A DNA stretch of 49,350 nt from Sunxiuqinia sp. (lineage in GTDB: Bacteria > Bacteroidota > Bacteroidia > Bacteroidales > Prolixibacteraceae): the NCBI GenBank assembly GCA_024635605.1, contig JAGXIR010000221.1:1-49350 (forward strand), written 5' to 3'. This document shows, piece after piece, positions 1-49,350 of this stretch. A model generated the notes under the pieces. The model was not told the DNA's origin. It made no database searches and saw only the letters and a program-made list of their open reading frames with translations. Within the stretch, counting starts at the first letter, position 1, and every line of letters begins with the position of its first letter. Position numbers and translations under genes: made by a program.

Positions 1-233
1 AGGTGCCTTGCTGTTTTTAGGGCGGGTACAACGTGCGGATAGCAATTGCTTCAGAAGTCCGTACGCAGGAGTCATTTTTATTTCTAACTTAATGGCTCTT
101 AAGCTATGGAGGTGATGAAAAGAGAATATAGCCAAGTCTGGAGTCGATTGAGCCAAGTTTGCGTTGATATTCAGGTTGATCCAGTTCGTTCTCAGCGTGT
201 CACAAGAATAGAAAGAGGATAAAAGCAGTTGCA
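1..233. other. Window edge, no supported gene
   Basis: I find no convincing coding region in this stretch. One plus-strand frame is open from the window edge to a stop at 113-115, but its translation does not resemble any family I know and it may be chance. The sequence just before the response regulator start is purine-rich (GAAAGAGGAT at 211-220), which could serve as a weak ribosome binding site. I saw no clear TTTG/TAnnTTTG promoter pair and no GG-N10-GC sigma-54 site. Confidence 0.4.
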
Positions 234-1589
234 ATGACCAAAGGAAAAATATTAGTGATCGATGACGAACACCAGCTTCGAAAAGCCCTTTCAAGAATCA
301 TTGAGCTGGAAGGATACGAAGTTGTACAGAGTGACAATGGAGCCAAGGGACTAAAGATCCTGGAAAAGAATCCGGATATCCTGTTGGTCGTGTGCGACGT
401 TCGTTTGCCCGACAGCAATGGGCTGGAGCTTCTGGGAGGCATGAAGCAGAAGTATCCCCCTGTCGAAGTCATTTTGCTGACTGCTTATGGCACAATTCAC
501 GATGGAGTTTTGGCGATGAAACGCGGGGCTTTTGACTACATTACCAAAGGCGATGGCGATGAGCAAATTATTGTAACCGTTGAAAAGGCGGTGGAGAAAG
601 CGAAGCTGCAACGCCGGATTTTTGAGCTGGAAAACAAGCTGGAAAGCCGCTACAGTTTCGACCGGATTATTGGCTCTTCGAAAAACATCAACCAAATGAT
701 CGAGCTGGCTCGAAGAGTTGCACCGACTGATTCAACCGTGCTGCTTGAGGGAGAAACCGGCACAGGCAAGGAACTTTTTGCCCAGTCGATTCACATGGAA
801 AGCCTTCGGAAGAATAAACCGTTTGTGGCTGTGAATTGCAGTGCTTTTCCCAAAGATTTGCTCGAATCGGAAATCTTTGGACATAAAAAAGGCTCCTTTA
901 CCGGGGCGATGTTCGATAAAAAAGGTTTGTTTGAAGAAGCCAACGAGGGGACCCTTTTCCTGGATGAAGTTGGTGAAATGCACCCCGATCTTCAGGCTAA
1001 GCTTTTGCGAGTGCTCGAAGACCAGACGTTTACGAAAATAGGCGATACCAAAATGACCCGGGTCAATGTGCGGATTATAGCCGCAACCAACCGGGATTTG
1101 ATGAGTGAAGTTGCCCGCGAAAACTTCCGCCATGACCTGTATTACCGGCTTTCGGTCTTTAAAATACCAATTCCGGCCCTTCGCGACCGAAAAGATGATA
1201 TCCCCAAACTCGTCGCGCATTTTATCCAGATGTATGCGACCAAAACCAAGAAGAAGATTGCGGGAGCATCGCCTGAATTTCTGAGTAAACTGAAAGCCTT
1301 TGACTGGCCGGGAAACACACGTGAGTTGAAGAATGTGATTGAGCGGGCTGTGATCTTGGCCGATAGGCCAGTGCTCAGCCCTGATCTGCTGCCCTCCGAG
1401 ATTCAGTACCCTGATCTGAAACGATCCGGCCACGACCCATTGGGCACCCTGGAAGACATGGAGCGCATCCATATCCTAAAGATGCTTCAACATACCGGTG
1501 GAAATAAGACCAAGGCAGCCGAAAAATTAGGCATTTCGCCTCCAACACTTTACCGAAAGCTGGAGCAGTATGGGATTGCGGTCTCCTAA
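234..1589 (+). CDS. Sigma-54-dependent response regulator (NtrC family)
   Basis: This is a cytoplasmic transcription activator of 451 residues with the full NtrC layout. A receiver domain covers about 5-120, with the acidic pair near 10-11, the phospho-acceptor Asp55 in VVCDVRLPD, and the conserved T and K in LLTAYG and YITKG. An AAA+ domain follows, with Walker A GETGTGKE (about 173-180), the sigma-54 contact loop GSFTGA (about 220-225, a Ser variant of GAFTGA) and Walker B TLFLDEVGEM. A Fis-type helix-turn-helix closes the protein (NKTKAAEKLGISPPTLYRKL). The ATG at 234 begins directly before the receiver domain. The histidine kinase 200 bp downstream is its probable partner. Target promoters are unknown, but the downstream K+ transporter is a natural candidate. 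Confidence 0.93.
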   Translation: MTKGKILVIDDEHQLRKALSRIIELEGYEVVQSDNGAKGLKILEKNPDILLVVCDVRLPDSNGLELLGGMKQKYPPVEVILLTAYGTIHDGVLAMKRGAFDYITKGDGDEQIIVTVEKAVEKAKLQRRIFELENKLESRYSFDRIIGSSKNINQMIELARRVAPTDSTVLLEGETGTGKELFAQSIHMESLRKNKPFVAVNCSAFPKDLLESEIFGHKKGSFTGAMFDKKGLFEEANEGTLFLDEVGEMHPDLQAKLLRVLEDQTFTKIGDTKMTRVNVRIIAATNRDLMSEVARENFRHDLYYRLSVFKIPIPALRDRKDDIPKLVAHFIQMYATKTKKKIAGASPEFLSKLKAFDWPGNTRELKNVIERAVILADRPVLSPDLLPSEIQYPDLKRSGHDPLGTLEDMERIHILKMLQHTGGNKTKAAEKLGISPPTLYRKLEQYGIAVS

Positions 1590-1788
1590 GATAATATTAG
1601 AGTAACCCTTTCAAAATGTTATAGTACATTCGCGGCCTGAATTTCGGTCGAATGATTTATGTTGGATCAACTAACTAATTAGTAATTGATTTCACCTGAT
1701 CGCTGTTGTGGATTTGGCTATGTGGCATGAATTTAGCCTGCTACTACATTCGGAATTACAGGTACATCAGAACGAATTCCTTACGATT

Positions 1789-3654
1789 ATGATGCGTGTT
1801 AGTTTGAAAAACAGGCTTTCGATTGGATTTGGATTGTTGTTGTTGCTGGTTCTCCTTTTGTGGTTGACGGGAGCCTACTTCATTTATAATCTATCCAACC
1901 GTTCTTCGGCCATGCTGAAGGAAAATTATCAAACCGTAGAATCGACCAAGTTTTTGATTCAGGCGATTGATGATATTGAAAACAAGCATTCGTATGAGCT
2001 GTTTGGTGAAGGCTATCATCTCAACGACAGTTTGTATCAATTCAACCTGGAAGTGTTTAACGACAATCTCGAGGCCGTAAAAAATAACATTACCGAAGTG
2101 GGCGAGGCTGATCTGATCCAGGAGCTAGATGCGAGCTTTCAAGCTTACATGGACGTTTATCATTCCCTGGAGAAAATGGATACGGTTACGACCACCGGCT
2201 TTCATCAGCTTGTTGCCGCGTACATGCTCACCCGCAACAATATTGTGGCGCTTTGGGATCTGAATATGGAGGCCATCAGTCATAAAAACAGCCAGGTGAA
2301 AAATACCGCCCACCAAGCTTTTCTGATGATATCGCTGATTGGCACGATTTGTTTTTTAATCGCGGCCTTGTTCTTTTTTCAATATCCACGCTACATCTCC
2401 AAGCCGATTACTCAGCTAACCAAAGGGATTCGGGAAATTGCCAACCGAAACTATGAGCAACGGCTTCAGTTTAAGTCGCACGACGAGTTGGGCGAGCTGG
2501 CCCAGGCATTTAACCTGATGGCTGCCCGGTTGCATGAGTACGAACACAGCAACCTGTCGCAATTGCTTTTTGAAAAAAAGCGGATCGATACCATCATCAA
2601 CAATATGAAGGATGGTATTATTGGGCTGGACAACGCCAACCACATCATTTTTTCGAATACGATTGCCTGTGAAATTCTGCGAACGGATGCCGCTCAACTG
2701 ATCGGGCAACAAGCTGTTGAACTTGAGCGAAAGAATGACCTTTTCAGCCTGATATTTAAGAATGCCTGTGAAAAAATAACGCCAGCGGAAAAGGAATTTC
2801 ATCCGATTAAACTTCAGCTTGATGGAAAGCCGGTGTACTACAACCAGGAGATTATTGACGTGGTGCTGACCAAAACCGGTGAAGAATTGCCAGTCAATGT
2901 TGGTCGTGTCATTATCATGAAAAACATCACCCACTTTTTGGAGCAGGACGAAGCAAAAACCAATTTCATTGCCACCATCTCACACGAACTGAAAACGCCG
3001 ATTTCTTCGCTTCGGCTAAATCTTAAATTGCTGGATGATTCCCGGATTGGATCGATGAATGAAGAACAAAAAGAGCTGATTCAGGCATTAAAGGAGGAAA
3101 CGCACAAAATGTCGAGCATCACCTCCGAATTACTGGATTTGGCCCAGGTAGAGACGGGCAATATTTCGCTGGAGCTGCAAGCCGTTGCTCCGTCCGAAAT
3201 TATCCGGTATGTGACCAACCCGGCGACCAATCATGCCAAGGACAAACACATTCAAATCAGGTTCAAGCTGGCCGAGCCGCTGTCGGAGATTTACTGCGAC
3301 TCCGAGAAAACAGCCTGGGTATTGCTGAATCTGATCAACAACGCCATTCAATATTCGCCCGAACAATCGCAGGTGCAAGTTGAAGTAAAGCAGGTGAACA
3401 ACTCGGTGCAGTTTATGGTGCGCGATTTTGGAACCGGCATTGAAGAAAAATACCAGCGACAGATCTTCGAAAAATTCTTCCGTGTACCAGGTTCAGGTCA
3501 AAAAGGTACCGGCCTGGGGTTGGCTATTTCAAAAGAATTTATCACTAAACAGTTTGGTGATATTTGGGTGGAAAGTGTCGCGGGAGAAGGAAGCAGCTTC
3601 TTTTTTTACTTGCCTTTGTACAAAAAGCGAATCGGGAACCAGTATAAAGTATAG
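1789..3654 (+). CDS. Membrane sensor histidine kinase (HAMP-PAS-HisKA-HATPase)
   Basis: This is the likely sensor for the upstream regulator. An N-terminal membrane helix (about 12-35) leads to a helical extracytoplasmic region of roughly 150 residues and a second membrane helix. A HAMP segment follows (about 205-260), then a PAS-like region, a HisKA domain with the phospho-acceptor His in FIATISHELKTPISS, and a HATPase domain with the N box NLINNAIQYS and G boxes RDFGTGI and GTGLGLAIS. I chose the ATG at 1789 (a second ATG is at 1792) because it places basic residues directly before the first membrane helix. An in-frame GTG at 1708 would add 27 residues with no obvious role. The stop is 4 bp before the next gene, so the two are probably cotranscribed. 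Confidence 0.9.
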   Translation: MMRVSLKNRLSIGFGLLLLLVLLLWLTGAYFIYNLSNRSSAMLKENYQTVESTKFLIQAIDDIENKHSYELFGEGYHLNDSLYQFNLEVFNDNLEAVKNNITEVGEADLIQELDASFQAYMDVYHSLEKMDTVTTTGFHQLVAAYMLTRNNIVALWDLNMEAISHKNSQVKNTAHQAFLMISLIGTICFLIAALFFFQYPRYISKPITQLTKGIREIANRNYEQRLQFKSHDELGELAQAFNLMAARLHEYEHSNLSQLLFEKKRIDTIINNMKDGIIGLDNANHIIFSNTIACEILRTDAAQLIGQQAVELERKNDLFSLIFKNACEKITPAEKEFHPIKLQLDGKPVYYNQEIIDVVLTKTGEELPVNVGRVIIMKNITHFLEQDEAKTNFIATISHELKTPISSLRLNLKLLDDSRIGSMNEEQKELIQALKEETHKMSSITSELLDLAQVETGNISLELQAVAPSEIIRYVTNPATNHAKDKHIQIRFKLAEPLSEIYCDSEKTAWVLLNLINNAIQYSPEQSQVQVEVKQVNNSVQFMVRDFGTGIEEKYQRQIFEKFFRVPGSGQKGTGLGLAISKEFITKQFGDIWVESVAGEGSSFFFYLPLYKKRIGNQYKV

Positions 3655-3658
3655 CGGG

Positions 3659-4432
3659 ATGAAGAAAATGAAAGCCAGATTGTGGATTGGATTGAGCTTG
3701 ATATTTGTTTCAGTATACGCTATTTTAATCGTAAACATGGCTTCAAACCAGCGGATTGTTTTTCAAGTCAATCAGGGTTTGTCGCTGACTTATCCCTCAT
3801 TGCGGCATTTGTTGGAAATGCAAGACTATCTGGGCAAGTTCAAAGGTGTATATAGAAAAGGCCACTTGTTTGCTGGTTCAGTCCAAGACTCAACCAAGAA
3901 CTGGCAGGAAATCCATCGTTTAGACAGTTCTTTTGTGCATTCGCTGGAAAGCAACCGAGCACTGGCCAACACTGAGCTTGATATGAAATTACTCGAGCTA
4001 TTAAAGAGATCGTATGATGAATATATTGGTTTCGTAAAACTTTATGTCGACTCGGCGAATGTGGAAAAAGGAAGATATGATAGTTTACTCCACCAACTGG
4101 AAACAATGCTCGTCGAGATTCAGACGATCAACGTGGACCGGATGAAGCAGCAAAGTGAATCTACAGAGAGAACAGCAATTAATAGTCTGAACTTACAACG
4201 GAATGTAGGTATTGCCGGCCTGACTATTCTATCTGTCTTCATTATATTATTCCCCTTCGTTTTGGTAGCTCCCATCAATCGATTGCTCAACCGTGTGCAG
4301 TTATTTTATAAGATCGAATTAGGGAAAGAGATCGAAATGAAAACCGAAGACGAGTTAGAAAAACTGGAAGAATTATTCAAGTTGCTTATCGATGAAGTCT
4401 CAAAGAAACAAAGGGATGATGAAAAATTATAA
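3659..4432 (+). CDS. Kinase-less membrane sensor-like protein (TM-helical bundle-TM-HAMP-like)
   Basis: The 257-residue protein starts at the ATG 4 bp after the kinase stop. It has a membrane helix (about 7-28), a mostly helical extracytoplasmic region of about 160 residues, a second membrane helix (about 190-212) and a short cytoplasmic tail whose DELEKLEELFKLLIDEV stretch resembles the second half of a HAMP domain. This matches the input half of the adjacent kinase in order and size, including the DELGELAQAFNLM segment there. No PAS, HisKA or ATPase domain follows. It is probably a truncated or purpose-built companion of the kinase that could form mixed dimers or pass on a signal. TrkH begins 20 bp downstream. 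The domain description is secure; the function is inferred. Confidence 0.75.
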   Translation: MKKMKARLWIGLSLIFVSVYAILIVNMASNQRIVFQVNQGLSLTYPSLRHLLEMQDYLGKFKGVYRKGHLFAGSVQDSTKNWQEIHRLDSSFVHSLESNRALANTELDMKLLELLKRSYDEYIGFVKLYVDSANVEKGRYDSLLHQLETMLVEIQTINVDRMKQQSESTERTAINSLNLQRNVGIAGLTILSVFIILFPFVLVAPINRLLNRVQLFYKIELGKEIEMKTEDELEKLEELFKLLIDEVSKKQRDDEKL

Positions 4433-4452
4433 TTATAGGGGAAAGTAAAATC

Positions 4453-5889
4453 ATGGATCTTCGACCTGTCCTCCATATTTTAATGCGAATTCTTCTGATT
4501 GCCGGTACAGCACTTTTAACTTGTATTCCGGTAGCGCTGATTTATCAGGAACCAGTTTTGCCTTTTGTTTATACGGCGGCTATTGTCTTTGTCATGGCTG
4601 CTTGTGTATATGGAATTAGAGGCAACGCGGAGTTGAGTGCTTTTCATCGTCGCGAAGCCTACCTCTCCGTAACCCTTTCGTGGTTAGTGGTTTCGCTGAT
4701 TGGGGCGCTGCCCTATCTTTTTAGTGGCGCCATTCCTTCCTTTGTCAACGCGTTTTTCGAATCCGTTTCAGGCTTTACAACAACAGGGTCGTCTATCTTA
4801 ACGGATATCGAAAGCTTGCCAAAATCGGTCCTGTTTTGGCGAAGTATGACCCACTGGATTGGCGGCCTGGGAATTATTGTTTTGGTGATCATTATCATGC
4901 CTTCGCTGAATATTGGTGGCTACAACCTATTTACGCTCGAATCGTCTTTTCAGGAAAAAATTCATCCCAAGATCAAATCGGTCGGCAGACGATTGCTGTA
5001 CATTTATTTAACGCTAACATTGGTCGAAACCATCCTTTTGCTGGCTGGTGAAATGAACGTGTTTGAGAGTCTCTGCCACGCCTTTGGCACCGTAGCCACC
5101 GGCGGCTTCTCCCCCAAAAATACGAGTATTGGTGGCTATTCGCCCTACATTCAATATGTCGTTACAATTTTCATGGTGCTCTCAGGAGTTAATTTTGTCA
5201 TTCATTACTACCTCGTTAAGCGGCAATTTCATAAGATCAAGCAAAATGAGGAGCTGAAATTTTACCTGTTTGTGATTCTTTTTTCCGGGTTTGTGATTAC
5301 CGGTATTTTATTTTTTCAAACCGACCGGTCTTTCGAACTGGCATTCCGAGAGTCTTTTTTCCAGGTTGCCTCAATCATTACCTGTACGGGTTACGCCACT
5401 TCCGATTATTTGCTGTGGCCAGTTGTGGGCTGGTACATCATCTTCTTTCTCATGTTTTTTGGCGGCAGCACTGGATCAACAGCGGGAGGCATTAAAATGG
5501 CCCGTCATTTGGTTGCGCTGAAGAATGTTAGGCACACCTTCCGGATTATGAATGCTCCCAACGCGATTATTCCCTTACGGATTAACCATCGTCCAATTAG
5601 TTCCCAGGACAACAACGGGATCCTGACCTTTATTATTTGGTACTTAATATTGTTCCTTGCCGGAGGCCTGTTGATGATGTTTCTGGGTTCCGATGTAGCC
5701 ACTGCTTTCAGTTCGGTAGCCACTGCTATGGGTGGAATTGGCCCGGGATTGGGCACCGTTGGGCCAGCCAGCAACTTCGCACATCTGTCTGAAGCATCCA
5801 AAATTACCCTTTCAGCCTTAATGATTCTGGGACGATTGGAAATATATACCGTGGTGATGTTGTTTACTCCCTGGTTTTGGAAGAATTAG
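4453..5889 (+). CDS. TrkH/KtrB-family potassium uptake channel subunit
   Basis: This inner-membrane protein of 478 residues belongs to the Trk/Ktr superfamily and carries K+ (or Na+-coupled K+) uptake. The four pore-loop repeats are visible as GFTTTGSSIL, GTVATGGFSP, TCTGYATSD and the degenerate fourth near GGIGPGLGTVG. The GGSTGSTAGGIKMARH segment typical of TrkH lies between the third and fourth repeats. Hydrophobic helices run throughout. The length matches the family. The regulatory RCK subunit (TrkA/KtrA) normally needed for function is not in this window and may lie just upstream or elsewhere. Its position after a two-component system and a sensor-like protein suggests envelope or osmotic control of K+ uptake. 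A hairpin terminator follows. Confidence 0.9.
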   Translation: MDLRPVLHILMRILLIAGTALLTCIPVALIYQEPVLPFVYTAAIVFVMAACVYGIRGNAELSAFHRREAYLSVTLSWLVVSLIGALPYLFSGAIPSFVNAFFESVSGFTTTGSSILTDIESLPKSVLFWRSMTHWIGGLGIIVLVIIIMPSLNIGGYNLFTLESSFQEKIHPKIKSVGRRLLYIYLTLTLVETILLLAGEMNVFESLCHAFGTVATGGFSPKNTSIGGYSPYIQYVVTIFMVLSGVNFVIHYYLVKRQFHKIKQNEELKFYLFVILFSGFVITGILFFQTDRSFELAFRESFFQVASIITCTGYATSDYLLWPVVGWYIIFFLMFFGGSTGSTAGGIKMARHLVALKNVRHTFRIMNAPNAIIPLRINHRPISSQDNNGILTFIIWYLILFLAGGLLMMFLGSDVATAFSSVATAMGGIGPGLGTVGPASNFAHLSEASKITLSALMILGRLEIYTVVMLFTPWFWKN

Positions 5890-5957
5890 ATTTCTTCATT
5901 TGGCATATCGAAGGCAAGAATGTTTTAGTTTTTCAGGCTCGCCGGGCGATAATAATA

Positions 5958-5979
5958 AAAGGCCCGAGTTCGGGCCTTT
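5958..5979. terminator. Bidirectional hairpin terminator
   Basis: AAAGGCCCGA and TCGGGCCTTT form a GC-rich hairpin with A-rich and T-rich flanks. It lies between the convergent trkH gene (+) and the secreted-protein gene (-), so it can stop transcription from both sides. Confidence 0.8.
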
Positions 5980-6015
5980 ATTAATCCATGCATGGAACGA
6001 TTTTTCAAGGCATTC

Positions 6016-6657
6016 CTATTTTGTATACGATATTCTACGCGAAGCTTTTCGCAAGAGAATGTTGATTAAATCTTCGGTGCTACTTCCCACCGAGCCGCCG
6101 ACTCCTTTGTTGTAGTTGATCAATAACTGTCCGTCGGAAGCATTGTGAATAAACATATTAAGTACAGCTTTGTTGGTACTTCCCCAAAAACCAACTAAGG
6201 CTCCCAGAGCCAGCGATGCCCCTTCGGACATGGGTTTACTAGTTTCAAACTTGCCGGACACAATGGCATCGACCTCCAACAGTCTGGCCAGTTCCTTCGG
6301 CGTAAATTCAGTCAGATTTCCATAGGTGATGCCGTTCTTTTTCAGCAGGGCATTCGTTTTATTGACATCCTGCACTTTTACCGTTAGCTCCTCCCTTTTT
6401 TCTCTTTTCAAAAACCAGGAATACATAGCCATCTGCACACTTTCACCTTCGGATTGCTCCATTCGCTGCAGCTGCTCGGGCGAGATGTCTTTCATCTGTT
6501 TAGGGCGTAAAGAAACGGTGGCGTCAAATGGGACAACAGCAATAATTTGATGTTCTTCTGCGATTTTATCAAACGCCGGATTTTCATACAAATGAGTTTG
6601 CGCCAATACTGAAAAAGTTAGGAAACTGGTTAGCAAGCTTAGAAGGAGTTTTGTCAT
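6016..6657 (-). CDS. Secreted protein of unknown function, possible CsgG/GNA1162-like fold
   Basis: The 213-residue protein starts with a clear signal peptide (MTKLLLSLLTSFLTFSVLAQ, cleavage likely after the Ala). The mature part opens with IIAVVPFDATV, a pattern seen at the first strand of CsgG, TolB-N and GNA1162-like periplasmic domains. Later it has ELARLLEVDAIVSGKFE, the typical 'level in a named variable' strand of the same superfamily, and a glycine-rich segment (GALVGFWGS). There is no lipobox Cys. It is therefore probably periplasmic or at the inner face of the outer membrane. It is monocistronic and convergent with trkH. I do not recognise a named family, and the fold suggestion is an inference from short motifs. 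Confidence 0.7.
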   Translation of the reverse strand: MTKLLLSLLTSFLTFSVLAQTHLYENPAFDKIAEEHQIIAVVPFDATVSLRPKQMKDISPEQLQRMEQSEGESVQMAMYSWFLKREKREELTVKVQDVNKTNALLKKNGITYGNLTEFTPKELARLLEVDAIVSGKFETSKPMSEGASLALGALVGFWGSTNKAVLNMFIHNASDGQLLINYNKGVGGSVGSSTEDLINILLRKASRRISYTK

Positions 6658-6785
6658 AATTATTTTTTTAGGGTTTTAGAAATCGAAATAAAGATAAATC
6701 TATTTTCACTGATGATTTCAGTTTGGCTCTGATTTTATGAAACAATTTTGTTTGAAATGAACTCTTTTGAGGAAATCCTAAAAAG

Positions 6786-6819
6786 AAAAACCTCTGCAGC
6801 GTCTGCTGCAGAGGTTTTT
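6786..6819. terminator. Strong bidirectional terminator after the S41 protease gene
   Basis: AAAAACCTCTGCAGC and GCTGCAGAGGTTTTT form a 15-bp perfect stem around a GTCT loop, with T-runs in both directions. It sits about 180 bp beyond the stop of the minus-strand protease gene and upstream of the secreted-protein gene, so it mainly serves the protease transcript. Confidence 0.85.
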
Positions 6820-6998
6820 CTCTTTAATATGAATGAACATTCTTTTGTTTATCTCTCAATGGTAAAACAGATCATTCAACTGTCGTTCAGTTGATTTGAA
6901 ACGATGAATGACAGTACCATGACCGCCACGATTGGACAAATAAATAAGCGGACAATCATTCGAAAACTGCCGCATGGTTCTGGCCCTGAATACCCGGC

Positions 6999-8744
6999 TT
7001 AAGCTTCATAAAAGACCAGTCCGGGCCGCAGCACCCATTGATTATCGGGCTGCACAATCAGGTTGGATGAAATGATTTTCCCTTTGGTGAAAACAGAGCT
7101 GAAAGCATTGGGATCTTTCAGGGTTTCCTTGGCTTTTTCAATGCCTTTATCATCCTGGATAGCTGATTTGATCGCCCCTTTCTGATAATAGTAGCGGGTA
7201 ACGATTTCATCGGTCAGCATTTCTTTTAGCTCGTCTTTAAACGATTCGAAATCCTGGTCAAGTTCATGTCCGATTTTTACTTTCAACTGTTCAAATTCTT
7301 TTTCGGCCACATCGAAGTATTTTTCCTCTTTAGCCGTTTCCATCAGTTCTTTATAGGCTTTTTCGGTTTCCGACTGGTAGGAGAACTGGCGCTCTTTGAC
7401 AAACGCTTTGAAGTCGTTGAATATTTCATCGTTCAATTTGAATTCTTCGGCGGAAGCTATCGATTCGTGCTCGTTGGCAAATTTAGTAGCGAAATCGAAG
7501 AACAGATATTTACGGGCGAGATTGATGCTGAAGCTGCTCAACCGATCCAGGTCAATTTTAATATCCGGAACAATGCCGCCGCCATCGTAAACCTTGCGCC
7601 CTTTTTTGGTTGTAAATTCACTGATCAGCGAGTCGGGTACATTACCAACGCTGCCGTCTTCGTTCCGGTGTGAATAGTCTAAAGCCTGAATACAACGTCC
7701 GCTGGGGATGTAATATTTGGCCGTGGTTACTTTTAACTTGGTGTTATAGCTCAGGTCGCGTGTGGTTTGCACCAAACCTTTTCCAAAGGTACGTGTACCA
7801 ACGATGACGGCCCGGTCAAGATCCTGCAAAGCGCCGGCAACAATTTCGGAAGCGGATGCTGACCCCTGGTTGACCAAAACAGCCATCGGCATCACGGTGT
7901 CAATCGGGTTTTGGGTGGCGGTGTAGGCTTTGTCCCATTGTTTTACCTTGCCTTTGGTACTCACCACGTTCGAACCTTTTGGAACAAATAGGTTTACGAT
8001 TTCAACCGACTCCATTAAAAGGCCGCCGGGGTTGGATCGTAAATCCAAAACCAGGTTTTTTGCCTTGTGCTGTTCTTTCAGTTCGATAAAAGCCTTTTTT
8101 ACCTCGCTGGCACAATTGTGGGTGAAGTTCGACAGGCGGATATAACCGGTTTCGTCGTCCAGCATGCCATAGTAGGGCACGGCATCGATCTGTATTTTCT
8201 CGCGGACAATGGCAATCTCGAGGTTTTTCTTTTGGCCTGGACGTTCGATTTTGACATCAACAACTTTGTTGGCCGGCCCTTTTAGCAAGTTGCTCACATC
8301 TTCCACCGACATGCTTTGGGTTGATTTTCCCGCCACTTCCAGTAAAATATCACCCGCTTTTAAACCCGACTTTTGTGCCGGAAATCCTTCGTATGGTTCA
8401 GAAATAACAACCTTGTCGCCATGTTTGGTGATCATAGCTCCAATCCCGGCATATTCACCCGTGGTCATGAACTTGAAATCTTCCATGTCCGATTCGGGAA
8501 TATAAGTGGTGTAAGGATCGAGTGATTCGAGCATCTCATCGATGCTGGTCTTAACAAGGTCGGTCGGGTTAATGTCGTCAACATAAAAGAGGTTGAGTTC
8601 CCGTACCAGGGTGTAGTAAATATCCAGATTCTTGTCGACAAGAAATAATTTCTCATCACGGTTGAATCCTGTGAATATCAATAGTACAACCAGTAATCCG
8701 GCAACTATTGAAAATCCTGTTTTCTGTTTTCTATTGTATTTCAT
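6999..8744 (-). CDS. S41-family C-terminal processing peptidase
   Basis: This is a Ser/Lys-dyad protease of the CtpA/Tsp family, anchored in the membrane and facing the periplasm. It has a basic N-terminus and one membrane helix (about residues 10-27), a helical region, a PDZ domain (about 85-165; GIGAMITKHGDKVVI through GDILLEVAG) and an S41 catalytic domain. The nucleophile Ser lies in VNQGSASASEIVAGAL, and the catalytic Lys about 25 residues later in RTFGKGLVQTT. The C-terminal part of about 180 residues is helical and charged. I used the ATG at 8744; a TTG seven codons upstream (8765) is less likely. The 581-residue length is normal for the longer Bacteroidota members. It is monocistronic. 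Confidence 0.92.
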   Translation of the reverse strand: MKYNRKQKTGFSIVAGLLVVLLIFTGFNRDEKLFLVDKNLDIYYTLVRELNLFYVDDINPTDLVKTSIDEMLESLDPYTTYIPESDMEDFKFMTTGEYAGIGAMITKHGDKVVISEPYEGFPAQKSGLKAGDILLEVAGKSTQSMSVEDVSNLLKGPANKVVDVKIERPGQKKNLEIAIVREKIQIDAVPYYGMLDDETGYIRLSNFTHNCASEVKKAFIELKEQHKAKNLVLDLRSNPGGLLMESVEIVNLFVPKGSNVVSTKGKVKQWDKAYTATQNPIDTVMPMAVLVNQGSASASEIVAGALQDLDRAVIVGTRTFGKGLVQTTRDLSYNTKLKVTTAKYYIPSGRCIQALDYSHRNEDGSVGNVPDSLISEFTTKKGRKVYDGGGIVPDIKIDLDRLSSFSINLARKYLFFDFATKFANEHESIASAEEFKLNDEIFNDFKAFVKERQFSYQSETEKAYKELMETAKEEKYFDVAEKEFEQLKVKIGHELDQDFESFKDELKEMLTDEIVTRYYYQKGAIKSAIQDDKGIEKAKETLKDPNAFSSVFTKGKIISSNLIVQPDNQWVLRPGLVFYEA

Positions 8745-9095
8745 TTTGAATTGTTTTAATGACAAACGACAAAAATAATAAAGCTTTGTTTAAAAATGGC
8801 TGTCATTTTCAAGTAATTAGTTAAATATTCTTAATTGGCCAGCCCTTCAAAGACTTCGACCACCTGAAACTCCGGCCCGGTTGAATCACTTTCGATAGCG
8901 GGAGGATCTTCTGCCTGCTACGCGATGAGAATTATGGATTTGACTACCGAAATAAAAAAAGGACGCAGAGGTATGAAATATGTGTCAGATTCATTAATTT
9001 AGTTCGTGGATAAAATGAGGGTGAGTGGGTTAAGTATCCGGAGATGATGCTCATGGTGAGTTTCGTCCGGCTGCCTGCTGGTTTGGCAAGCATCC
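8745..9095. other. Intergenic region between divergent genes, with a possible gene relic
   Basis: This 351-bp stretch separates the divergent protease gene and the membrane protein at 9096. CAAAAATA at 8770-8777 reads as TATTTTTG on the minus strand, a fit to the Bacteroidota -7 element for the protease, but I could not pair it with a TTTG at the right distance. The minus strand 8831-8917 is an open tail with a coding-like acidic translation, described in the findings. The remainder shows nothing I can name. Confidence 0.4.
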
Positions 9096-10175
9096 ATGTT
9101 GAAACACTTAAAATCAGTTAGCTATGAAGAATATGTTTGTCCCTTGTGTTTTCGTTGTTTTTTTCTCTTCGTTTCACTGTCCGGGTTTTTAGCGGCGCAA
9201 GAGTCGGTTATTTCCTCAGAATCAACGGAATCCAGAATGTCGGATGTCAATCTTGAACAGCGGGTCGATCAACTTGAAGCAGCGCTGACTGAAGAGGGTT
9301 ATACCCGGATTCCGAATGAGGATTTTGAGAATATCATGGATGGTAAAATACAAAAGTCGCTTCGTGAAATCCTGAATTGGTGGCTTTTTGTGATAGCTGC
9401 ACTCATTTTCTTGTTGGGCTTTTTGGGCAATAAATATGCCCGAAGCTATCTTCAAACAACCATTGAAGGGAAGGTTAATCAGTTGAAATCAGAAAATGAA
9501 GAGACGATCAGGAGCATCAGCAACCAATATTTTTCAAGCGTGATCGGGAGTTTGCTCGATTTTAAAATTGAGACCATCAATAAAAGCAAACACCGGGTGG
9601 AAGAAGCGGTGGTGGACGATTTAAAGAATTACCTGTATGACGAAAGTATTACCATTCCGGAGCACAAGAAAGTAGCGGTGATTGATACCATTATGCGTTG
9701 TTATTATTTCAGTAAATATCCACAGCGGATTGAGAAGATGATTAATTTGATCAAAGAGTTTGAAGCCAAGTTTCTTTTACTGTCTACAACTTATGCCAAT
9801 GCGGCCATCGCTTTTAATGATATGTATGACCGCTATGGAGCCAAGCAGTATTTGAACGATGCTATTGAGAATTGCAATAAATCCATCAAAATTCTGCCGG
9901 ATTATGGCTTGGCGTTCGCGCGAAAGCTCGAGCTGAATATGATGGCTATTACCAAAGCTTTTGATGAGGAGGAAAGGAAAGTTTATGAGCAGGAACTTCT
10001 GAAAGTTTTCGAGGATATCGATAATAATAGCAGCACCTATTTATGTAAGGAATTAATTAAGCGGTTTGAAGTGGATAAAGCCACATACATGGAGCCTTAC
10101 CTGACGCGGCTATTCAAAGATTATCCTGACGAACTGGCCCGGATTGAAGCGCGGGCAAAAGAAGCTGGTATTTAA
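9096..10175 (+). CDS. Membrane-anchored protein with TPR-like helical domain, unknown function
   Basis: The 359-residue protein has a hydrophobic leader (CFFLFVSLSGFLAAQES, about 21-37), a helical segment, a membrane helix (about 94-117, LNWWLFVIAALIFLLGFLG) and a long helical C-terminal half. Residues about 245-300 include AIAFNDMYDRYGAKQYLNDA and AIENCNKSIKILPDYGLAF, spaced like tetratricopeptide repeats. I know no named family. The N-terminus before the leader (MLKHLKSVSYEEYVCP) is unusual for a signal peptide, and a second frame starting at 9124 gives a more typical MKN start that would need one frame change in the T7 run at 9158-9164. It stands alone before the DNA glycosylase gene. Confidence 0.7.
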   Translation: MLKHLKSVSYEEYVCPLCFRCFFLFVSLSGFLAAQESVISSESTESRMSDVNLEQRVDQLEAALTEEGYTRIPNEDFENIMDGKIQKSLREILNWWLFVIAALIFLLGFLGNKYARSYLQTTIEGKVNQLKSENEETIRSISNQYFSSVIGSLLDFKIETINKSKHRVEEAVVDDLKNYLYDESITIPEHKKVAVIDTIMRCYYFSKYPQRIEKMINLIKEFEAKFLLLSTTYANAAIAFNDMYDRYGAKQYLNDAIENCNKSIKILPDYGLAFARKLELNMMAITKAFDEEERKVYEQELLKVFEDIDNNSSTYLCKELIKRFEVDKATYMEPYLTRLFKDYPDELARIEARAKEAGI

Positions 10176-10232
10176 TTTGGTCAGCCGGCAGCATTGCTTC
10201 GATGGTTTCAGCAAAATTTTTATCTTCGAGAC

Positions 10233-10754
10233 ATGAATCCCATCAGGAAAAGACTTCCGGCTAACTTTTTTTGTCGCGACACACCCACCGTTGCCCGGGA
10301 GCTGCTGGGCAAAACCCTGGTTCGGGTGTTTGATTCGGGCGAAACCCGTTGCTACCGGATTACGGAAACTGAAGCATACTGCGGTCAGGAAGATTTGGCC
10401 TGCCATGCCAGTAAAGGACTGACCAAACGAACGCAGGTCATGTTCGGCCCCGGCGGTCGGATTTACGTGTACCTGATTTATGGCCAATATTGGCTCCTGA
10501 ATTTTGTGACTGGGCAGGCTGGCGATGGATCGGCAGTTTTAATCCGTGGGTTGCGGGGCTTCGACGGACCAGGGAGGGTAGGCCGCGAGCTACAGCTCAA
10601 CCGCTCGTTTTATGGCGAAGATCTTGCCCTGTCGTCCCGGCTTTGGCTCGAAGACGCTGCCCCGGTTCTTGACCTTAAGGCTTCGCCACGCGTAGGAATT
10701 CATTATGCCGGTGAACCTTGGGTGAGCAAGCCCTGGCGGTTCACGCTGCCCTGA
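10233..10754 (+). CDS. DNA-3-methyladenine glycosylase (AAG/MPG family)
   Basis: This base-excision repair enzyme removes alkylated purines such as 3-methyladenine. The family signature is clear: ELLGKTLVR near the N-terminus, then [17 protein letters not shown] with the catalytic Glu, followed by [15 protein letters not shown] and the LIRGL segment. The C-terminal PRVGI and KPWRF are also typical. I chose the ATG at 10233 ([13 protein letters not shown]), which begins where the family normally starts. An in-frame TTG at 10194 would add 13 residues overlapping the upstream spacer. The length of 173 residues is slightly short for the family (about 190-200) but the fold looks complete. Confidence 0.9.
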
Positions 10755-11081
10755 ACGTAGCAGATGAAAAGACAAACGTTGGACGAGAGATACGGTTTTT
10801 TTGAAGACCAGATCCCTGATGCTTTCCATCCTCTGGCTTCTGCCTTGAAAATCTTTGATTTAATTTTATTTTCGGCGGGCATTTCTGTTTGGATTTTAAG
10901 AAAAAAGAAATACTTTTGCAGTCCCGATTATTGTCCGTACTTGCAGTTCTTATAAATAATTGATAATGTTGCTGGTAGAAAGCTTATGAACATACCCGGT
11001 GTTGATAAGTTGAAAACCTCCCAACCAATTGAAATGTAAGTTTTTGCAACTTTTAGTGTTAATTTTAAAAATTAAAGGCAA
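10755..11081 (+). other. Intergenic region and probable 5' leader of the rplM operon
   Basis: The 327-bp spacer before rplM contains the promoter at 10888-10918 and then about 155 nt of AT-rich leader. The leader is long enough to hold an RNA element for ribosomal-protein autoregulation, but I could not identify a conserved structure by eye. A 63-codon open frame at 10764-10955 overlaps the promoter and has no coding character. Confidence 0.5.
10888..10918 (+). promoter_or_regulatory. Bacteroidota-type promoter of rplM-rpsI
   Basis: TTTG at 10888-10891, a 19-bp spacer and TACTTTTG at 10911-10918 match the TTTG-N19-TAnnTTTG consensus of the Bacteroidota primary sigma factor exactly. Transcription would begin near 10925 and read into rplM. 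Confidence 0.85.
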
Positions 11082-11540
11082 GTGGATACTTTATCTTACA
11101 AGACCGTTTCGGCCAACAGCGCCACGGCAAATAAGGAATGGGTTGTTATTGATGCAACGGATATGATACTTGGTCGTTTGGCCAGTGCTGTTGCTAAAAT
11201 CCTGAGAGGAAAGAACAAACCCAACTTTACACCTCACGCAGATTGTGGGGATAATGTAATAGTGATCAATGCGGAAAAAGTGCGTTTAACAGGTAACAAA
11301 ATCAGTGATAAGGTTTACCTGAGCCATACCGGTTATCCGGGCGGACAACGCAAGCAATCACCTGCGGATATTTTAGCGAAGTATCCTGAGCGTTTGGTTG
11401 AGAAAGCTGTAAAAGGCATGCTCCCTAAAAATCGCTTGGGTCGCAAGGTTTATGGAAACATGAAAGTGTATGTTGGAGCGGAGCACAAACAAGAAGCTCA
11501 GAATCCAAAAGTAATTGATTTAAACACGATTAAATTATAA
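11082..11540 (+). CDS. rplM: 50S ribosomal protein L13
   Basis: L13 is an early-assembly protein of the large ribosomal subunit. The 152-residue product opens MDTLSYKTVSAN, then KEWVVIDATDMILGRLASAVAKIL, and contains the typical GDNVIVINAEKV and LSHTGYPGGQRKQS segments and the VKGMLPKNRLGRK loop. The start codon is GTG at 11082; no ATG fits the family start. It is followed after 2 bp by rpsI, the usual bacterial pairing, so the two are translated from one message. Confidence 0.98.
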   Translation: MDTLSYKTVSANSATANKEWVVIDATDMILGRLASAVAKILRGKNKPNFTPHADCGDNVIVINAEKVRLTGNKISDKVYLSHTGYPGGQRKQSPADILAKYPERLVEKAVKGMLPKNRLGRKVYGNMKVYVGAEHKQEAQNPKVIDLNTIKL

Positions 11541-11542
11541 CA

Positions 11543-11929
11543 ATGGAAGTAGTAAATACCCTAGGACGTAGAAAATCTGCTGTGGCTCGTATTTATCTTA
11601 GCGAGGGCAAAGGAAATGTGACCATCAACAAAAGGGATTTGAAAGAATATTTCCCCAATGGTACGCTACAGTATATTGTTATGCAACCATTGAACTTGAT
11701 TGGTGTCGCTGATCAATATGACATTAAAGTGAATCTTGATGGGGGTGGTATTAAAGGACAGGCTGAAGCACTGCGTTTGGCCATTACAAGAGCCTTGATG
11801 GAAATTGACCCGGAGTCAAGAACGATATTGAAACAAGCCGGCTTTGTGACCCGTGACCCACGCGAAGTGGAACGTAAAAAGCCAGGTCAGCCAAAAGCAC
11901 GGAAGCGTTTCCAATTCTCAAAACGTTAA
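11543..11929 (+). CDS. rpsI: 30S ribosomal protein S9
   Basis: S9 binds the small subunit head and its C-terminal tail reaches the P-site tRNA. The 128-residue protein shows LGRRKSAVARIYL at the start, GGGIKGQAEALRLAITRAL in the middle and the conserved basic end RKKPGQPKARKRFQFSKR with the terminal KR. The ATG at 11543 is 2 bp after the rplM stop. It is complete and of normal length. Confidence 0.98.
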   Translation: MEVVNTLGRRKSAVARIYLSEGKGNVTINKRDLKEYFPNGTLQYIVMQPLNLIGVADQYDIKVNLDGGGIKGQAEALRLAITRALMEIDPESRTILKQAGFVTRDPREVERKKPGQPKARKRFQFSKR

Positions 11930-12040
11930 CAGTATTATTAAATCTAAATATGACTGTGGATCTGAAACTGCTGAGACTTCCTGTAAACAAGGAGCTACTC
12001 AGGGGTTGCTTTTCAACAAATTATTTATAAAAGTAAAAAG

Positions 12041-12838
12041 ATGCCAAGAACAAATTTTCAAGAATTACTGGATGCAGGTGTTCATTTTGGTCACCTGAAG
12101 AGAAAGTGGAATCCGAACATGGCTCCATACATTTTCATGGAGAAAAACGGAATCCACATCATCGACTTGCAAAAAACAGTTGTCAAAATCGATGAGGCAG
12201 CTGCCGCCTTGAAACAAATCGCCAAATCGGGTCGCAAAATTCTATTCGTAGCAACGAAAAAGCAAGCTAAAGATATCGTTGCCGATGCCGTAGGGAGTGT
12301 AAATATGCCTTACGTAGTTGAGCGTTGGCCAGGTGGTATGCTAACAAACTTTCCAACGATCCGCAAAGCGGTGAAAAAAATGATTTCCATCGACAAGATG
12401 GAAAAGGAAGATAGTTGGACAAACTTGTCAAAACGCGAAAAGTTGCAAATTACACGTCAACGTGCCAAGTTGGAAAAAATCCTTGGCAGTATTGCTGACC
12501 TGACCCGCCTTCCGGCAGCGCTGTTTATCGTTGATGTCATGAAAGAAAAAATCGCTGTGCGTGAAGCTCAAAAATTGGGTATTCCTGTATTTGCGATGGT
12601 GGATACCAATTCAAATCCTGAAGGTCTTGACTTCATCATTCCGTCCAACGACGATGCATCTCAATCGGTACGTCTAGTTGTTCGCCTGATGTGCGATGCA
12701 GTTAGCGAAGGCTTGAATGAGCGCAAAGTTGAGCGTGATAACGAAGGAGATGAAGAAAAACCCAAAAAAACCAAGAGCAAAAGATCAGCTGCTAAGGCTG
12801 AAAAGGTTGAAGTAGACGAAGCCAACAAAGAAGAATAA
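12041..12838 (+). CDS. rpsB: 30S ribosomal protein S2
   Basis: S2 joins the small subunit late and is needed for S1 binding. Residues 1-225 carry the family hallmarks: LLDAGVHFGHLKRKWNPNMAPYIF, ILFVATKKQAKDIV, VERWPGGMLTNF and FAMVDTNSNPEGLDFIIPSNDDA. A charged extension of about 40 residues follows (rich in K, E and A, ending VDEANKEE), as often seen in Bacteroidota S2. The 111-bp gap after rpsI could hold its own control element, since rpsB-tsf is commonly autoregulated by S2. I saw no clear promoter there. Confidence 0.97.
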   Translation: MPRTNFQELLDAGVHFGHLKRKWNPNMAPYIFMEKNGIHIIDLQKTVVKIDEAAAALKQIAKSGRKILFVATKKQAKDIVADAVGSVNMPYVVERWPGGMLTNFPTIRKAVKKMISIDKMEKEDSWTNLSKREKLQITRQRAKLEKILGSIADLTRLPAALFIVDVMKEKIAVREAQKLGIPVFAMVDTNSNPEGLDFIIPSNDDASQSVRLVVRLMCDAVSEGLNERKVERDNEGDEEKPKKTKSKRSAAKAEKVEVDEANKEE

Positions 12839-12870
12839 TTGCTCTTTTAATAAAATAAAAATAAACAATT

Positions 12871-13698
12871 ATGGCAATTACTGCTGCAGATGTAATGAAG
12901 TTGCGTAAAGCAACTGGCGCCGGCATGATGGACTGTAAAAATGCCCTTACCGATGCAAATGGCGACTTTGATGCCGCTATTCAAATAATCCGCGAAAAAG
13001 GCAAACTGGTTGCAAGCAAACGATCGGATCGTGAAGCTTCAGAGGGCGTTGTCCTGGCTGGTGTTAGTGAAAATAATCAATACGGAGCAATTGTCGTTTT
13101 AAACTGCGAAACAGATTTCGTGGCTAAAAACGAAGACTTTGTGAAAATAACCAATAAGTTTCTGGAGGCTGCCATTGCAAACAAACCAGCCGATCTGGAT
13201 GCCCTGAAAGCATTGGAAGTTGATGGTCGTACAATCGAATCACACGTCACCGAGCAAACTGGTGTTATTGGTGAAAAGATTGAATTATCGTACTTCGCTA
13301 AAGTTGAGGCAGAAGCTGTGATTCCTTACATTCACCCGGGAAATAAGCTGGCTACTTTGGTTGGTTTCAACCAAGCTGGTGTTGACACACAGGTGATGAA
13401 AGATGTGGCCATGCAAGTGGCTGCCATGAGTCCTGTTGCTGTTGATAAAGACAATGTTTCTCCTGAAATGGTTGCCAAGGAATTGGAGATTGCCAAGGAA
13501 AAATTCCGTCAGGAAGGAAAGCCGGAAGCCATGCTCGATAAAATTGCCCAAGGTGCCTTGAACAAATTCTTCAAAGACAGTACTTTGCTGAACCAGGCCT
13601 TTGTAAAAGACAACAAACAAACCGTGAAAGAATACTTGCAATCAACCGATAAAGGGTTGACTGTTACTGAGTTTGTTCGTTTTGCCTTGTCTGAATAA
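12871..13698 (+). CDS. tsf: Translation elongation factor Ts
   Basis: EF-Ts is the nucleotide exchange factor that recycles EF-Tu. The 275-residue protein starts with the UBA-like domain (AADVMKLRKATGAGMMDCKNAL), followed by the exchange core containing NCETDFVAKNEDF (the conserved TDFVA contact with EF-Tu), HVAMQV-like VAMQVAAMSPVAV and a C-terminal domain. It follows rpsB by 32 bp in the common rpsB-tsf order and ends 28 bp before a strong terminator. Confidence 0.97.
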   Translation: MAITAADVMKLRKATGAGMMDCKNALTDANGDFDAAIQIIREKGKLVASKRSDREASEGVVLAGVSENNQYGAIVVLNCETDFVAKNEDFVKITNKFLEAAIANKPADLDALKALEVDGRTIESHVTEQTGVIGEKIELSYFAKVEAEAVIPYIHPGNKLATLVGFNQAGVDTQVMKDVAMQVAAMSPVAVDKDNVSPEMVAKELEIAKEKFRQEGKPEAMLDKIAQGALNKFFKDSTLLNQAFVKDNKQTVKEYLQSTDKGLTVTEFVRFALSE

Positions 13699-13725
13699 TG
13701 ACATTCAAAATACACAATAACGTTG

Positions 13726-13759
13726 AAAAGGAGTCTCTGTTGAGGCTCCTTTTTTTTTG
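13726..13759 (+). terminator. Rho-independent terminator after tsf
   Basis: AGGAGTCTC and GAGGCTCCT form a 9-bp stem (one G-T pair) around TGTT, followed by a long T-run. It closes the translation operon. Confidence 0.85.
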
Positions 13760-14013
13760 TTAAATCATTGGGATATTCCTCGATTTTTGCCGGCTGAGGG
13801 AATCATATTTGACAGTGACGTGCGAGTTTTTTTTACCGCTTTTTTTTGATATTTCCAGTGAATTATATTTGGAGTTCCATCAAGCGTAAATGTTGTTTTC
13901 TTGCAAGCGCTAAGTGAAATCTGAAAGGTTGATAGGTAGTCGGTCGGTTTTGGATTTTAGCTCTATTTTGCCTTGTATTTGAAGTTGGATGTGTCGCTGC
14001 AGTTGATTCTGGC
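13760..14013. other. Convergent intergenic spacer, no feature seen
   Basis: Between the tsf terminator and the stop of the minus-strand EcsC gene I see only AT-rich sequence with T-runs (for example around 13828-13850). No open frame has coding character, and I found no clear second hairpin for the EcsC transcript. Confidence 0.5.
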
Positions 14014-14760
14014 TTAGGCTTGCAGGTGTAATCTCATGCGATAAGCATTCATGGCAAAGGTGCCCAAGCGGTTAGTCAGTTTGTAGTTGACTACAGCGCC
14101 CACTCCCGCGCCGATTCCTGGAATTAATTGGAGCAATTTTGCCAGGTCGAGATGATCGCGGTACTCTTCCCAGTAAGCTCTCCAATCCAATTGATTGATA
14201 TCCTCTGGCAATTTGTGTTTATAATCGTTCCACTCGGCTATGATATGATAGACCTTATTGCGGTGCTCCTGGCTCGAAAAGGCGAGCTGGAAAACATACA
14301 AAATAAAGATCCGCTCCCGGTAGTCCTGAGTGTCGAAACCATAGTTTGCAGCTAATTCAAACAGCATCTTCATCTTGATTGACATCCAGAGAGGGAGGTC
14401 GGCAAAACCCCATAAGATTCCGCCAAAGCCGGTTGCTGCTCCTTCGGCAGCTGCGGTTGAGCAGTAAAATTTAATCCGTTCCCTGATTTTGGCTTCCCGC
14501 ATTTCGAGGGGAGCATCGGACAAGATGAGGCGTGGCGTGATCAGCCCCGAGCCGGTCATGGTGGCTCGTGTCATTTGTTTGATGGCGTGGGTGATGGCCT
14601 GATGTGCTTTTTCAGGGATAATGCGGTTTGCCTTGGTCTGTAGTTTTTTGGTGGCTGCATTCAACGCCGATGGTTTACGTTGCATCTTTTGTTGCCAGAT
14701 GTACAGCTCATTCAAAACCTGCCTTTTATAGGCATCGGATCCGGAAGTATTCATGCTCAT
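14014..14760 (-). CDS. EcsC-family protein
   Basis: The 248-residue protein matches the EcsC family (PF12787) by its central glycine/alanine-rich segment (EGAATGFGGILWGFADLPL), the following MSIKMKMLFELAANYGFD and the later GIGAGVGAVVNYKLTNRLG. These hydrophobic parts suggest membrane association. EcsC proteins are uncharacterised; the name comes from the third gene of the Bacillus ecs ABC-transporter operon, and no such transporter is near here. The gene lies 108 bp downstream of atpG on the same strand, so it might be read through from the atp operon. Family assignment is fairly sure, role unknown. Confidence 0.8.
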   Translation of the reverse strand: MSMNTSGSDAYKRQVLNELYIWQQKMQRKPSALNAATKKLQTKANRIIPEKAHQAITHAIKQMTRATMTGSGLITPRLILSDAPLEMREAKIRERIKFYCSTAAAEGAATGFGGILWGFADLPLWMSIKMKMLFELAANYGFDTQDYRERIFILYVFQLAFSSQEHRNKVYHIIAEWNDYKHKLPEDINQLDWRAYWEEYRDHLDLAKLLQLIPGIGAGVGAVVNYKLTNRLGTFAMNAYRMRLHLQA

Positions 14761-14868
14761 AACTATCCTGATTTTACAAGAATGACAAATTCCTGTCGGT
14801 ATTTGTTTGCGCCAGGTATCACCTCAAATCAAAGGGGAGCAAGAAGTCAGGGGAGGAATCGTGCGAAA

Positions 14869-15750
14869 CTAGCCATTCAGCGCTTCGGATCCGTTGGTCA
14901 CTTCCAGAATTTCATTGGTAATGGCTGCCTGACGTGCTTTATTAAAGGTCAGGGTTAAGTCTTTAATCAGATCGGTGGCATTGTCTGTTGCCTTGTGCAT
15001 AGCGGTCATGCGCGCGCCTTGTTCTGCAGCATTGGAGTCGAGCAGGGCTCTGTATATCTGGATTTTCAGCGATCGTGGGATTAATTCCTCTACAATTTGC
15101 TCTTTGGTTGGTTCGTAAATGAAGTCGAGACTCGCAGCAGCCTCCTCTTGGTCGGCCAAAATTTCAACCGGTAAAAACTGTTCGGCAGTACAGATCTGCA
15201 CTGCTGCATTTTTAAATTGATTATAAACCAGCTCAATACGGTCGTATTTTTGCTCTATGAAATCAGCCATTAGGTTCGATGCCAGCTTTGAAGTATGCTC
15301 AAAGGTCAGGGGATCAAAAATATCGTTGGCATGTCCCACAATGGGCATTTTTTTCAGCTTCAGGTATTTTTCACCTTGTTTACCAACGATCAGAAACCCG
15401 AGTTGTCCCGTTTTCAGTTGCTTGTTGTATTTGGTTAGTGCCAATTCGTACGCTGTTTTGGCGATGTTGGTGTTAAAAGCGCCACAAAGCCCACGGTTCG
15501 AACTGATCAGGATTAAAAGCACCTTTTCCGGTTCGCGTTGCTGGGTATAAACCGATTCATCGCTGTTCTCCAGGCTGGATCCAATTGAACTGAGTATTTC
15601 GTGAAGCTTATCGGCATAAGGCCTGATTTGAAGGATGGCATCCTGGGCCTTTTTGAGCTTGGCAGCTGAAACCATTTTCATGGCACTAGTCACCTGTCGG
15701 GTGGTTTTTACCGATGAAATTCGTGTGCGTATTTCTTTTAAACTGGCCAT
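14869..15750 (-). CDS. atpG: F1Fo ATP synthase subunit gamma
   Basis: Gamma is the rotating central stalk of F1. The 293-residue protein has the conserved N-terminus MASLKEIRTRISSVKTTRQVTSAMKMVSAAKL (here positions 1-32), LISSNRGLCGAFNTN in the middle, and the C-terminal ARMTAMHKATDNATDLI and ARQAAITNEILEV segments that form the coiled coil. It is last of the atp genes here, 66 bp after atpA. Confidence 0.97.
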   Translation of the reverse strand: MASLKEIRTRISSVKTTRQVTSAMKMVSAAKLKKAQDAILQIRPYADKLHEILSSIGSSLENSDESVYTQQREPEKVLLILISSNRGLCGAFNTNIAKTAYELALTKYNKQLKTGQLGFLIVGKQGEKYLKLKKMPIVGHANDIFDPLTFEHTSKLASNLMADFIEQKYDRIELVYNQFKNAAVQICTAEQFLPVEILADQEEAAASLDFIYEPTKEQIVEELIPRSLKIQIYRALLDSNAAEQGARMTAMHKATDNATDLIKDLTLTFNKARQAAITNEILEVTNGSEALNG

Positions 15751-15816
15751 CTTCTATGAGTGATTGAATGATCGTAAATGATCGAAACCCACAGCTCCGA
15801 TCATTTAATCATTTCA

Positions 15817-17394
15817 TTATTTAAATCGTTCTGCTACTTCTTTTGCTACTTTTTCCAGAACTCCGGTAATATCATCGTTAAGGATTCCTTTTCTCAATTG
15901 ATCCAGAGTAGGGCGATATTCCATTTCCAGCATGTCGATGAAATCTTTTTCAAAAGCTTTCACCTTTTCCACGGGGATGGGGCGCAGCAGTTCTTTAGTC
16001 CCGCAGTATATAATCGCGATTTGATGCTCGATTTTGACCGGAGCATACTGACCCTGCTTCAAAATCTCCACATTCTTGCGTCCTTTGTCGAGTACGCGCA
16101 TGGTCGCTGCATCCAGGTCAGATCCAAATTTCGAGAACGCTTCCAGTTCACGGAACTGAGCCTGGTCAAGCTTCAGGGTGCCCGAAATCTTTTTCATGGC
16201 TTTTACCTGTGCGTTACCACCCACACGCGAAACCGAGATTCCTACGTTGATTGCCGGCCGTACTCCGGAGTTAAACAAGTTTGATTCCAGAAAGATCTGC
16301 CCATCGGTAATCGAAATCACGTTGGTTGGGATGTAGGCAGACACGTCGCTGGCCTGGGTTTCAATAATGGGCAAAGCGGTGAGTGAGCCGCCACCTTTCA
16401 CTTTTCCTTGCAAGCACTCGGGCAGGTCGTTCATTTTTGCAGCAATTTCGTCGGAGTCGATGATTTTGGCGGCGCGCTCCAGCAGTCTGGAGTGCAGGTA
16501 GAACACGTCACCCGGATAAGCTTCACGGCCCGGTGGACGGCGAAGCAGCAAAGAAACTTCGCGATACGAAACAGCTTGTTTTGACAGATCATCAAAAACA
16601 ATTAAGGCATCGCGCCCGGTATCGCGGAAGTACTCGCCAATGGAAGCTCCGGCATAAGGGGCATAATATTGAAGGGCAGCTGGATCGGCAGCCGTTGCCG
16701 ACACAATCACCGTATAATCCATGGCGCCATATTTCTCGAGGGTTGCCGCGATGTTAGCTACGGTTGATCCCTTTTGTCCAACCGCCACATAAATACAGTA
16801 AACCGGCGTTCCGGCTTCGTAGTTATCGCGTTGATTGATGATGGTGTCAATGGCCACAGCCGTTTTTCCGGTCTGGCGGTCGCCGATAATCAGCTCACGT
16901 TGACCACGTCCAATCGGGATCATGGCGTCAATGGCTTTAATACCGGTTTGTAAAGGCTGGGTAACGGGCTGGCGGAAAATAACGCCCGGAGCTTTACGCT
17001 CCAGGGGCATTTCAAATGTTTCACCCTGAATGGCTCCCTTTCCATCAATCGGCTCGCCAATGGTGTTGATCACCCGTCCTAAAACACCTTCGCCCACTTC
17101 AATGGAGGCGATGCGTTGCAGCCGCTTGACTGTGTCGCCTTCTTTGACACTTTCTGAAGGCCCTAAAAGCACGGCTCCAACATTGTCTTCTTCAAGGTTT
17201 AAAACAATTCCCTTCATGCCATCTTCGAACTCAAGCATTTCGTTTGCTTCAACATTTGAAAGCCCGTAGATACGGGCAATACCATCACCAACCTGGAGTA
17301 CTGTTCCTACTTCCTCCAATTCGGTTTGCGATTTAAAGCCTTCCAGTTGCTGTTTTAGTATTGCGGTTACTTCGGCGGGTTTTATATCAGCCAT
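15817..17394 (-). CDS. atpA: F1Fo ATP synthase subunit alpha
   Basis: Alpha forms the non-catalytic half of the F1 hexamer. The 525-residue protein carries the beta-barrel domain with [11 protein letters not shown], the P-loop GDRQTGKT at about 171-178, [12 protein letters not shown], and the alpha signature in the [17 protein letters not shown] segment. The C-terminus is the usual helical bundle. The gene is 14 bp after atpH. The partner atpD (beta) is not in this window, as in other Bacteroidota where atpDC is a separate locus. Confidence 0.98.
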
Positions 17395-17408
17395 TGTTAT
17401 GTAGTTTT

Positions 17409-17960
17409 TTACTTGTTGATTTCAGTTTGCAAAAATGTTTCCTTGACCTTACGCAGGTTAGAGGCCATGCTGGCATCAACCTGGCGGTCGTCGACACGTA
17501 GCACAAATCCTCCGATCAGGTCTGTGTTTACCCGTTGGCTTAATTCAACTTTGGTTTTGAAATCGCTTTCGAGTTGTTGTTGTATTTGGGTGACCAATTC
17601 TTTTTGTAATGGAATCGCAGTGGTAATGACAGCCGATTTAACACCCTTGTCTTTTCGATACAGAGCCGCGAAATTGTGGCAGATTCCGGGAGTGAAAATC
17701 TCCCGTTTGTTTTCCGCTACCATGACTAAAAAGTCAACCGTCAGTTTGTTTACTTTTCCTTCAAAAATCGTTTTTAGGAGCTTGATTTTTTGCGATGTTT
17801 TAACGACCGGACTCTCCAAGAGCAACACCAAATCAGTGCTTTCTTTGATCAGCTCCCCAATCATTTCCATGTCTTTCTTCACCTCATCCAGCAATTGTTT
17901 TTCTTTTGCCAGGCTGAAAAGAGCTTTCGCGTAACGGACGGTCACTTTACTTTGATCCAT
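17409..17960 (-). CDS. atpH: F1Fo ATP synthase subunit delta
   Basis: Delta links the peripheral stalk to the top of F1. The 183-residue protein opens with [15 protein letters not shown], the standard OSCP/delta start, has [26 protein letters not shown] in the middle and ends with the conserved [18 protein letters not shown]. It lies 4 bp after atpF and 14 bp before atpA, consistent with a single message. Confidence 0.95.
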
Positions 17961-17964
17961 GAAG

Positions 17965-18459
17965 CTATTGTAATTTAATATCTTTTAGGAGGTCTTCAAC
18001 CAGGTTTTCCTGAGAGGCCTTGTCTTTTAACTCTTTTTGGATGACTTTTTCGGCTACCAAAACGGACAATTCAGCGATTTGGTTTCTCATTTCGCTGATG
18101 GCAGCTTGTTTCTCAGCCTGAATTTGCTGACGCGCTGCTTCAACAATTTTTTGTCCTTCGCTGGATGCCTGGGTTTTTGCTTCAACCAGCAGTTTATCTT
18201 TTAAATCCCGGGCTTCTTTGATGATAATATCCTTTTCCCTCTTGGCCTGGGCAATGATTTTCTCGTGGTCTGCTTTCAGGTCTTTTACTTCTTCGCGGGC
18301 TTTGTCAGCCGACGAAAGCGCATTGGCAATCGATGTCTCCCGGTCTTTGAGAGCCGTTAAAATAGGTTTCCAGGCAAACTTCTTCAGGATAACAAGCAGG
18401 ATCCCAAAGATAATAGTCATCCAAAAAAGGGTTCCGAAATCCGGAGTAACAAATCCCAT
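17965..18459 (-). CDS. atpF: F1Fo ATP synthase subunit b
   Basis: Subunit b is the membrane-anchored peripheral stalk. From the ATG at 18459 the product is 164 residues: MGFVTPDFGTLFWMTIIFG followed by a membrane helix, then a long charged coiled coil (LKDRETSIANALSSADKAR through AEKVIQKELKDKA). Upstream in-frame codons to 18525 give a proline- and threonine-rich stretch that no b subunit has, so I did not use them. It overlaps no neighbour and sits between atpE and atpH in the standard order. Confidence 0.95.
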   Translation of the reverse strand: MGFVTPDFGTLFWMTIIFGILLVILKKFAWKPILTALKDRETSIANALSSADKAREEVKDLKADHEKIIAQAKREKDIIIKEARDLKDKLLVEAKTQASSEGQKIVEAARQQIQAEKQAAISEMRNQIAELSVLVAEKVIQKELKDKASQENLVEDLLKDIKLQ

Positions 18460-18534
18460 AATTCGTGTTTTTTTAGTTGTTGTCGTCCAGCCTCCCGGCA
18501 ATCCCGGGAGCGGACGACTAATCAATACATTCCT

Positions 18535-18846
<312 letters not shown>

Positions 18847-18853
18847 TTAAAAA

Positions 18854-19945
18854 CTAGTGATGTTCTGCTTTGGCCATCCCAAAATACAGGGCTGACAGTA
18901 GTGTAAAAACATAAGCCTGAATAAATGAAACCAACAGATCAAGCATCAGGATAAAAAGAGAAAATACGATGGATACCGGACTGATTGCCAAACCAGCAGT
19001 GGGGCCCATTAGCTTTCCGAAAATAAAAATCAGGCTGATGAATACGGTCACAATCATGTGTCCGGCCATCATGTTGGCAAAGAGACGAACCATCAATACG
19101 AAAGGTTTGGTAATCAGACCCGACAGTTCGATGATAGGCATTAGCGGAAGTGGAAATTTCAGCCACATGGGAACATCGGGGTTGAAAATTTCCTTCCAGT
19201 AATGTTTGTTGCCATTCAGGTTGGTGACCGCAAAGGTAAATAAGGCCAACGACATGGTCACGGCAATATTTCCGGTAACATTTGCTCCGAATGGGAAAAT
19301 AGGGATCAGCCCCATCAGGTTATTCAGCAAAATAAAAAAGAACATGGTTAAGAGAAAGGGCATGAACTTTTCGTATTTTTTGTCGCCAATGGCGGGTTTG
19401 GCAATTTCGTCGCGAACAAAGAGGATGATTGGCTCAACGGTATTTTGAATGCCTCTGGGTGCTTGTCCAGCTCTGCGCTTAGCCGATTTGGCTGCCGAAA
19501 CAAAGATCAATAGAAGTAGAACCACGCTGAAAAGTGCTCCGGCAACGACCTTGGTGATGGATAAGTTTAAAGGCAGTCCGATGACTTCGCCCTGTTGGTT
19601 GACTTCCTCAATTTTTCCGGAGTTCTCACCCTGGTGTGCAATGCGAAAATTTTTGTAGGTCGTTTTACCATGATCAAATTTCGAAGACATGAAAATGTGC
19701 CAGCCGTTGGTTTTACTGTAAAGGATAATTGGGAGTGGAACAGTAATGTGGGTTTCTCCGATGGTTGCCAGGTGCCATTCAAAGGCATCAGCCACGTGAT
19801 GCATAATGTAGTCTCCGGGAACAAATTCGGTGGAGTGTCCATCATGGCTGTCCGCTTCAGCATAAACCGACGTTGATGTGAGGCTAAATATTAAAAGAAA
19901 AAATAGAATAAAAGCGGTATATCTTTGGCTTTTTGTTGCTTTCAT
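18854..19945 (-). CDS. atpB: F1Fo ATP synthase subunit a
   Basis: Subunit a forms the proton half-channels next to the c-ring. The 363-residue protein begins with a signal-like helix (RYTAFILFFLLIFSLTSTSVYAEA) and a long extracytoplasmic domain of about 120 residues, typical of Bacteroidota. The conserved membrane part follows, with PFGANVTGNIAVTMSLALFTF and the essential Arg in VLMVRLFANMMAGHM. It ends FTLLSALYFGMAKAEHH. It is followed by atpE after 25 bp. Confidence 0.96.
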   Translation of the reverse strand: MKATKSQRYTAFILFFLLIFSLTSTSVYAEADSHDGHSTEFVPGDYIMHHVADAFEWHLATIGETHITVPLPIILYSKTNGWHIFMSSKFDHGKTTYKNFRIAHQGENSGKIEEVNQQGEVIGLPLNLSITKVVAGALFSVVLLLLIFVSAAKSAKRRAGQAPRGIQNTVEPIILFVRDEIAKPAIGDKKYEKFMPFLLTMFFFILLNNLMGLIPIFPFGANVTGNIAVTMSLALFTFAVTNLNGNKHYWKEIFNPDVPMWLKFPLPLMPIIELSGLITKPFVLMVRLFANMMAGHMIVTVFISLIFIFGKLMGPTAGLAISPVSIVFSLFILMLDLLVSFIQAYVFTLLSALYFGMAKAEHH

Positions 19946-20018
19946 AAAGTCTTAATCTGTCTGAATGTCACTTTTAAAAAAGTACCCCCAAATTACTAAA
20001 AAAATCAATTGTTTCAAG

Positions 20019-20405
20019 TTAATTCTTCAATTTTACGACGTAGCTGATTTCAGCAACTTCCAGTATTGTGAAGCAAACATAGGCGATTAAATAATTGATT
20101 AAGAATAATTTTGCCTGTTCACTTTTTGCCATAAAAAACACAATGGCTACAAGCAGGTAAAATAATAATTTTAGCGTGCTTAAAACCATGTACCGGGCAG
20201 TGAACTTCGGCATGTTACTTTCGGCAATTCTTAACAAATAAAAGTGGACAAGGTTTGTTGTGACAAAGAAAAAAACAGGAATAAATGGCCAAGGTTCAAA
20301 GAGGTGTTGCGGAATGACCTGAGTATAAAGTATCCAGCCTAAAGCAAGGAGTGTAACGAATAGAATTACAGACCGGCTTAGGAATCGCTTCATGAGTGCA
20401 TTCAT
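20019..20405 (-). CDS. Small membrane protein in the atp operon, AtpI-position
   Basis: The 128-residue protein has four predicted membrane helices (about 10-28, 40-58, 72-92 and 100-120) and a short basic end. It overlaps the upstream AtpZ gene by 4 bp (ATGA-type), so the two are translationally coupled, and it precedes atpB by 73 bp. Its place, size and topology recall the AtpI/UncI proteins that help assemble the c-ring, but I see no sequence motif that proves this. It could be a lineage-specific assembly factor. Confidence 0.75.
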   Translation of the reverse strand: MNALMKRFLSRSVILFVTLLALGWILYTQVIPQHLFEPWPFIPVFFFVTTNLVHFYLLRIAESNMPKFTARYMVLSTLKLLFYLLVAIVFFMAKSEQAKLFLINYLIAYVCFTILEVAEISYVVKLKN

Positions 20406-20623
20406 TTCAGAAATTTTTTAATGGCATGATAAACGGCGGCAATAACAGATATAATCATAGATGCCAGGGTGAAAGCAGGAAAAGATAACTCGAGCCATTG
20501 GTCGATCTTGAACCCGGCAAAGACACTAAGACCCATGATGGCAATCATTTCAAAAGCCAGATTGGAATAGCGTATAAAATCGTCAAACTTCTTTTTATGC
20601 TTTTTTAAGTTCTTTGGCTTCAT
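20402..20623 (-). CDS. AtpZ/AtpI-family protein
   Basis: This 73-residue protein has a lysine-rich start (MKPKNLKKHKKKFDDFIRY) and two membrane helices, SNLAFEMIAIMGLSVFAGF and FTLASMIISVIAAVYHAI, with the KIDQW linker between them. This is the AtpZ pattern (PF09527), a small protein encoded ahead of atp genes and linked to Mg2+/Ca2+ handling or synthase assembly. I chose the ATG at 20623 because it starts just before the conserved region. It overlaps the 3' end of the bactofilin gene by 29 bp. A TTG at 20680 would extend it with unlikely sequence. Confidence 0.85.
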   Translation of the reverse strand: MKPKNLKKHKKKFDDFIRYSNLAFEMIAIMGLSVFAGFKIDQWLELSFPAFTLASMIISVIAAVYHAIKKFLK

Positions 20624-20978
20624 CTTGTTTGATTTGTTCGCCCATTTTGCACGAACCGGAGAATAATGCGCCGGGTTCAATGCTCAACTTTCCCGTGCTA
20701 ATTTCTCCATAAACCTTAGATGAAGATTTCAGGCTTAAATGTTGTTCAATTTGAAGTTTTCCTTTTTGGTAGCCTGATATTTCAGAATCTTTGCACCGAA
20801 TTTCTCCGGTAACTTTTCCCGTGTCTCCAACGACTACCCGCCCGGAGCAGTTTAAATTTCCGTTCAATTCTCCGTCTATCCTGATGTCGCCATCTGAAGC
20901 AACATCTCCGGTGATGCGGGTTCCTTTCCCGATTAAATTAATTCCTTGAGAATCAATTTCATTATTTGTTTTTGCCAT
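20595..20978 (-). CDS. Bactofilin
   Basis: Bactofilins (PF04519) are beta-helical proteins that polymerise without nucleotide and act in cell shape and as scaffolds at the membrane. The 127-residue protein has a short N-terminal tail (MAKTNNEIDSQGINLIGKGT), then the repeated short strands GDVASDGDIRIDGELNGNLN, GRVVVGDTGKVTGEI and SSSKVYGEISTGKLSIEPGA, and a charged helical end. The ATG at 20978 suits the family start; nine residues upstream to 21005 are less likely. It is the first gene of the atp transcript, directly behind a near-perfect promoter. Confidence 0.92.
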   Translation of the reverse strand: MAKTNNEIDSQGINLIGKGTRITGDVASDGDIRIDGELNGNLNCSGRVVVGDTGKVTGEIRCKDSEISGYQKGKLQIEQHLSLKSSSKVYGEISTGKLSIEPGALFSGSCKMGEQIKQDEAKELKKA

Positions 20979-21002
20979 GCTGTGTGTGTTTTTGAAGAGC
21001 AT

Positions 21003-21033
21003 CAAATATACTAAGTCGGTTACCTAATACAAA
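21003..21033 (-). promoter_or_regulatory. Bacteroidota-type promoter of the bactofilin-atp operon
   Basis: Read on the minus strand, TTTG (21033-21030), 19 bp and TATATTTG (21010-21003) fit the TTTG-N19-TAnnTTTG consensus exactly. The expected start of transcription is about 20 bp before the bactofilin ATG, so the whole bactofilin-atpZ-atp unit is probably driven from here. Confidence 0.85.
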
Positions 21034-21071
21034 CGATTGGATCCAAAATTTATTCTGTCGGGCAAAAAAGG

Positions 21072-21539
21072 TCAATTGTTGAAATGATACAGGAAGGTGA
21101 TTGTTCCATCGAAAGCTGGTTTTTTGCTTCCTTCAATTTCCATCTGAACCCGGAGTTTAATCCGGCTAATTCCCCGAAGGTTGGTGCATTCCTGCAGCCA
21201 CACGTGAGTGCGTACGTTGCTGTTTACCAGAACCGGAGCGCTAAATTTAAACTGTTCGATGCCGTAGTTGACAAGCATTTTGAAGTTTTTCACTTCCACT
21301 ACTTGTTCCCACATGTATGGTAGCAGCGAAAGGGTCAAGTAACCATGGGCAATGGTGCTTCCAAACGCCCCTTCGGTTTTTGCCTTCTCGGGGTTGGTAT
21401 GAATCCATTGGTGATCCAGAGTCGCTTCAGCAAATTTGTTGATTTGTTCTTGGGTCACCGTATGGTAGTCCGAAACTCCCAATTTTTCACCCAGGTAGTT
21501 TTCGAATTCCTGGTGGCTTTGAATTAACAGTCTACTCAT
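21072..21539 (-). CDS. MaoC-family (R)-hydratase / dehydratase-like protein
   Basis: This 155-residue hotdog-fold protein is likely an (R)-specific enoyl hydratase or related dehydratase acting on acyl thioesters. The catalytic region is DHQWIHTNPEKAKTEGAFGSTIAHGYLTLSLL, a stretch around residues 42-73 carrying the Asp/His pair of the family and the IAHGYL motif. The end TITFLYHF is also typical. It lies 30 bp after fabH, so the two probably share a transcript, which fits a role in fatty-acid metabolism. Substrate length is not readable from sequence. Confidence 0.85.
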   Translation of the reverse strand: MSRLLIQSHQEFENYLGEKLGVSDYHTVTQEQINKFAEATLDHQWIHTNPEKAKTEGAFGSTIAHGYLTLSLLPYMWEQVVEVKNFKMLVNYGIEQFKFSAPVLVNSNVRTHVWLQECTNLRGISRIKLRVQMEIEGSKKPAFDGTITFLYHFNN

Positions 21540-21569
21540 GAGGGAGATCTTTAAATTTTCTGGTTGAGA

Positions 21570-22571
21570 TTATTTGTCTGTGTCATAGGCCCATTTCAAA
21601 TACATGGATCCCCAGGTGAACCCGGCACCAAAAGCGGCTAAGATAATGTTGTCGCCCTTCTTCATCTGACTTTCATAATCGTACAAACACAGTGGAATGG
21701 TCGCTGCGGTTGTGTTGCCATATTTTTGAATGTTGATCATAACTTGTTTCGGGCTGACTTTCATGCGGCGGGCAACAGCATCAATGATGCGCATATTTGC
21801 CTGGTGTGGTACCAGCCATGCCAGATTTTCGGGAGTGACGTTATTTTTATCCATGATTTCAACTGCTACATCGGCCATGCGCGATACAGCATATTTGAAA
21901 ACGGTCTGCCCGTCCTGATGAACGTAGTGCATCCGTTCTTGCACCGTTTCAATTGAAGCCGGAAACTTGGAGCCACCGGCTTTCATGTGCAGGTAGTGGC
22001 GTCCTTTGCCATCGGTGTGATTGATATGGTCGATAATACCTACATCCTCGGTTGTGGGCTCAAGCAAAACAGCTGCAGCTCCATCGCCAAACAACGGACA
22101 GGTTGTCCGGTCGGTATAGTCGGTTATCGACGACATCATATCGGCGCCAACAATAATTACTTTCTTGTACCGTCCACTTTCTACAAATTGAACCCCGGTA
22201 GTTAACGCAAATACAAAACCTGAACAGGCTGCGTTGATGTCGAAGCTCCAGGCATTGGTCAGCCTTGCTTTTCGGCTGATCACGTTAGCCGCTGCCGGCA
22301 ATGGCCTGTCGGGGGTTATGGTGGCACAAATCAGTAGATCAATTTCGTCGGGATGGGTGTTTGTTTTTTTTAGCAGTTCGTTCACCGCTTCGGTTCCCAT
22401 GTCTGAAGTCGCTTTTCCAGTCTCTTTCAGGATGCGTCTTTCTTTAATGCCGATGCGTTGCATGATCCATTCATCGTTGGTGTCAACCATAGTGCTTAAT
22501 TCTTCATTGGTGAGCCTGTATTCAGGTAAATAGGCACCAATGCCTGTGATAGCAGCACGAATATCTCGCAT
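21570..22571 (-). CDS. fabH: 3-oxoacyl-ACP synthase III (KAS III)
   Basis: FabH starts fatty-acid synthesis by condensing an acyl-CoA primer with malonyl-ACP. The 333-residue protein shows the catalytic Cys116 in DINAACSGFVFAL, His in LAWLVPHQANMRI and Asn in QKYGNTTAATIPL, plus GDGAAAVLLEP. The N-terminal ITGIGAYLPE and the TNDEWIMQRIGIKERR loop are standard. It has its own putative promoter, is separated from rpmF by a terminator and is followed by the MaoC gene. Confidence 0.96.
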   Translation of the reverse strand: MRDIRAAITGIGAYLPEYRLTNEELSTMVDTNDEWIMQRIGIKERRILKETGKATSDMGTEAVNELLKKTNTHPDEIDLLICATITPDRPLPAAANVISRKARLTNAWSFDINAACSGFVFALTTGVQFVESGRYKKVIIVGADMMSSITDYTDRTTCPLFGDGAAAVLLEPTTEDVGIIDHINHTDGKGRHYLHMKAGGSKFPASIETVQERMHYVHQDGQTVFKYAVSRMADVAVEIMDKNNVTPENLAWLVPHQANMRIIDAVARRMKVSPKQVMINIQKYGNTTAATIPLCLYDYESQMKKGDNIILAAFGAGFTWGSMYLKWAYDTDK

Positions 22572-22663
22572 AGTTTATACTTTATTCAATCCAATAATGC
22601 AGTCATTTCCTGAATGAACGCTTGTTGGCAGTTGATTAACAAAATTCAGTTAAAAATAATTGC

Positions 22664-22694
22664 GAAAGATAGGGTGAAAAATTTGAACAGCAAA
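22664..22694 (-). promoter_or_regulatory. Probable fabH promoter
   Basis: On the minus strand, TTTG (22694-22691), a 19-bp spacer and TATCTTTC (22671-22664) match the Bacteroidota consensus with one mismatch in the -7 element. It lies about 90 bp before the fabH start and just past the rpmF terminator. Confidence 0.55.
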
Positions 22695-22772
22695 AAAAAA
22701 CAGGGCAAAAGAACACCTGTAAGTCGTTTTAAAACAATTAATTGAACTGTTCGAAAAGTTTATTGAAGGGGT

Positions 22773-22804
22773 AAAAAAAGATCAGAAGAGCCTGTCTTCT
22801 GATC
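22773..22804 (-). terminator. Terminator of the DUF177-rpmF operon
   Basis: GATCAGAAGA and TCTTCTGATC form a 10-bp perfect stem around a 5-nt loop, followed on the minus strand by a run of seven T. It is 13 bp beyond the rpmF stop. Confidence 0.88.
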
Positions 22805-22816
22805 GTGTTATGAAGG

Positions 22817-23002
22817 TTAAACAGTAACGTCTTTTTCGATTGCGAGCTTACCGCGGTAATACCCACATTCCGGGCAAACAGTATGGTATTTTACTGTGGT
22901 GCCACAGTTAGAACACGTTGCCAGCGTTGATGGTGTTGCTTTGTAGTGTGTTCTTCTCTTATCCCTTCTGGATTTTGATGTTTTGTGTTTTGGATGTGCC
23001 AT
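22817..23002 (-). CDS. rpmF: 50S ribosomal protein L32
   Basis: L32 is a small zinc-binding protein of the large subunit. The 61-residue product starts MAHPKHKTSKSRRDKRRTHY and contains the two CxxC pairs (CSNCG and CPECGYYRG) that bind zinc. Its partner DUF177 gene lies 12 bp upstream, the usual pairing. In many bacteria plsX follows before fabH, but it is missing here. Confidence 0.97.
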   Translation of the reverse strand: MAHPKHKTSKSRRDKRRTHYKATPSTLATCSNCGTTVKYHTVCPECGYYRGKLAIEKDVTV

Positions 23003-23014
23003 TTTAAAAAGTCT

Positions 23015-23557
23015 TTATTTGTTATCTAATAATTTTTTCAATTCATCCCACCTGGAGTCTGTCTCGGCGCTTTCTTCTTCCGGTTCCACCTCTACCGACA
23101 ACAGGTTTAGTCTTTTTAGCATTTCCGGGTTGCACAGGCTTTTGCCGTGGGCATCGTCCGGATGAACATGCTTAATTGGAATCGATAAAATGATGAAGTC
23201 GTAAATGAGTTTGGCAATTGAAATGTGGGTTTCGCCCGGGCTAACCCAGATGACATCGTCACCTTCCTCAAATTTTTCTTCTCCATACTTTACGAAAACC
23301 TTGCTTTCACTTTCAACCGGCTGGTCAAACAAGTCTAAGCAGCGATCGCACTGTATGTTTACCGTTCCTTTTACATGAAACCAAAGTACCATTAATGCAC
23401 TTCGTTTTTCCAGTTCCAGCTTTACTTCAACACGCCCATCTCCGGCGATTCCTCCGTCGAAATACTCAAAGAATTGCTTTCCGATCTGATAATCAAAATC
23501 ATGCTTGCCAATTGCAAGTCCTTTGAGTGCAATGTTGTATACTTTCAAATTTGCCAT
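23015..23557 (-). CDS. DUF177 (YceD) family protein
   Basis: The 180-residue protein belongs to the YceD/DUF177 family, encoded next to rpmF in most bacteria and tied to 23S rRNA accumulation in plants and bacteria. The signature is the CDRCL motif within NIQCDRCLDLFDQPVE, followed by an acidic strand region and DDVIWVSPGETHISIAKLIYDFIILS. A second part (HPDDAHGKSLCNPEML) holds the usual late Cys. It is cotranscribed with rpmF. Confidence 0.92.
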   Translation of the reverse strand: MANLKVYNIALKGLAIGKHDFDYQIGKQFFEYFDGGIAGDGRVEVKLELEKRSALMVLWFHVKGTVNIQCDRCLDLFDQPVESESKVFVKYGEEKFEEGDDVIWVSPGETHISIAKLIYDFIILSIPIKHVHPDDAHGKSLCNPEMLKRLNLLSVEVEPEEESAETDSRWDELKKLLDNK

Positions 23558-23576
23558 TGCTTGGAAAAAAGTGTTG

Positions 23577-23607
23577 CAAAAGTATAAAAAATATACAAAC
23601 GGAGAAA
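23577..23607 (-). promoter_or_regulatory. Probable promoter of DUF177-rpmF
   Basis: TACTTTTG at 23584-23577 (minus strand) is a perfect -7 element, with TTTC at 23607-23604 in the -33 position after a 19-bp spacer (one mismatch). The 5' leader would be only about a dozen nucleotides. Confidence 0.6.
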
Positions 23608-23694
23608 ATTATCTGATTTTTTTAACATCGAATCCATTCTTTTCTGCAAAATTCTTTCGTTCAAGGAATTATCAAAGTCGAAAATGTTGAAAAA

Positions 23695-24852
23695 TCAATG
23701 GTTTCGCAGAATAATGCGGAAGGTAGTCCCATGTCCAATTTCCGAATGTTTAATGAATATTTTGCCTTGATGGTAATTTTCGATAATCCTTTTGGCCAGA
23801 GAGAGTCCAAGGCCCCAACCTCTTTTTTTTGTGGTGTATCCGGGTTCAAAAATGGTTTTAAACTGTGATTTTGGGATTCCCTTTCCGTTGTCGGAAATAT
23901 CAAGCATCAATTGGTTATTGTTTTGGGCTAATTTCAGCTTAATGATGCCATCCGATTCGATCGCATCAATGGCATTTTTGCAGATATTTTCAATAACCCA
24001 GCTAAATAAGGCTGCATTGTGAGGAACATCATAATGGGAATTTTCATCCAGCTCAAGTTCGAAGCGAACCTTTTTCGACGAGCGTTTTTCAAGGTAACTG
24101 ATGGTTGATCGCAGAACCTGCTTCAGGTCGTTGGTGATGAGCTCGGGGGCCGAACCGATTTTGGAAAAGCGTTCGGTGATTTTTTCGAGACGGGAAACAT
24201 CTTTTTGAATTTCTTCAATCATGTTTTCATCCATGTTTTTCATTTTCAGGATCTCCACCCAGGCCATGAGCGATGATATGGGCGTTCCAAGTTGATGCGC
24301 GGTTTCTTTCGACATGCCTACCCAAACTTGATTCTGCTCTGCTTTTCGCGACGCACTAAAGGCAAAGTAGGAGACAGAGATGAAGAGCATAATCACGCCG
24401 AATTGTGCCAACGGAAAGTATCGCAGGTTTTGCAACAAGTTGGAATCGCGGTAATATAAATATTGGGAAACATCTTCTGAAAGAACAATTTCAATGGGTG
24501 CTTTTTGGCTTTCCATTTTCTTAAGCTCATGCTGTAAAACAACAGCCCTCCGCTTGTCAGTGTAGCGAATGTTCCGATCGCCTAAAATAGTGCCGTCTTC
24601 ATCAGTATATATGATAGGGATTTTGGTGTTGTTTCCCATGATGGTTTGATAAAACGTCAGATCCTGGTTTCCGCCATCCTCCGTGTCAAGCAACCGTTTC
24701 ATGGCTTTGGCCCATAGTTCTACGTTTTTACGTTCCTGAATCGACATTTGACCGATCAACCAGTTGGTGTAAAGCAGGGAGCCGGCTCCGATGAGCACTG
24801 CTGCAAACAGAAGCAGAATTTTCCAGCGTCGTTTTTTAAAATAGAGTTCCAA
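23695..24852 (-). CDS. Sensor histidine kinase, orphan
   Basis: The 385-residue protein has a membrane helix (about 12-32), an extracytoplasmic region of about 115 residues and a second membrane helix (about 147-165). A kinase core follows, with the phospho-acceptor His in KETAHQLGTPISSL, the N box WVIENICKNAIDAIES and G boxes DISDNGKGIP and GWGLGLSLAKRI. No HAMP or PAS is visible. The hydrophilic 'AHQLGTP' form of the H box is common in Bacteroidota kinases of this size. No response regulator gene is adjacent. It begins 73 bp after dxs, so it may share that transcript; the signal is unknown. Confidence 0.88.
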   Translation of the reverse strand: MELYFKKRRWKILLLFAAVLIGAGSLLYTNWLIGQMSIQERKNVELWAKAMKRLLDTEDGGNQDLTFYQTIMGNNTKIPIIYTDEDGTILGDRNIRYTDKRRAVVLQHELKKMESQKAPIEIVLSEDVSQYLYYRDSNLLQNLRYFPLAQFGVIMLFISVSYFAFSASRKAEQNQVWVGMSKETAHQLGTPISSLMAWVEILKMKNMDENMIEEIQKDVSRLEKITERFSKIGSAPELITNDLKQVLRSTISYLEKRSSKKVRFELELDENSHYDVPHNAALFSWVIENICKNAIDAIESDGIIKLKLAQNNNQLMLDISDNGKGIPKSQFKTIFEPGYTTKKRGWGLGLSLAKRIIENYHQGKIFIKHSEIGHGTTFRIILRNH

Positions 24853-24925
24853 TCTAGTGTTGTTTAGTTCATTTTGCTAAACGAATCATCCCGATATAAA
24901 GTATTTGGGCGAGTTGAAATTACAA

Positions 24926-26830
24926 TTATCCCTGAAGTAATTCAATACATGCGTGGTAAATTCCTTTTTGGTCGAAGCCGCAATCGCGCTGCAATTCTTC
25001 CGGCGTCCCATGCTCAACAAACTCATCGGGTACCCCAAGGCGGACCAATTTGGCGTGGTAATCGTTTAGGGCCATAAACTCCAATACTGCAGAGCCAAAG
25101 CCCCCCTGAATTACGCCATCTTCCACGGTAATTATTTTTTTGAATTGCTTGAACACCTGGTGCAGGAGTGCTTCATCGATTGGTTTTACAAAGCGCAGGT
25201 CGTAATGAGCGACCGAAATGTCTTTATTTTTAAGTGATTTGACGGCCCGTGATGCGGCAATTCCTGCTGTTCCAATCGTTAGAATGGCCAGGTCTTCACC
25301 TTCCGTTAGGATTCGGCCTGTCCCAACTTCGATGGGCTCAAATTCCTGTCGCCAGTCAACTTTACATCCGCAGCCTCGCGGATAGCGGATGGAGAACGGG
25401 CCCATGTTCTCCTGCTGGGCTGTGTACATCAGGTTACGTAGTTCAATCTCGTCCATGGGGGCCGACACGATCATGTTGGGAATGTTGCGCATGTAGGCCA
25501 GGTCGAACACACCGTGGTGGGTTGCCCCGTCGGCGCCAACCAGTCCTCCGCGGTCGAGGCAAAACACTACGTTTAGCTTTTGGATGGCCACATCGTGAAT
25601 AATCTGGTCGTAAGCCCGCTGCATAAAGCTGGAATAAATATTGCAAAAAGGCACCAGTCCCTGAATCGCCATTCCGGCCGACAAGGTGACTGCATGGGGT
25701 TCGGCAATGCCCACATCAAAGGCTCGATCGGGCATTTTTTCCATCATGATGTTGAGCGAACTACCGGTGGGCATGGCAGGAGTGACCCCTGCGATTTTAG
25801 GATTCATTTCGGCCAGTTCGACAAGCGTATTCCCAAAGACATTCTGAAACTTGGGTGGTTTGTTCAATTCGCATTCGCAACCGATGATCTCACCGGTTTC
25901 TTTATCGAATTTTCCCGGGGCGTGGTATACGGTTTGGTTCATTTCGGCCAGCTTAAAGCCTTTGCCTTTTTTGGTGAGCACATGAAGCAATTTCGGGCCT
26001 TTTATGGCACGCAGGTCGCGCAGAACGTTGGTCAGGTATTCCACATCGTGCCCGTCAACCGGCCCAAAATAGCGGATGCCCAAGCTTTCGAAAAGGTTGG
26101 ATTCCTTTAACAGGTAGGATTTCAGCGCCCCTTCTGTTTTTTGAACCAGCCGCCTGGCTTTTGGCCCAAAGCCGTTGAGTTTCCCCAGTCCTTCCCAAAT
26201 CTCATTCTTAAGTTTATTGTAAGTGCTTGATTTAGAGATATTCAGTAAATAGTTGCTCACACCACCCACATTGGGGTCGATCGCCATATTGTTATCATTC
26301 AGAATGATGAGGACGTCGGAATTGTTCGACGCGGCATTGTTCAATCCTTCAAAGGCCATGCCTCCCGTCATCGAGCCATCGCCGATTACGGCGACAATTT
26401 TCCGGTCTTTTTCCTTTTTAATGTTTGCCGCCAGAGCCATGCCGAGTGCTGCTGAAATGGAGGTGCTGGCATGTCCGACGCCGAAAGCATCGTATTCGCT
26501 TTCGGATGGTTTGGGAAACCCGCTGATTCCGTTGTATTTTCGATTGGTGTGAAATTCGGCCCGGCGACCGGTTAGAATTTTATGGCCATAGGCCTGATGT
26601 CCAACATCCCAGATCAGCTGGTCGTAAGGCGTGTTGTAGACATAGTGAAGGGCTACAGTAAGTTCAACCACGCCAAGGCTTGCTCCCAGGTGTCCGGGAT
26701 TAGTTGATACTTCATCAATAATAAACTGCCGGAGTTCATCACAGAGTGAAGTCAATTCTTCCGCTTTTAACAGACGTAAGTCAGATGGTGTGTTAATCTT
26801 TTCCAGTATACTTCCCACAGGTTCTTCCAT
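24926..26830 (-). CDS. dxs: 1-deoxy-D-xylulose-5-phosphate synthase
   Basis: Dxs is the first enzyme of the MEP isoprenoid pathway, joining pyruvate and glyceraldehyde 3-phosphate with thiamine diphosphate. The 634-residue protein shows [31 protein letters not shown], the TPP motif [20 protein letters not shown] with [13 protein letters not shown], and the transketolase pyrimidine domain with [16 protein letters not shown] and [16 protein letters not shown]. The C-terminal domain is complete. The ispD gene of the same pathway is at 37.6 kb in this window but not in an operon with it. Confidence 0.97.
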
Positions 26831-26847
26831 GAAAAAAAATTAGGCCT

Positions 26848-26855
26848 CAAAGATA
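26848..26855 (-). promoter_or_regulatory. Putative dxs -7 promoter element
   Basis: TATCTTTG on the minus strand matches TAnnTTTG and ends 17 bp before the dxs ATG. I found no TTTG at the usual 19-21 bp distance, so this is only a half-site. Confidence 0.4.
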
Positions 26856-26939
26856 CAATTTCTATTAGTTACAGCCTGAACTAAAAGTTGATTTATATTT
26901 AACAACCTATGTTCTGCAAGAGCTTTTGATTTGGCTTAT

Positions 26940-27722
26940 TTAGATTCGGGTCATTTTTCGCTCACGGTTTTCGAAGGTCACAATTTCTTCAAAGCCGATT
27001 TCTTTCATCAGGTTGATGGCGGTTTTATAGTGACGGGCAATTTGGCTCGTGCTGTGGGCATCCGAAGAGATGGTCATCGGAATGTGGTGATGGTAGCAGC
27101 GTTCGACAAGTTCCGGGCTGGGCGTTAGTTCGGCGCAGGGGCGGTCCAGTCCGCCGGTGTTCAGCTCCACCACCACGTTGTTTTCCTTGATCACTTTTAG
27201 GGTATCTTCAATGAGTTGGGTCTGGTCACTCTCGGGATAAACACGAAATTTCTTAATGATATCCAGGTGCCCGATCGTATCAAATAAACCTGATCGGGCC
27301 GTTTGCTGGATTAATTCGTAGTACATGTTGTACAGCTTGTCGTTCGACCATTTCCCGTAAAGCGATCGGTCGGTGTCAAAATTCCAATCACCAATAAAAT
27401 GAACCGAACCGATGATATAATCGAGCGGTAAACTGTTGATGATTTTCAGGATTTCTTTTTCTTTTCCGGGAAAGTAGTCCATCTCAATCCCATAGCAAAC
27501 TTTAATCTGAGAGCGATATTTTTCGCGCAGTTCCAGGATTTGCTCAGTCATCACCGGGATGTCGATGGGCATGACAGCCCAATCGACCGTCTTCAGACAA
27601 ACATGATCACTGAACCCGACTTCCTCCAGTCCGATGTCAATGGCTTTTTTGATCATCTCTTCGTAGGTGTTCTTCCCATCCGAAAGAAGACTGTGCATGT
27701 GATAATCAACCAATCCTACCAT
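26940..27722 (-). CDS. PHP-domain histidinol-phosphatase (HisK type)
   Basis: The 260-residue protein is a metal-dependent phosphoesterase of the PHP superfamily, most similar to HisK/HisJ, which removes phosphate from L-histidinol phosphate. Metal-binding segments are visible: DYHMHSLLSDG (HxH), GFSDHVCL, EMDYFP, GSVHFIGDW, IGHLDIIKKF, VVELNTGG and ISSDAHS. The order matches the family. No other histidine genes are nearby, so another phosphatase substrate is possible. Confidence 0.85.
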   Translation of the reverse strand: MVGLVDYHMHSLLSDGKNTYEEMIKKAIDIGLEEVGFSDHVCLKTVDWAVMPIDIPVMTEQILELREKYRSQIKVCYGIEMDYFPGKEKEILKIINSLPLDYIIGSVHFIGDWNFDTDRSLYGKWSNDKLYNMYYELIQQTARSGLFDTIGHLDIIKKFRVYPESDQTQLIEDTLKVIKENNVVVELNTGGLDRPCAELTPSPELVERCYHHHIPMTISSDAHSTSQIARHYKTAINLMKEIGFEEIVTFENRERKMTRI

Positions 27723-27932
27723 AGCTTATGCTTTATTTTTTAATTGAATGCCCGGGAGTTGATGCTTCCCGACCTGTTTTTTGGCTTCCTAAAATTAATG
27801 AAAGCAAGCGAATATAAAAACGGGATGACAGGTTGAACGAACGGGTTTTGGCTGAAGCTGTTTACGGCGGTTTTTTTTGAGGGGAACAGCTTTTGTGGAT
27901 GGATTGTTTGTGTGTCGGGTTGAAATTCAGGC

Positions 27933-27965
27933 AAAAAAAATGAGGCAGCTTCAACAAGCTGCCTC
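27933..27965 (-). terminator. Terminator after frr
   Basis: GAGGCAGCTT and AAGCTGCCTC form a 10-bp perfect stem around CAAC, followed on the minus strand by eight T. It lies about 50 bp beyond the frr stop. The rest of the 295-bp spacer to the phosphatase gene (27723-27932) shows no other feature I can name. Confidence 0.88.
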
Positions 27966-28017
27966 AAAGCCATGAAAACAATTAAACAATGTTCAGAAAA
28001 CAGAAAACTAGAAACAA

Positions 28018-28581
28018 TTATATCGTTAAAATCTCTTGATTTTTATCCTCCAATAAGCTGTCGACCTTTTTACCGAAGTTATCGGTCATCTCTTGCACCT
28101 CTGCTCCGGCAATTTTTTCCTGGTCTTCAGACAAGCCATCTTTTAAAAGCTTTTTCAAGCCTTCGTTGGCTTCTTTTCGTGCGCCGCGAATACTGATCCG
28201 GGCTTTCTCGCCTTCCTGACTCACTTGTTTGGTCAGGTTTTTCCGGCGTTCTTCGGTCAATGGCGGAACATTAATCCGAATGGTTTCACCATTATTTTCA
28301 GGATTGAAACCCAGGTTGGCATTCATAATTGCTTTTTCAATGGGCGAAATCATCGACTTTTCCCAAGGTTGAACAGCAATGCTACGTGCGTCTGGTGTAC
28401 TAATGTTGGAAACTTGATTTAAAGGAGTCATACTTCCGTAGTAGTCAACGACTATTCCGTCTAACATCCTGGTTGAAGCTTTGCCGGCACGAATATGAAC
28501 CAATTCATTTTCTAAATGGTCAATGGCAGCTTCCATCTTTTCTCTGCAAAGGTCAAGTATTAATTCTAATTCTTCTTCCAT
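28018..28581 (-). CDS. frr: Ribosome recycling factor
   Basis: RRF splits post-termination ribosomes together with EF-G. From the ATG at 28581 the product is 187 residues and shows MEAAIDHLENELVHIRAGKAS, VDYYGSMTPLNQVSNIS, SIAVQPWEKSMISPIEKAI and the C-terminal GLSEDQEKIAGAEVQEMTD helix. Codons upstream to 28668 give sequence foreign to the family. A TATATTTG -7 element lies at 28624-28617, so it likely has its own promoter although pyrH is only 107 bp upstream. Confidence 0.96.
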   Translation of the reverse strand: MEEELELILDLCREKMEAAIDHLENELVHIRAGKASTRMLDGIVVDYYGSMTPLNQVSNISTPDARSIAVQPWEKSMISPIEKAIMNANLGFNPENNGETIRINVPPLTEERRKNLTKQVSQEGEKARISIRGARKEANEGLKKLLKDGLSEDQEKIAGAEVQEMTDNFGKKVDSLLEDKNQEILTI

Positions 28582-28688
28582 ATCCAAATAAATGGTCCGT
28601 TTTTTTGTGCTGTGAGCAAATATAGAAAAAATTAAAGAATTCTGGAATTTCTTAACTTTTTTAATCAAAAATTGGCCTTAAAAGCGTT

Positions 28689-29399
28689 TTAAACGTGGAC
28701 AAGCGTTCCGATATCCTCGCCAGACAATACTTTCAGCAGGTTTCCTTTTTTGTCCATATTGAAAACTACAACGGGTAAATTGTTTTCCTTACACATGGTT
28801 GTTGCGGTCAGATCCATCACTTTTAATCCCTGGTGGTAGATTTCATCGAACGAAATCCGGTCAAACTTGGTGGCTGTCGGGTCTTTCTCCGGATCGGCAG
28901 TATAGATACCATCTACCCGTGTTCCTTTCAGCATGGCATCGGCTTCAATCTCAATTCCGCGTAGCGATGAACCGGTGTCGGTAGTAAAATAAGGGTTGCC
29001 GGTTCCGGCTGAAAAGATGGCGACTTCACCTCGTTCCAGGGTTTCAATGGCCTTGTCTTTCGAGTAAAACTCACCAACAGGCTCCATCCGGATCGCGGTG
29101 AGAACTCTGGACTTGACACCATTGGCTGTGAGCGCCGAATTCAGCGCCAGGCTGTTGATCACCGTGGCCAGCATACCCATTTGGTCGCCTTTTACGCGGT
29201 CAAATCCTTTGGCCGCTCCACTCAATCCGCGAAAAATATTTCCGCCGCCAATCACAATGCCAATCTGAACCCCCAAGGCTACGGCTTCCTTGATTTGAAC
29301 GGCGTAATCATTCAGTCGTTCCTGGTCAATACCGTACGCTTGGTCTCCCATGAGCGATTCGCCGCTCAGTTTTAACAGCACCCGTTTGTATGTTGTCAT
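28689..29399 (-). CDS. pyrH: UMP kinase
   Basis: PyrH phosphorylates UMP to UDP for pyrimidine nucleotide synthesis. The 236-residue protein starts MTTYKRVLLKLSGESLMG and has GIVIGGGNIFRG, KGDQMGMLATVINSLAL, GTGNPYFTTDTGSSLRGIEIEAD and GIYTADPEKDPTA, all standard in the bacterial amino-acid-kinase type. I used the ATG at 29399; a TTG at 29420 adds seven residues. The pyrH-frr order is common in bacteria. Confidence 0.97.
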   Translation of the reverse strand: MTTYKRVLLKLSGESLMGDQAYGIDQERLNDYAVQIKEAVALGVQIGIVIGGGNIFRGLSGAAKGFDRVKGDQMGMLATVINSLALNSALTANGVKSRVLTAIRMEPVGEFYSKDKAIETLERGEVAIFSAGTGNPYFTTDTGSSLRGIEIEADAMLKGTRVDGIYTADPEKDPTATKFDRISFDEIYHQGLKVMDLTATTMCKENNLPVVVFNMDKKGNLLKVLSGEDIGTLVHV

Positions 29400-29417
29400 T
29401 TTTTGTTTCGTTTCCTG

Positions 29418-29425
29418 CAAAGGTA
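29418..29425 (-). promoter_or_regulatory. Putative pyrH -7 promoter element
   Basis: TACCTTTG on the minus strand matches TAnnTTTG and lies 18 bp before the pyrH ATG. The -33 element is not clear, so this is a half-site call. Confidence 0.45.
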
Positions 29426-29538
29426 AAAATATTCTAAAATGGTGTTAACCCAATCGGGCGTCAATCGGATTTATTGAAGGAATGAATTTCGGTTTCATAA
29501 TTAATTACTAATTTTACGCCCGCTGATTTTCAAGAGAT

Positions 29539-29799
29539 ATGGAACAATTAAATGTGATTTTATTTTTGGTTGGTTTTTTCAGAACCTTATTTGTCATCGT
29601 GGTCATTTACTACCTGATCAAGATTCTTACAAAATATGTTCTGCCGCTGTTTATTAACCAGCCAAAACAACAGCGCGATTTTCGGGATCCCCGGAATTCC
29701 AAACCTGAAGGAGAAGTGACCATCGAGAAAGATCGCTATAACAGTGGTCGAATTCCGAAGGATGAAGGCGAGTATGTTGACTTTGAAGAAGTCGATTAA
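29539..29799 (+). CDS. DUF4834 family small membrane protein
   Basis: The 86-residue protein has one N-terminal membrane helix pair or long hairpin (LNVILFLVGFFRTLFVIVVIYYLIKIL) and a hydrophilic tail ending GEYVDFEEVD. This agrees with DUF4834, a Bacteroidota family of unknown function. The conserved acidic DFEEVD end is a hallmark. It is monocistronic, divergent from pyrH and about 100 bp before glyS. Confidence 0.8.
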   Translation: MEQLNVILFLVGFFRTLFVIVVIYYLIKILTKYVLPLFINQPKQQRDFRDPRNSKPEGEVTIEKDRYNSGRIPKDEGEYVDFEEVD

Positions 29800-29845
29800 T
29801 TGGGTAGAGGGCATAGATGTAGTATCTGATATTTTTTCAGCTATC

Positions 29846-29887
29846 ATCAAGTATCCAGCATCAAGTATCAATAATCAAGTATCAATA
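29846..29887 (+). repeat. Three tandem 14-bp repeats upstream of glyS
   Basis: ATCAAGTATC occurs at 29846-29855, 29860-29869 and 29874-29883 with an exact 14-bp period, each followed by a 4-base spacer (CAGC, AATA, AATA). The array ends about 18 bp before the glyS ATG. Confidence 0.9.
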
Positions 29888-29905
29888 TTTAATCATCAAT
29901 AACAT

Positions 29906-31459
29906 ATGGCTCAGGAAGATATTTTTAAGAAGCTGATCGCGCATTGTAAAGAGTATGGATTTGTATTTCAATCGAGCGAAATTTACGATGGGCTGGGTGC
30001 AGTGTACGATTACGGACAAAATGGAGTAGAACTTAAAAATAACATCAAAAAATATTGGTGGGACAGCATGGTCATGTTGCACGAAAATGTCGTCGGACTG
30101 GATTCGGCTATTTTCATGCACCCAACCATTTGGAAGGCTTCGGGCCACGTTGATGCGTTTAATGATCCGTTGATTGACAACAAGGATTCGAAAAAACGCT
30201 ACCGCGCCGATGTGTTGATTGAAGAGCAACTGGCCAAGTTCGAGGAAAAAATGGATAAGGAAGTGGCGAAGGCGCAAAAACGCTTTGGCGATGCCTTCGA
30301 TGAAAAACAGTTCCGCGAAACCAATCCACGAGTGCTGGCCAACCAGCAAAAATGGGATGAATTGCATGCCCGTTTTTCGAAAGCCTTAAATGATAATGAC
30401 CTGGCCGAATTGAAACAAATCATTGTGGATCAGGAAATCGTTTGCCCGTTGAGTGGGACGCGCAACTGGACCGATGTGCGCCAGTTTAACCTGATGTTTG
30501 GCACCGAAATGGGCTCGACAGCTGACGGCGCGTTGAAAGTTTATCTTCGTCCGGAAACGGCGCAGGGAATTTTCGTCAACTACCTGAACGTACAAAAAAC
30601 CGGACGCATGAAAATTCCGTTTGGTATTGCCCAAATTGGGAAAGCCTTCCGGAATGAGATTGTAGCCCGCCAGTTTATTTTCCGTATGCGCGAATTCGAA
30701 CAAATGGAAATGCAGTTTTTCGTTCGTCCCGGATCGGAGCTCGAATGGTTCGACAAGTGGAAGGAAACCCGTATGAAATGGCATCAGGCGCTTGGTTTTG
30801 GCGAGGAGAACTACCGCTTTCACGAGCACGAAAAACTCGCCCACTACGCTAACGCCGCCGTTGATGTGGAATACAAATTCCCCTTCGGTTTCAAGGAAGT
30901 GGAAGGCATTCACTCGCGTACTGACTTTGACTTGTCGCAGCACCAGGAATTCTCCGGAAAGAAAATTCAGTATTACGATCCGGAGTTGGAAAAATCGTAT
31001 GTCCCCTTTGTGGTGGAAACCTCCATTGGGGTCGACCGCATGTTCCTGCAAATCATGTCGGCTTCGTATTATGAAGAAGAACTGGAAGCGGCCAGCGGCA
31101 AAAAAGATACCCGTGTGATGCTGAAGTTGCCGGCGCCATTGGCTCCGATCAAACTGGCGGTGATGCCTTTGATTAAAAAAGACGGTTTGCCGGAAAAAGC
31201 ACGCGAGATTATCGACGACCTGAAATTCGATTTCAACTGTCAGTATGACGAGAAAGACTCGATTGGTAAGCGCTACCGTCGCCAGGATGCCATTGGAACG
31301 CCTTTCTGCGCCACTGTGGATCATCAAACACTGGAGGATGCAACAGTAACCATTCGCTACCGCGACACCATGCTGCAAGAGCGTGTGGCCATTGCCGACC
31401 TGAAAGGAATCATCGCCTCGCAGGTGAATTTCAAGGCGCTGTTTGCTAAATTGAAGTAA
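29906..31459 (+). CDS. glyS: Glycyl-tRNA synthetase (single-chain, class II)
   Basis: This enzyme charges tRNA-Gly. The 517-residue protein is the dimeric single-chain type (GlyQS/GRS1-like), not the bacterial alpha2-beta2 form. Visible parts are the N-terminal CKEYGFVFQSSEIYDGL, GAVYDYGQNGVELKNNI and YWWDSMV, an inserted helical region (about 75-150), motif 2 in GKAFRNEIVARQFIFRMREFEQMEMQ, the late class II segment VVETSIGVDRMFLQ, and the anticodon-binding domain (APIKLAVMPL through YDEKDSIGKRYRRQD). The start ATG is preceded by a short 14-bp repeat array. The gene is monocistronic. Gene naming in single-chain enzymes varies (glyS or glyQS). Confidence 0.93.
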   Translation: MAQEDIFKKLIAHCKEYGFVFQSSEIYDGLGAVYDYGQNGVELKNNIKKYWWDSMVMLHENVVGLDSAIFMHPTIWKASGHVDAFNDPLIDNKDSKKRYRADVLIEEQLAKFEEKMDKEVAKAQKRFGDAFDEKQFRETNPRVLANQQKWDELHARFSKALNDNDLAELKQIIVDQEIVCPLSGTRNWTDVRQFNLMFGTEMGSTADGALKVYLRPETAQGIFVNYLNVQKTGRMKIPFGIAQIGKAFRNEIVARQFIFRMREFEQMEMQFFVRPGSELEWFDKWKETRMKWHQALGFGEENYRFHEHEKLAHYANAAVDVEYKFPFGFKEVEGIHSRTDFDLSQHQEFSGKKIQYYDPELEKSYVPFVVETSIGVDRMFLQIMSASYYEEELEAASGKKDTRVMLKLPAPLAPIKLAVMPLIKKDGLPEKAREIIDDLKFDFNCQYDEKDSIGKRYRRQDAIGTPFCATVDHQTLEDATVTIRYRDTMLQERVAIADLKGIIASQVNFKALFAKLK

Positions 31460-31482
31460 GTTATAACCCAATATCGCAATTT

Positions 31483-31518
31483 GAGAGAGGCTGTCCCAAA
31501 AAGGACGGTCTCTTTTTT
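31483..31518 (+). terminator. Probable glyS terminator
   Basis: An imperfect hairpin (GAGA and GTCC pairing with GGAC and TCTC around an A-rich loop) is followed by a run of seven T, 25 bp after the glyS stop. The stem has an internal mismatch, so the call is moderate. Confidence 0.55.
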
Positions 31519-31731
31519 TAGCGGCGGATTGACACAGGTTGATCAGCTTCTTGATTTTTGGTTGGTCTTGTTTGAACACGATGCCGAAAAGATTTTGACA
31601 AAGCCAGCGCGGAGTTTGGGTGCGGCAGATTCCGATCTGCGGAAAATGAATTGCAGACGGAATGTCGCGATGACGAGTGGGAGAAATCACGGATCGGAAT
31701 CCGCGACACCCGGTACAATTCCACGCCCAAC
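31519..31731. other. Intergenic spacer with inverted repeat, possible relic
   Basis: The space between the convergent glyS and permease genes is GC-richer than most spacers here. GATTCCGATC (31628-31637) and GATCGGAATC (31692-31701) form a 10-bp inverted repeat with a 54-nt centre, and GCAGAT/ATCTGC (31625-31640) makes a smaller hairpin inside. Open frames cross it on both strands without stops but match nothing I know. Confidence 0.4.
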
Positions 31732-31763
31732 AAAAAAAGCCCCATGAAACCATGGAGCTTTTG
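31732..31763 (-). terminator. Terminator of the NCS2 permease operon
   Basis: On the minus strand AAAGCTCCATG, GTTT and CATGGGGCTTT form an 11-bp stem with one mismatch, followed by a T-run. It lies 23 bp beyond the permease stop. Confidence 0.75.
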
Positions 31764-31785
31764 ATATGATTTTGGTGAAATTCCC

Positions 31786-33075
31786 TTAGATGATGAATTT
31801 CACTATAAATAGCAGGGCCAACACATACATGACAATCGACACATCTTTGTGTTTTCCGGTCAGCAATTTCAGAATGACGTAAGCCAACATACCGAAAACG
31901 ATTCCTTCGGCAATGCTGTAGGCCAGTGGCATCATGACAATGGTGAAAAAGGCAGGAATCGACTCGGTGAAGTCTTCCATATCAATTTTCAGGATTGGTG
32001 TAAGCATGAATAAACCAACAATAATCAGCGCTGGTGCTGTTGCTGCTCCCGGAATCATGATAAACAGCGGAGCAAAAAACAAGGCGACTAGGAACAGACC
32101 CGCTACCGTCAGCGAAGTCAAACCGGTGCGTCCACCTTCAGCAACACCCGAAGCACTTTCCACATAAGTGGTTACCGTACTGGTTCCCAAAATAGAACCA
32201 ACTGTTGTACCAATGGCATCGGCAAACAGGGCTTGCTTGGCGCGTGGCACTTTGCCATCTTCTGTCAGCATATCGGCTTTCGACGAAACACCAACCAGGG
32301 TTCCAACCGTGTCAAACATATCGACAAACAGGAAGGTGAACAATACAACCAGCATGTCGATGGTGAAAATCTGGTGGAAATCGAATTTGAAGAAAATAGG
32401 TTCAATCGATGGCGGCAATGAAACCAGGTTTCCTTCGGGCATTTGGGTAACTCCGAATGGAATTCCGGCGATGGTCGCTGCAAAAATACCGATCAACAAG
32501 GCGCCTTTGACTTTTAGAGCCAGCAGAATACCAATCAGCAACACGCCAAACAAGGCGATCAAAACGCTTGGCGAGCCCATGTCTCCCAGTCCAACCAATA
32601 CGGCATCGTTGTTGACGATGACACCGGCGCCTTGCAAGCCAATAAAGGCGATAAACAGCCCGATACCAGCCGATACCGCATGCTTCATCGACATGGGGAT
32701 GGCATTGATAATGAGTTCGCGAATGTTGAAAGCCGTCAGCAGAAGGAAAATAATTCCTTCCAGGAACACGGCAGTCAAGGCAAATTGCCAGCTGTAGCCC
32801 ATGCCCAGCACCACGGTGAACGCGAAAAAGGCGTTCAATCCCATTCCAGGGGCCAGTGCGAAAGGCAGGCGTGCAACCAGGGCCATAACCAAGGTAGCCA
32901 CCAGCGCCGAAAGAGCAGTCGCTGTAAAGAGTGCGTTTTTATCCATTCCGGTGGCACTTAAAATACTGGGGTTAACCGCCAGAATATAAGCCATCGTCAT
33001 GAAGGTCGTGATTCCCGCTAAAACTTCCGTTTTTACGGTCGTGTTGTTTTCATCGAGTTTGAAAAAACGTTTCAT
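31786..33075 (-). CDS. NCS2-family purine permease (AzgA-like)
   Basis: This 429-residue inner-membrane transporter belongs to the AzgA branch of NCS2, which imports adenine, guanine or hypoxanthine with protons. Typical segments are TEVLAGITTFMTMAYILAVNP, PFALAPGMGLNAFFAFTVV, SAGIGLFIAFIGLQGAGVI and the DMFDTVGTLVGVSSKADML region with acidic substrate-site residues. About 12-14 membrane helices are apparent. It is 18 bp downstream of the DUF5020 gene and likely cotranscribed with it, which suggests a shared nucleobase or nucleoside uptake route. Confidence 0.92.
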   Translation of the reverse strand: MKRFFKLDENNTTVKTEVLAGITTFMTMAYILAVNPSILSATGMDKNALFTATALSALVATLVMALVARLPFALAPGMGLNAFFAFTVVLGMGYSWQFALTAVFLEGIIFLLLTAFNIRELIINAIPMSMKHAVSAGIGLFIAFIGLQGAGVIVNNDAVLVGLGDMGSPSVLIALFGVLLIGILLALKVKGALLIGIFAATIAGIPFGVTQMPEGNLVSLPPSIEPIFFKFDFHQIFTIDMLVVLFTFLFVDMFDTVGTLVGVSSKADMLTEDGKVPRAKQALFADAIGTTVGSILGTSTVTTYVESASGVAEGGRTGLTSLTVAGLFLVALFFAPLFIMIPGAATAPALIIVGLFMLTPILKIDMEDFTESIPAFFTIVMMPLAYSIAEGIVFGMLAYVILKLLTGKHKDVSIVMYVLALLFIVKFII

Positions 33076-33093
33076 GTTTGTGGAAGTTTTAGA

Positions 33094-33780
33094 TTAAAAG
33101 GTCCACTTGGCTGCCAAGGTTGGATTCACCTGAAAACCGTCTGTAGCAAAATTATTACTCAACTCAATCTCGGTACCGAATGAAAAATTCGGGCAGAAGT
33201 TGTACCACAGTTGTGGTTCAGTCAAAAAGCGGTAGTCGGTTCCCCAGAACATTTCTTCTTTCCAGAAATCGGCAAAACCAGTAAAAGTCAGTTTATTTTG
33301 CAGCATTTGAACAACCCAAACAGCAGTCAGCTGGAACGAAGCATCTTCTTTGTCTTTAATGTTTTTGTAGTTGGCTTGCAAGGTCAGGATTTTCGAGAAA
33401 TCGGCTGATGCCCAGGTGCGCTCGACTCCAGCCAGCCAGCAGTTTTCAATCGGGATGAATGGATTGCCTGCTCCATCAAGCTTAAATACCCCGGCGTTAA
33501 ATTCCACGCGTGGCATAAACTTTTGATTTTCCGTCCACTTAAACGCCCGTGCAATTTCCCAATACGCCAGCGATGCTCCGGTATTTACGTCGCGAACATC
33601 AGAACCATAATCCATGTCGATAAAAAAGAAGGTCGAACCGTACTTGTCGGGACGGAACATTTCAACTGTTGTTGTGATCAATTTTCGGGTTTCCCCAAAA
33701 TCATAATGCAACTGAACGTTCTGGGCCGAAGCGCCCAACGCAACAATGCTCACAAAAAGAGCCAGTAAAAGTTTCTTCAT
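33094..33780 (-). CDS. DUF5020 family outer-membrane protein (Tsx-like)
   Basis: The 228-residue protein has a signal peptide (MKKLLLALFVSIVALGASAQ) and alternating amphipathic strands ending in an aromatic residue (LAAKWTF), as expected for an outer-membrane beta-barrel. The opening NVQLHYDFGETR and TVEMFRPDKYGSTFFFIDMDYG match DUF5020, which is related to the nucleoside channel Tsx. With the purine permease gene directly downstream, a role in passing nucleosides or bases through the outer membrane is likely. Confidence 0.85.
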   Translation of the reverse strand: MKKLLLALFVSIVALGASAQNVQLHYDFGETRKLITTTVEMFRPDKYGSTFFFIDMDYGSDVRDVNTGASLAYWEIARAFKWTENQKFMPRVEFNAGVFKLDGAGNPFIPIENCWLAGVERTWASADFSKILTLQANYKNIKDKEDASFQLTAVWVVQMLQNKLTFTGFADFWKEEMFWGTDYRFLTEPQLWYNFCPNFSFGTEIELSNNFATDGFQVNPTLAAKWTF

Positions 33781-33984
33781 TTTGGTTTTAAATTAAAGTT
33801 TTCGAATTAAAGAAAGAAAGCGCTAAAATAGTAAAAAACAGCTACGACGAACCGTTTAAACTTCTTAACAAGCAGGATTTTGCATGCTCATTCAATCGTT
33901 GTATATTAAGGACAATTTCGTCTGATTTGATAGTGTTTTGAAATTCAGTCGTTTTAAGATGCAATCCTTAAATGTACTTGTAAA

Positions 33985-34881
33985 ATGAAAAAGATTAATC
34001 GTCGTGAATTTGTTCGAAAAGGAATAGTCGGGATGTCAGCCGTTTCGGCCGGTTTTGTTTTGTCAGGATTTGATGCTCCGGCCTATGGATCAGTTAACCA
34101 GGTGAAGCTTGGAGCAACGGGCTTGAATGTGTCGCAGCTGGCTTTTGGCTGCGGAACCAATGGGTGGGCACACGAGTCGGTGCTGACGCGCGGAGGCATG
34201 GAAGCCTTTAAAAAGGTGTCGCGCCATGCTTACGACCGTGGAGTGACCTTTATTGATACGGCCGATTCGTATGGTACCCATACCTTTGTTGGTGAGCTGT
34301 TTAAAGAAGTACCGCGCGACAATTTTCAGTTGATGACCAAGATCTGGACCGAAGATAACAGCTGGAACAAGGTGGTGCCGGTGCAGCAAACCCTGGATCG
34401 CTTTAAAAAAGAGTTGGGCACCGAATATTTTGATATTGTTTTGCTGCACTGCCTGATGAATGGGAATTGGGTGACGGAGAAAGCCTCGTTTCGCGACCAG
34501 CTTTCCGAAGCCAAACAAAAAGGAGAGGTGAAGCTGGTGGGTGTTTCGTGCCATAACATCGATGCCATGAAAGCGGCGGTGGTCGATCCATGGGTTGACG
34601 TGATTCTCGCCCGCATTAATCCTGGTCAGGTTCGAATGGACGGGACGCCCGAAGAGATTATGAAAATTCTCAAAACAGCCAAAGATAGCGGCAAAGGGGT
34701 GATTGGAATGAAGATCTTTGGCGGGGGCGATTTGACCCAGGAGGAAGTTCGTGAAAAATCGCTTAAATTTGCCTGGAAGAGTAGAAACGTGCACACGATG
34801 ACCATTGGCATGGAACAGACGGCTTATGTTGACGATGCGGTGGAGCGGATTGTGCGTATAACGAAAAATAATTCCGGCTGA
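33985..34881 (+). CDS. Tat-exported aldo/keto reductase family protein
   Basis: The 298-residue protein starts with a twin-arginine signal (NRREFVRKG, then a hydrophobic GMSAVSAGFVLSGF stretch), so it should be folded in the cytoplasm and exported to the periplasm. The AKR barrel follows, with the tetrad in DTADSYG (Asp, Tyr), LMTKIW (Lys) and VLLHCLM (His). It ends with KIFGGGDL and a typical C-terminal helix. Export with a bound NADP-like cofactor is unusual for AKRs but known in Tat-signal families of Bacteroidota. Substrate unknown. An acyl-CoA synthetase gene follows 23 bp downstream. Confidence 0.88.
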   Translation: MKKINRREFVRKGIVGMSAVSAGFVLSGFDAPAYGSVNQVKLGATGLNVSQLAFGCGTNGWAHESVLTRGGMEAFKKVSRHAYDRGVTFIDTADSYGTHTFVGELFKEVPRDNFQLMTKIWTEDNSWNKVVPVQQTLDRFKKELGTEYFDIVLLHCLMNGNWVTEKASFRDQLSEAKQKGEVKLVGVSCHNIDAMKAAVVDPWVDVILARINPGQVRMDGTPEEIMKILKTAKDSGKGVIGMKIFGGGDLTQEEVREKSLKFAWKSRNVHTMTIGMEQTAYVDDAVERIVRITKNNSG

Positions 34882-34904
34882 AGGAATAATTGAGAGGAAA
34901 ATTT

Positions 34905-36560
34905 ATGAACCAGACATTAGCTCCTCAAAGCCTGATCGGGCTTTATAAGGACTCGCTGCTGCAAAATTGGGATCTGCCGATGTTTTCGGACTATGGGGGT
35001 TCCACGTATCACTACGGGGAAGTGGCGCAAAAAATTCATCAAATCCATTTGTTTTTCAGGGAAAGTGGGATTCAAAAAGGAGACAAAGTCGCCCTGTTGG
35101 GCCGTAATTCGGCTAACTGGGCCATTTCTTTTTTAGCCACCATTGGCTATGGCGCTGTTGCGGTGCCGGTACTTCCCGATTTTAACCCGACCGATGTGCA
35201 TCACATTGTGGAACACTCCGGATCGAAGTTGTTGTTTGCCAGCGATCAGTTGTTTGAGAAGCTGGATGCCGAAGCCATGCCGCAACTTCAGGCGGTGGTG
35301 AGCTTAACGGCTTTCAACCTGCTTTTCGATCAGGATGGCGCCTGTTTCCCGGCCTGGGAACAGAACTTAAAGGCCGGAGTGGTCGACCTTATTTTACCCG
35401 AAAACTTTGGGATGGAAGAAGTTTCGGAAAACGATTTGTGTGTTATTTCTTACACCAGTGGAACTTCAGGCTTTACCAAAGGGGTAATGCTTTCGGCGCG
35501 GAACTTGTTGTCGAACATCATTTACGCTCGTGAGAACATGCCTTTGATAACCGCCAATAAAATCGTGTCGTTCCTGCCCATGGCACATGTGTTTGGTTTG
35601 TTGTTCGAATTTTTGTTCCCTGCCACCCGTGGTTGTCACATTACCTTTTTAAGCAAAACACCCACCCCGCAAGTCATTCTTAAAGCCTTTGGTGAAATTC
35701 AGCCTCATCTGATTTTATCTGTGCCCTTAGTGATTGAAAAAATATATAAGAAACGGATTCTTCCAAGCCTGGAAAAACCCATCATGAAATTATTGATGAA
35801 GGTTCCCGGGATTTCAGGCTTTCTGCATAAAAAAGTGAAAGAAAAGCTGGTTGGAACCTTTGGTGGTCGCTTTCATGAAATTGTGATTGGGGGTGCGCCC
35901 CTCAGCCAGGAAGTTGAGGAGTTCTTCCGGAAAATCAATTTCCCGTTTACCATTGGTTACGGCATGACCGAATGTGGTCCGCTCATTTCGTATGATGCGT
36001 GGCATACCACCCAACCCATGTCGGCCGGTAAACTGGTCGACCGCATGCAGGTGCGTATCGATTCCAGCGATCCGTACCGGGAAGTAGGCGAAATTCAGGT
36101 GAAAGGAGCCAACGTCATGCAAGGGTATTATAAAAATGAGGAGGCAACTCAGCAGGCCTTTACCGCTGATGGTTGGTTGAAAACCGGTGATCTGGGGCTG
36201 ATCGATTCGCAAAACTACATCTACATTAAAGGGCGGAGCAAAAATATGCTGTTGGGACCATCCGGTCAAAACATTTATCCCGAAGCGATTGAAGCCAAGC
36301 TGTCGAACTTACCCGGGATATTGGAGAACGTGGTGGTTGAGCGCGAAGGAAAGCTGGTCGCCCTGGTTTTTCCCGATCAGGAAGTCATCGGCGCACAGAA
36401 ACTCGATGAGGCTCATGTGGACAAATTGATGGAAGAAAACAGGCTGCATGCCAACCGCGAACTGCCCAAATACAGTCAGCTGGCCCGAATAGAGCTGGTG
36501 AGTCAGGAGTTCGAGAAAACACCCAAGCGGAATATTAAGCGATACTTATACACCAAATAA
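34905..36560 (+). CDS. AMP-binding long-chain acyl-CoA synthetase-like protein
   Basis: This is a 551-residue member of the ANL superfamily, which activates a carboxylic acid with ATP and usually passes it to CoA. Core motifs are SYTSGTSGFTKGVMLS (P-loop), IGYGMTECGPLIS, GWLKTGDLGLID and GRSKNMLLGPSGQNIYPE; the catalytic Lys sits in PKRNIKRYLY near the end. The LPMAHVFGLLFEFLFP segment resembles long-chain fatty acyl-CoA synthetases. I chose the ATG at 34905; a TTG five codons earlier is less likely. It shares the direction of the upstream AKR gene and ends at a strong terminator. Confidence 0.9.
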   Translation: MNQTLAPQSLIGLYKDSLLQNWDLPMFSDYGGSTYHYGEVAQKIHQIHLFFRESGIQKGDKVALLGRNSANWAISFLATIGYGAVAVPVLPDFNPTDVHHIVEHSGSKLLFASDQLFEKLDAEAMPQLQAVVSLTAFNLLFDQDGACFPAWEQNLKAGVVDLILPENFGMEEVSENDLCVISYTSGTSGFTKGVMLSARNLLSNIIYARENMPLITANKIVSFLPMAHVFGLLFEFLFPATRGCHITFLSKTPTPQVILKAFGEIQPHLILSVPLVIEKIYKKRILPSLEKPIMKLLMKVPGISGFLHKKVKEKLVGTFGGRFHEIVIGGAPLSQEVEEFFRKINFPFTIGYGMTECGPLISYDAWHTTQPMSAGKLVDRMQVRIDSSDPYREVGEIQVKGANVMQGYYKNEEATQQAFTADGWLKTGDLGLIDSQNYIYIKGRSKNMLLGPSGQNIYPEAIEAKLSNLPGILENVVVEREGKLVALVFPDQEVIGAQKLDEAHVDKLMEENRLHANRELPKYSQLARIELVSQEFEKTPKRNIKRYLYTK

Positions 36561-36596
36561 AAAATAAAGCCGGAACGAAAGTCCGGCTTTATTTTT
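36561..36596 (+). terminator. Terminator after the acyl-CoA synthetase gene
   Basis: AAAATAAAGCCGGA and TCCGGCTTTATTTT form a 14-bp perfect stem with a 7-nt loop, with T-rich ends in both directions. It starts directly after the stop codon. Confidence 0.9.
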
Positions 36597-36758
36597 AAAA
36601 TGGGTAGATTGGGAAGAAACTATTCTGGTAACTATTCTATAGGTTTATTCACCTTAGCGCAAATAGGTAACCCCCTTTTTCAAAAAAAACCATGAACTGA
36701 TCATTTTGGGGCCTAAAACACGCTATAACTCCAACGAACGATTAGATATTGTTTACTA

Positions 36759-37412
36759 CTATTTGTCCAATGCGTCGTTCAAAAAGCGATTGGCCTTTGA
36801 AAGTTGCTGAAAAGCATCGACTGCGAGACCCACAAAATCGTCACTTAAAACAGTTTTATCATCCACCTGAAAACCGAAAGCATACGATTTGTAGCGCAGC
36901 AAATCCACCTGCTCAAAATCTTTAGGAAAGCCTTTGGGGGCCGTTTTTAACTTTTCCCCTTCAATGCCGGCATAGTATTTTTTGAAATTTTCATCGTCCA
37001 GCACCTCGTTCAATCCTTCGGGATGATCGAAGATTTCGGTACGAATGGCTTTGAGCGGAGCCGGCTCAGGATGCCAAACGCCGCCTCCCAAAAATGAGTT
37101 GCCCGGCTCCAGGTGAATGTAATAGCCGGCCCGGTCGCTCTTGCGGCCTCCTTTGGCGATAAAACTACCGAAGTGGGTTTTGTAAGGCGATTTGTCGTGC
37201 GAAAAGCGGACGTCCCTGAAAATCCGGAACAGGCAATCTTTGGGATCAATCATCGGAACATCCGCATCAAACTTGTGGATTTCCTGGATCATCAACTCGG
37301 TAAAAAAGAGCATCTGGCCTTTGCTTTCTTCGTAGCGGCGCTTGTTTTCGTTAAACCATTCGCGGGTATTGTTTTCGCGCAGTTCTTTCAGAAAATCGAA
37401 TAGTACGTTCAT
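36759..37412 (-). CDS. DUF2461 domain protein
   Basis: The 217-residue protein matches DUF2461 (TIGR02453), a family of unknown function found in bacteria and fungi. Signature parts are FLKELRENNTREWFNENKRRYEES near the start, FRIFRDVRFSHDKSPYKTHFG and YYIHLEPGNSFLGGGVWHPE. I used the ATG at 37412, where the family begins; 24 more codons upstream look non-coding. It is monocistronic and divergent from ispD. Confidence 0.88.
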   Translation of the reverse strand: MNVLFDFLKELRENNTREWFNENKRRYEESKGQMLFFTELMIQEIHKFDADVPMIDPKDCLFRIFRDVRFSHDKSPYKTHFGSFIAKGGRKSDRAGYYIHLEPGNSFLGGGVWHPEPAPLKAIRTEIFDHPEGLNEVLDDENFKKYYAGIEGEKLKTAPKGFPKDFEQVDLLRYKSYAFGFQVDDKTVLSDDFVGLAVDAFQQLSKANRFLNDALDK

Positions 37413-37600
37413 GAGCTGTCTTATTTTATGCTGGTTTATTTTCAATTTTATAGCGAAGATAAATCGATTGTTTTGCCGAATCAACAGGAATTAAAAAAGG
37501 GAATGTTATTTTTGCTTCCTGACGTCATGCGCTGGCTGTTGTTGCTGATTGTTTTGCAATCATCCATCCAGCCTGGTTCATGACCTAAACATGCTGATGG

Positions 37601-38275
37601 ATGAAAAAGTTTGCTTTAATTGTTGCCGGGGGAGTGGGTTCAAGAATGGGAGCCGGAGTTCCCAAGCAGTTTATTGAGCTGGCCGGAAAACCTATTCTGG
37701 TTTGGACCATCCAGCGTTTTCTGGATTTTGATCCCGAAATGGAGCTGGTGCTTGTTCTGCCCCCATCGCAATTTGAACGCTGGCAGCAAATCAGCGAGCA
37801 GTTTCAGCTTGCCGGGAACATCCGGTTGGTTGGTGGCGGGGAAACCCGCTTTCAGTCGGTGAAAAACGGATTGGATGCCATCAGCGACAGCGGAATCGTC
37901 TTTATTCACGATGGTGTACGGCCCCTGGTGTCGTCTGAAACTCTGCAACATTGTTTTCAAACGGCGCTCGAAAAAGGAAATGCGCTGCCGGTTTCGCCCG
38001 TGGTGGAGTCGCTGCGGAAGCTGAGCGGTCAGGAAAGCCGGCATGTCGACCGGAGCCGGTTTCGGTTGGTGCAAACCCCGCAAACCTTCCAAACAGAACT
38101 GATCAAAAAAGCCTACCAGCAGCCTGAAAACGATTTTTTTACCGATGATGCCTCTGTTTGTGAGGCGGCAGGAATACACATTCACCTGGTGGACGGCAAC
38201 CCCGAGAACATCAAAATTACCAACCCCATGGATCTCCGCGTGGCTGAAGCGCTTTTAAAAACTTCAAGACATTAA
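37601..38275 (+). CDS. ispD: 2-C-methyl-D-erythritol 4-phosphate cytidylyltransferase
   Basis: IspD makes CDP-ME, the third step of the MEP isoprenoid pathway. The 224-residue protein has the nucleotide-binding start IVAGGVGSRMGAGVPKQF, GGETRFQSVKNGL, the FIHDGVRPLVS metal site, LVQTPQTFQTELIKKAY, TDDASVCEAAG and the end GNPENIKITNPMDL. All match the family. A TATTTTTG -7-like element lies at 37507-37514, but its -33 partner is unclear. Confidence 0.95.
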   Translation: MKKFALIVAGGVGSRMGAGVPKQFIELAGKPILVWTIQRFLDFDPEMELVLVLPPSQFERWQQISEQFQLAGNIRLVGGGETRFQSVKNGLDAISDSGIVFIHDGVRPLVSSETLQHCFQTALEKGNALPVSPVVESLRKLSGQESRHVDRSRFRLVQTPQTFQTELIKKAYQQPENDFFTDDASVCEAAGIHIHLVDGNPENIKITNPMDLRVAEALLKTSRH

Positions 38276-38517
38276 AAGTCAGTAAAATACCTTTCGCCTG
38301 CTATCGAATTGACCTTAAAACCTCGACAGCAATCCGCAAACCGATTATCTCCATTCCTCGACTTATTTCTGTGTTCACCGATTCTTATCCGGGAAACTTT
38401 GAGTAATAAAATAGTTTTGTGTCCGAAATCGGAAACAATCCTGATGGAGCTATGTTAATTCTTCGTAAACTAAGGAAACTTTTAGCGTGGTTATAGTTTC
38501 CATCAAAAGAAGGATTC

Positions 38518-38525
38518 TACTTTTG
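38518..38525 (+). promoter_or_regulatory. Probable -7 promoter element of the tetR-RND operon
   Basis: TACTTTTG matches TAnnTTTG and ends only 8 bp before the tetR ATG, so transcription would start almost at the start codon. A TTTC at 38497-38500 is a possible weak -33 with a short 17-bp spacer. Confidence 0.55.
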
Positions 38526-38533
38526 CAAGGATT

Positions 38534-39157
38534 ATGGAAGAAAAGAAGGCACAAATACTGGAGCAGGTGGGGCAGTTGTATCTGCGGCATGGCATACGAA
38601 GTGTGACGATGGACGACGTGGCTGCCGAATTGGGGATTTCAAAAAAGACCCTCTATCAGTATTTTAAAGATAAGGCGGATTTAGTGGGAGCGGTGGTCGA
38701 TGCGTTTTTAATGAAAGATGAAGCGTTTCATTGTCAGGAAGGCAAATCGCAGAACGCCATTGATAAGATTTTATGGATTCGCAGGCACATCAGCGAAATG
38801 CTGAAGATCGTCCACAATAACATGGAGTACGATCTCCGGAAAAGTTATCCGGAAGTGTATCGCAAAATAACCGATTATAAGCGGAAGCGGATCTACCTGG
38901 ATAATCTGGCTATTATGGACCAGGGAAAAACGGAAGGCTTGTTCCGGGATGAAGTAGACAGTGACGTGATGGCGCGCCTTGTAGTTGGACGCTTTTTGTT
39001 TGTCTTCAATCCCGATAATGAAATTTTTTCGGAAGAAGAAGTGCGGGATATGCGCTTATTCGACCAATTGCTGGATTACCACTTTCATGGCGTTTGTACA
39101 GAAGAAGGCTTGAAATACTATAAACAACAATTAAACAATGTTCAGAATGAAAACTAA
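38534..39157 (+). CDS. TetR/AcrR-family transcription regulator
   Basis: The 207-residue protein has a typical TetR N-terminal helix-turn-helix (GIRSVTMDDVAAELGISKKTLYQYFKDKADLVGAV) and a helical ligand domain. It is the first gene of an efflux operon and overlaps the next gene by 20 bp, so it is likely to repress its own operon and respond to pump substrates. The ATG at 38534 follows a -7 element very closely. Confidence 0.92.
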   Translation: MEEKKAQILEQVGQLYLRHGIRSVTMDDVAAELGISKKTLYQYFKDKADLVGAVVDAFLMKDEAFHCQEGKSQNAIDKILWIRRHISEMLKIVHNNMEYDLRKSYPEVYRKITDYKRKRIYLDNLAIMDQGKTEGLFRDEVDSDVMARLVVGRFLFVFNPDNEIFSEEEVRDMRLFDQLLDYHFHGVCTEEGLKYYKQQLNNVQNEN

Positions 39158-40493
39158 GACGAAACAGCTCACGACCTTGCTCATTTTTTTCTTGCTGGCA
39201 AGCGGTTTAAAAGCTCAGGACGATCTTAAGTTTACTTTGGCCGAAGCCCAGGAGCACGCGCTAAAGCACTCTTATGTCATCCAAAACAGCGGGCTTGATG
39301 TTTCTGCTGCTCAAAAGAAAGTGTGGGAAACCATAGCCATGGGTTTGCCGCAAATTTCGGGAAGCGCCAATTACACCAAGTTTTTAAATTTGCCGGTATC
39401 ACTTATTCCCGGAGAGTTTTTTGGCGAAGAAGCCGGAACTTACATCCCCGTAAAGTTTGGGCAAGATTATAACTCCGACTTTGGATTCACAGTCGACCAG
39501 TTGATTTTTGATGGTTCCTACATTGTGGGGATCGGATCAGCCAAAATTTACCTGCAGATGGCTTCGCAGACCCAAGAGAAAACAGAAATTGAGATTAAGC
39601 ATGCCGTGGCTCAATCTTACTTTATGGTACTGGCTGCCGAAGAAAACCTGAAGGTGATGAAAGAAAACCTACAGAACTCGCAAAAGCTGGAGCATGACAC
39701 CCGCGCCATGTATGAAAATGGCTTTTCCGAAGAGCAGGATGTGGACCAGATGCGCCTGTTGGTTCAGAAAGCCGAAAACGAAATCCTGAAAGCCGAGCGT
39801 GAAATCCGCGTGGCCCGCATGGTGTTGAAATATACCATGGGCGTTGATGTGGAAGAAACGATTGAATTAACCGAAAGCCTGGATGAATTCCTTGATCCCC
39901 TGTTGCAAGAGGACGAGTCGGTTGGTGGATTCGACTTCGCGTCGCACATCGACTTCCGGATGCTGGATACGCAGCGGCAACTCACGATGAAGGAATTTAA
40001 GTTGTCCCGGTCGGCCTATCTACCCAAGCTCAGCGGATTTTACAACTGGTCGAAAACCGCCTACGGCAACAGTGCGAACTTGTTTAAGAGCAGTGTGCCC
40101 TGGTTTAAATCATCGATGGTGGGCTTCAACCTTACGGTTCCCATTTTCACTTCGGGCCAGCAACGGGCCATTGTAAAACAAGCGGAGTTTGCCTACCAGC
40201 AAGCGGAAAACGATCAGAAGCTGGCCGAGCAAACCTTGCAGAAAGACTACCTGACGGCGGTGGCCGATATTGAAAGTTCGGTGGATCAACTTAAAAACGA
40301 TGTGGACAACAAGCAGCTTGCCCGCAAGATTTACGACAAAACAACCATCAAGTACAACAACGGAATCAGCAGCAGTGTGGAGCTTTCGCAAACCGAAACC
40401 CAATACATTCAGGCGCAGACAGCATGGGTGGCTTCCGTCATTCAGCTCCTGAACTCAAAAATTACCTTAGACAAAGCAATTGGAAAACTTTAA
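39138..40493 (+). CDS. TolC-family outer-membrane efflux protein
   Basis: This is the outer-membrane channel of the RND system. The 451-residue protein has a signal peptide (TLLIFFLLASGLKAQ), then two long helical OEP repeats with FTLAEAQEHALKHSYVIQ at the first and QTLQKDYLTAVADIESSVDQL in the second, plus strand segments such as VGFNLTVPIFTSGQQRAIVKQAE. It begins inside the end of tetR; an ATG at 39147 would be an equally good start. The membrane-fusion gene follows 12 bp later. Confidence 0.9.
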   Translation: MFRMKTKTKQLTTLLIFFLLASGLKAQDDLKFTLAEAQEHALKHSYVIQNSGLDVSAAQKKVWETIAMGLPQISGSANYTKFLNLPVSLIPGEFFGEEAGTYIPVKFGQDYNSDFGFTVDQLIFDGSYIVGIGSAKIYLQMASQTQEKTEIEIKHAVAQSYFMVLAAEENLKVMKENLQNSQKLEHDTRAMYENGFSEEQDVDQMRLLVQKAENEILKAEREIRVARMVLKYTMGVDVEETIELTESLDEFLDPLLQEDESVGGFDFASHIDFRMLDTQRQLTMKEFKLSRSAYLPKLSGFYNWSKTAYGNSANLFKSSVPWFKSSMVGFNLTVPIFTSGQQRAIVKQAEFAYQQAENDQKLAEQTLQKDYLTAVADIESSVDQLKNDVDNKQLARKIYDKTTIKYNNGISSSVELSQTETQYIQAQTAWVASVIQLLNSKITLDKAIGKL

Positions 40494-40505
40494 ATAACAA
40501 ACAAG

Positions 40506-41660
40506 ATGAACGGAATCAGTAGAAACAAAAAATTAATTCATCAGCTTGCAAGCCTTATGTTGGTTGTCCTTCTGGCTTCCTGCTCTTCGGGTAATGCCGG
40601 TAATGAGAGCCAGGAGAAACAAGCCCAACTGGTGGAATACAAGCAGCAACTGCATGAGCTGGAGGTGAAAATAGCCGAGCTGGAAAAAGAGCTGAAAGCG
40701 ACCACCGAACAAGAGAAAGTCGAAGTGGTACTCACCGAACTTCAGCCACAAAAGTTTGAGCACTTTATTGAAGTGAGCGGCAGTGTGGAGGCCGACCAGG
40801 AATTGAATATCAGCCCCGAAGGATCGGGACAGATTTTGGACATTAAGGTCAGGGAAGGGCAGCGTGTTTCCAAAGGAACGGTATTGGCAACGCTGAACTC
40901 AGAGCCGATTGAGCGGACCATTGATGAAGTGGAAATCAACCTGGAGATGGCCCGAACCACCTACGAACGTCAGAAAAATTTGTGGGATCAAAACATTGGT
41001 TCCGAGTTGCAATACCTGCAAGCCAAATCAACCATGAACTCGCTGGAACAGCAGCTGAAAGGACTGAAAGCCCAAAAGAGCATGTCAACCATTACCGCTC
41101 CTGTGAATGGGGTGATCGATGTGATTTACCAGAAGCAAGGCCAGATCGCGAGTCCCCAGGTGCCGTTTGCCAAGCTGGTCAACATTGAGAAAATAAAAGT
41201 GTATGCCGATGTGGCTGAATCATACCTGCGGAAAATTGAGCAGGGCGATGAGGTGCAGGTTTATTTCCCGGCCATTGGTGAAACGCATACCACCAAAATC
41301 CAGATGATTGGTAATTTCATCGATCCCAACAACCGGACTTTCCGCATTCGCCTGGATCTTCAAAATAAGGACAACCTGATCAAACCCAACCTCGACGCGG
41401 TGGTGAAGCTTCGTGATTATGAGGCTGAAGGAGCCATTGTGATTCCTTCCATTCTGATTAAGGAAGATTTTAAAGGGAAGTACACCTATGTGGTGGAGGC
41501 CGACGGTGGCAGCCAGGTAGCCCGGAAAGTCTATGTACAAACAGGCGTATCTGACAACAACCGAACCGAAGTGACGGAAGGGCTGGAAGTTGGCATGAAG
41601 GTGGTTTCCGAAGGATTTAGTCAAGTGATTGACGGAACCGTGGTGCATGTCAATTCATGA
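40506..41660 (+). CDS. RND efflux periplasmic adaptor lipoprotein (HlyD/AcrA family)
   Basis: The adaptor bridges the inner-membrane pump and TolC in the periplasm. The 384-residue protein has a lipoprotein signal with lipobox LLASC, a coiled-coil stretch directly after it (about 35-70), a lipoyl/barrel-sandwich domain (SPEGSGQILDIKVREGQRVSKG and ITAPVNGVIDVIYQKQGQIAS), a helical hairpin (about 135-195), and beta-barrel and membrane-proximal domains. It sits between tolC-like and acrB-like genes in one operon. Confidence 0.92.
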   Translation: MNGISRNKKLIHQLASLMLVVLLASCSSGNAGNESQEKQAQLVEYKQQLHELEVKIAELEKELKATTEQEKVEVVLTELQPQKFEHFIEVSGSVEADQELNISPEGSGQILDIKVREGQRVSKGTVLATLNSEPIERTIDEVEINLEMARTTYERQKNLWDQNIGSELQYLQAKSTMNSLEQQLKGLKAQKSMSTITAPVNGVIDVIYQKQGQIASPQVPFAKLVNIEKIKVYADVAESYLRKIEQGDEVQVYFPAIGETHTTKIQMIGNFIDPNNRTFRIRLDLQNKDNLIKPNLDAVVKLRDYEAEGAIVIPSILIKEDFKGKYTYVVEADGGSQVARKVYVQTGVSDNNRTEVTEGLEVGMKVVSEGFSQVIDGTVVHVNS

Positions 41661-41691
41661 TCAGAATGGATAGCTGTAAAAACAAACAAGC

Positions 41692-44600
41692 ATGAAGAAA
41701 GAAAAAGTACACGATAACTCGCAACACATAAAGCGGAAGTTTAAACCGGCCTACCTGGCGCTCAACAATAAGATCACAATCTATATCCTCACCGGTATGC
41801 TGGTGGTGTTCGGATTGTTTTCCTACAACCAGATGCCGAGAGAATCGTTTCCGGAAATTGCCGTTCCCTACATCTTTGTTCAAACAGTTTATCCCGGCAA
41901 CTCGCCGGTGGATATTGAAAACCTGATTACCCGTCCCATCGAACAAGAGCTGAAAGGGATGGACGGTGTTAAGAAAGTGTCCTCGGCTTCGTACCAGGAT
42001 GTGAGTACCATTGTAGTGGAGTTCAATACCGATGTGGAGATCAAACAGGCTTTGCAGGATACCAAGGACAATGTGGACAAGGCGCGTTCCGACCTGCCCG
42101 GCGACCTGGAAGACGATCCGATGGTAATGGACCTCGACTTTTCGGAGTTTCCCATTCTGAATGTCAATATCTCCGGCGATTTCAGCATGCGCGAGTTGAA
42201 GGAATATGCCGAGATTCTTCAGGATGAATTTGAAAGCCTGGCCGAAATTTCCGAAGCTAACATTCGGGGAATCGACGACCGCGAGATCCAGGTCAATGTC
42301 GATCCGTACAAGTTGGAAGCCCGCGGCATGACCTACAACGACATTGCCTTGGCGCTGCAAATGGAAAATGTGACCATTGGCGCCGGCGAATTTACCGCCG
42401 ACCAAACCCGCCGCGTGGTGCGTACCGAATCCGATTACACCAACATGGATCAGATCCGCAACACCATCATCAAACTGAATGAAGGCAAGCCGGTGTATGT
42501 GCGCGATGTGGCCGAGGTGGTGGATGGCTACAAGGAAAAGTCAACCATCTCGCGACTCGACAACAAGCCCGTAGTTACCCTGGCCGTGGTAAAAAAGAGC
42601 GGTGCCAACATCCTGGATGCCACCGCCAAAATCCGTCATATTTTGGATGAACAGGTGGAGCTGGGCTATCTGCCCAAAAACCTGGAGATCATCGTCACCG
42701 ACGACATGTCAACCTACATTAAGAACGATATTGCCACCCTCGAAAACAGCATCATCATGGGTATGATCCTGGTGATTTTTGTGCTGTTCCTCTTCCTGGG
42801 CTTCCGCAACGCTTTGTTCTCGGGACTTGCTATTCCGATGTCCATGTTCATCTCTTTTGTGGTGCTCGATCAAATGGGCATCACGCTCAACTCCATGGTG
42901 CTTTATGGGCTGATTCTGGCCTTGGGAATGTTGGTCGACAATGCCATTGTGGTGGTTGAAAACGTGTACCGCCTGCATGGGCTGGGCTACTCACAATTGA
43001 GCGCCACCAAAAAAGGAGTGAGCGAAATCGCCTTCCCGATCATCAGCTCCACCTTGACGACCCTGGCGGCTTTTGTGCCGCTGATGTTTTGGGAAGGCAT
43101 TGTGGGAGAGTTTATGGGCATTCTGCCACAAACCTTGATTGTGGTGCTGGCTTCCTCACTCTTTGTTGCCTTGGTGCTCAATCCGCCGTTCATCGCCCGA
43201 TTCATGAAGATTGATGACATCCGCGAGAAAATGGACTGGAAAAAGGTCGTGAAGGGGGCGGGAATCCTCACCGTGATTGCCGTGGTGTTTTACCTGGCTA
43301 AAATCTATCTGTTGGGTAACCTCATCATGACTGTGGCCCTGTTGATGGTGCTCAATGTGCTCGTGTTTCGTCCCTGGGCGCGCTGGTTTCAAACCCGCTT
43401 TTTGGTGTCGCTCGAAAATTTCTACGAAAATCAGCTTCGCAGCGCCCTCACCGGATGGAAACCCATCGTCTATTTTGCCGGCACCTTTCTGTTGCTCATT
43501 TTATCCATCAAGTTTTATGAGTATCGTCAGCCCAGCGTGGTCTTTTTCCCTGATACCGACCCGCAAACCATCTATGTGACCATGGAGCTGCCTTTGGGAA
43601 CTTCGATCGACCGCACCGATGAGGTGTCGCGCCGGGTGGAAGAGATTATCAACAATACCATCGAACCCTACCAGGACATTGTTAAGTCAGTCACCACTTC
43701 GGTGGGTAACGGCAAAGGGGGCATGTTCGAGAACGACCAGAGCCCAAACAAATCGCTCACCTCCATTTCGTTTGTGGAGTTCAAGCTGCGCGATGGCATC
43801 AACACCTCTGAGATTATGCGTGAGCTGTCGACTAACGTGTCGGGCTTTGTAGGGGCGAAAATCTTTGTTGAGAAAGAAGAAAACGGACCGCCTGTAGGTG
43901 CCGATGTGAACATTGAGGTGAGCGGCGATGATTTTGAACAACTCATTAAGATTACCGACGATTTCATGAACCGGATCAACAGGGACAACATTCCCGGATT
44001 GGAAGTGTTGAAGCTGGACATCAATGTGAACCAGCCCGAAATGCTGATTCATGTGGACCGCGACAAGGCACGACGCTACGAGCTGTCAACCCAGGAAATC
44101 GCCATGGCTCTTCGCAACTCGCTGTATGGCTATGATGTGGGCGACTACAAAGACGGGGAGGACGAGTACGATATTTTCATTCGTCTGAAAGAAGAATACC
44201 GCAACGATGTGTCGACCCTGATGAACCAAAAGCTGATGGTGGAAGGCAACAGGATACCCATCTCGGCAGTGGCCGATTTTGAGTATTCCTCCACCTACGA
44301 CAAGGTGAACCGAATCAACCACAAGCGGGTGCTGACCATCAGCTCCAACGTCACGGAAGGCTTTAACGCCAATGAGGTGAACGCCCGGATCCGGCAGGTA
44401 CTGGACAATTACGAGATGCCCGCCGGATACGACTATGCTTATACCGGCGAGCAGCAGGAACAGGATGAAAGCAGCGAATTCCTCATCTTTGCCTTGCTGA
44501 TCGCTATCGCTCTCATTGGCTTGATCATGGTCACCCAGTTTAACTCGTTCATCCGCCCCATGATCATCATGATCACCGTGCTGTTTAGTACCATTGGCGT

Positions 44601-45138
44601 ATTTTTGGGCTTGGCCATCTTCAAAATGGAGTTTGTCGTCATCATGACCGGGATCGGAATCATCTCCCTGGCTGGTATTGTGGTCAACAACGGCATTGTG
44701 CTGATCGACTACATCGACCTGATGCGGAAGAAACGACGCGATGAGCTGGGCTACAACGAAGGGGCTTTCATGCCGGTAAAAGAAGAAATTGAATGTTTGG
44801 TCATTGCCGGAAAAACCAGGCTGCGGCCTGTGTTGCTCACCGCCATCACCACCGTGCTCGGACTGGTTCCGCTGGCTGTGGGGTTCAACTTCGATTTCAT
44901 TACCCTGTACACCCACTTCGACCCCGACTTTTCGCTGGGCGGTGAAAGTGTCGCCTTCTGGGGGCCCATGTCGTGGACAGTCATCTTCGGATTGAGCTTT
45001 GCGACCTTCCTCACCCTGCTGATTGCTCCGGTGATGTACATGCTCACCATCCGCATCAACTACCGGATCAAAAAGATGATGAACATGTTGCCCGAAGACA
45101 ACCAGCCACATCCTGAAGTTGGTGAAGCAAAAAGGTAA
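41692..45138 (+). CDS. RND-family efflux transporter permease (AcrB/MMPL-like)
   Basis: This inner-membrane pump of 1148 residues exports small molecules using proton flow. It begins after a basic stretch with the first membrane helix (ITIYILTGMLVVFGLFSYNQMPRESFPEIAVPYI around 29-62), has the large porter domain, then the central transmembrane bundle with the key Asp in GLILALGMLVDNAIVVVENVYRL and the usual second half ending in EEIECLVIAGKTRLRPVLLTAITTVLGLVPLA. It exceeds the common length of about 1030 because of extra hydrophobic sequence between the halves (about 520-570) and at GFNFDFITLYTHFDPDF near the end. Substrates are not readable. It closes the operon at a long palindrome. Confidence 0.92.
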   Translation: MKKEKVHDNSQHIKRKFKPAYLALNNKITIYILTGMLVVFGLFSYNQMPRESFPEIAVPYIFVQTVYPGNSPVDIENLITRPIEQELKGMDGVKKVSSASYQDVSTIVVEFNTDVEIKQALQDTKDNVDKARSDLPGDLEDDPMVMDLDFSEFPILNVNISGDFSMRELKEYAEILQDEFESLAEISEANIRGIDDREIQVNVDPYKLEARGMTYNDIALALQMENVTIGAGEFTADQTRRVVRTESDYTNMDQIRNTIIKLNEGKPVYVRDVAEVVDGYKEKSTISRLDNKPVVTLAVVKKSGANILDATAKIRHILDEQVELGYLPKNLEIIVTDDMSTYIKNDIATLENSIIMGMILVIFVLFLFLGFRNALFSGLAIPMSMFISFVVLDQMGITLNSMVLYGLILALGMLVDNAIVVVENVYRLHGLGYSQLSATKKGVSEIAFPIISSTLTTLAAFVPLMFWEGIVGEFMGILPQTLIVVLASSLFVALVLNPPFIARFMKIDDIREKMDWKKVVKGAGILTVIAVVFYLAKIYLLGNLIMTVALLMVLNVLVFRPWARWFQTRFLVSLENFYENQLRSALTGWKPIVYFAGTFLLLILSIKFYEYRQPSVVFFPDTDPQTIYVTMELPLGTSIDRTDEVSRRVEEIINNTIEPYQDIVKSVTTSVGNGKGGMFENDQSPNKSLTSISFVEFKLRDGINTSEIMRELSTNVSGFVGAKIFVEKEENGPPVGADVNIEVSGDDFEQLIKITDDFMNRINRDNIPGLEVLKLDINVNQPEMLIHVDRDKARRYELSTQEIAMALRNSLYGYDVGDYKDGEDEYDIFIRLKEEYRNDVSTLMNQKLMVEGNRIPISAVADFEYSSTYDKVNRINHKRVLTISSNVTEGFNANEVNARIRQVLDNYEMPAGYDYAYTGEQQEQDESSEFLIFALLIAIALIGLIMVTQFNSFIRPMIIMITVLFSTIGVFLGLAIFKMEFVVIMTGIGIISLAGIVVNNGIVLIDYIDLMRKKRRDELGYNEGAFMPVKEEIECLVIAGKTRLRPVLLTAITTVLGLVPLAVGFNFDFITLYTHFDPDFSLGGESVAFWGPMSWTVIFGLSFATFLTLLIAPVMYMLTIRINYRIKKMMNMLPEDNQPHPEVGEAKR

Positions 45139-45151
45139 GCCAGTTAACGGA

Positions 45152-45208
45152 CAATCTAAAAAAATTGAGCGTCTCACTCCGAGTGAGACGCTCAATTTTT
45201 TTAGATTG
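45152..45208. terminator. 28-bp perfect palindromic terminator after the RND operon
   Basis: The left arm 45152-45179 and right arm 45181-45208 are perfect reverse complements (28 bp) around a single C. The central part GAGCGTCTCACTC is GC-rich and flanked by A7/T7 runs, so it works as a bidirectional Rho-independent terminator. The stem is much longer than needed. Confidence 0.85.
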
Positions 45209-45231
45209 AATACTGCGGATTGTTTTTTTTT

Positions 45232-45312
45232 TTAACACAAAGCCACCAAGGTTAACGAAGAAAGATGAAAACCTTGGTAGCTCAACCGGCAAAAGGGTTT
45301 CACCTTAAATCA
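45232..45312 (+). repeat. About 80-bp direct repeat, copy 1 of 2
   Basis: This block runs from TTAACACAAAGCC to CACCTTAAATCA and includes AGCTCAACCGGCAAAAGGG. A second copy with about 80% identity by eye lies at 49041-49119 in the same orientation. Both follow a run of T. The two copies border the repeat-rich island. Confidence 0.8.
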
Positions 45313-45705
45313 ACGCAGTAATAACCCAACCACCTGAAACTAAAATAAAAAATATATCCAACCACCTCCCTCCCGGAATTTCGGAGCTAAAAGCATGCGT
45401 GATGCCACTGCCGCAAAGTCTCCTCTTTTTAAAGAGCCTGTCCCGAACTCGCTTCGGGAAGGAGTACCCGAGCGCAGCGAGGGGGAGGTGGTTCTTGACC
45501 CTTCCGGGTTCCGATCAATCGAAACCACCTTCCATTAAAAAAAAGGGAAAGAAAACCAACCACCTGTTATTGCACGACCTTCCGAGCTCTTTTGGTCCAC
45601 TTCAATTTTCCCCTGTTCGGGGGGTAAAGTTGATCCCAATCTTACTTTACACCTGGCAACCTTATTTTTCTTTTCATCGTATGATTGAGCAAAAATCAGG
45701 GCTTT
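45313..45705. other. Repeat-rich spacer before the lipoprotein genes
   Basis: This gene-free stretch has four forward AACCACCT motifs (45328, 45360, 45523, 45557) and one AGGTGGTT (45486). One copy of the palindromic element is at 45360-45493. Short open frames cross the element on both strands, but they are translations of the repeat. A hairpin CCCC-GTTC-GGGG-like sequence lies near 45610-45625. The lipoprotein start follows at 45706. Confidence 0.6.
45360..45493 (+). repeat. Palindromic AACCACCT element, copy 1
   Basis: The 134-bp element begins AACCACCTCCCTCCCGG and ends GGGGGAGGTGGTT, an inverted pair. Inside is the shared core GAGCCTGTCCCGAACTCGC with the hairpin TCCCGAA/TTCGGGA, then AAGGAGTACCCGAGCG. 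The interior also shares ATGCCACTG and a T-run with the copy at 48650. It looks like an older or diverged copy. Confidence 0.8.
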
Positions 45706-47271
45706 ATGAAAAGCACTCACCTTTGTGGAATCCTCGCCATCTTGTTGCTGTTGGCCTCCGGGTGTGCACAGACCGTTTTGAACAGAAGCGTTTATCGGTT
45801 GTCTGATAACGAACTCAACAGTCCGGATGCAAAAGCCAAAATCCTGAAAGTGCATATGAATGACGGGACGCTTTATGTGTTGAATGAATGGTCGTTTAGC
45901 GGAGAAGCAGAAATCGTTATGGGCCATGGTGACTACTACAATTTCAATCGACGGTTGCTTTCCTCGAATAAAAAGGAAAAGGATTCCCCGGCTTATGAAA
46001 TCCCCTATTCCGAAGTAAGCTTGATTGAAACCAACAAACTTGAACGCGATGGGCGTAACCTCCTGGGAATCTCCATTGCTGGTGTTTCTTCTGCTATTTA
46101 TTCCATCTATTGTATTACCGACCCAAAAGCTTGTTTTGGCTCCTGTCCAACGTTTTATGCCATGAAAGAGGGCAACTGGCACATGATTTCCGAAGGCTTT
46201 TCATCCAGCATATCTTCTTCGTTTGAAAAAAGCGATGTGGATATGCTTTACGGAATCGATCAACCAACCGACGGCTTCTCCTTGAAGTTGACCAATGAAG
46301 CCCTGGAGACCCACGTGATTCGCTACGTCGATCTGCTGGCTTTTCCACAGGAATTGGGCGAACAGGTTTTTGCGACTGAAGAAGGCGTATTTTACCGCAC
46401 CTCCGCCCTTCAAGCTCCTCAAACCTGCCTGGCGGAGGAAGGAGATTTGCGGGCACAGGTCCAGGCGTTTGACGGCAATGAGCGGTTCAGCCTGACCGAT
46501 GAGAACAACCTTGCCGGGAAAGAAGAAATTATGCTGACATTTGCCAACCCGGGAGCGGTGGAATCCGGCTTATTGATTGGCTCCAGACAAAGCCTGCTCA
46601 CAACCTTCTTGTTTTACCAGCTGATGGCCTACTCGGGAAATCACTATGGCCATTTTGTTGCGCGGGTAGAAAACGGCGATCCACACCTTTTGAAACGAAT
46701 CGAGAAGATGTGGGGCAAGCTGGGAGGAATTGAAGTGTTCCTTCAAACAGCTGATAAAAAATGGCAAAAGGTGGATGAAATTGAGGAGATGGGGCCCATC
46801 GCGGCCGACATTCACCTGGTGAAGCTCCCGCCAACAGAGCAGGAAAGCATCACCTTAAAGCTTCGGCTAACCAAGGGGCTTTGGCGGATCGATTATTTAG
46901 CCCTTGCCGAAATCATGGGAGAGGAAACACCCCTGCGTATCGAACCCCGGCTGGTTACCGCTAACGACACCATTTGCCGGGAGGCCTTGCAGTTGCTGAA
47001 CGATAAGCAGAAACCCCTGGTCCCTTTCCCGGGCGACCAGTATACCCTCCACTACACTGTGCCAGATGATTGCAGTTACCAGTTTTTCCTGGAAACCAAG
47101 GGCTATTACCTCGAGTGGATGCGCGACGAGTGGATCAAGGAAGAAGATCTAAAAAAGGCCGCGTTGGCGCTGTATTTCCCCGGCCTGTTTATGCGTAAAG
47201 CAGCTCCGGCATTTAAACGGGCCGAGCCACAGATGGAGAAACTATTTTGGGAGAGCCGGTATGTTAAGTAA
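45706..47271 (+). CDS. Lipoprotein of unknown function with CFGSCPTFY motif
   Basis: From the ATG at 45706 the product is 521 residues. It has a lipoprotein signal (HLCGILAILLLLASGC, lipobox LASGC), so it should be attached to a membrane facing the periplasm or outside. A first domain contains DGTLYVLNEWSF and AYEIPYSEVSLIETNKL, a small strand pattern seen in many Bacteroidota envelope proteins. A second part has KACFGSCPTFYA, resembling the CfGxCP motif of DUF6438-like domains, followed by HMISEGFSSSISSSFEKSDVDML. The rest is mixed alpha/beta with no motif I recognise. It overlaps the next lipoprotein gene by 11 bp. Function unknown. Confidence 0.75.
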   Translation: MKSTHLCGILAILLLLASGCAQTVLNRSVYRLSDNELNSPDAKAKILKVHMNDGTLYVLNEWSFSGEAEIVMGHGDYYNFNRRLLSSNKKEKDSPAYEIPYSEVSLIETNKLERDGRNLLGISIAGVSSAIYSIYCITDPKACFGSCPTFYAMKEGNWHMISEGFSSSISSSFEKSDVDMLYGIDQPTDGFSLKLTNEALETHVIRYVDLLAFPQELGEQVFATEEGVFYRTSALQAPQTCLAEEGDLRAQVQAFDGNERFSLTDENNLAGKEEIMLTFANPGAVESGLLIGSRQSLLTTFLFYQLMAYSGNHYGHFVARVENGDPHLLKRIEKMWGKLGGIEVFLQTADKKWQKVDEIEEMGPIAADIHLVKLPPTEQESITLKLRLTKGLWRIDYLALAEIMGEETPLRIEPRLVTANDTICREALQLLNDKQKPLVPFPGDQYTLHYTVPDDCSYQFFLETKGYYLEWMRDEWIKEEDLKKAALALYFPGLFMRKAAPAFKRAEPQMEKLFWESRYVK

Positions 47272-47830
47272 TAAGCAAATAAGCAATTGGATGGTCTCGC
47301 TGGTGGTGGTCCTTTCGATTTCGTGCCAAACCTATACGATACCAGCCGCCTACGACACGCCTTACTCGGAAATCAGGGAAAACCCCTACGGCTGTTGGTC
47401 CGAATTTGAGTTGCGGAATTCAGCCTCCAAGGTGTCGGGCGAACTGATCTGTATGGAGCATGATACGGTTTATGTGCTGGTGCTTGATCATCATGTGCAG
47501 GCGATCGAAGCAGCCCAGATTGCCGGTTACAAAATATACACCCACAAAAGCCAGTCGGGGAGGTATGGGAAATTTAGCTTATTGTACCTCATCCCCAGTG
47601 TGGTGGGGGCTTTAGTCCAAAGTGATTATGCCGGGGGGTTCTTGTCTTTGGGAGTGCCGGTGGCGGTGGTTGGCCTCACCCATATCATTATTGAAGGATC
47701 GAATAAAAAGAATGTGATCACCGAAAACAACACCATCCGGTTGTACGAAATCGCGAAATACGCCCGTTACCCGGGTGGAAAACCCATGGGCGTGGACCTG
47801 AATCAACTCGTCTGGAAAGAGGAAAGCTGA
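47261..47830 (+). CDS. Small lipoprotein of unknown function, coupled to the upstream gene
   Basis: The 189-residue protein has a signal segment ending at the lipobox SISC (about residue 22), so it is probably a lipoprotein. Residues about 55-90 (SGELICMEHDTVYVLVLDHHVQAIEAAQIAGYKIY) repeat the 'value shown, then site address' strand pattern seen early in the upstream lipoprotein. A hydrophobic, glycine-rich hairpin follows (LLYLIPSVVGALVQ and GGFLSLGVPVAVVGLTHIII). Its start overlaps the end of the larger lipoprotein gene by 11 bp, so both are likely made together. I recognise no family. Confidence 0.7.
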   Translation: MLSNKQISNWMVSLVVVLSISCQTYTIPAAYDTPYSEIRENPYGCWSEFELRNSASKVSGELICMEHDTVYVLVLDHHVQAIEAAQIAGYKIYTHKSQSGRYGKFSLLYLIPSVVGALVQSDYAGGFLSLGVPVAVVGLTHIIIEGSNKKNVITENNTIRLYEIAKYARYPGGKPMGVDLNQLVWKEES

Positions 47831-48244
47831 TGGTCCGGATCCCGGTTTTGAAGCCCTATGTCTTCCCAAAGGCTTTGGACCGGGACAGAGATAACCCAGC
47901 AATTGCCCTTCCCCAACCTGAAAAATGAGAATCCAACCACCTCCCTCCCGGTAAACCGGGAGTACTCCTCCTTGGGAAAGTAGGAGAATTTACGACAGTG
48001 ACAACACGCTTGCTTCAAGTTCCAAACTTCCGGGAGGTGGCCCTTTCTCCTCCTTACCAAGGAGGAGTACCCGAGCGAAGCGAGGGGGAGGTGGTTTTCC
48101 TTTTCAAGAGCCTGTCCCGAACTCGCTTCGGGAAGGAGTACCCGAGCGTAGCGCAGGGGGAGGTGGTTTTTATTTAGTCGGAATGGCGTGATTCAAAGAT
48201 GAGATTTGCTGTTTTTGGCAAATTGCCCGAACTTGAAAAGAAAA
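47831..48244. other. Repeat-filled spacer between lipoprotein and DUF559 genes
   Basis: This 414-bp stretch has no gene. It contains the palindromic element at 47935-48168 and short flanking sequence. No promoter was recognised for the DUF559 gene. Confidence 0.6.
47935..48168 (+). repeat. Palindromic AACCACCT element, copy 2 (composite)
   Basis: The 234-bp element starts AACCACCTCCCTCCCGG and ends GGGGGAGGTGGTT. It holds hairpins CTCCCGG-TAAA-CCGGGAG and CTCCTCCTT-ACC-AAGGAGGAG and two tandem right-end units, one ending at 48096 and one at 48168, each with GGAGTACCCGAGCG. The second unit shares the GAGCCTGTCCCGAACTCGC core with the other copies. It directly precedes the DUF559 gene. Confidence 0.85.
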
Positions 48245-48617
48245 ATGGTCAAACTAAACAACCGGACTTACCTGAAAGACGTCCGCAAGAGGTTGCGAAA
48301 CCATTCCACAGCAGCCGAAGCAACACTCTGGAAGACATTTAAAGAAGAAACAGGTCGAAGGGTTGAAATTCCGTCGGCAGCATGCTGTTGGTAACTATAT
48401 TCTGGATTTTTATTGTCCGGAAATACAACTGGGAATAGAACTGGATGGCGAATTCCATAGCGGTCCTGTAGCCGAAGAAAAAGACCGCGAACGTGATTCC
48501 TATTTTAACTCATTGGATATTGAGATCCTGCACTTTGAAAACCGGTGGGTATTTGAATATCCCAAAGACATGATTGAGGCTATTTTGGAAGTAAAGGCCA
48601 AACGAAAACGGCAATAG
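48245..48617 (+). pseudogene. Frameshifted DUF559 endonuclease-like gene
   Basis: The first frame from the ATG at 48245 encodes MVKLNNRTYLKDVRKRLRNH and STAAEATLWKTFKEE, the typical DUF559 start (LRxxxTxAExxLWxxL). The rest is in another frame, from about 48345 to the stop at 48617: KFRRQHAVGNYILDFYCPEIQ, LGIELDGEFHSG and IEILHFENRWVFEYPKDMIEAIL. These hold the family's D-x-Y-C and E-L-D-G residues expected for a PD-(D/E)XK-like nuclease. One surplus base near AAAGAAGAAA (48341-48350) explains the break. Corrected length is about 124 residues, normal for the family. It may be a pseudogene, a programmed shift or a sequence error. Confidence 0.85.
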
Positions 48618-48649
48618 CTCCGAGTCAAACCAAAATAGAAACAGGTTCT

Positions 48650-48905
48650 AACCACCTCCCTCCCGGTAAACCGGGAGTACTCCTCCTTTGTAAGGAGGAG
48701 AAATGCTCAACTCCCAGGTTTTTAGAGTTATAGCTAGCAAAATGCCACTGGCCAAAATTCTCCTCCTTTTTTCAAGAGCCTGTCCCGAACTCGCTTCGGG
48801 AAGGAGTACCCGAGCAACGCGAGGGGGAGGTGGTTTGTCCTTTTCAAGTGCCTGTCCGGCTTCTGACGGAAGGAGTACCCGAGCGTAGCGAAGGGGGAGG
48901 TGGTT
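48650..48905 (+). repeat. Palindromic AACCACCT element, copy 3 (composite)
   Basis: The 256-bp element begins AACCACCTCCCTCCCGG, 32 bp after the DUF559 stop, and ends GGGGGAGGTGGTT. It contains CTCCCGG-TAAA-CCGGGAG, CTCCTCCTT-TGT-AAGGAGGAG, the GAGCCTGTCCCGAACTCGC core with its TCCCGAA/TTCGGGA hairpin and two right-end units ending at 48835 and 48905. It is the closest relative of copy 2 but has a different middle. Confidence 0.85.
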
Positions 48906-49001
48906 TGTTTCAGGATCTGCCCGCGACTTGCAGCTAAAGGCGACTGTAAACTGCCCACTTCTTGCTATTGACTCTTCCGACCCGATCATCAGAATTGTAA
49001 T

Positions 49002-49014
49002 GGGGCTTTGCCCC
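49002..49014. repeat. Small GC hairpin
   Basis: GGGGC-TTT-GCCCC is a perfect 5-bp stem. It has no T-run on the plus strand and lies between two repeats, so a terminator role is doubtful. Confidence 0.45.
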
Positions 49015-49040
49015 AAACCCCGTCAGCTTGCAGCTTTTTT

Positions 49041-49119
49041 TTAACGCGAAGCCATCAAGTTGATGAAGAAGATGAACACCCTGGAAGCTCAACCTGCAAA
49101 GGGGTTTCACCTGAAATCA
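49041..49119 (+). repeat. About 80-bp direct repeat, copy 2 of 2
   Basis: TTAACGCGAAGCCATCAAG through CACCTGAAATCA aligns with copy 1 at 45232-45312, in the same orientation, with one small gap and scattered changes. It closes the island on the right side. Confidence 0.8.
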
Positions 49120-49228
49120 TTGGATTCATTCCAAACGGGTTTCCTCCTTTTGAACTTTCGCTGTCATTGATGGTTTAAGCTACTAACGGACTGAAATTCA
49201 AGTTCGACTGATTTTAAAAATAAGCAGG

Positions 49229-49350
49229 ATGCTACACGTTGCAACTTTTGTTTTACTCATGTTAACAACGAATCCCATGGTACTGGTTGACTTTTCGAAA
49301 AATAGCGATTTACAAGCTTGGTTTGTGGTAAACGACGATGTAATGGGTGG
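49229..49350 (+). CDS. CIA30-family protein, 5' partial
   Basis: The frame from the ATG at 49229 is open to the window edge (40 codons). After a short hydrophobic leader (HVATFVLLMLTTNPMV) it reads VDFSKNSDLQAWFVVNDDV followed by MGG. The DFS..W..VND.VMGG pattern is the N-terminal signature of the CIA30 family (PF08547, NADH:ubiquinone oxidoreductase intermediate-associated protein 30), a beta-sandwich of carbohydrate-binding-like fold. The leader may be a weak signal peptide. The rest lies outside the window. Confidence 0.75.
   Translation, partial: MLHVATFVLLMLTTNPMVLVDFSKNSDLQAWFVVNDDVMG

Follow-up and report, generated by a model that had tools for sequence, protein, structure and literature searches.

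The DUF559 gene at 48245–48617 of the window, by which we mean the whole 49,350-nucleotide stretch of DNA analysed here, and the palindromic elements on either side of it probably form a mobile element, damaged in this copy, whose sole gene encodes an EDxHD/DUF559 nuclease and whose ends are REP-like, GC-rich inverted hairpins. The window corresponds to contig C60 of source genome G000 (3.08 Mb in 240 contigs, 71% complete).

The preliminary description of this DNA had placed the gene between two composite elements (47935–48168 and 48650–48905) with common left and right ends, at distances of 76 bp and 32 bp. The ends were found at exactly these places, and both distances are correct. The left end AACCACCTCCCTCCCGG occurs at 45360, 47935 and 48650, and the right end GGGGGAGGTGGTT at 45481–45493, 48084–48096, 48156–48168, 48823–48835 and 48893–48905. 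With up to three mismatches, the initial 15 letters of the left end had nine matches in the window (shuffle mean 1.11); for the right end, with up to two mismatches, there were ten (shuffle mean 1.15), and neither count was reached in any of 100 shuffles. Each flanking composite element consists of an inverted palindrome pair, which is REPIN-like, and an additional right-hand unit. The features of the window are as follows:

45360–45493, plus strand: solo (nuclease-free) element with left end AACCACCTCCCTCCCGG and right end ...GGAGTACCCGAGCGCAGCGAGGGGGAGGTGGTT
47935–48096, plus strand: upstream palindromic element (inverted pair), from its left end through the first right end
47945–47962, plus strand: left-end hairpin CTCCCGG-TAAA-CCGGGAG, from single-stranded DNA folding
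48101–48168, plus strand: upstream additional right-hand unit, terminating in GGGGGAGGTGGTT
48169–48244, plus strand: leader from element to gene, which aligns with the copies on contig C108 and in genome G003
48245–48617, plus strand: DUF559 (EDxHD/Vsr-like nuclease) gene, frame-broken near 48.34 kb
48618–48649, plus strand: 32-bp spacer from gene to downstream element
48650–48835, plus strand: downstream palindromic element, from its left end through the first right end
48660–48700, plus strand: downstream left end with two hairpins, z −5.5 as single-stranded DNA
48838–48905, plus strand: additional right-hand unit of the downstream element

Six stretches were folded as single-stranded DNA, with the left end of the downstream element as the sole outlier; the upstream left end had a z of −1.9, one right unit −1.7, and the others −1.3, −0.5 and +0.6. 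Further short AACCACC ends lie at 45328, 45523 and 45558 around the solo element (45328–45566) and are perhaps decayed ends from older insertions. A separate long palindrome at 45153–45207, with arms of about 26 bases and a 3-base centre, is located shortly after an RND transporter gene and is probably a bidirectional terminator.

Pfam recognises DUF559 (PF04480, E 1e-17) in the second half of the gene and nothing in the frame of the first half. Relative to the intact copies on C108 and in G003, a one-base break near 48.34 kb puts the start and the remainder of the gene into different frames; it may reflect either a pseudogene or an assembly error. The domain assignment given earlier thus stands for the second half of the gene, but a single continuous gene does not. 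Genome G000 has two DUF559 matches, both bracketed by palindromic elements. The left-end pattern is found five times in it, in each case exactly even though two mismatches were allowed; more diverged element DNA is also present, for example on contig C188. The copies on C60, on C108 and in G003 have a common layout, with a right end 76–99 bp upstream and a left end 21–35 bp downstream of the gene. Matches between them span element, leader, gene, spacer and element (83–85% over the gene part) and do not include any of the neighbouring genes (window 47000–49350), with one match extending about 40 bp beyond a left end. Because the matches cover the module only and the ORFs flanking the C108 copy differ from those flanking the C60 copy, a single genome holds the module at different locations. 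A 914-aa ORF on C108 has a C-terminal sorting tail, as recognised by eye, one of the gene features from which the genome is taken to belong to Bacteroidota.

The protein was compared by profile and by structure. Searched against the PDB, the DUF559 profile matched 3hrl at E 2.3e-30 and 3r3p, the I-Bth0305I catalytic domain, at E 8.5e-7. The same two structures came first when a Pedobacter member, modelled with AlphaFold2 (pLDDT 78.8), was searched with Foldseek; 3r3p was matched there with an E value of 6.9e-5 and a TM score of 0.71. Weak matches to the Vsr structures 1vsr and 1cw0 followed at ranks 12 and 15 (E 0.04–0.06). Alignment of DUF559 sequences revealed invariant E, D, ExDG, H and D columns, and these conserved residues suggest a family of active nucleases. 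Profile, fold and invariant columns together show that DUF559 contains an EDxHD/Vsr-like catalytic domain homologous to that of I-Bth0305I. The model also matched Toxoplasma mitochondrial ribosome proteins (query TM 0.56–0.70), presumably through RAP domains. I-Bth0305I was reportedly described as an EDxHD homing endonuclease by Taylor et al. in 2011, and it is treated as such in two further papers (PMC9403480, PMC3943268; PDB 3r3p). The statement that DUF559 proteins have no settled role therefore needs qualification, since one of these papers (PMC9403480) has placed a DUF559 gene among the EDxHD homing endonucleases.

Repeats on both sides of the gene are a property of many free-standing DUF559 genes. 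For each gene, the 350 bp on its upstream side were aligned locally with the 350 bp on its downstream side, in both orientations, and the best score was used. A phylum sample of 40 free-standing loci was drawn from the higher-scoring matches in 296 genomes, blind to their flanks; one locus (L114) had too short a flank, which left 39, and control ORFs came from the same regions. A score of at least 20 was reached by 29 of the 39 DUF559 genes versus 16 of 333 control ORFs, and a score of at least 30 by 26/39 versus 7/333; in a named multi-phylum set the corresponding values were 30/61 versus 16/349 and 20/61 versus 8/349, control scores being possibly depressed throughout because control ORFs often have coding flanks. 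The multi-phylum set excludes two loci matched at or near a contig end (L201, L212) and six with short flanks (L149, L158, L165, L185, L187, L190), and three of its 61 members (L164, L179, L211) have stops within the matched stretch. Its ten long-frame loci, counted separately, yielded five with a score of 20. Palindromes are thus strongly enriched around DUF559 genes, as had been supposed from the window, and both tests rule out chance proximity of the two. In addition, similarity between nucleases tracks similarity between their flanks (rho 0.22 for another set of 61 free-standing loci; largest of 500 permutations 0.105), a covariation that is partly due to shared genome ancestry.

No flank repeat was detected at a score of 20 around 10 of the 39 and 31 of the 61 free-standing genes, which counts against a mobile element with palindromic ends and is compatible with DUF559 being a Vsr-like repair or defence nuclease to which the adjoining palindromes are incidental. 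This idea gains from Caulobacter VsrA, which is reported to contain DUF559 and to be needed for a DNA-damage response in cells devoid of a cytosine methyltransferase (PMC12907096). PADLOC also matched three of the DUF559 domains, in one case to the model of a homing endonuclease; these matches were weak and partial, and DUF559 was rejected as a defence system on this ground. A role restricted to repair or defence is nevertheless very improbable for the family as a whole, given the enrichment of flank repeats over controls, a linkage that sets the DUF559 genes studied here apart from Vsr and VsrA, and given the in-frame insertion of DUF559 into synthetases, MetH and RecG described below. Some members could well have a host role, for example those inside restriction-modification genes.

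Across genomes, the association between palindromes and DUF559 holds, but it is not exclusive. DUF559 matches, weak ones included, were present in 171 of the 296 genomes of the phylum draw. Palindromes of the type CCTCACCC-CCCTCTCC, searched for with the pattern CCTCACCCN{2,6}CCCTCTCC, occurred in 63 of these 171 genomes and in 14 of the 125 DUF559-free ones (Fisher p 5e-7, a statistic that ignores phylogeny). An earlier pattern, TCCCCTNNAGGGGANTTAGGGG, had matched just 2 of the 296 genomes and was replaced as too narrow. Some DUF559-free genomes are rich in palindromes (22 in G062, 10 in G144), which argues against the mobile-element reading. At closer range, exact AACCACCTCCCTCCCGG was found only in G000, G003 and G005 when 41 relatives were searched. 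G005 carries seven exact AACCACC left ends on contigs other than those of its three DUF559 genes, one of which was placed in the tree and belongs to another subfamily. The palindromes of G005 and of the DUF559-free genomes may be relics or copies mobilised in trans. Comparison of solo elements on G005 contig C171 (L276) with the syntenic region on G000 contig C40 (L302) showed one element that is absent from G000 and another common to both; the intergenic DNA is too diverged for a clean cut to be seen at the absent element, which likewise tells against mobility. G003 also has another dispersed repeat, about 170 bp long and roughly 80% identical to L276:7428–7595, in many, partly clustered copies on contigs C2, C33, C34 and others.

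Palindromes that occur without DUF559, or on contigs other than those of DUF559, raise the alternative that they are spread by another agent, such as TnpAREP/RAYT or some other enzyme, and that DUF559 is cargo caught between two of them. A search of 18 chosen genomes detected Y1_Tnp in 14, including all seven genomes of the genus of the window and three of seven DUF559-free palindrome carriers (G126, G095, G230), and this distribution favours such an agent. The remaining four of the seven carriers tested (G062, G144, G041, G165) gave no Y1_Tnp match, and in G000 the PF01797 genes lie on contigs C206, C187 and C87, whereas the five matched left ends are on C40, C60 and C108. On these grounds we rejected RAYT as a hidden partner, three carriers with Y1_Tnp notwithstanding. 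Cargo status also fits poorly with DUF559 units that, ends included, recur at numerous unrelated sites and as a single ORF, and we regard it as unlikely.

Related DUF559 units also lie in frame inside other genes. Thirty-seven copies, a part of all long-frame matches, sit in long open frames in which the reading frame continues through both ends (L060 is at the end of its frame). Hosts were identified by Pfam scan for 19 of the 37; the other 18, and the distinction between IleRS and ValRS, were assigned by eye. According to Pfam, the hosts are MetH, RecG, LeuRS at two sites, other class I synthetases (ValRS and IleRS among them by visual inspection), HsdR, HsdM, Eco57I-type enzymes, a methylmalonyl-CoA mutase fusion and UvrD-type helicases. 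LeuRS inserts recognised by eye are present in Gillisia mitskevichiae, Gillisia marina and Aequorivita todarodis. An inverted match across the nuclease domain with a score of at least 16 was found in 20 of the 37 inserts and in 2 of 285 control segments from the same ORFs. The other 17 inserts, including the four recG copies tested (scores 9–12), remained below this value, which counts against inverted ends as a general trait of the element. Self-splicing introns and inteins were rejected as explanations, as there was no Rfam match at the gathering threshold in the window or 11 loci, and a scan of 17 host ORFs for Hint domains was negative at E ≤ 1e-6.

Two observations concern particular hosts. 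In Pedobacter chinensis (L142, 5890–7116), DUF559 with palindromic ends is located in frame directly upstream of a sequence that, by eye, we take to be HisF-like. Restriction-modification genes are recurrent hosts, with inserts in HsdR (L050, L052, L057, L066, L089), in HsdM (L065, L083) and in other genes of this kind (L044, L047, L074, L085, L088), of which L047 has a methylase domain only in the Pfam scan. Some of these inserts may have been co-opted as nuclease domains.

Clean filled and empty sites, which had been proposed as a way to recognise insertion, were found for related DUF559 units; the window locus itself lacks usable neighbour matches, the adjacent gene (47261–47830) being fully matched only in G000 and weakly and partially in G004. 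Among 41 genomes of one genus, recG contains the insert in 3 and is without it in 37, and the remaining, incomplete genome (G368) has no full-length recG. The inserts are about 144 aa long and contain PF04480, and in two of the three filled genes they begin with GCCTCC... and terminate in ...GGGGC. Alignment of junction DNA from the 3 filled and 10 empty genes placed the insert at one codon position. The same alignment showed no target-site duplication, which counts against the mobile-element reading. In a tree of the host protein with the insert removed, built from 5 filled rows, two of which belong to other genera, and from 27 of the 37 genomes with an empty site, filled G366 falls among the empty genomes G347 and G358. 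Four changes of the filled label are required on this tree, at least three of them forced by well-supported branches, so that the insert is patchily distributed; some of the changes may be losses. In three comparisons, divergence along recG showed neither a peak at the insert nor a co-conversion tract, and gain by classical homing with a long tract is therefore not demonstrated.

A tree of 101 DUF559 domains, from which copies with internal stops had been left out, resolved several host sites into single groups. The RecG inserts form a group of 6 rows, two of them identical, from three genera within one family; the 4 rows of MetH inserts come from three families and the 3 rows of IleRS inserts from three genera in a single family, while HsdM inserts account for 2 rows. 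Four of the five HsdR inserts, from three families, also group together. No single group was formed by the inserts at LeuRS site 1, by those at LeuRS site 2, or by those in other restriction-modification genes, a result that argues against the favoured reading. In G206 (four loci), G118 (two pairs) and G002, copies from different places of the same genome cluster with each other; a pair in G037 does so too, its members lying 3.4 kb apart on one contig. The tree fits site-specific persistence or homing, with occasional spread within genomes.

The grouping of RecG, MetH, IleRS and HsdM inserts by host site, the patchy filling of recG and the homology to I-Bth0305I would all be expected if DUF559 homed by cutting the element-free gene, while the palindromes were merely structural (for RNA stability, as terminator or as in-frame linkers) and went unrecognised by the nuclease. 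Such homing directed at the target alone does not explain the repeats around free-standing genes or the dispersed solo pairs, and the three recG comparisons provided no sign of co-conversion. In our estimation it is distinctly unlikely to be the whole explanation.

Taking these data together, we favour the mobile-element reading and propose the following model. The nuclease would recognise its cognate palindromic ends, an element-free target, or both, and would cut or nick the DNA; host repair would then copy the element into the break. Intergenic insertion would produce a nuclease gene framed by palindromes, as in the window. Insertion in frame into a protein gene would produce a host enzyme with a permanent nuclease insert that is not spliced at the protein level, and such insertion may be tolerated because ends and nuclease together are read as a single open frame. 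Palindrome pairs devoid of a gene would be non-autonomous copies that spread in trans.

An element of this kind behaves as homing endonuclease elements do and has the architecture of a REPtron, yet it lacks a defining feature of each, because no self-splicing host was detected and no Y1 transposase lies between the palindromes. With EDxHD homing endonucleases, represented by I-Bth0305I, it has in common the homologous catalytic domain and, as judged from relatives rather than from the window locus, site-specific groups, filled and empty sites and a patchy distribution. It differs in that no self-splicing intron or intein was detected around DUF559, and in having REP-like palindromic ends, free-standing copies and dispersed solo palindromes. 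Most DUF559 proteins, moreover, measure 110–170 aa and consist almost entirely of the catalytic domain; they are without the long DNA-binding region ascribed to I-Bth0305I (PMC3943268).

A REPtron, as defined in PMC6006769, is a TnpAREP/RAYT transposase gene flanked by REPs. The DUF559 module resembles it in that one gene is framed by palindromes that are also dispersed elsewhere as inverted pairs, and in that palindrome similarity follows gene similarity. However, the gene between the palindromes encodes a DUF559 nuclease (PF04480) and not a Y1 HUH transposase. According to the same paper, REPtrons do not appear to transpose as a unit (PMC6006769), whereas the DUF559 module was found at two places in one genome. 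The GT[AG]G tetranucleotide that lies 5' of the stem in REPtrons has no counterpart here; by eye, GTGG is 3' of the stem, and several other palindrome families have, among the matches listed, tails such as GGGGTGAGG or TTTAGGGG, likewise seen by eye.

Rickettsia palindromic elements, of about 150 bp and with a conserved peptide as described (PMC10969869), offer a further parallel, since relatives of the DUF559 module also represent palindromic DNA in frame inside unrelated protein genes. The copy in the window is intergenic, by contrast, and DUF559 inserts carry a nuclease, of which the portion of that paper available for the Rickettsia elements makes no mention (PMC10969869). A size of about 150 bp is not matched by the recG inserts with their PF04480 domain either. 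Insertion sequences and MITEs are similar in their terminal inverted repeats and different with respect to target-site duplication, given its absence from the recG junctions. Searches of open-access full texts found no paper that links DUF559 to palindromic ends, which is weak evidence of novelty because subscription papers are mostly outside this body of literature; the papers in which DUF559 co-occurs with 'repeat' and 'palindrom' deal, to judge by title and opening of the abstract, with quorum sensing and CRISPR and with NAD metabolism.

Beyond the window, we see about an even chance that these modules belong to a bacteria-wide class of mobile elements in which an EDxHD nuclease and REP-like ends co-evolve, which invade essential genes in frame, persist there translated and unspliced, and are the source of many palindromic repeats that have no RAYT in bacterial genomes. 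The recG sites and the named carriers in Pedobacter, Gillisia and Aequorivita allow direct tests of this proposal. A large family annotated as being of unknown function thereby gains a testable role, and palindromic repeats without a RAYT gain a candidate mobiliser, in the form of an element that carries a nuclease and persists within important enzymes without any sign of being spliced out.
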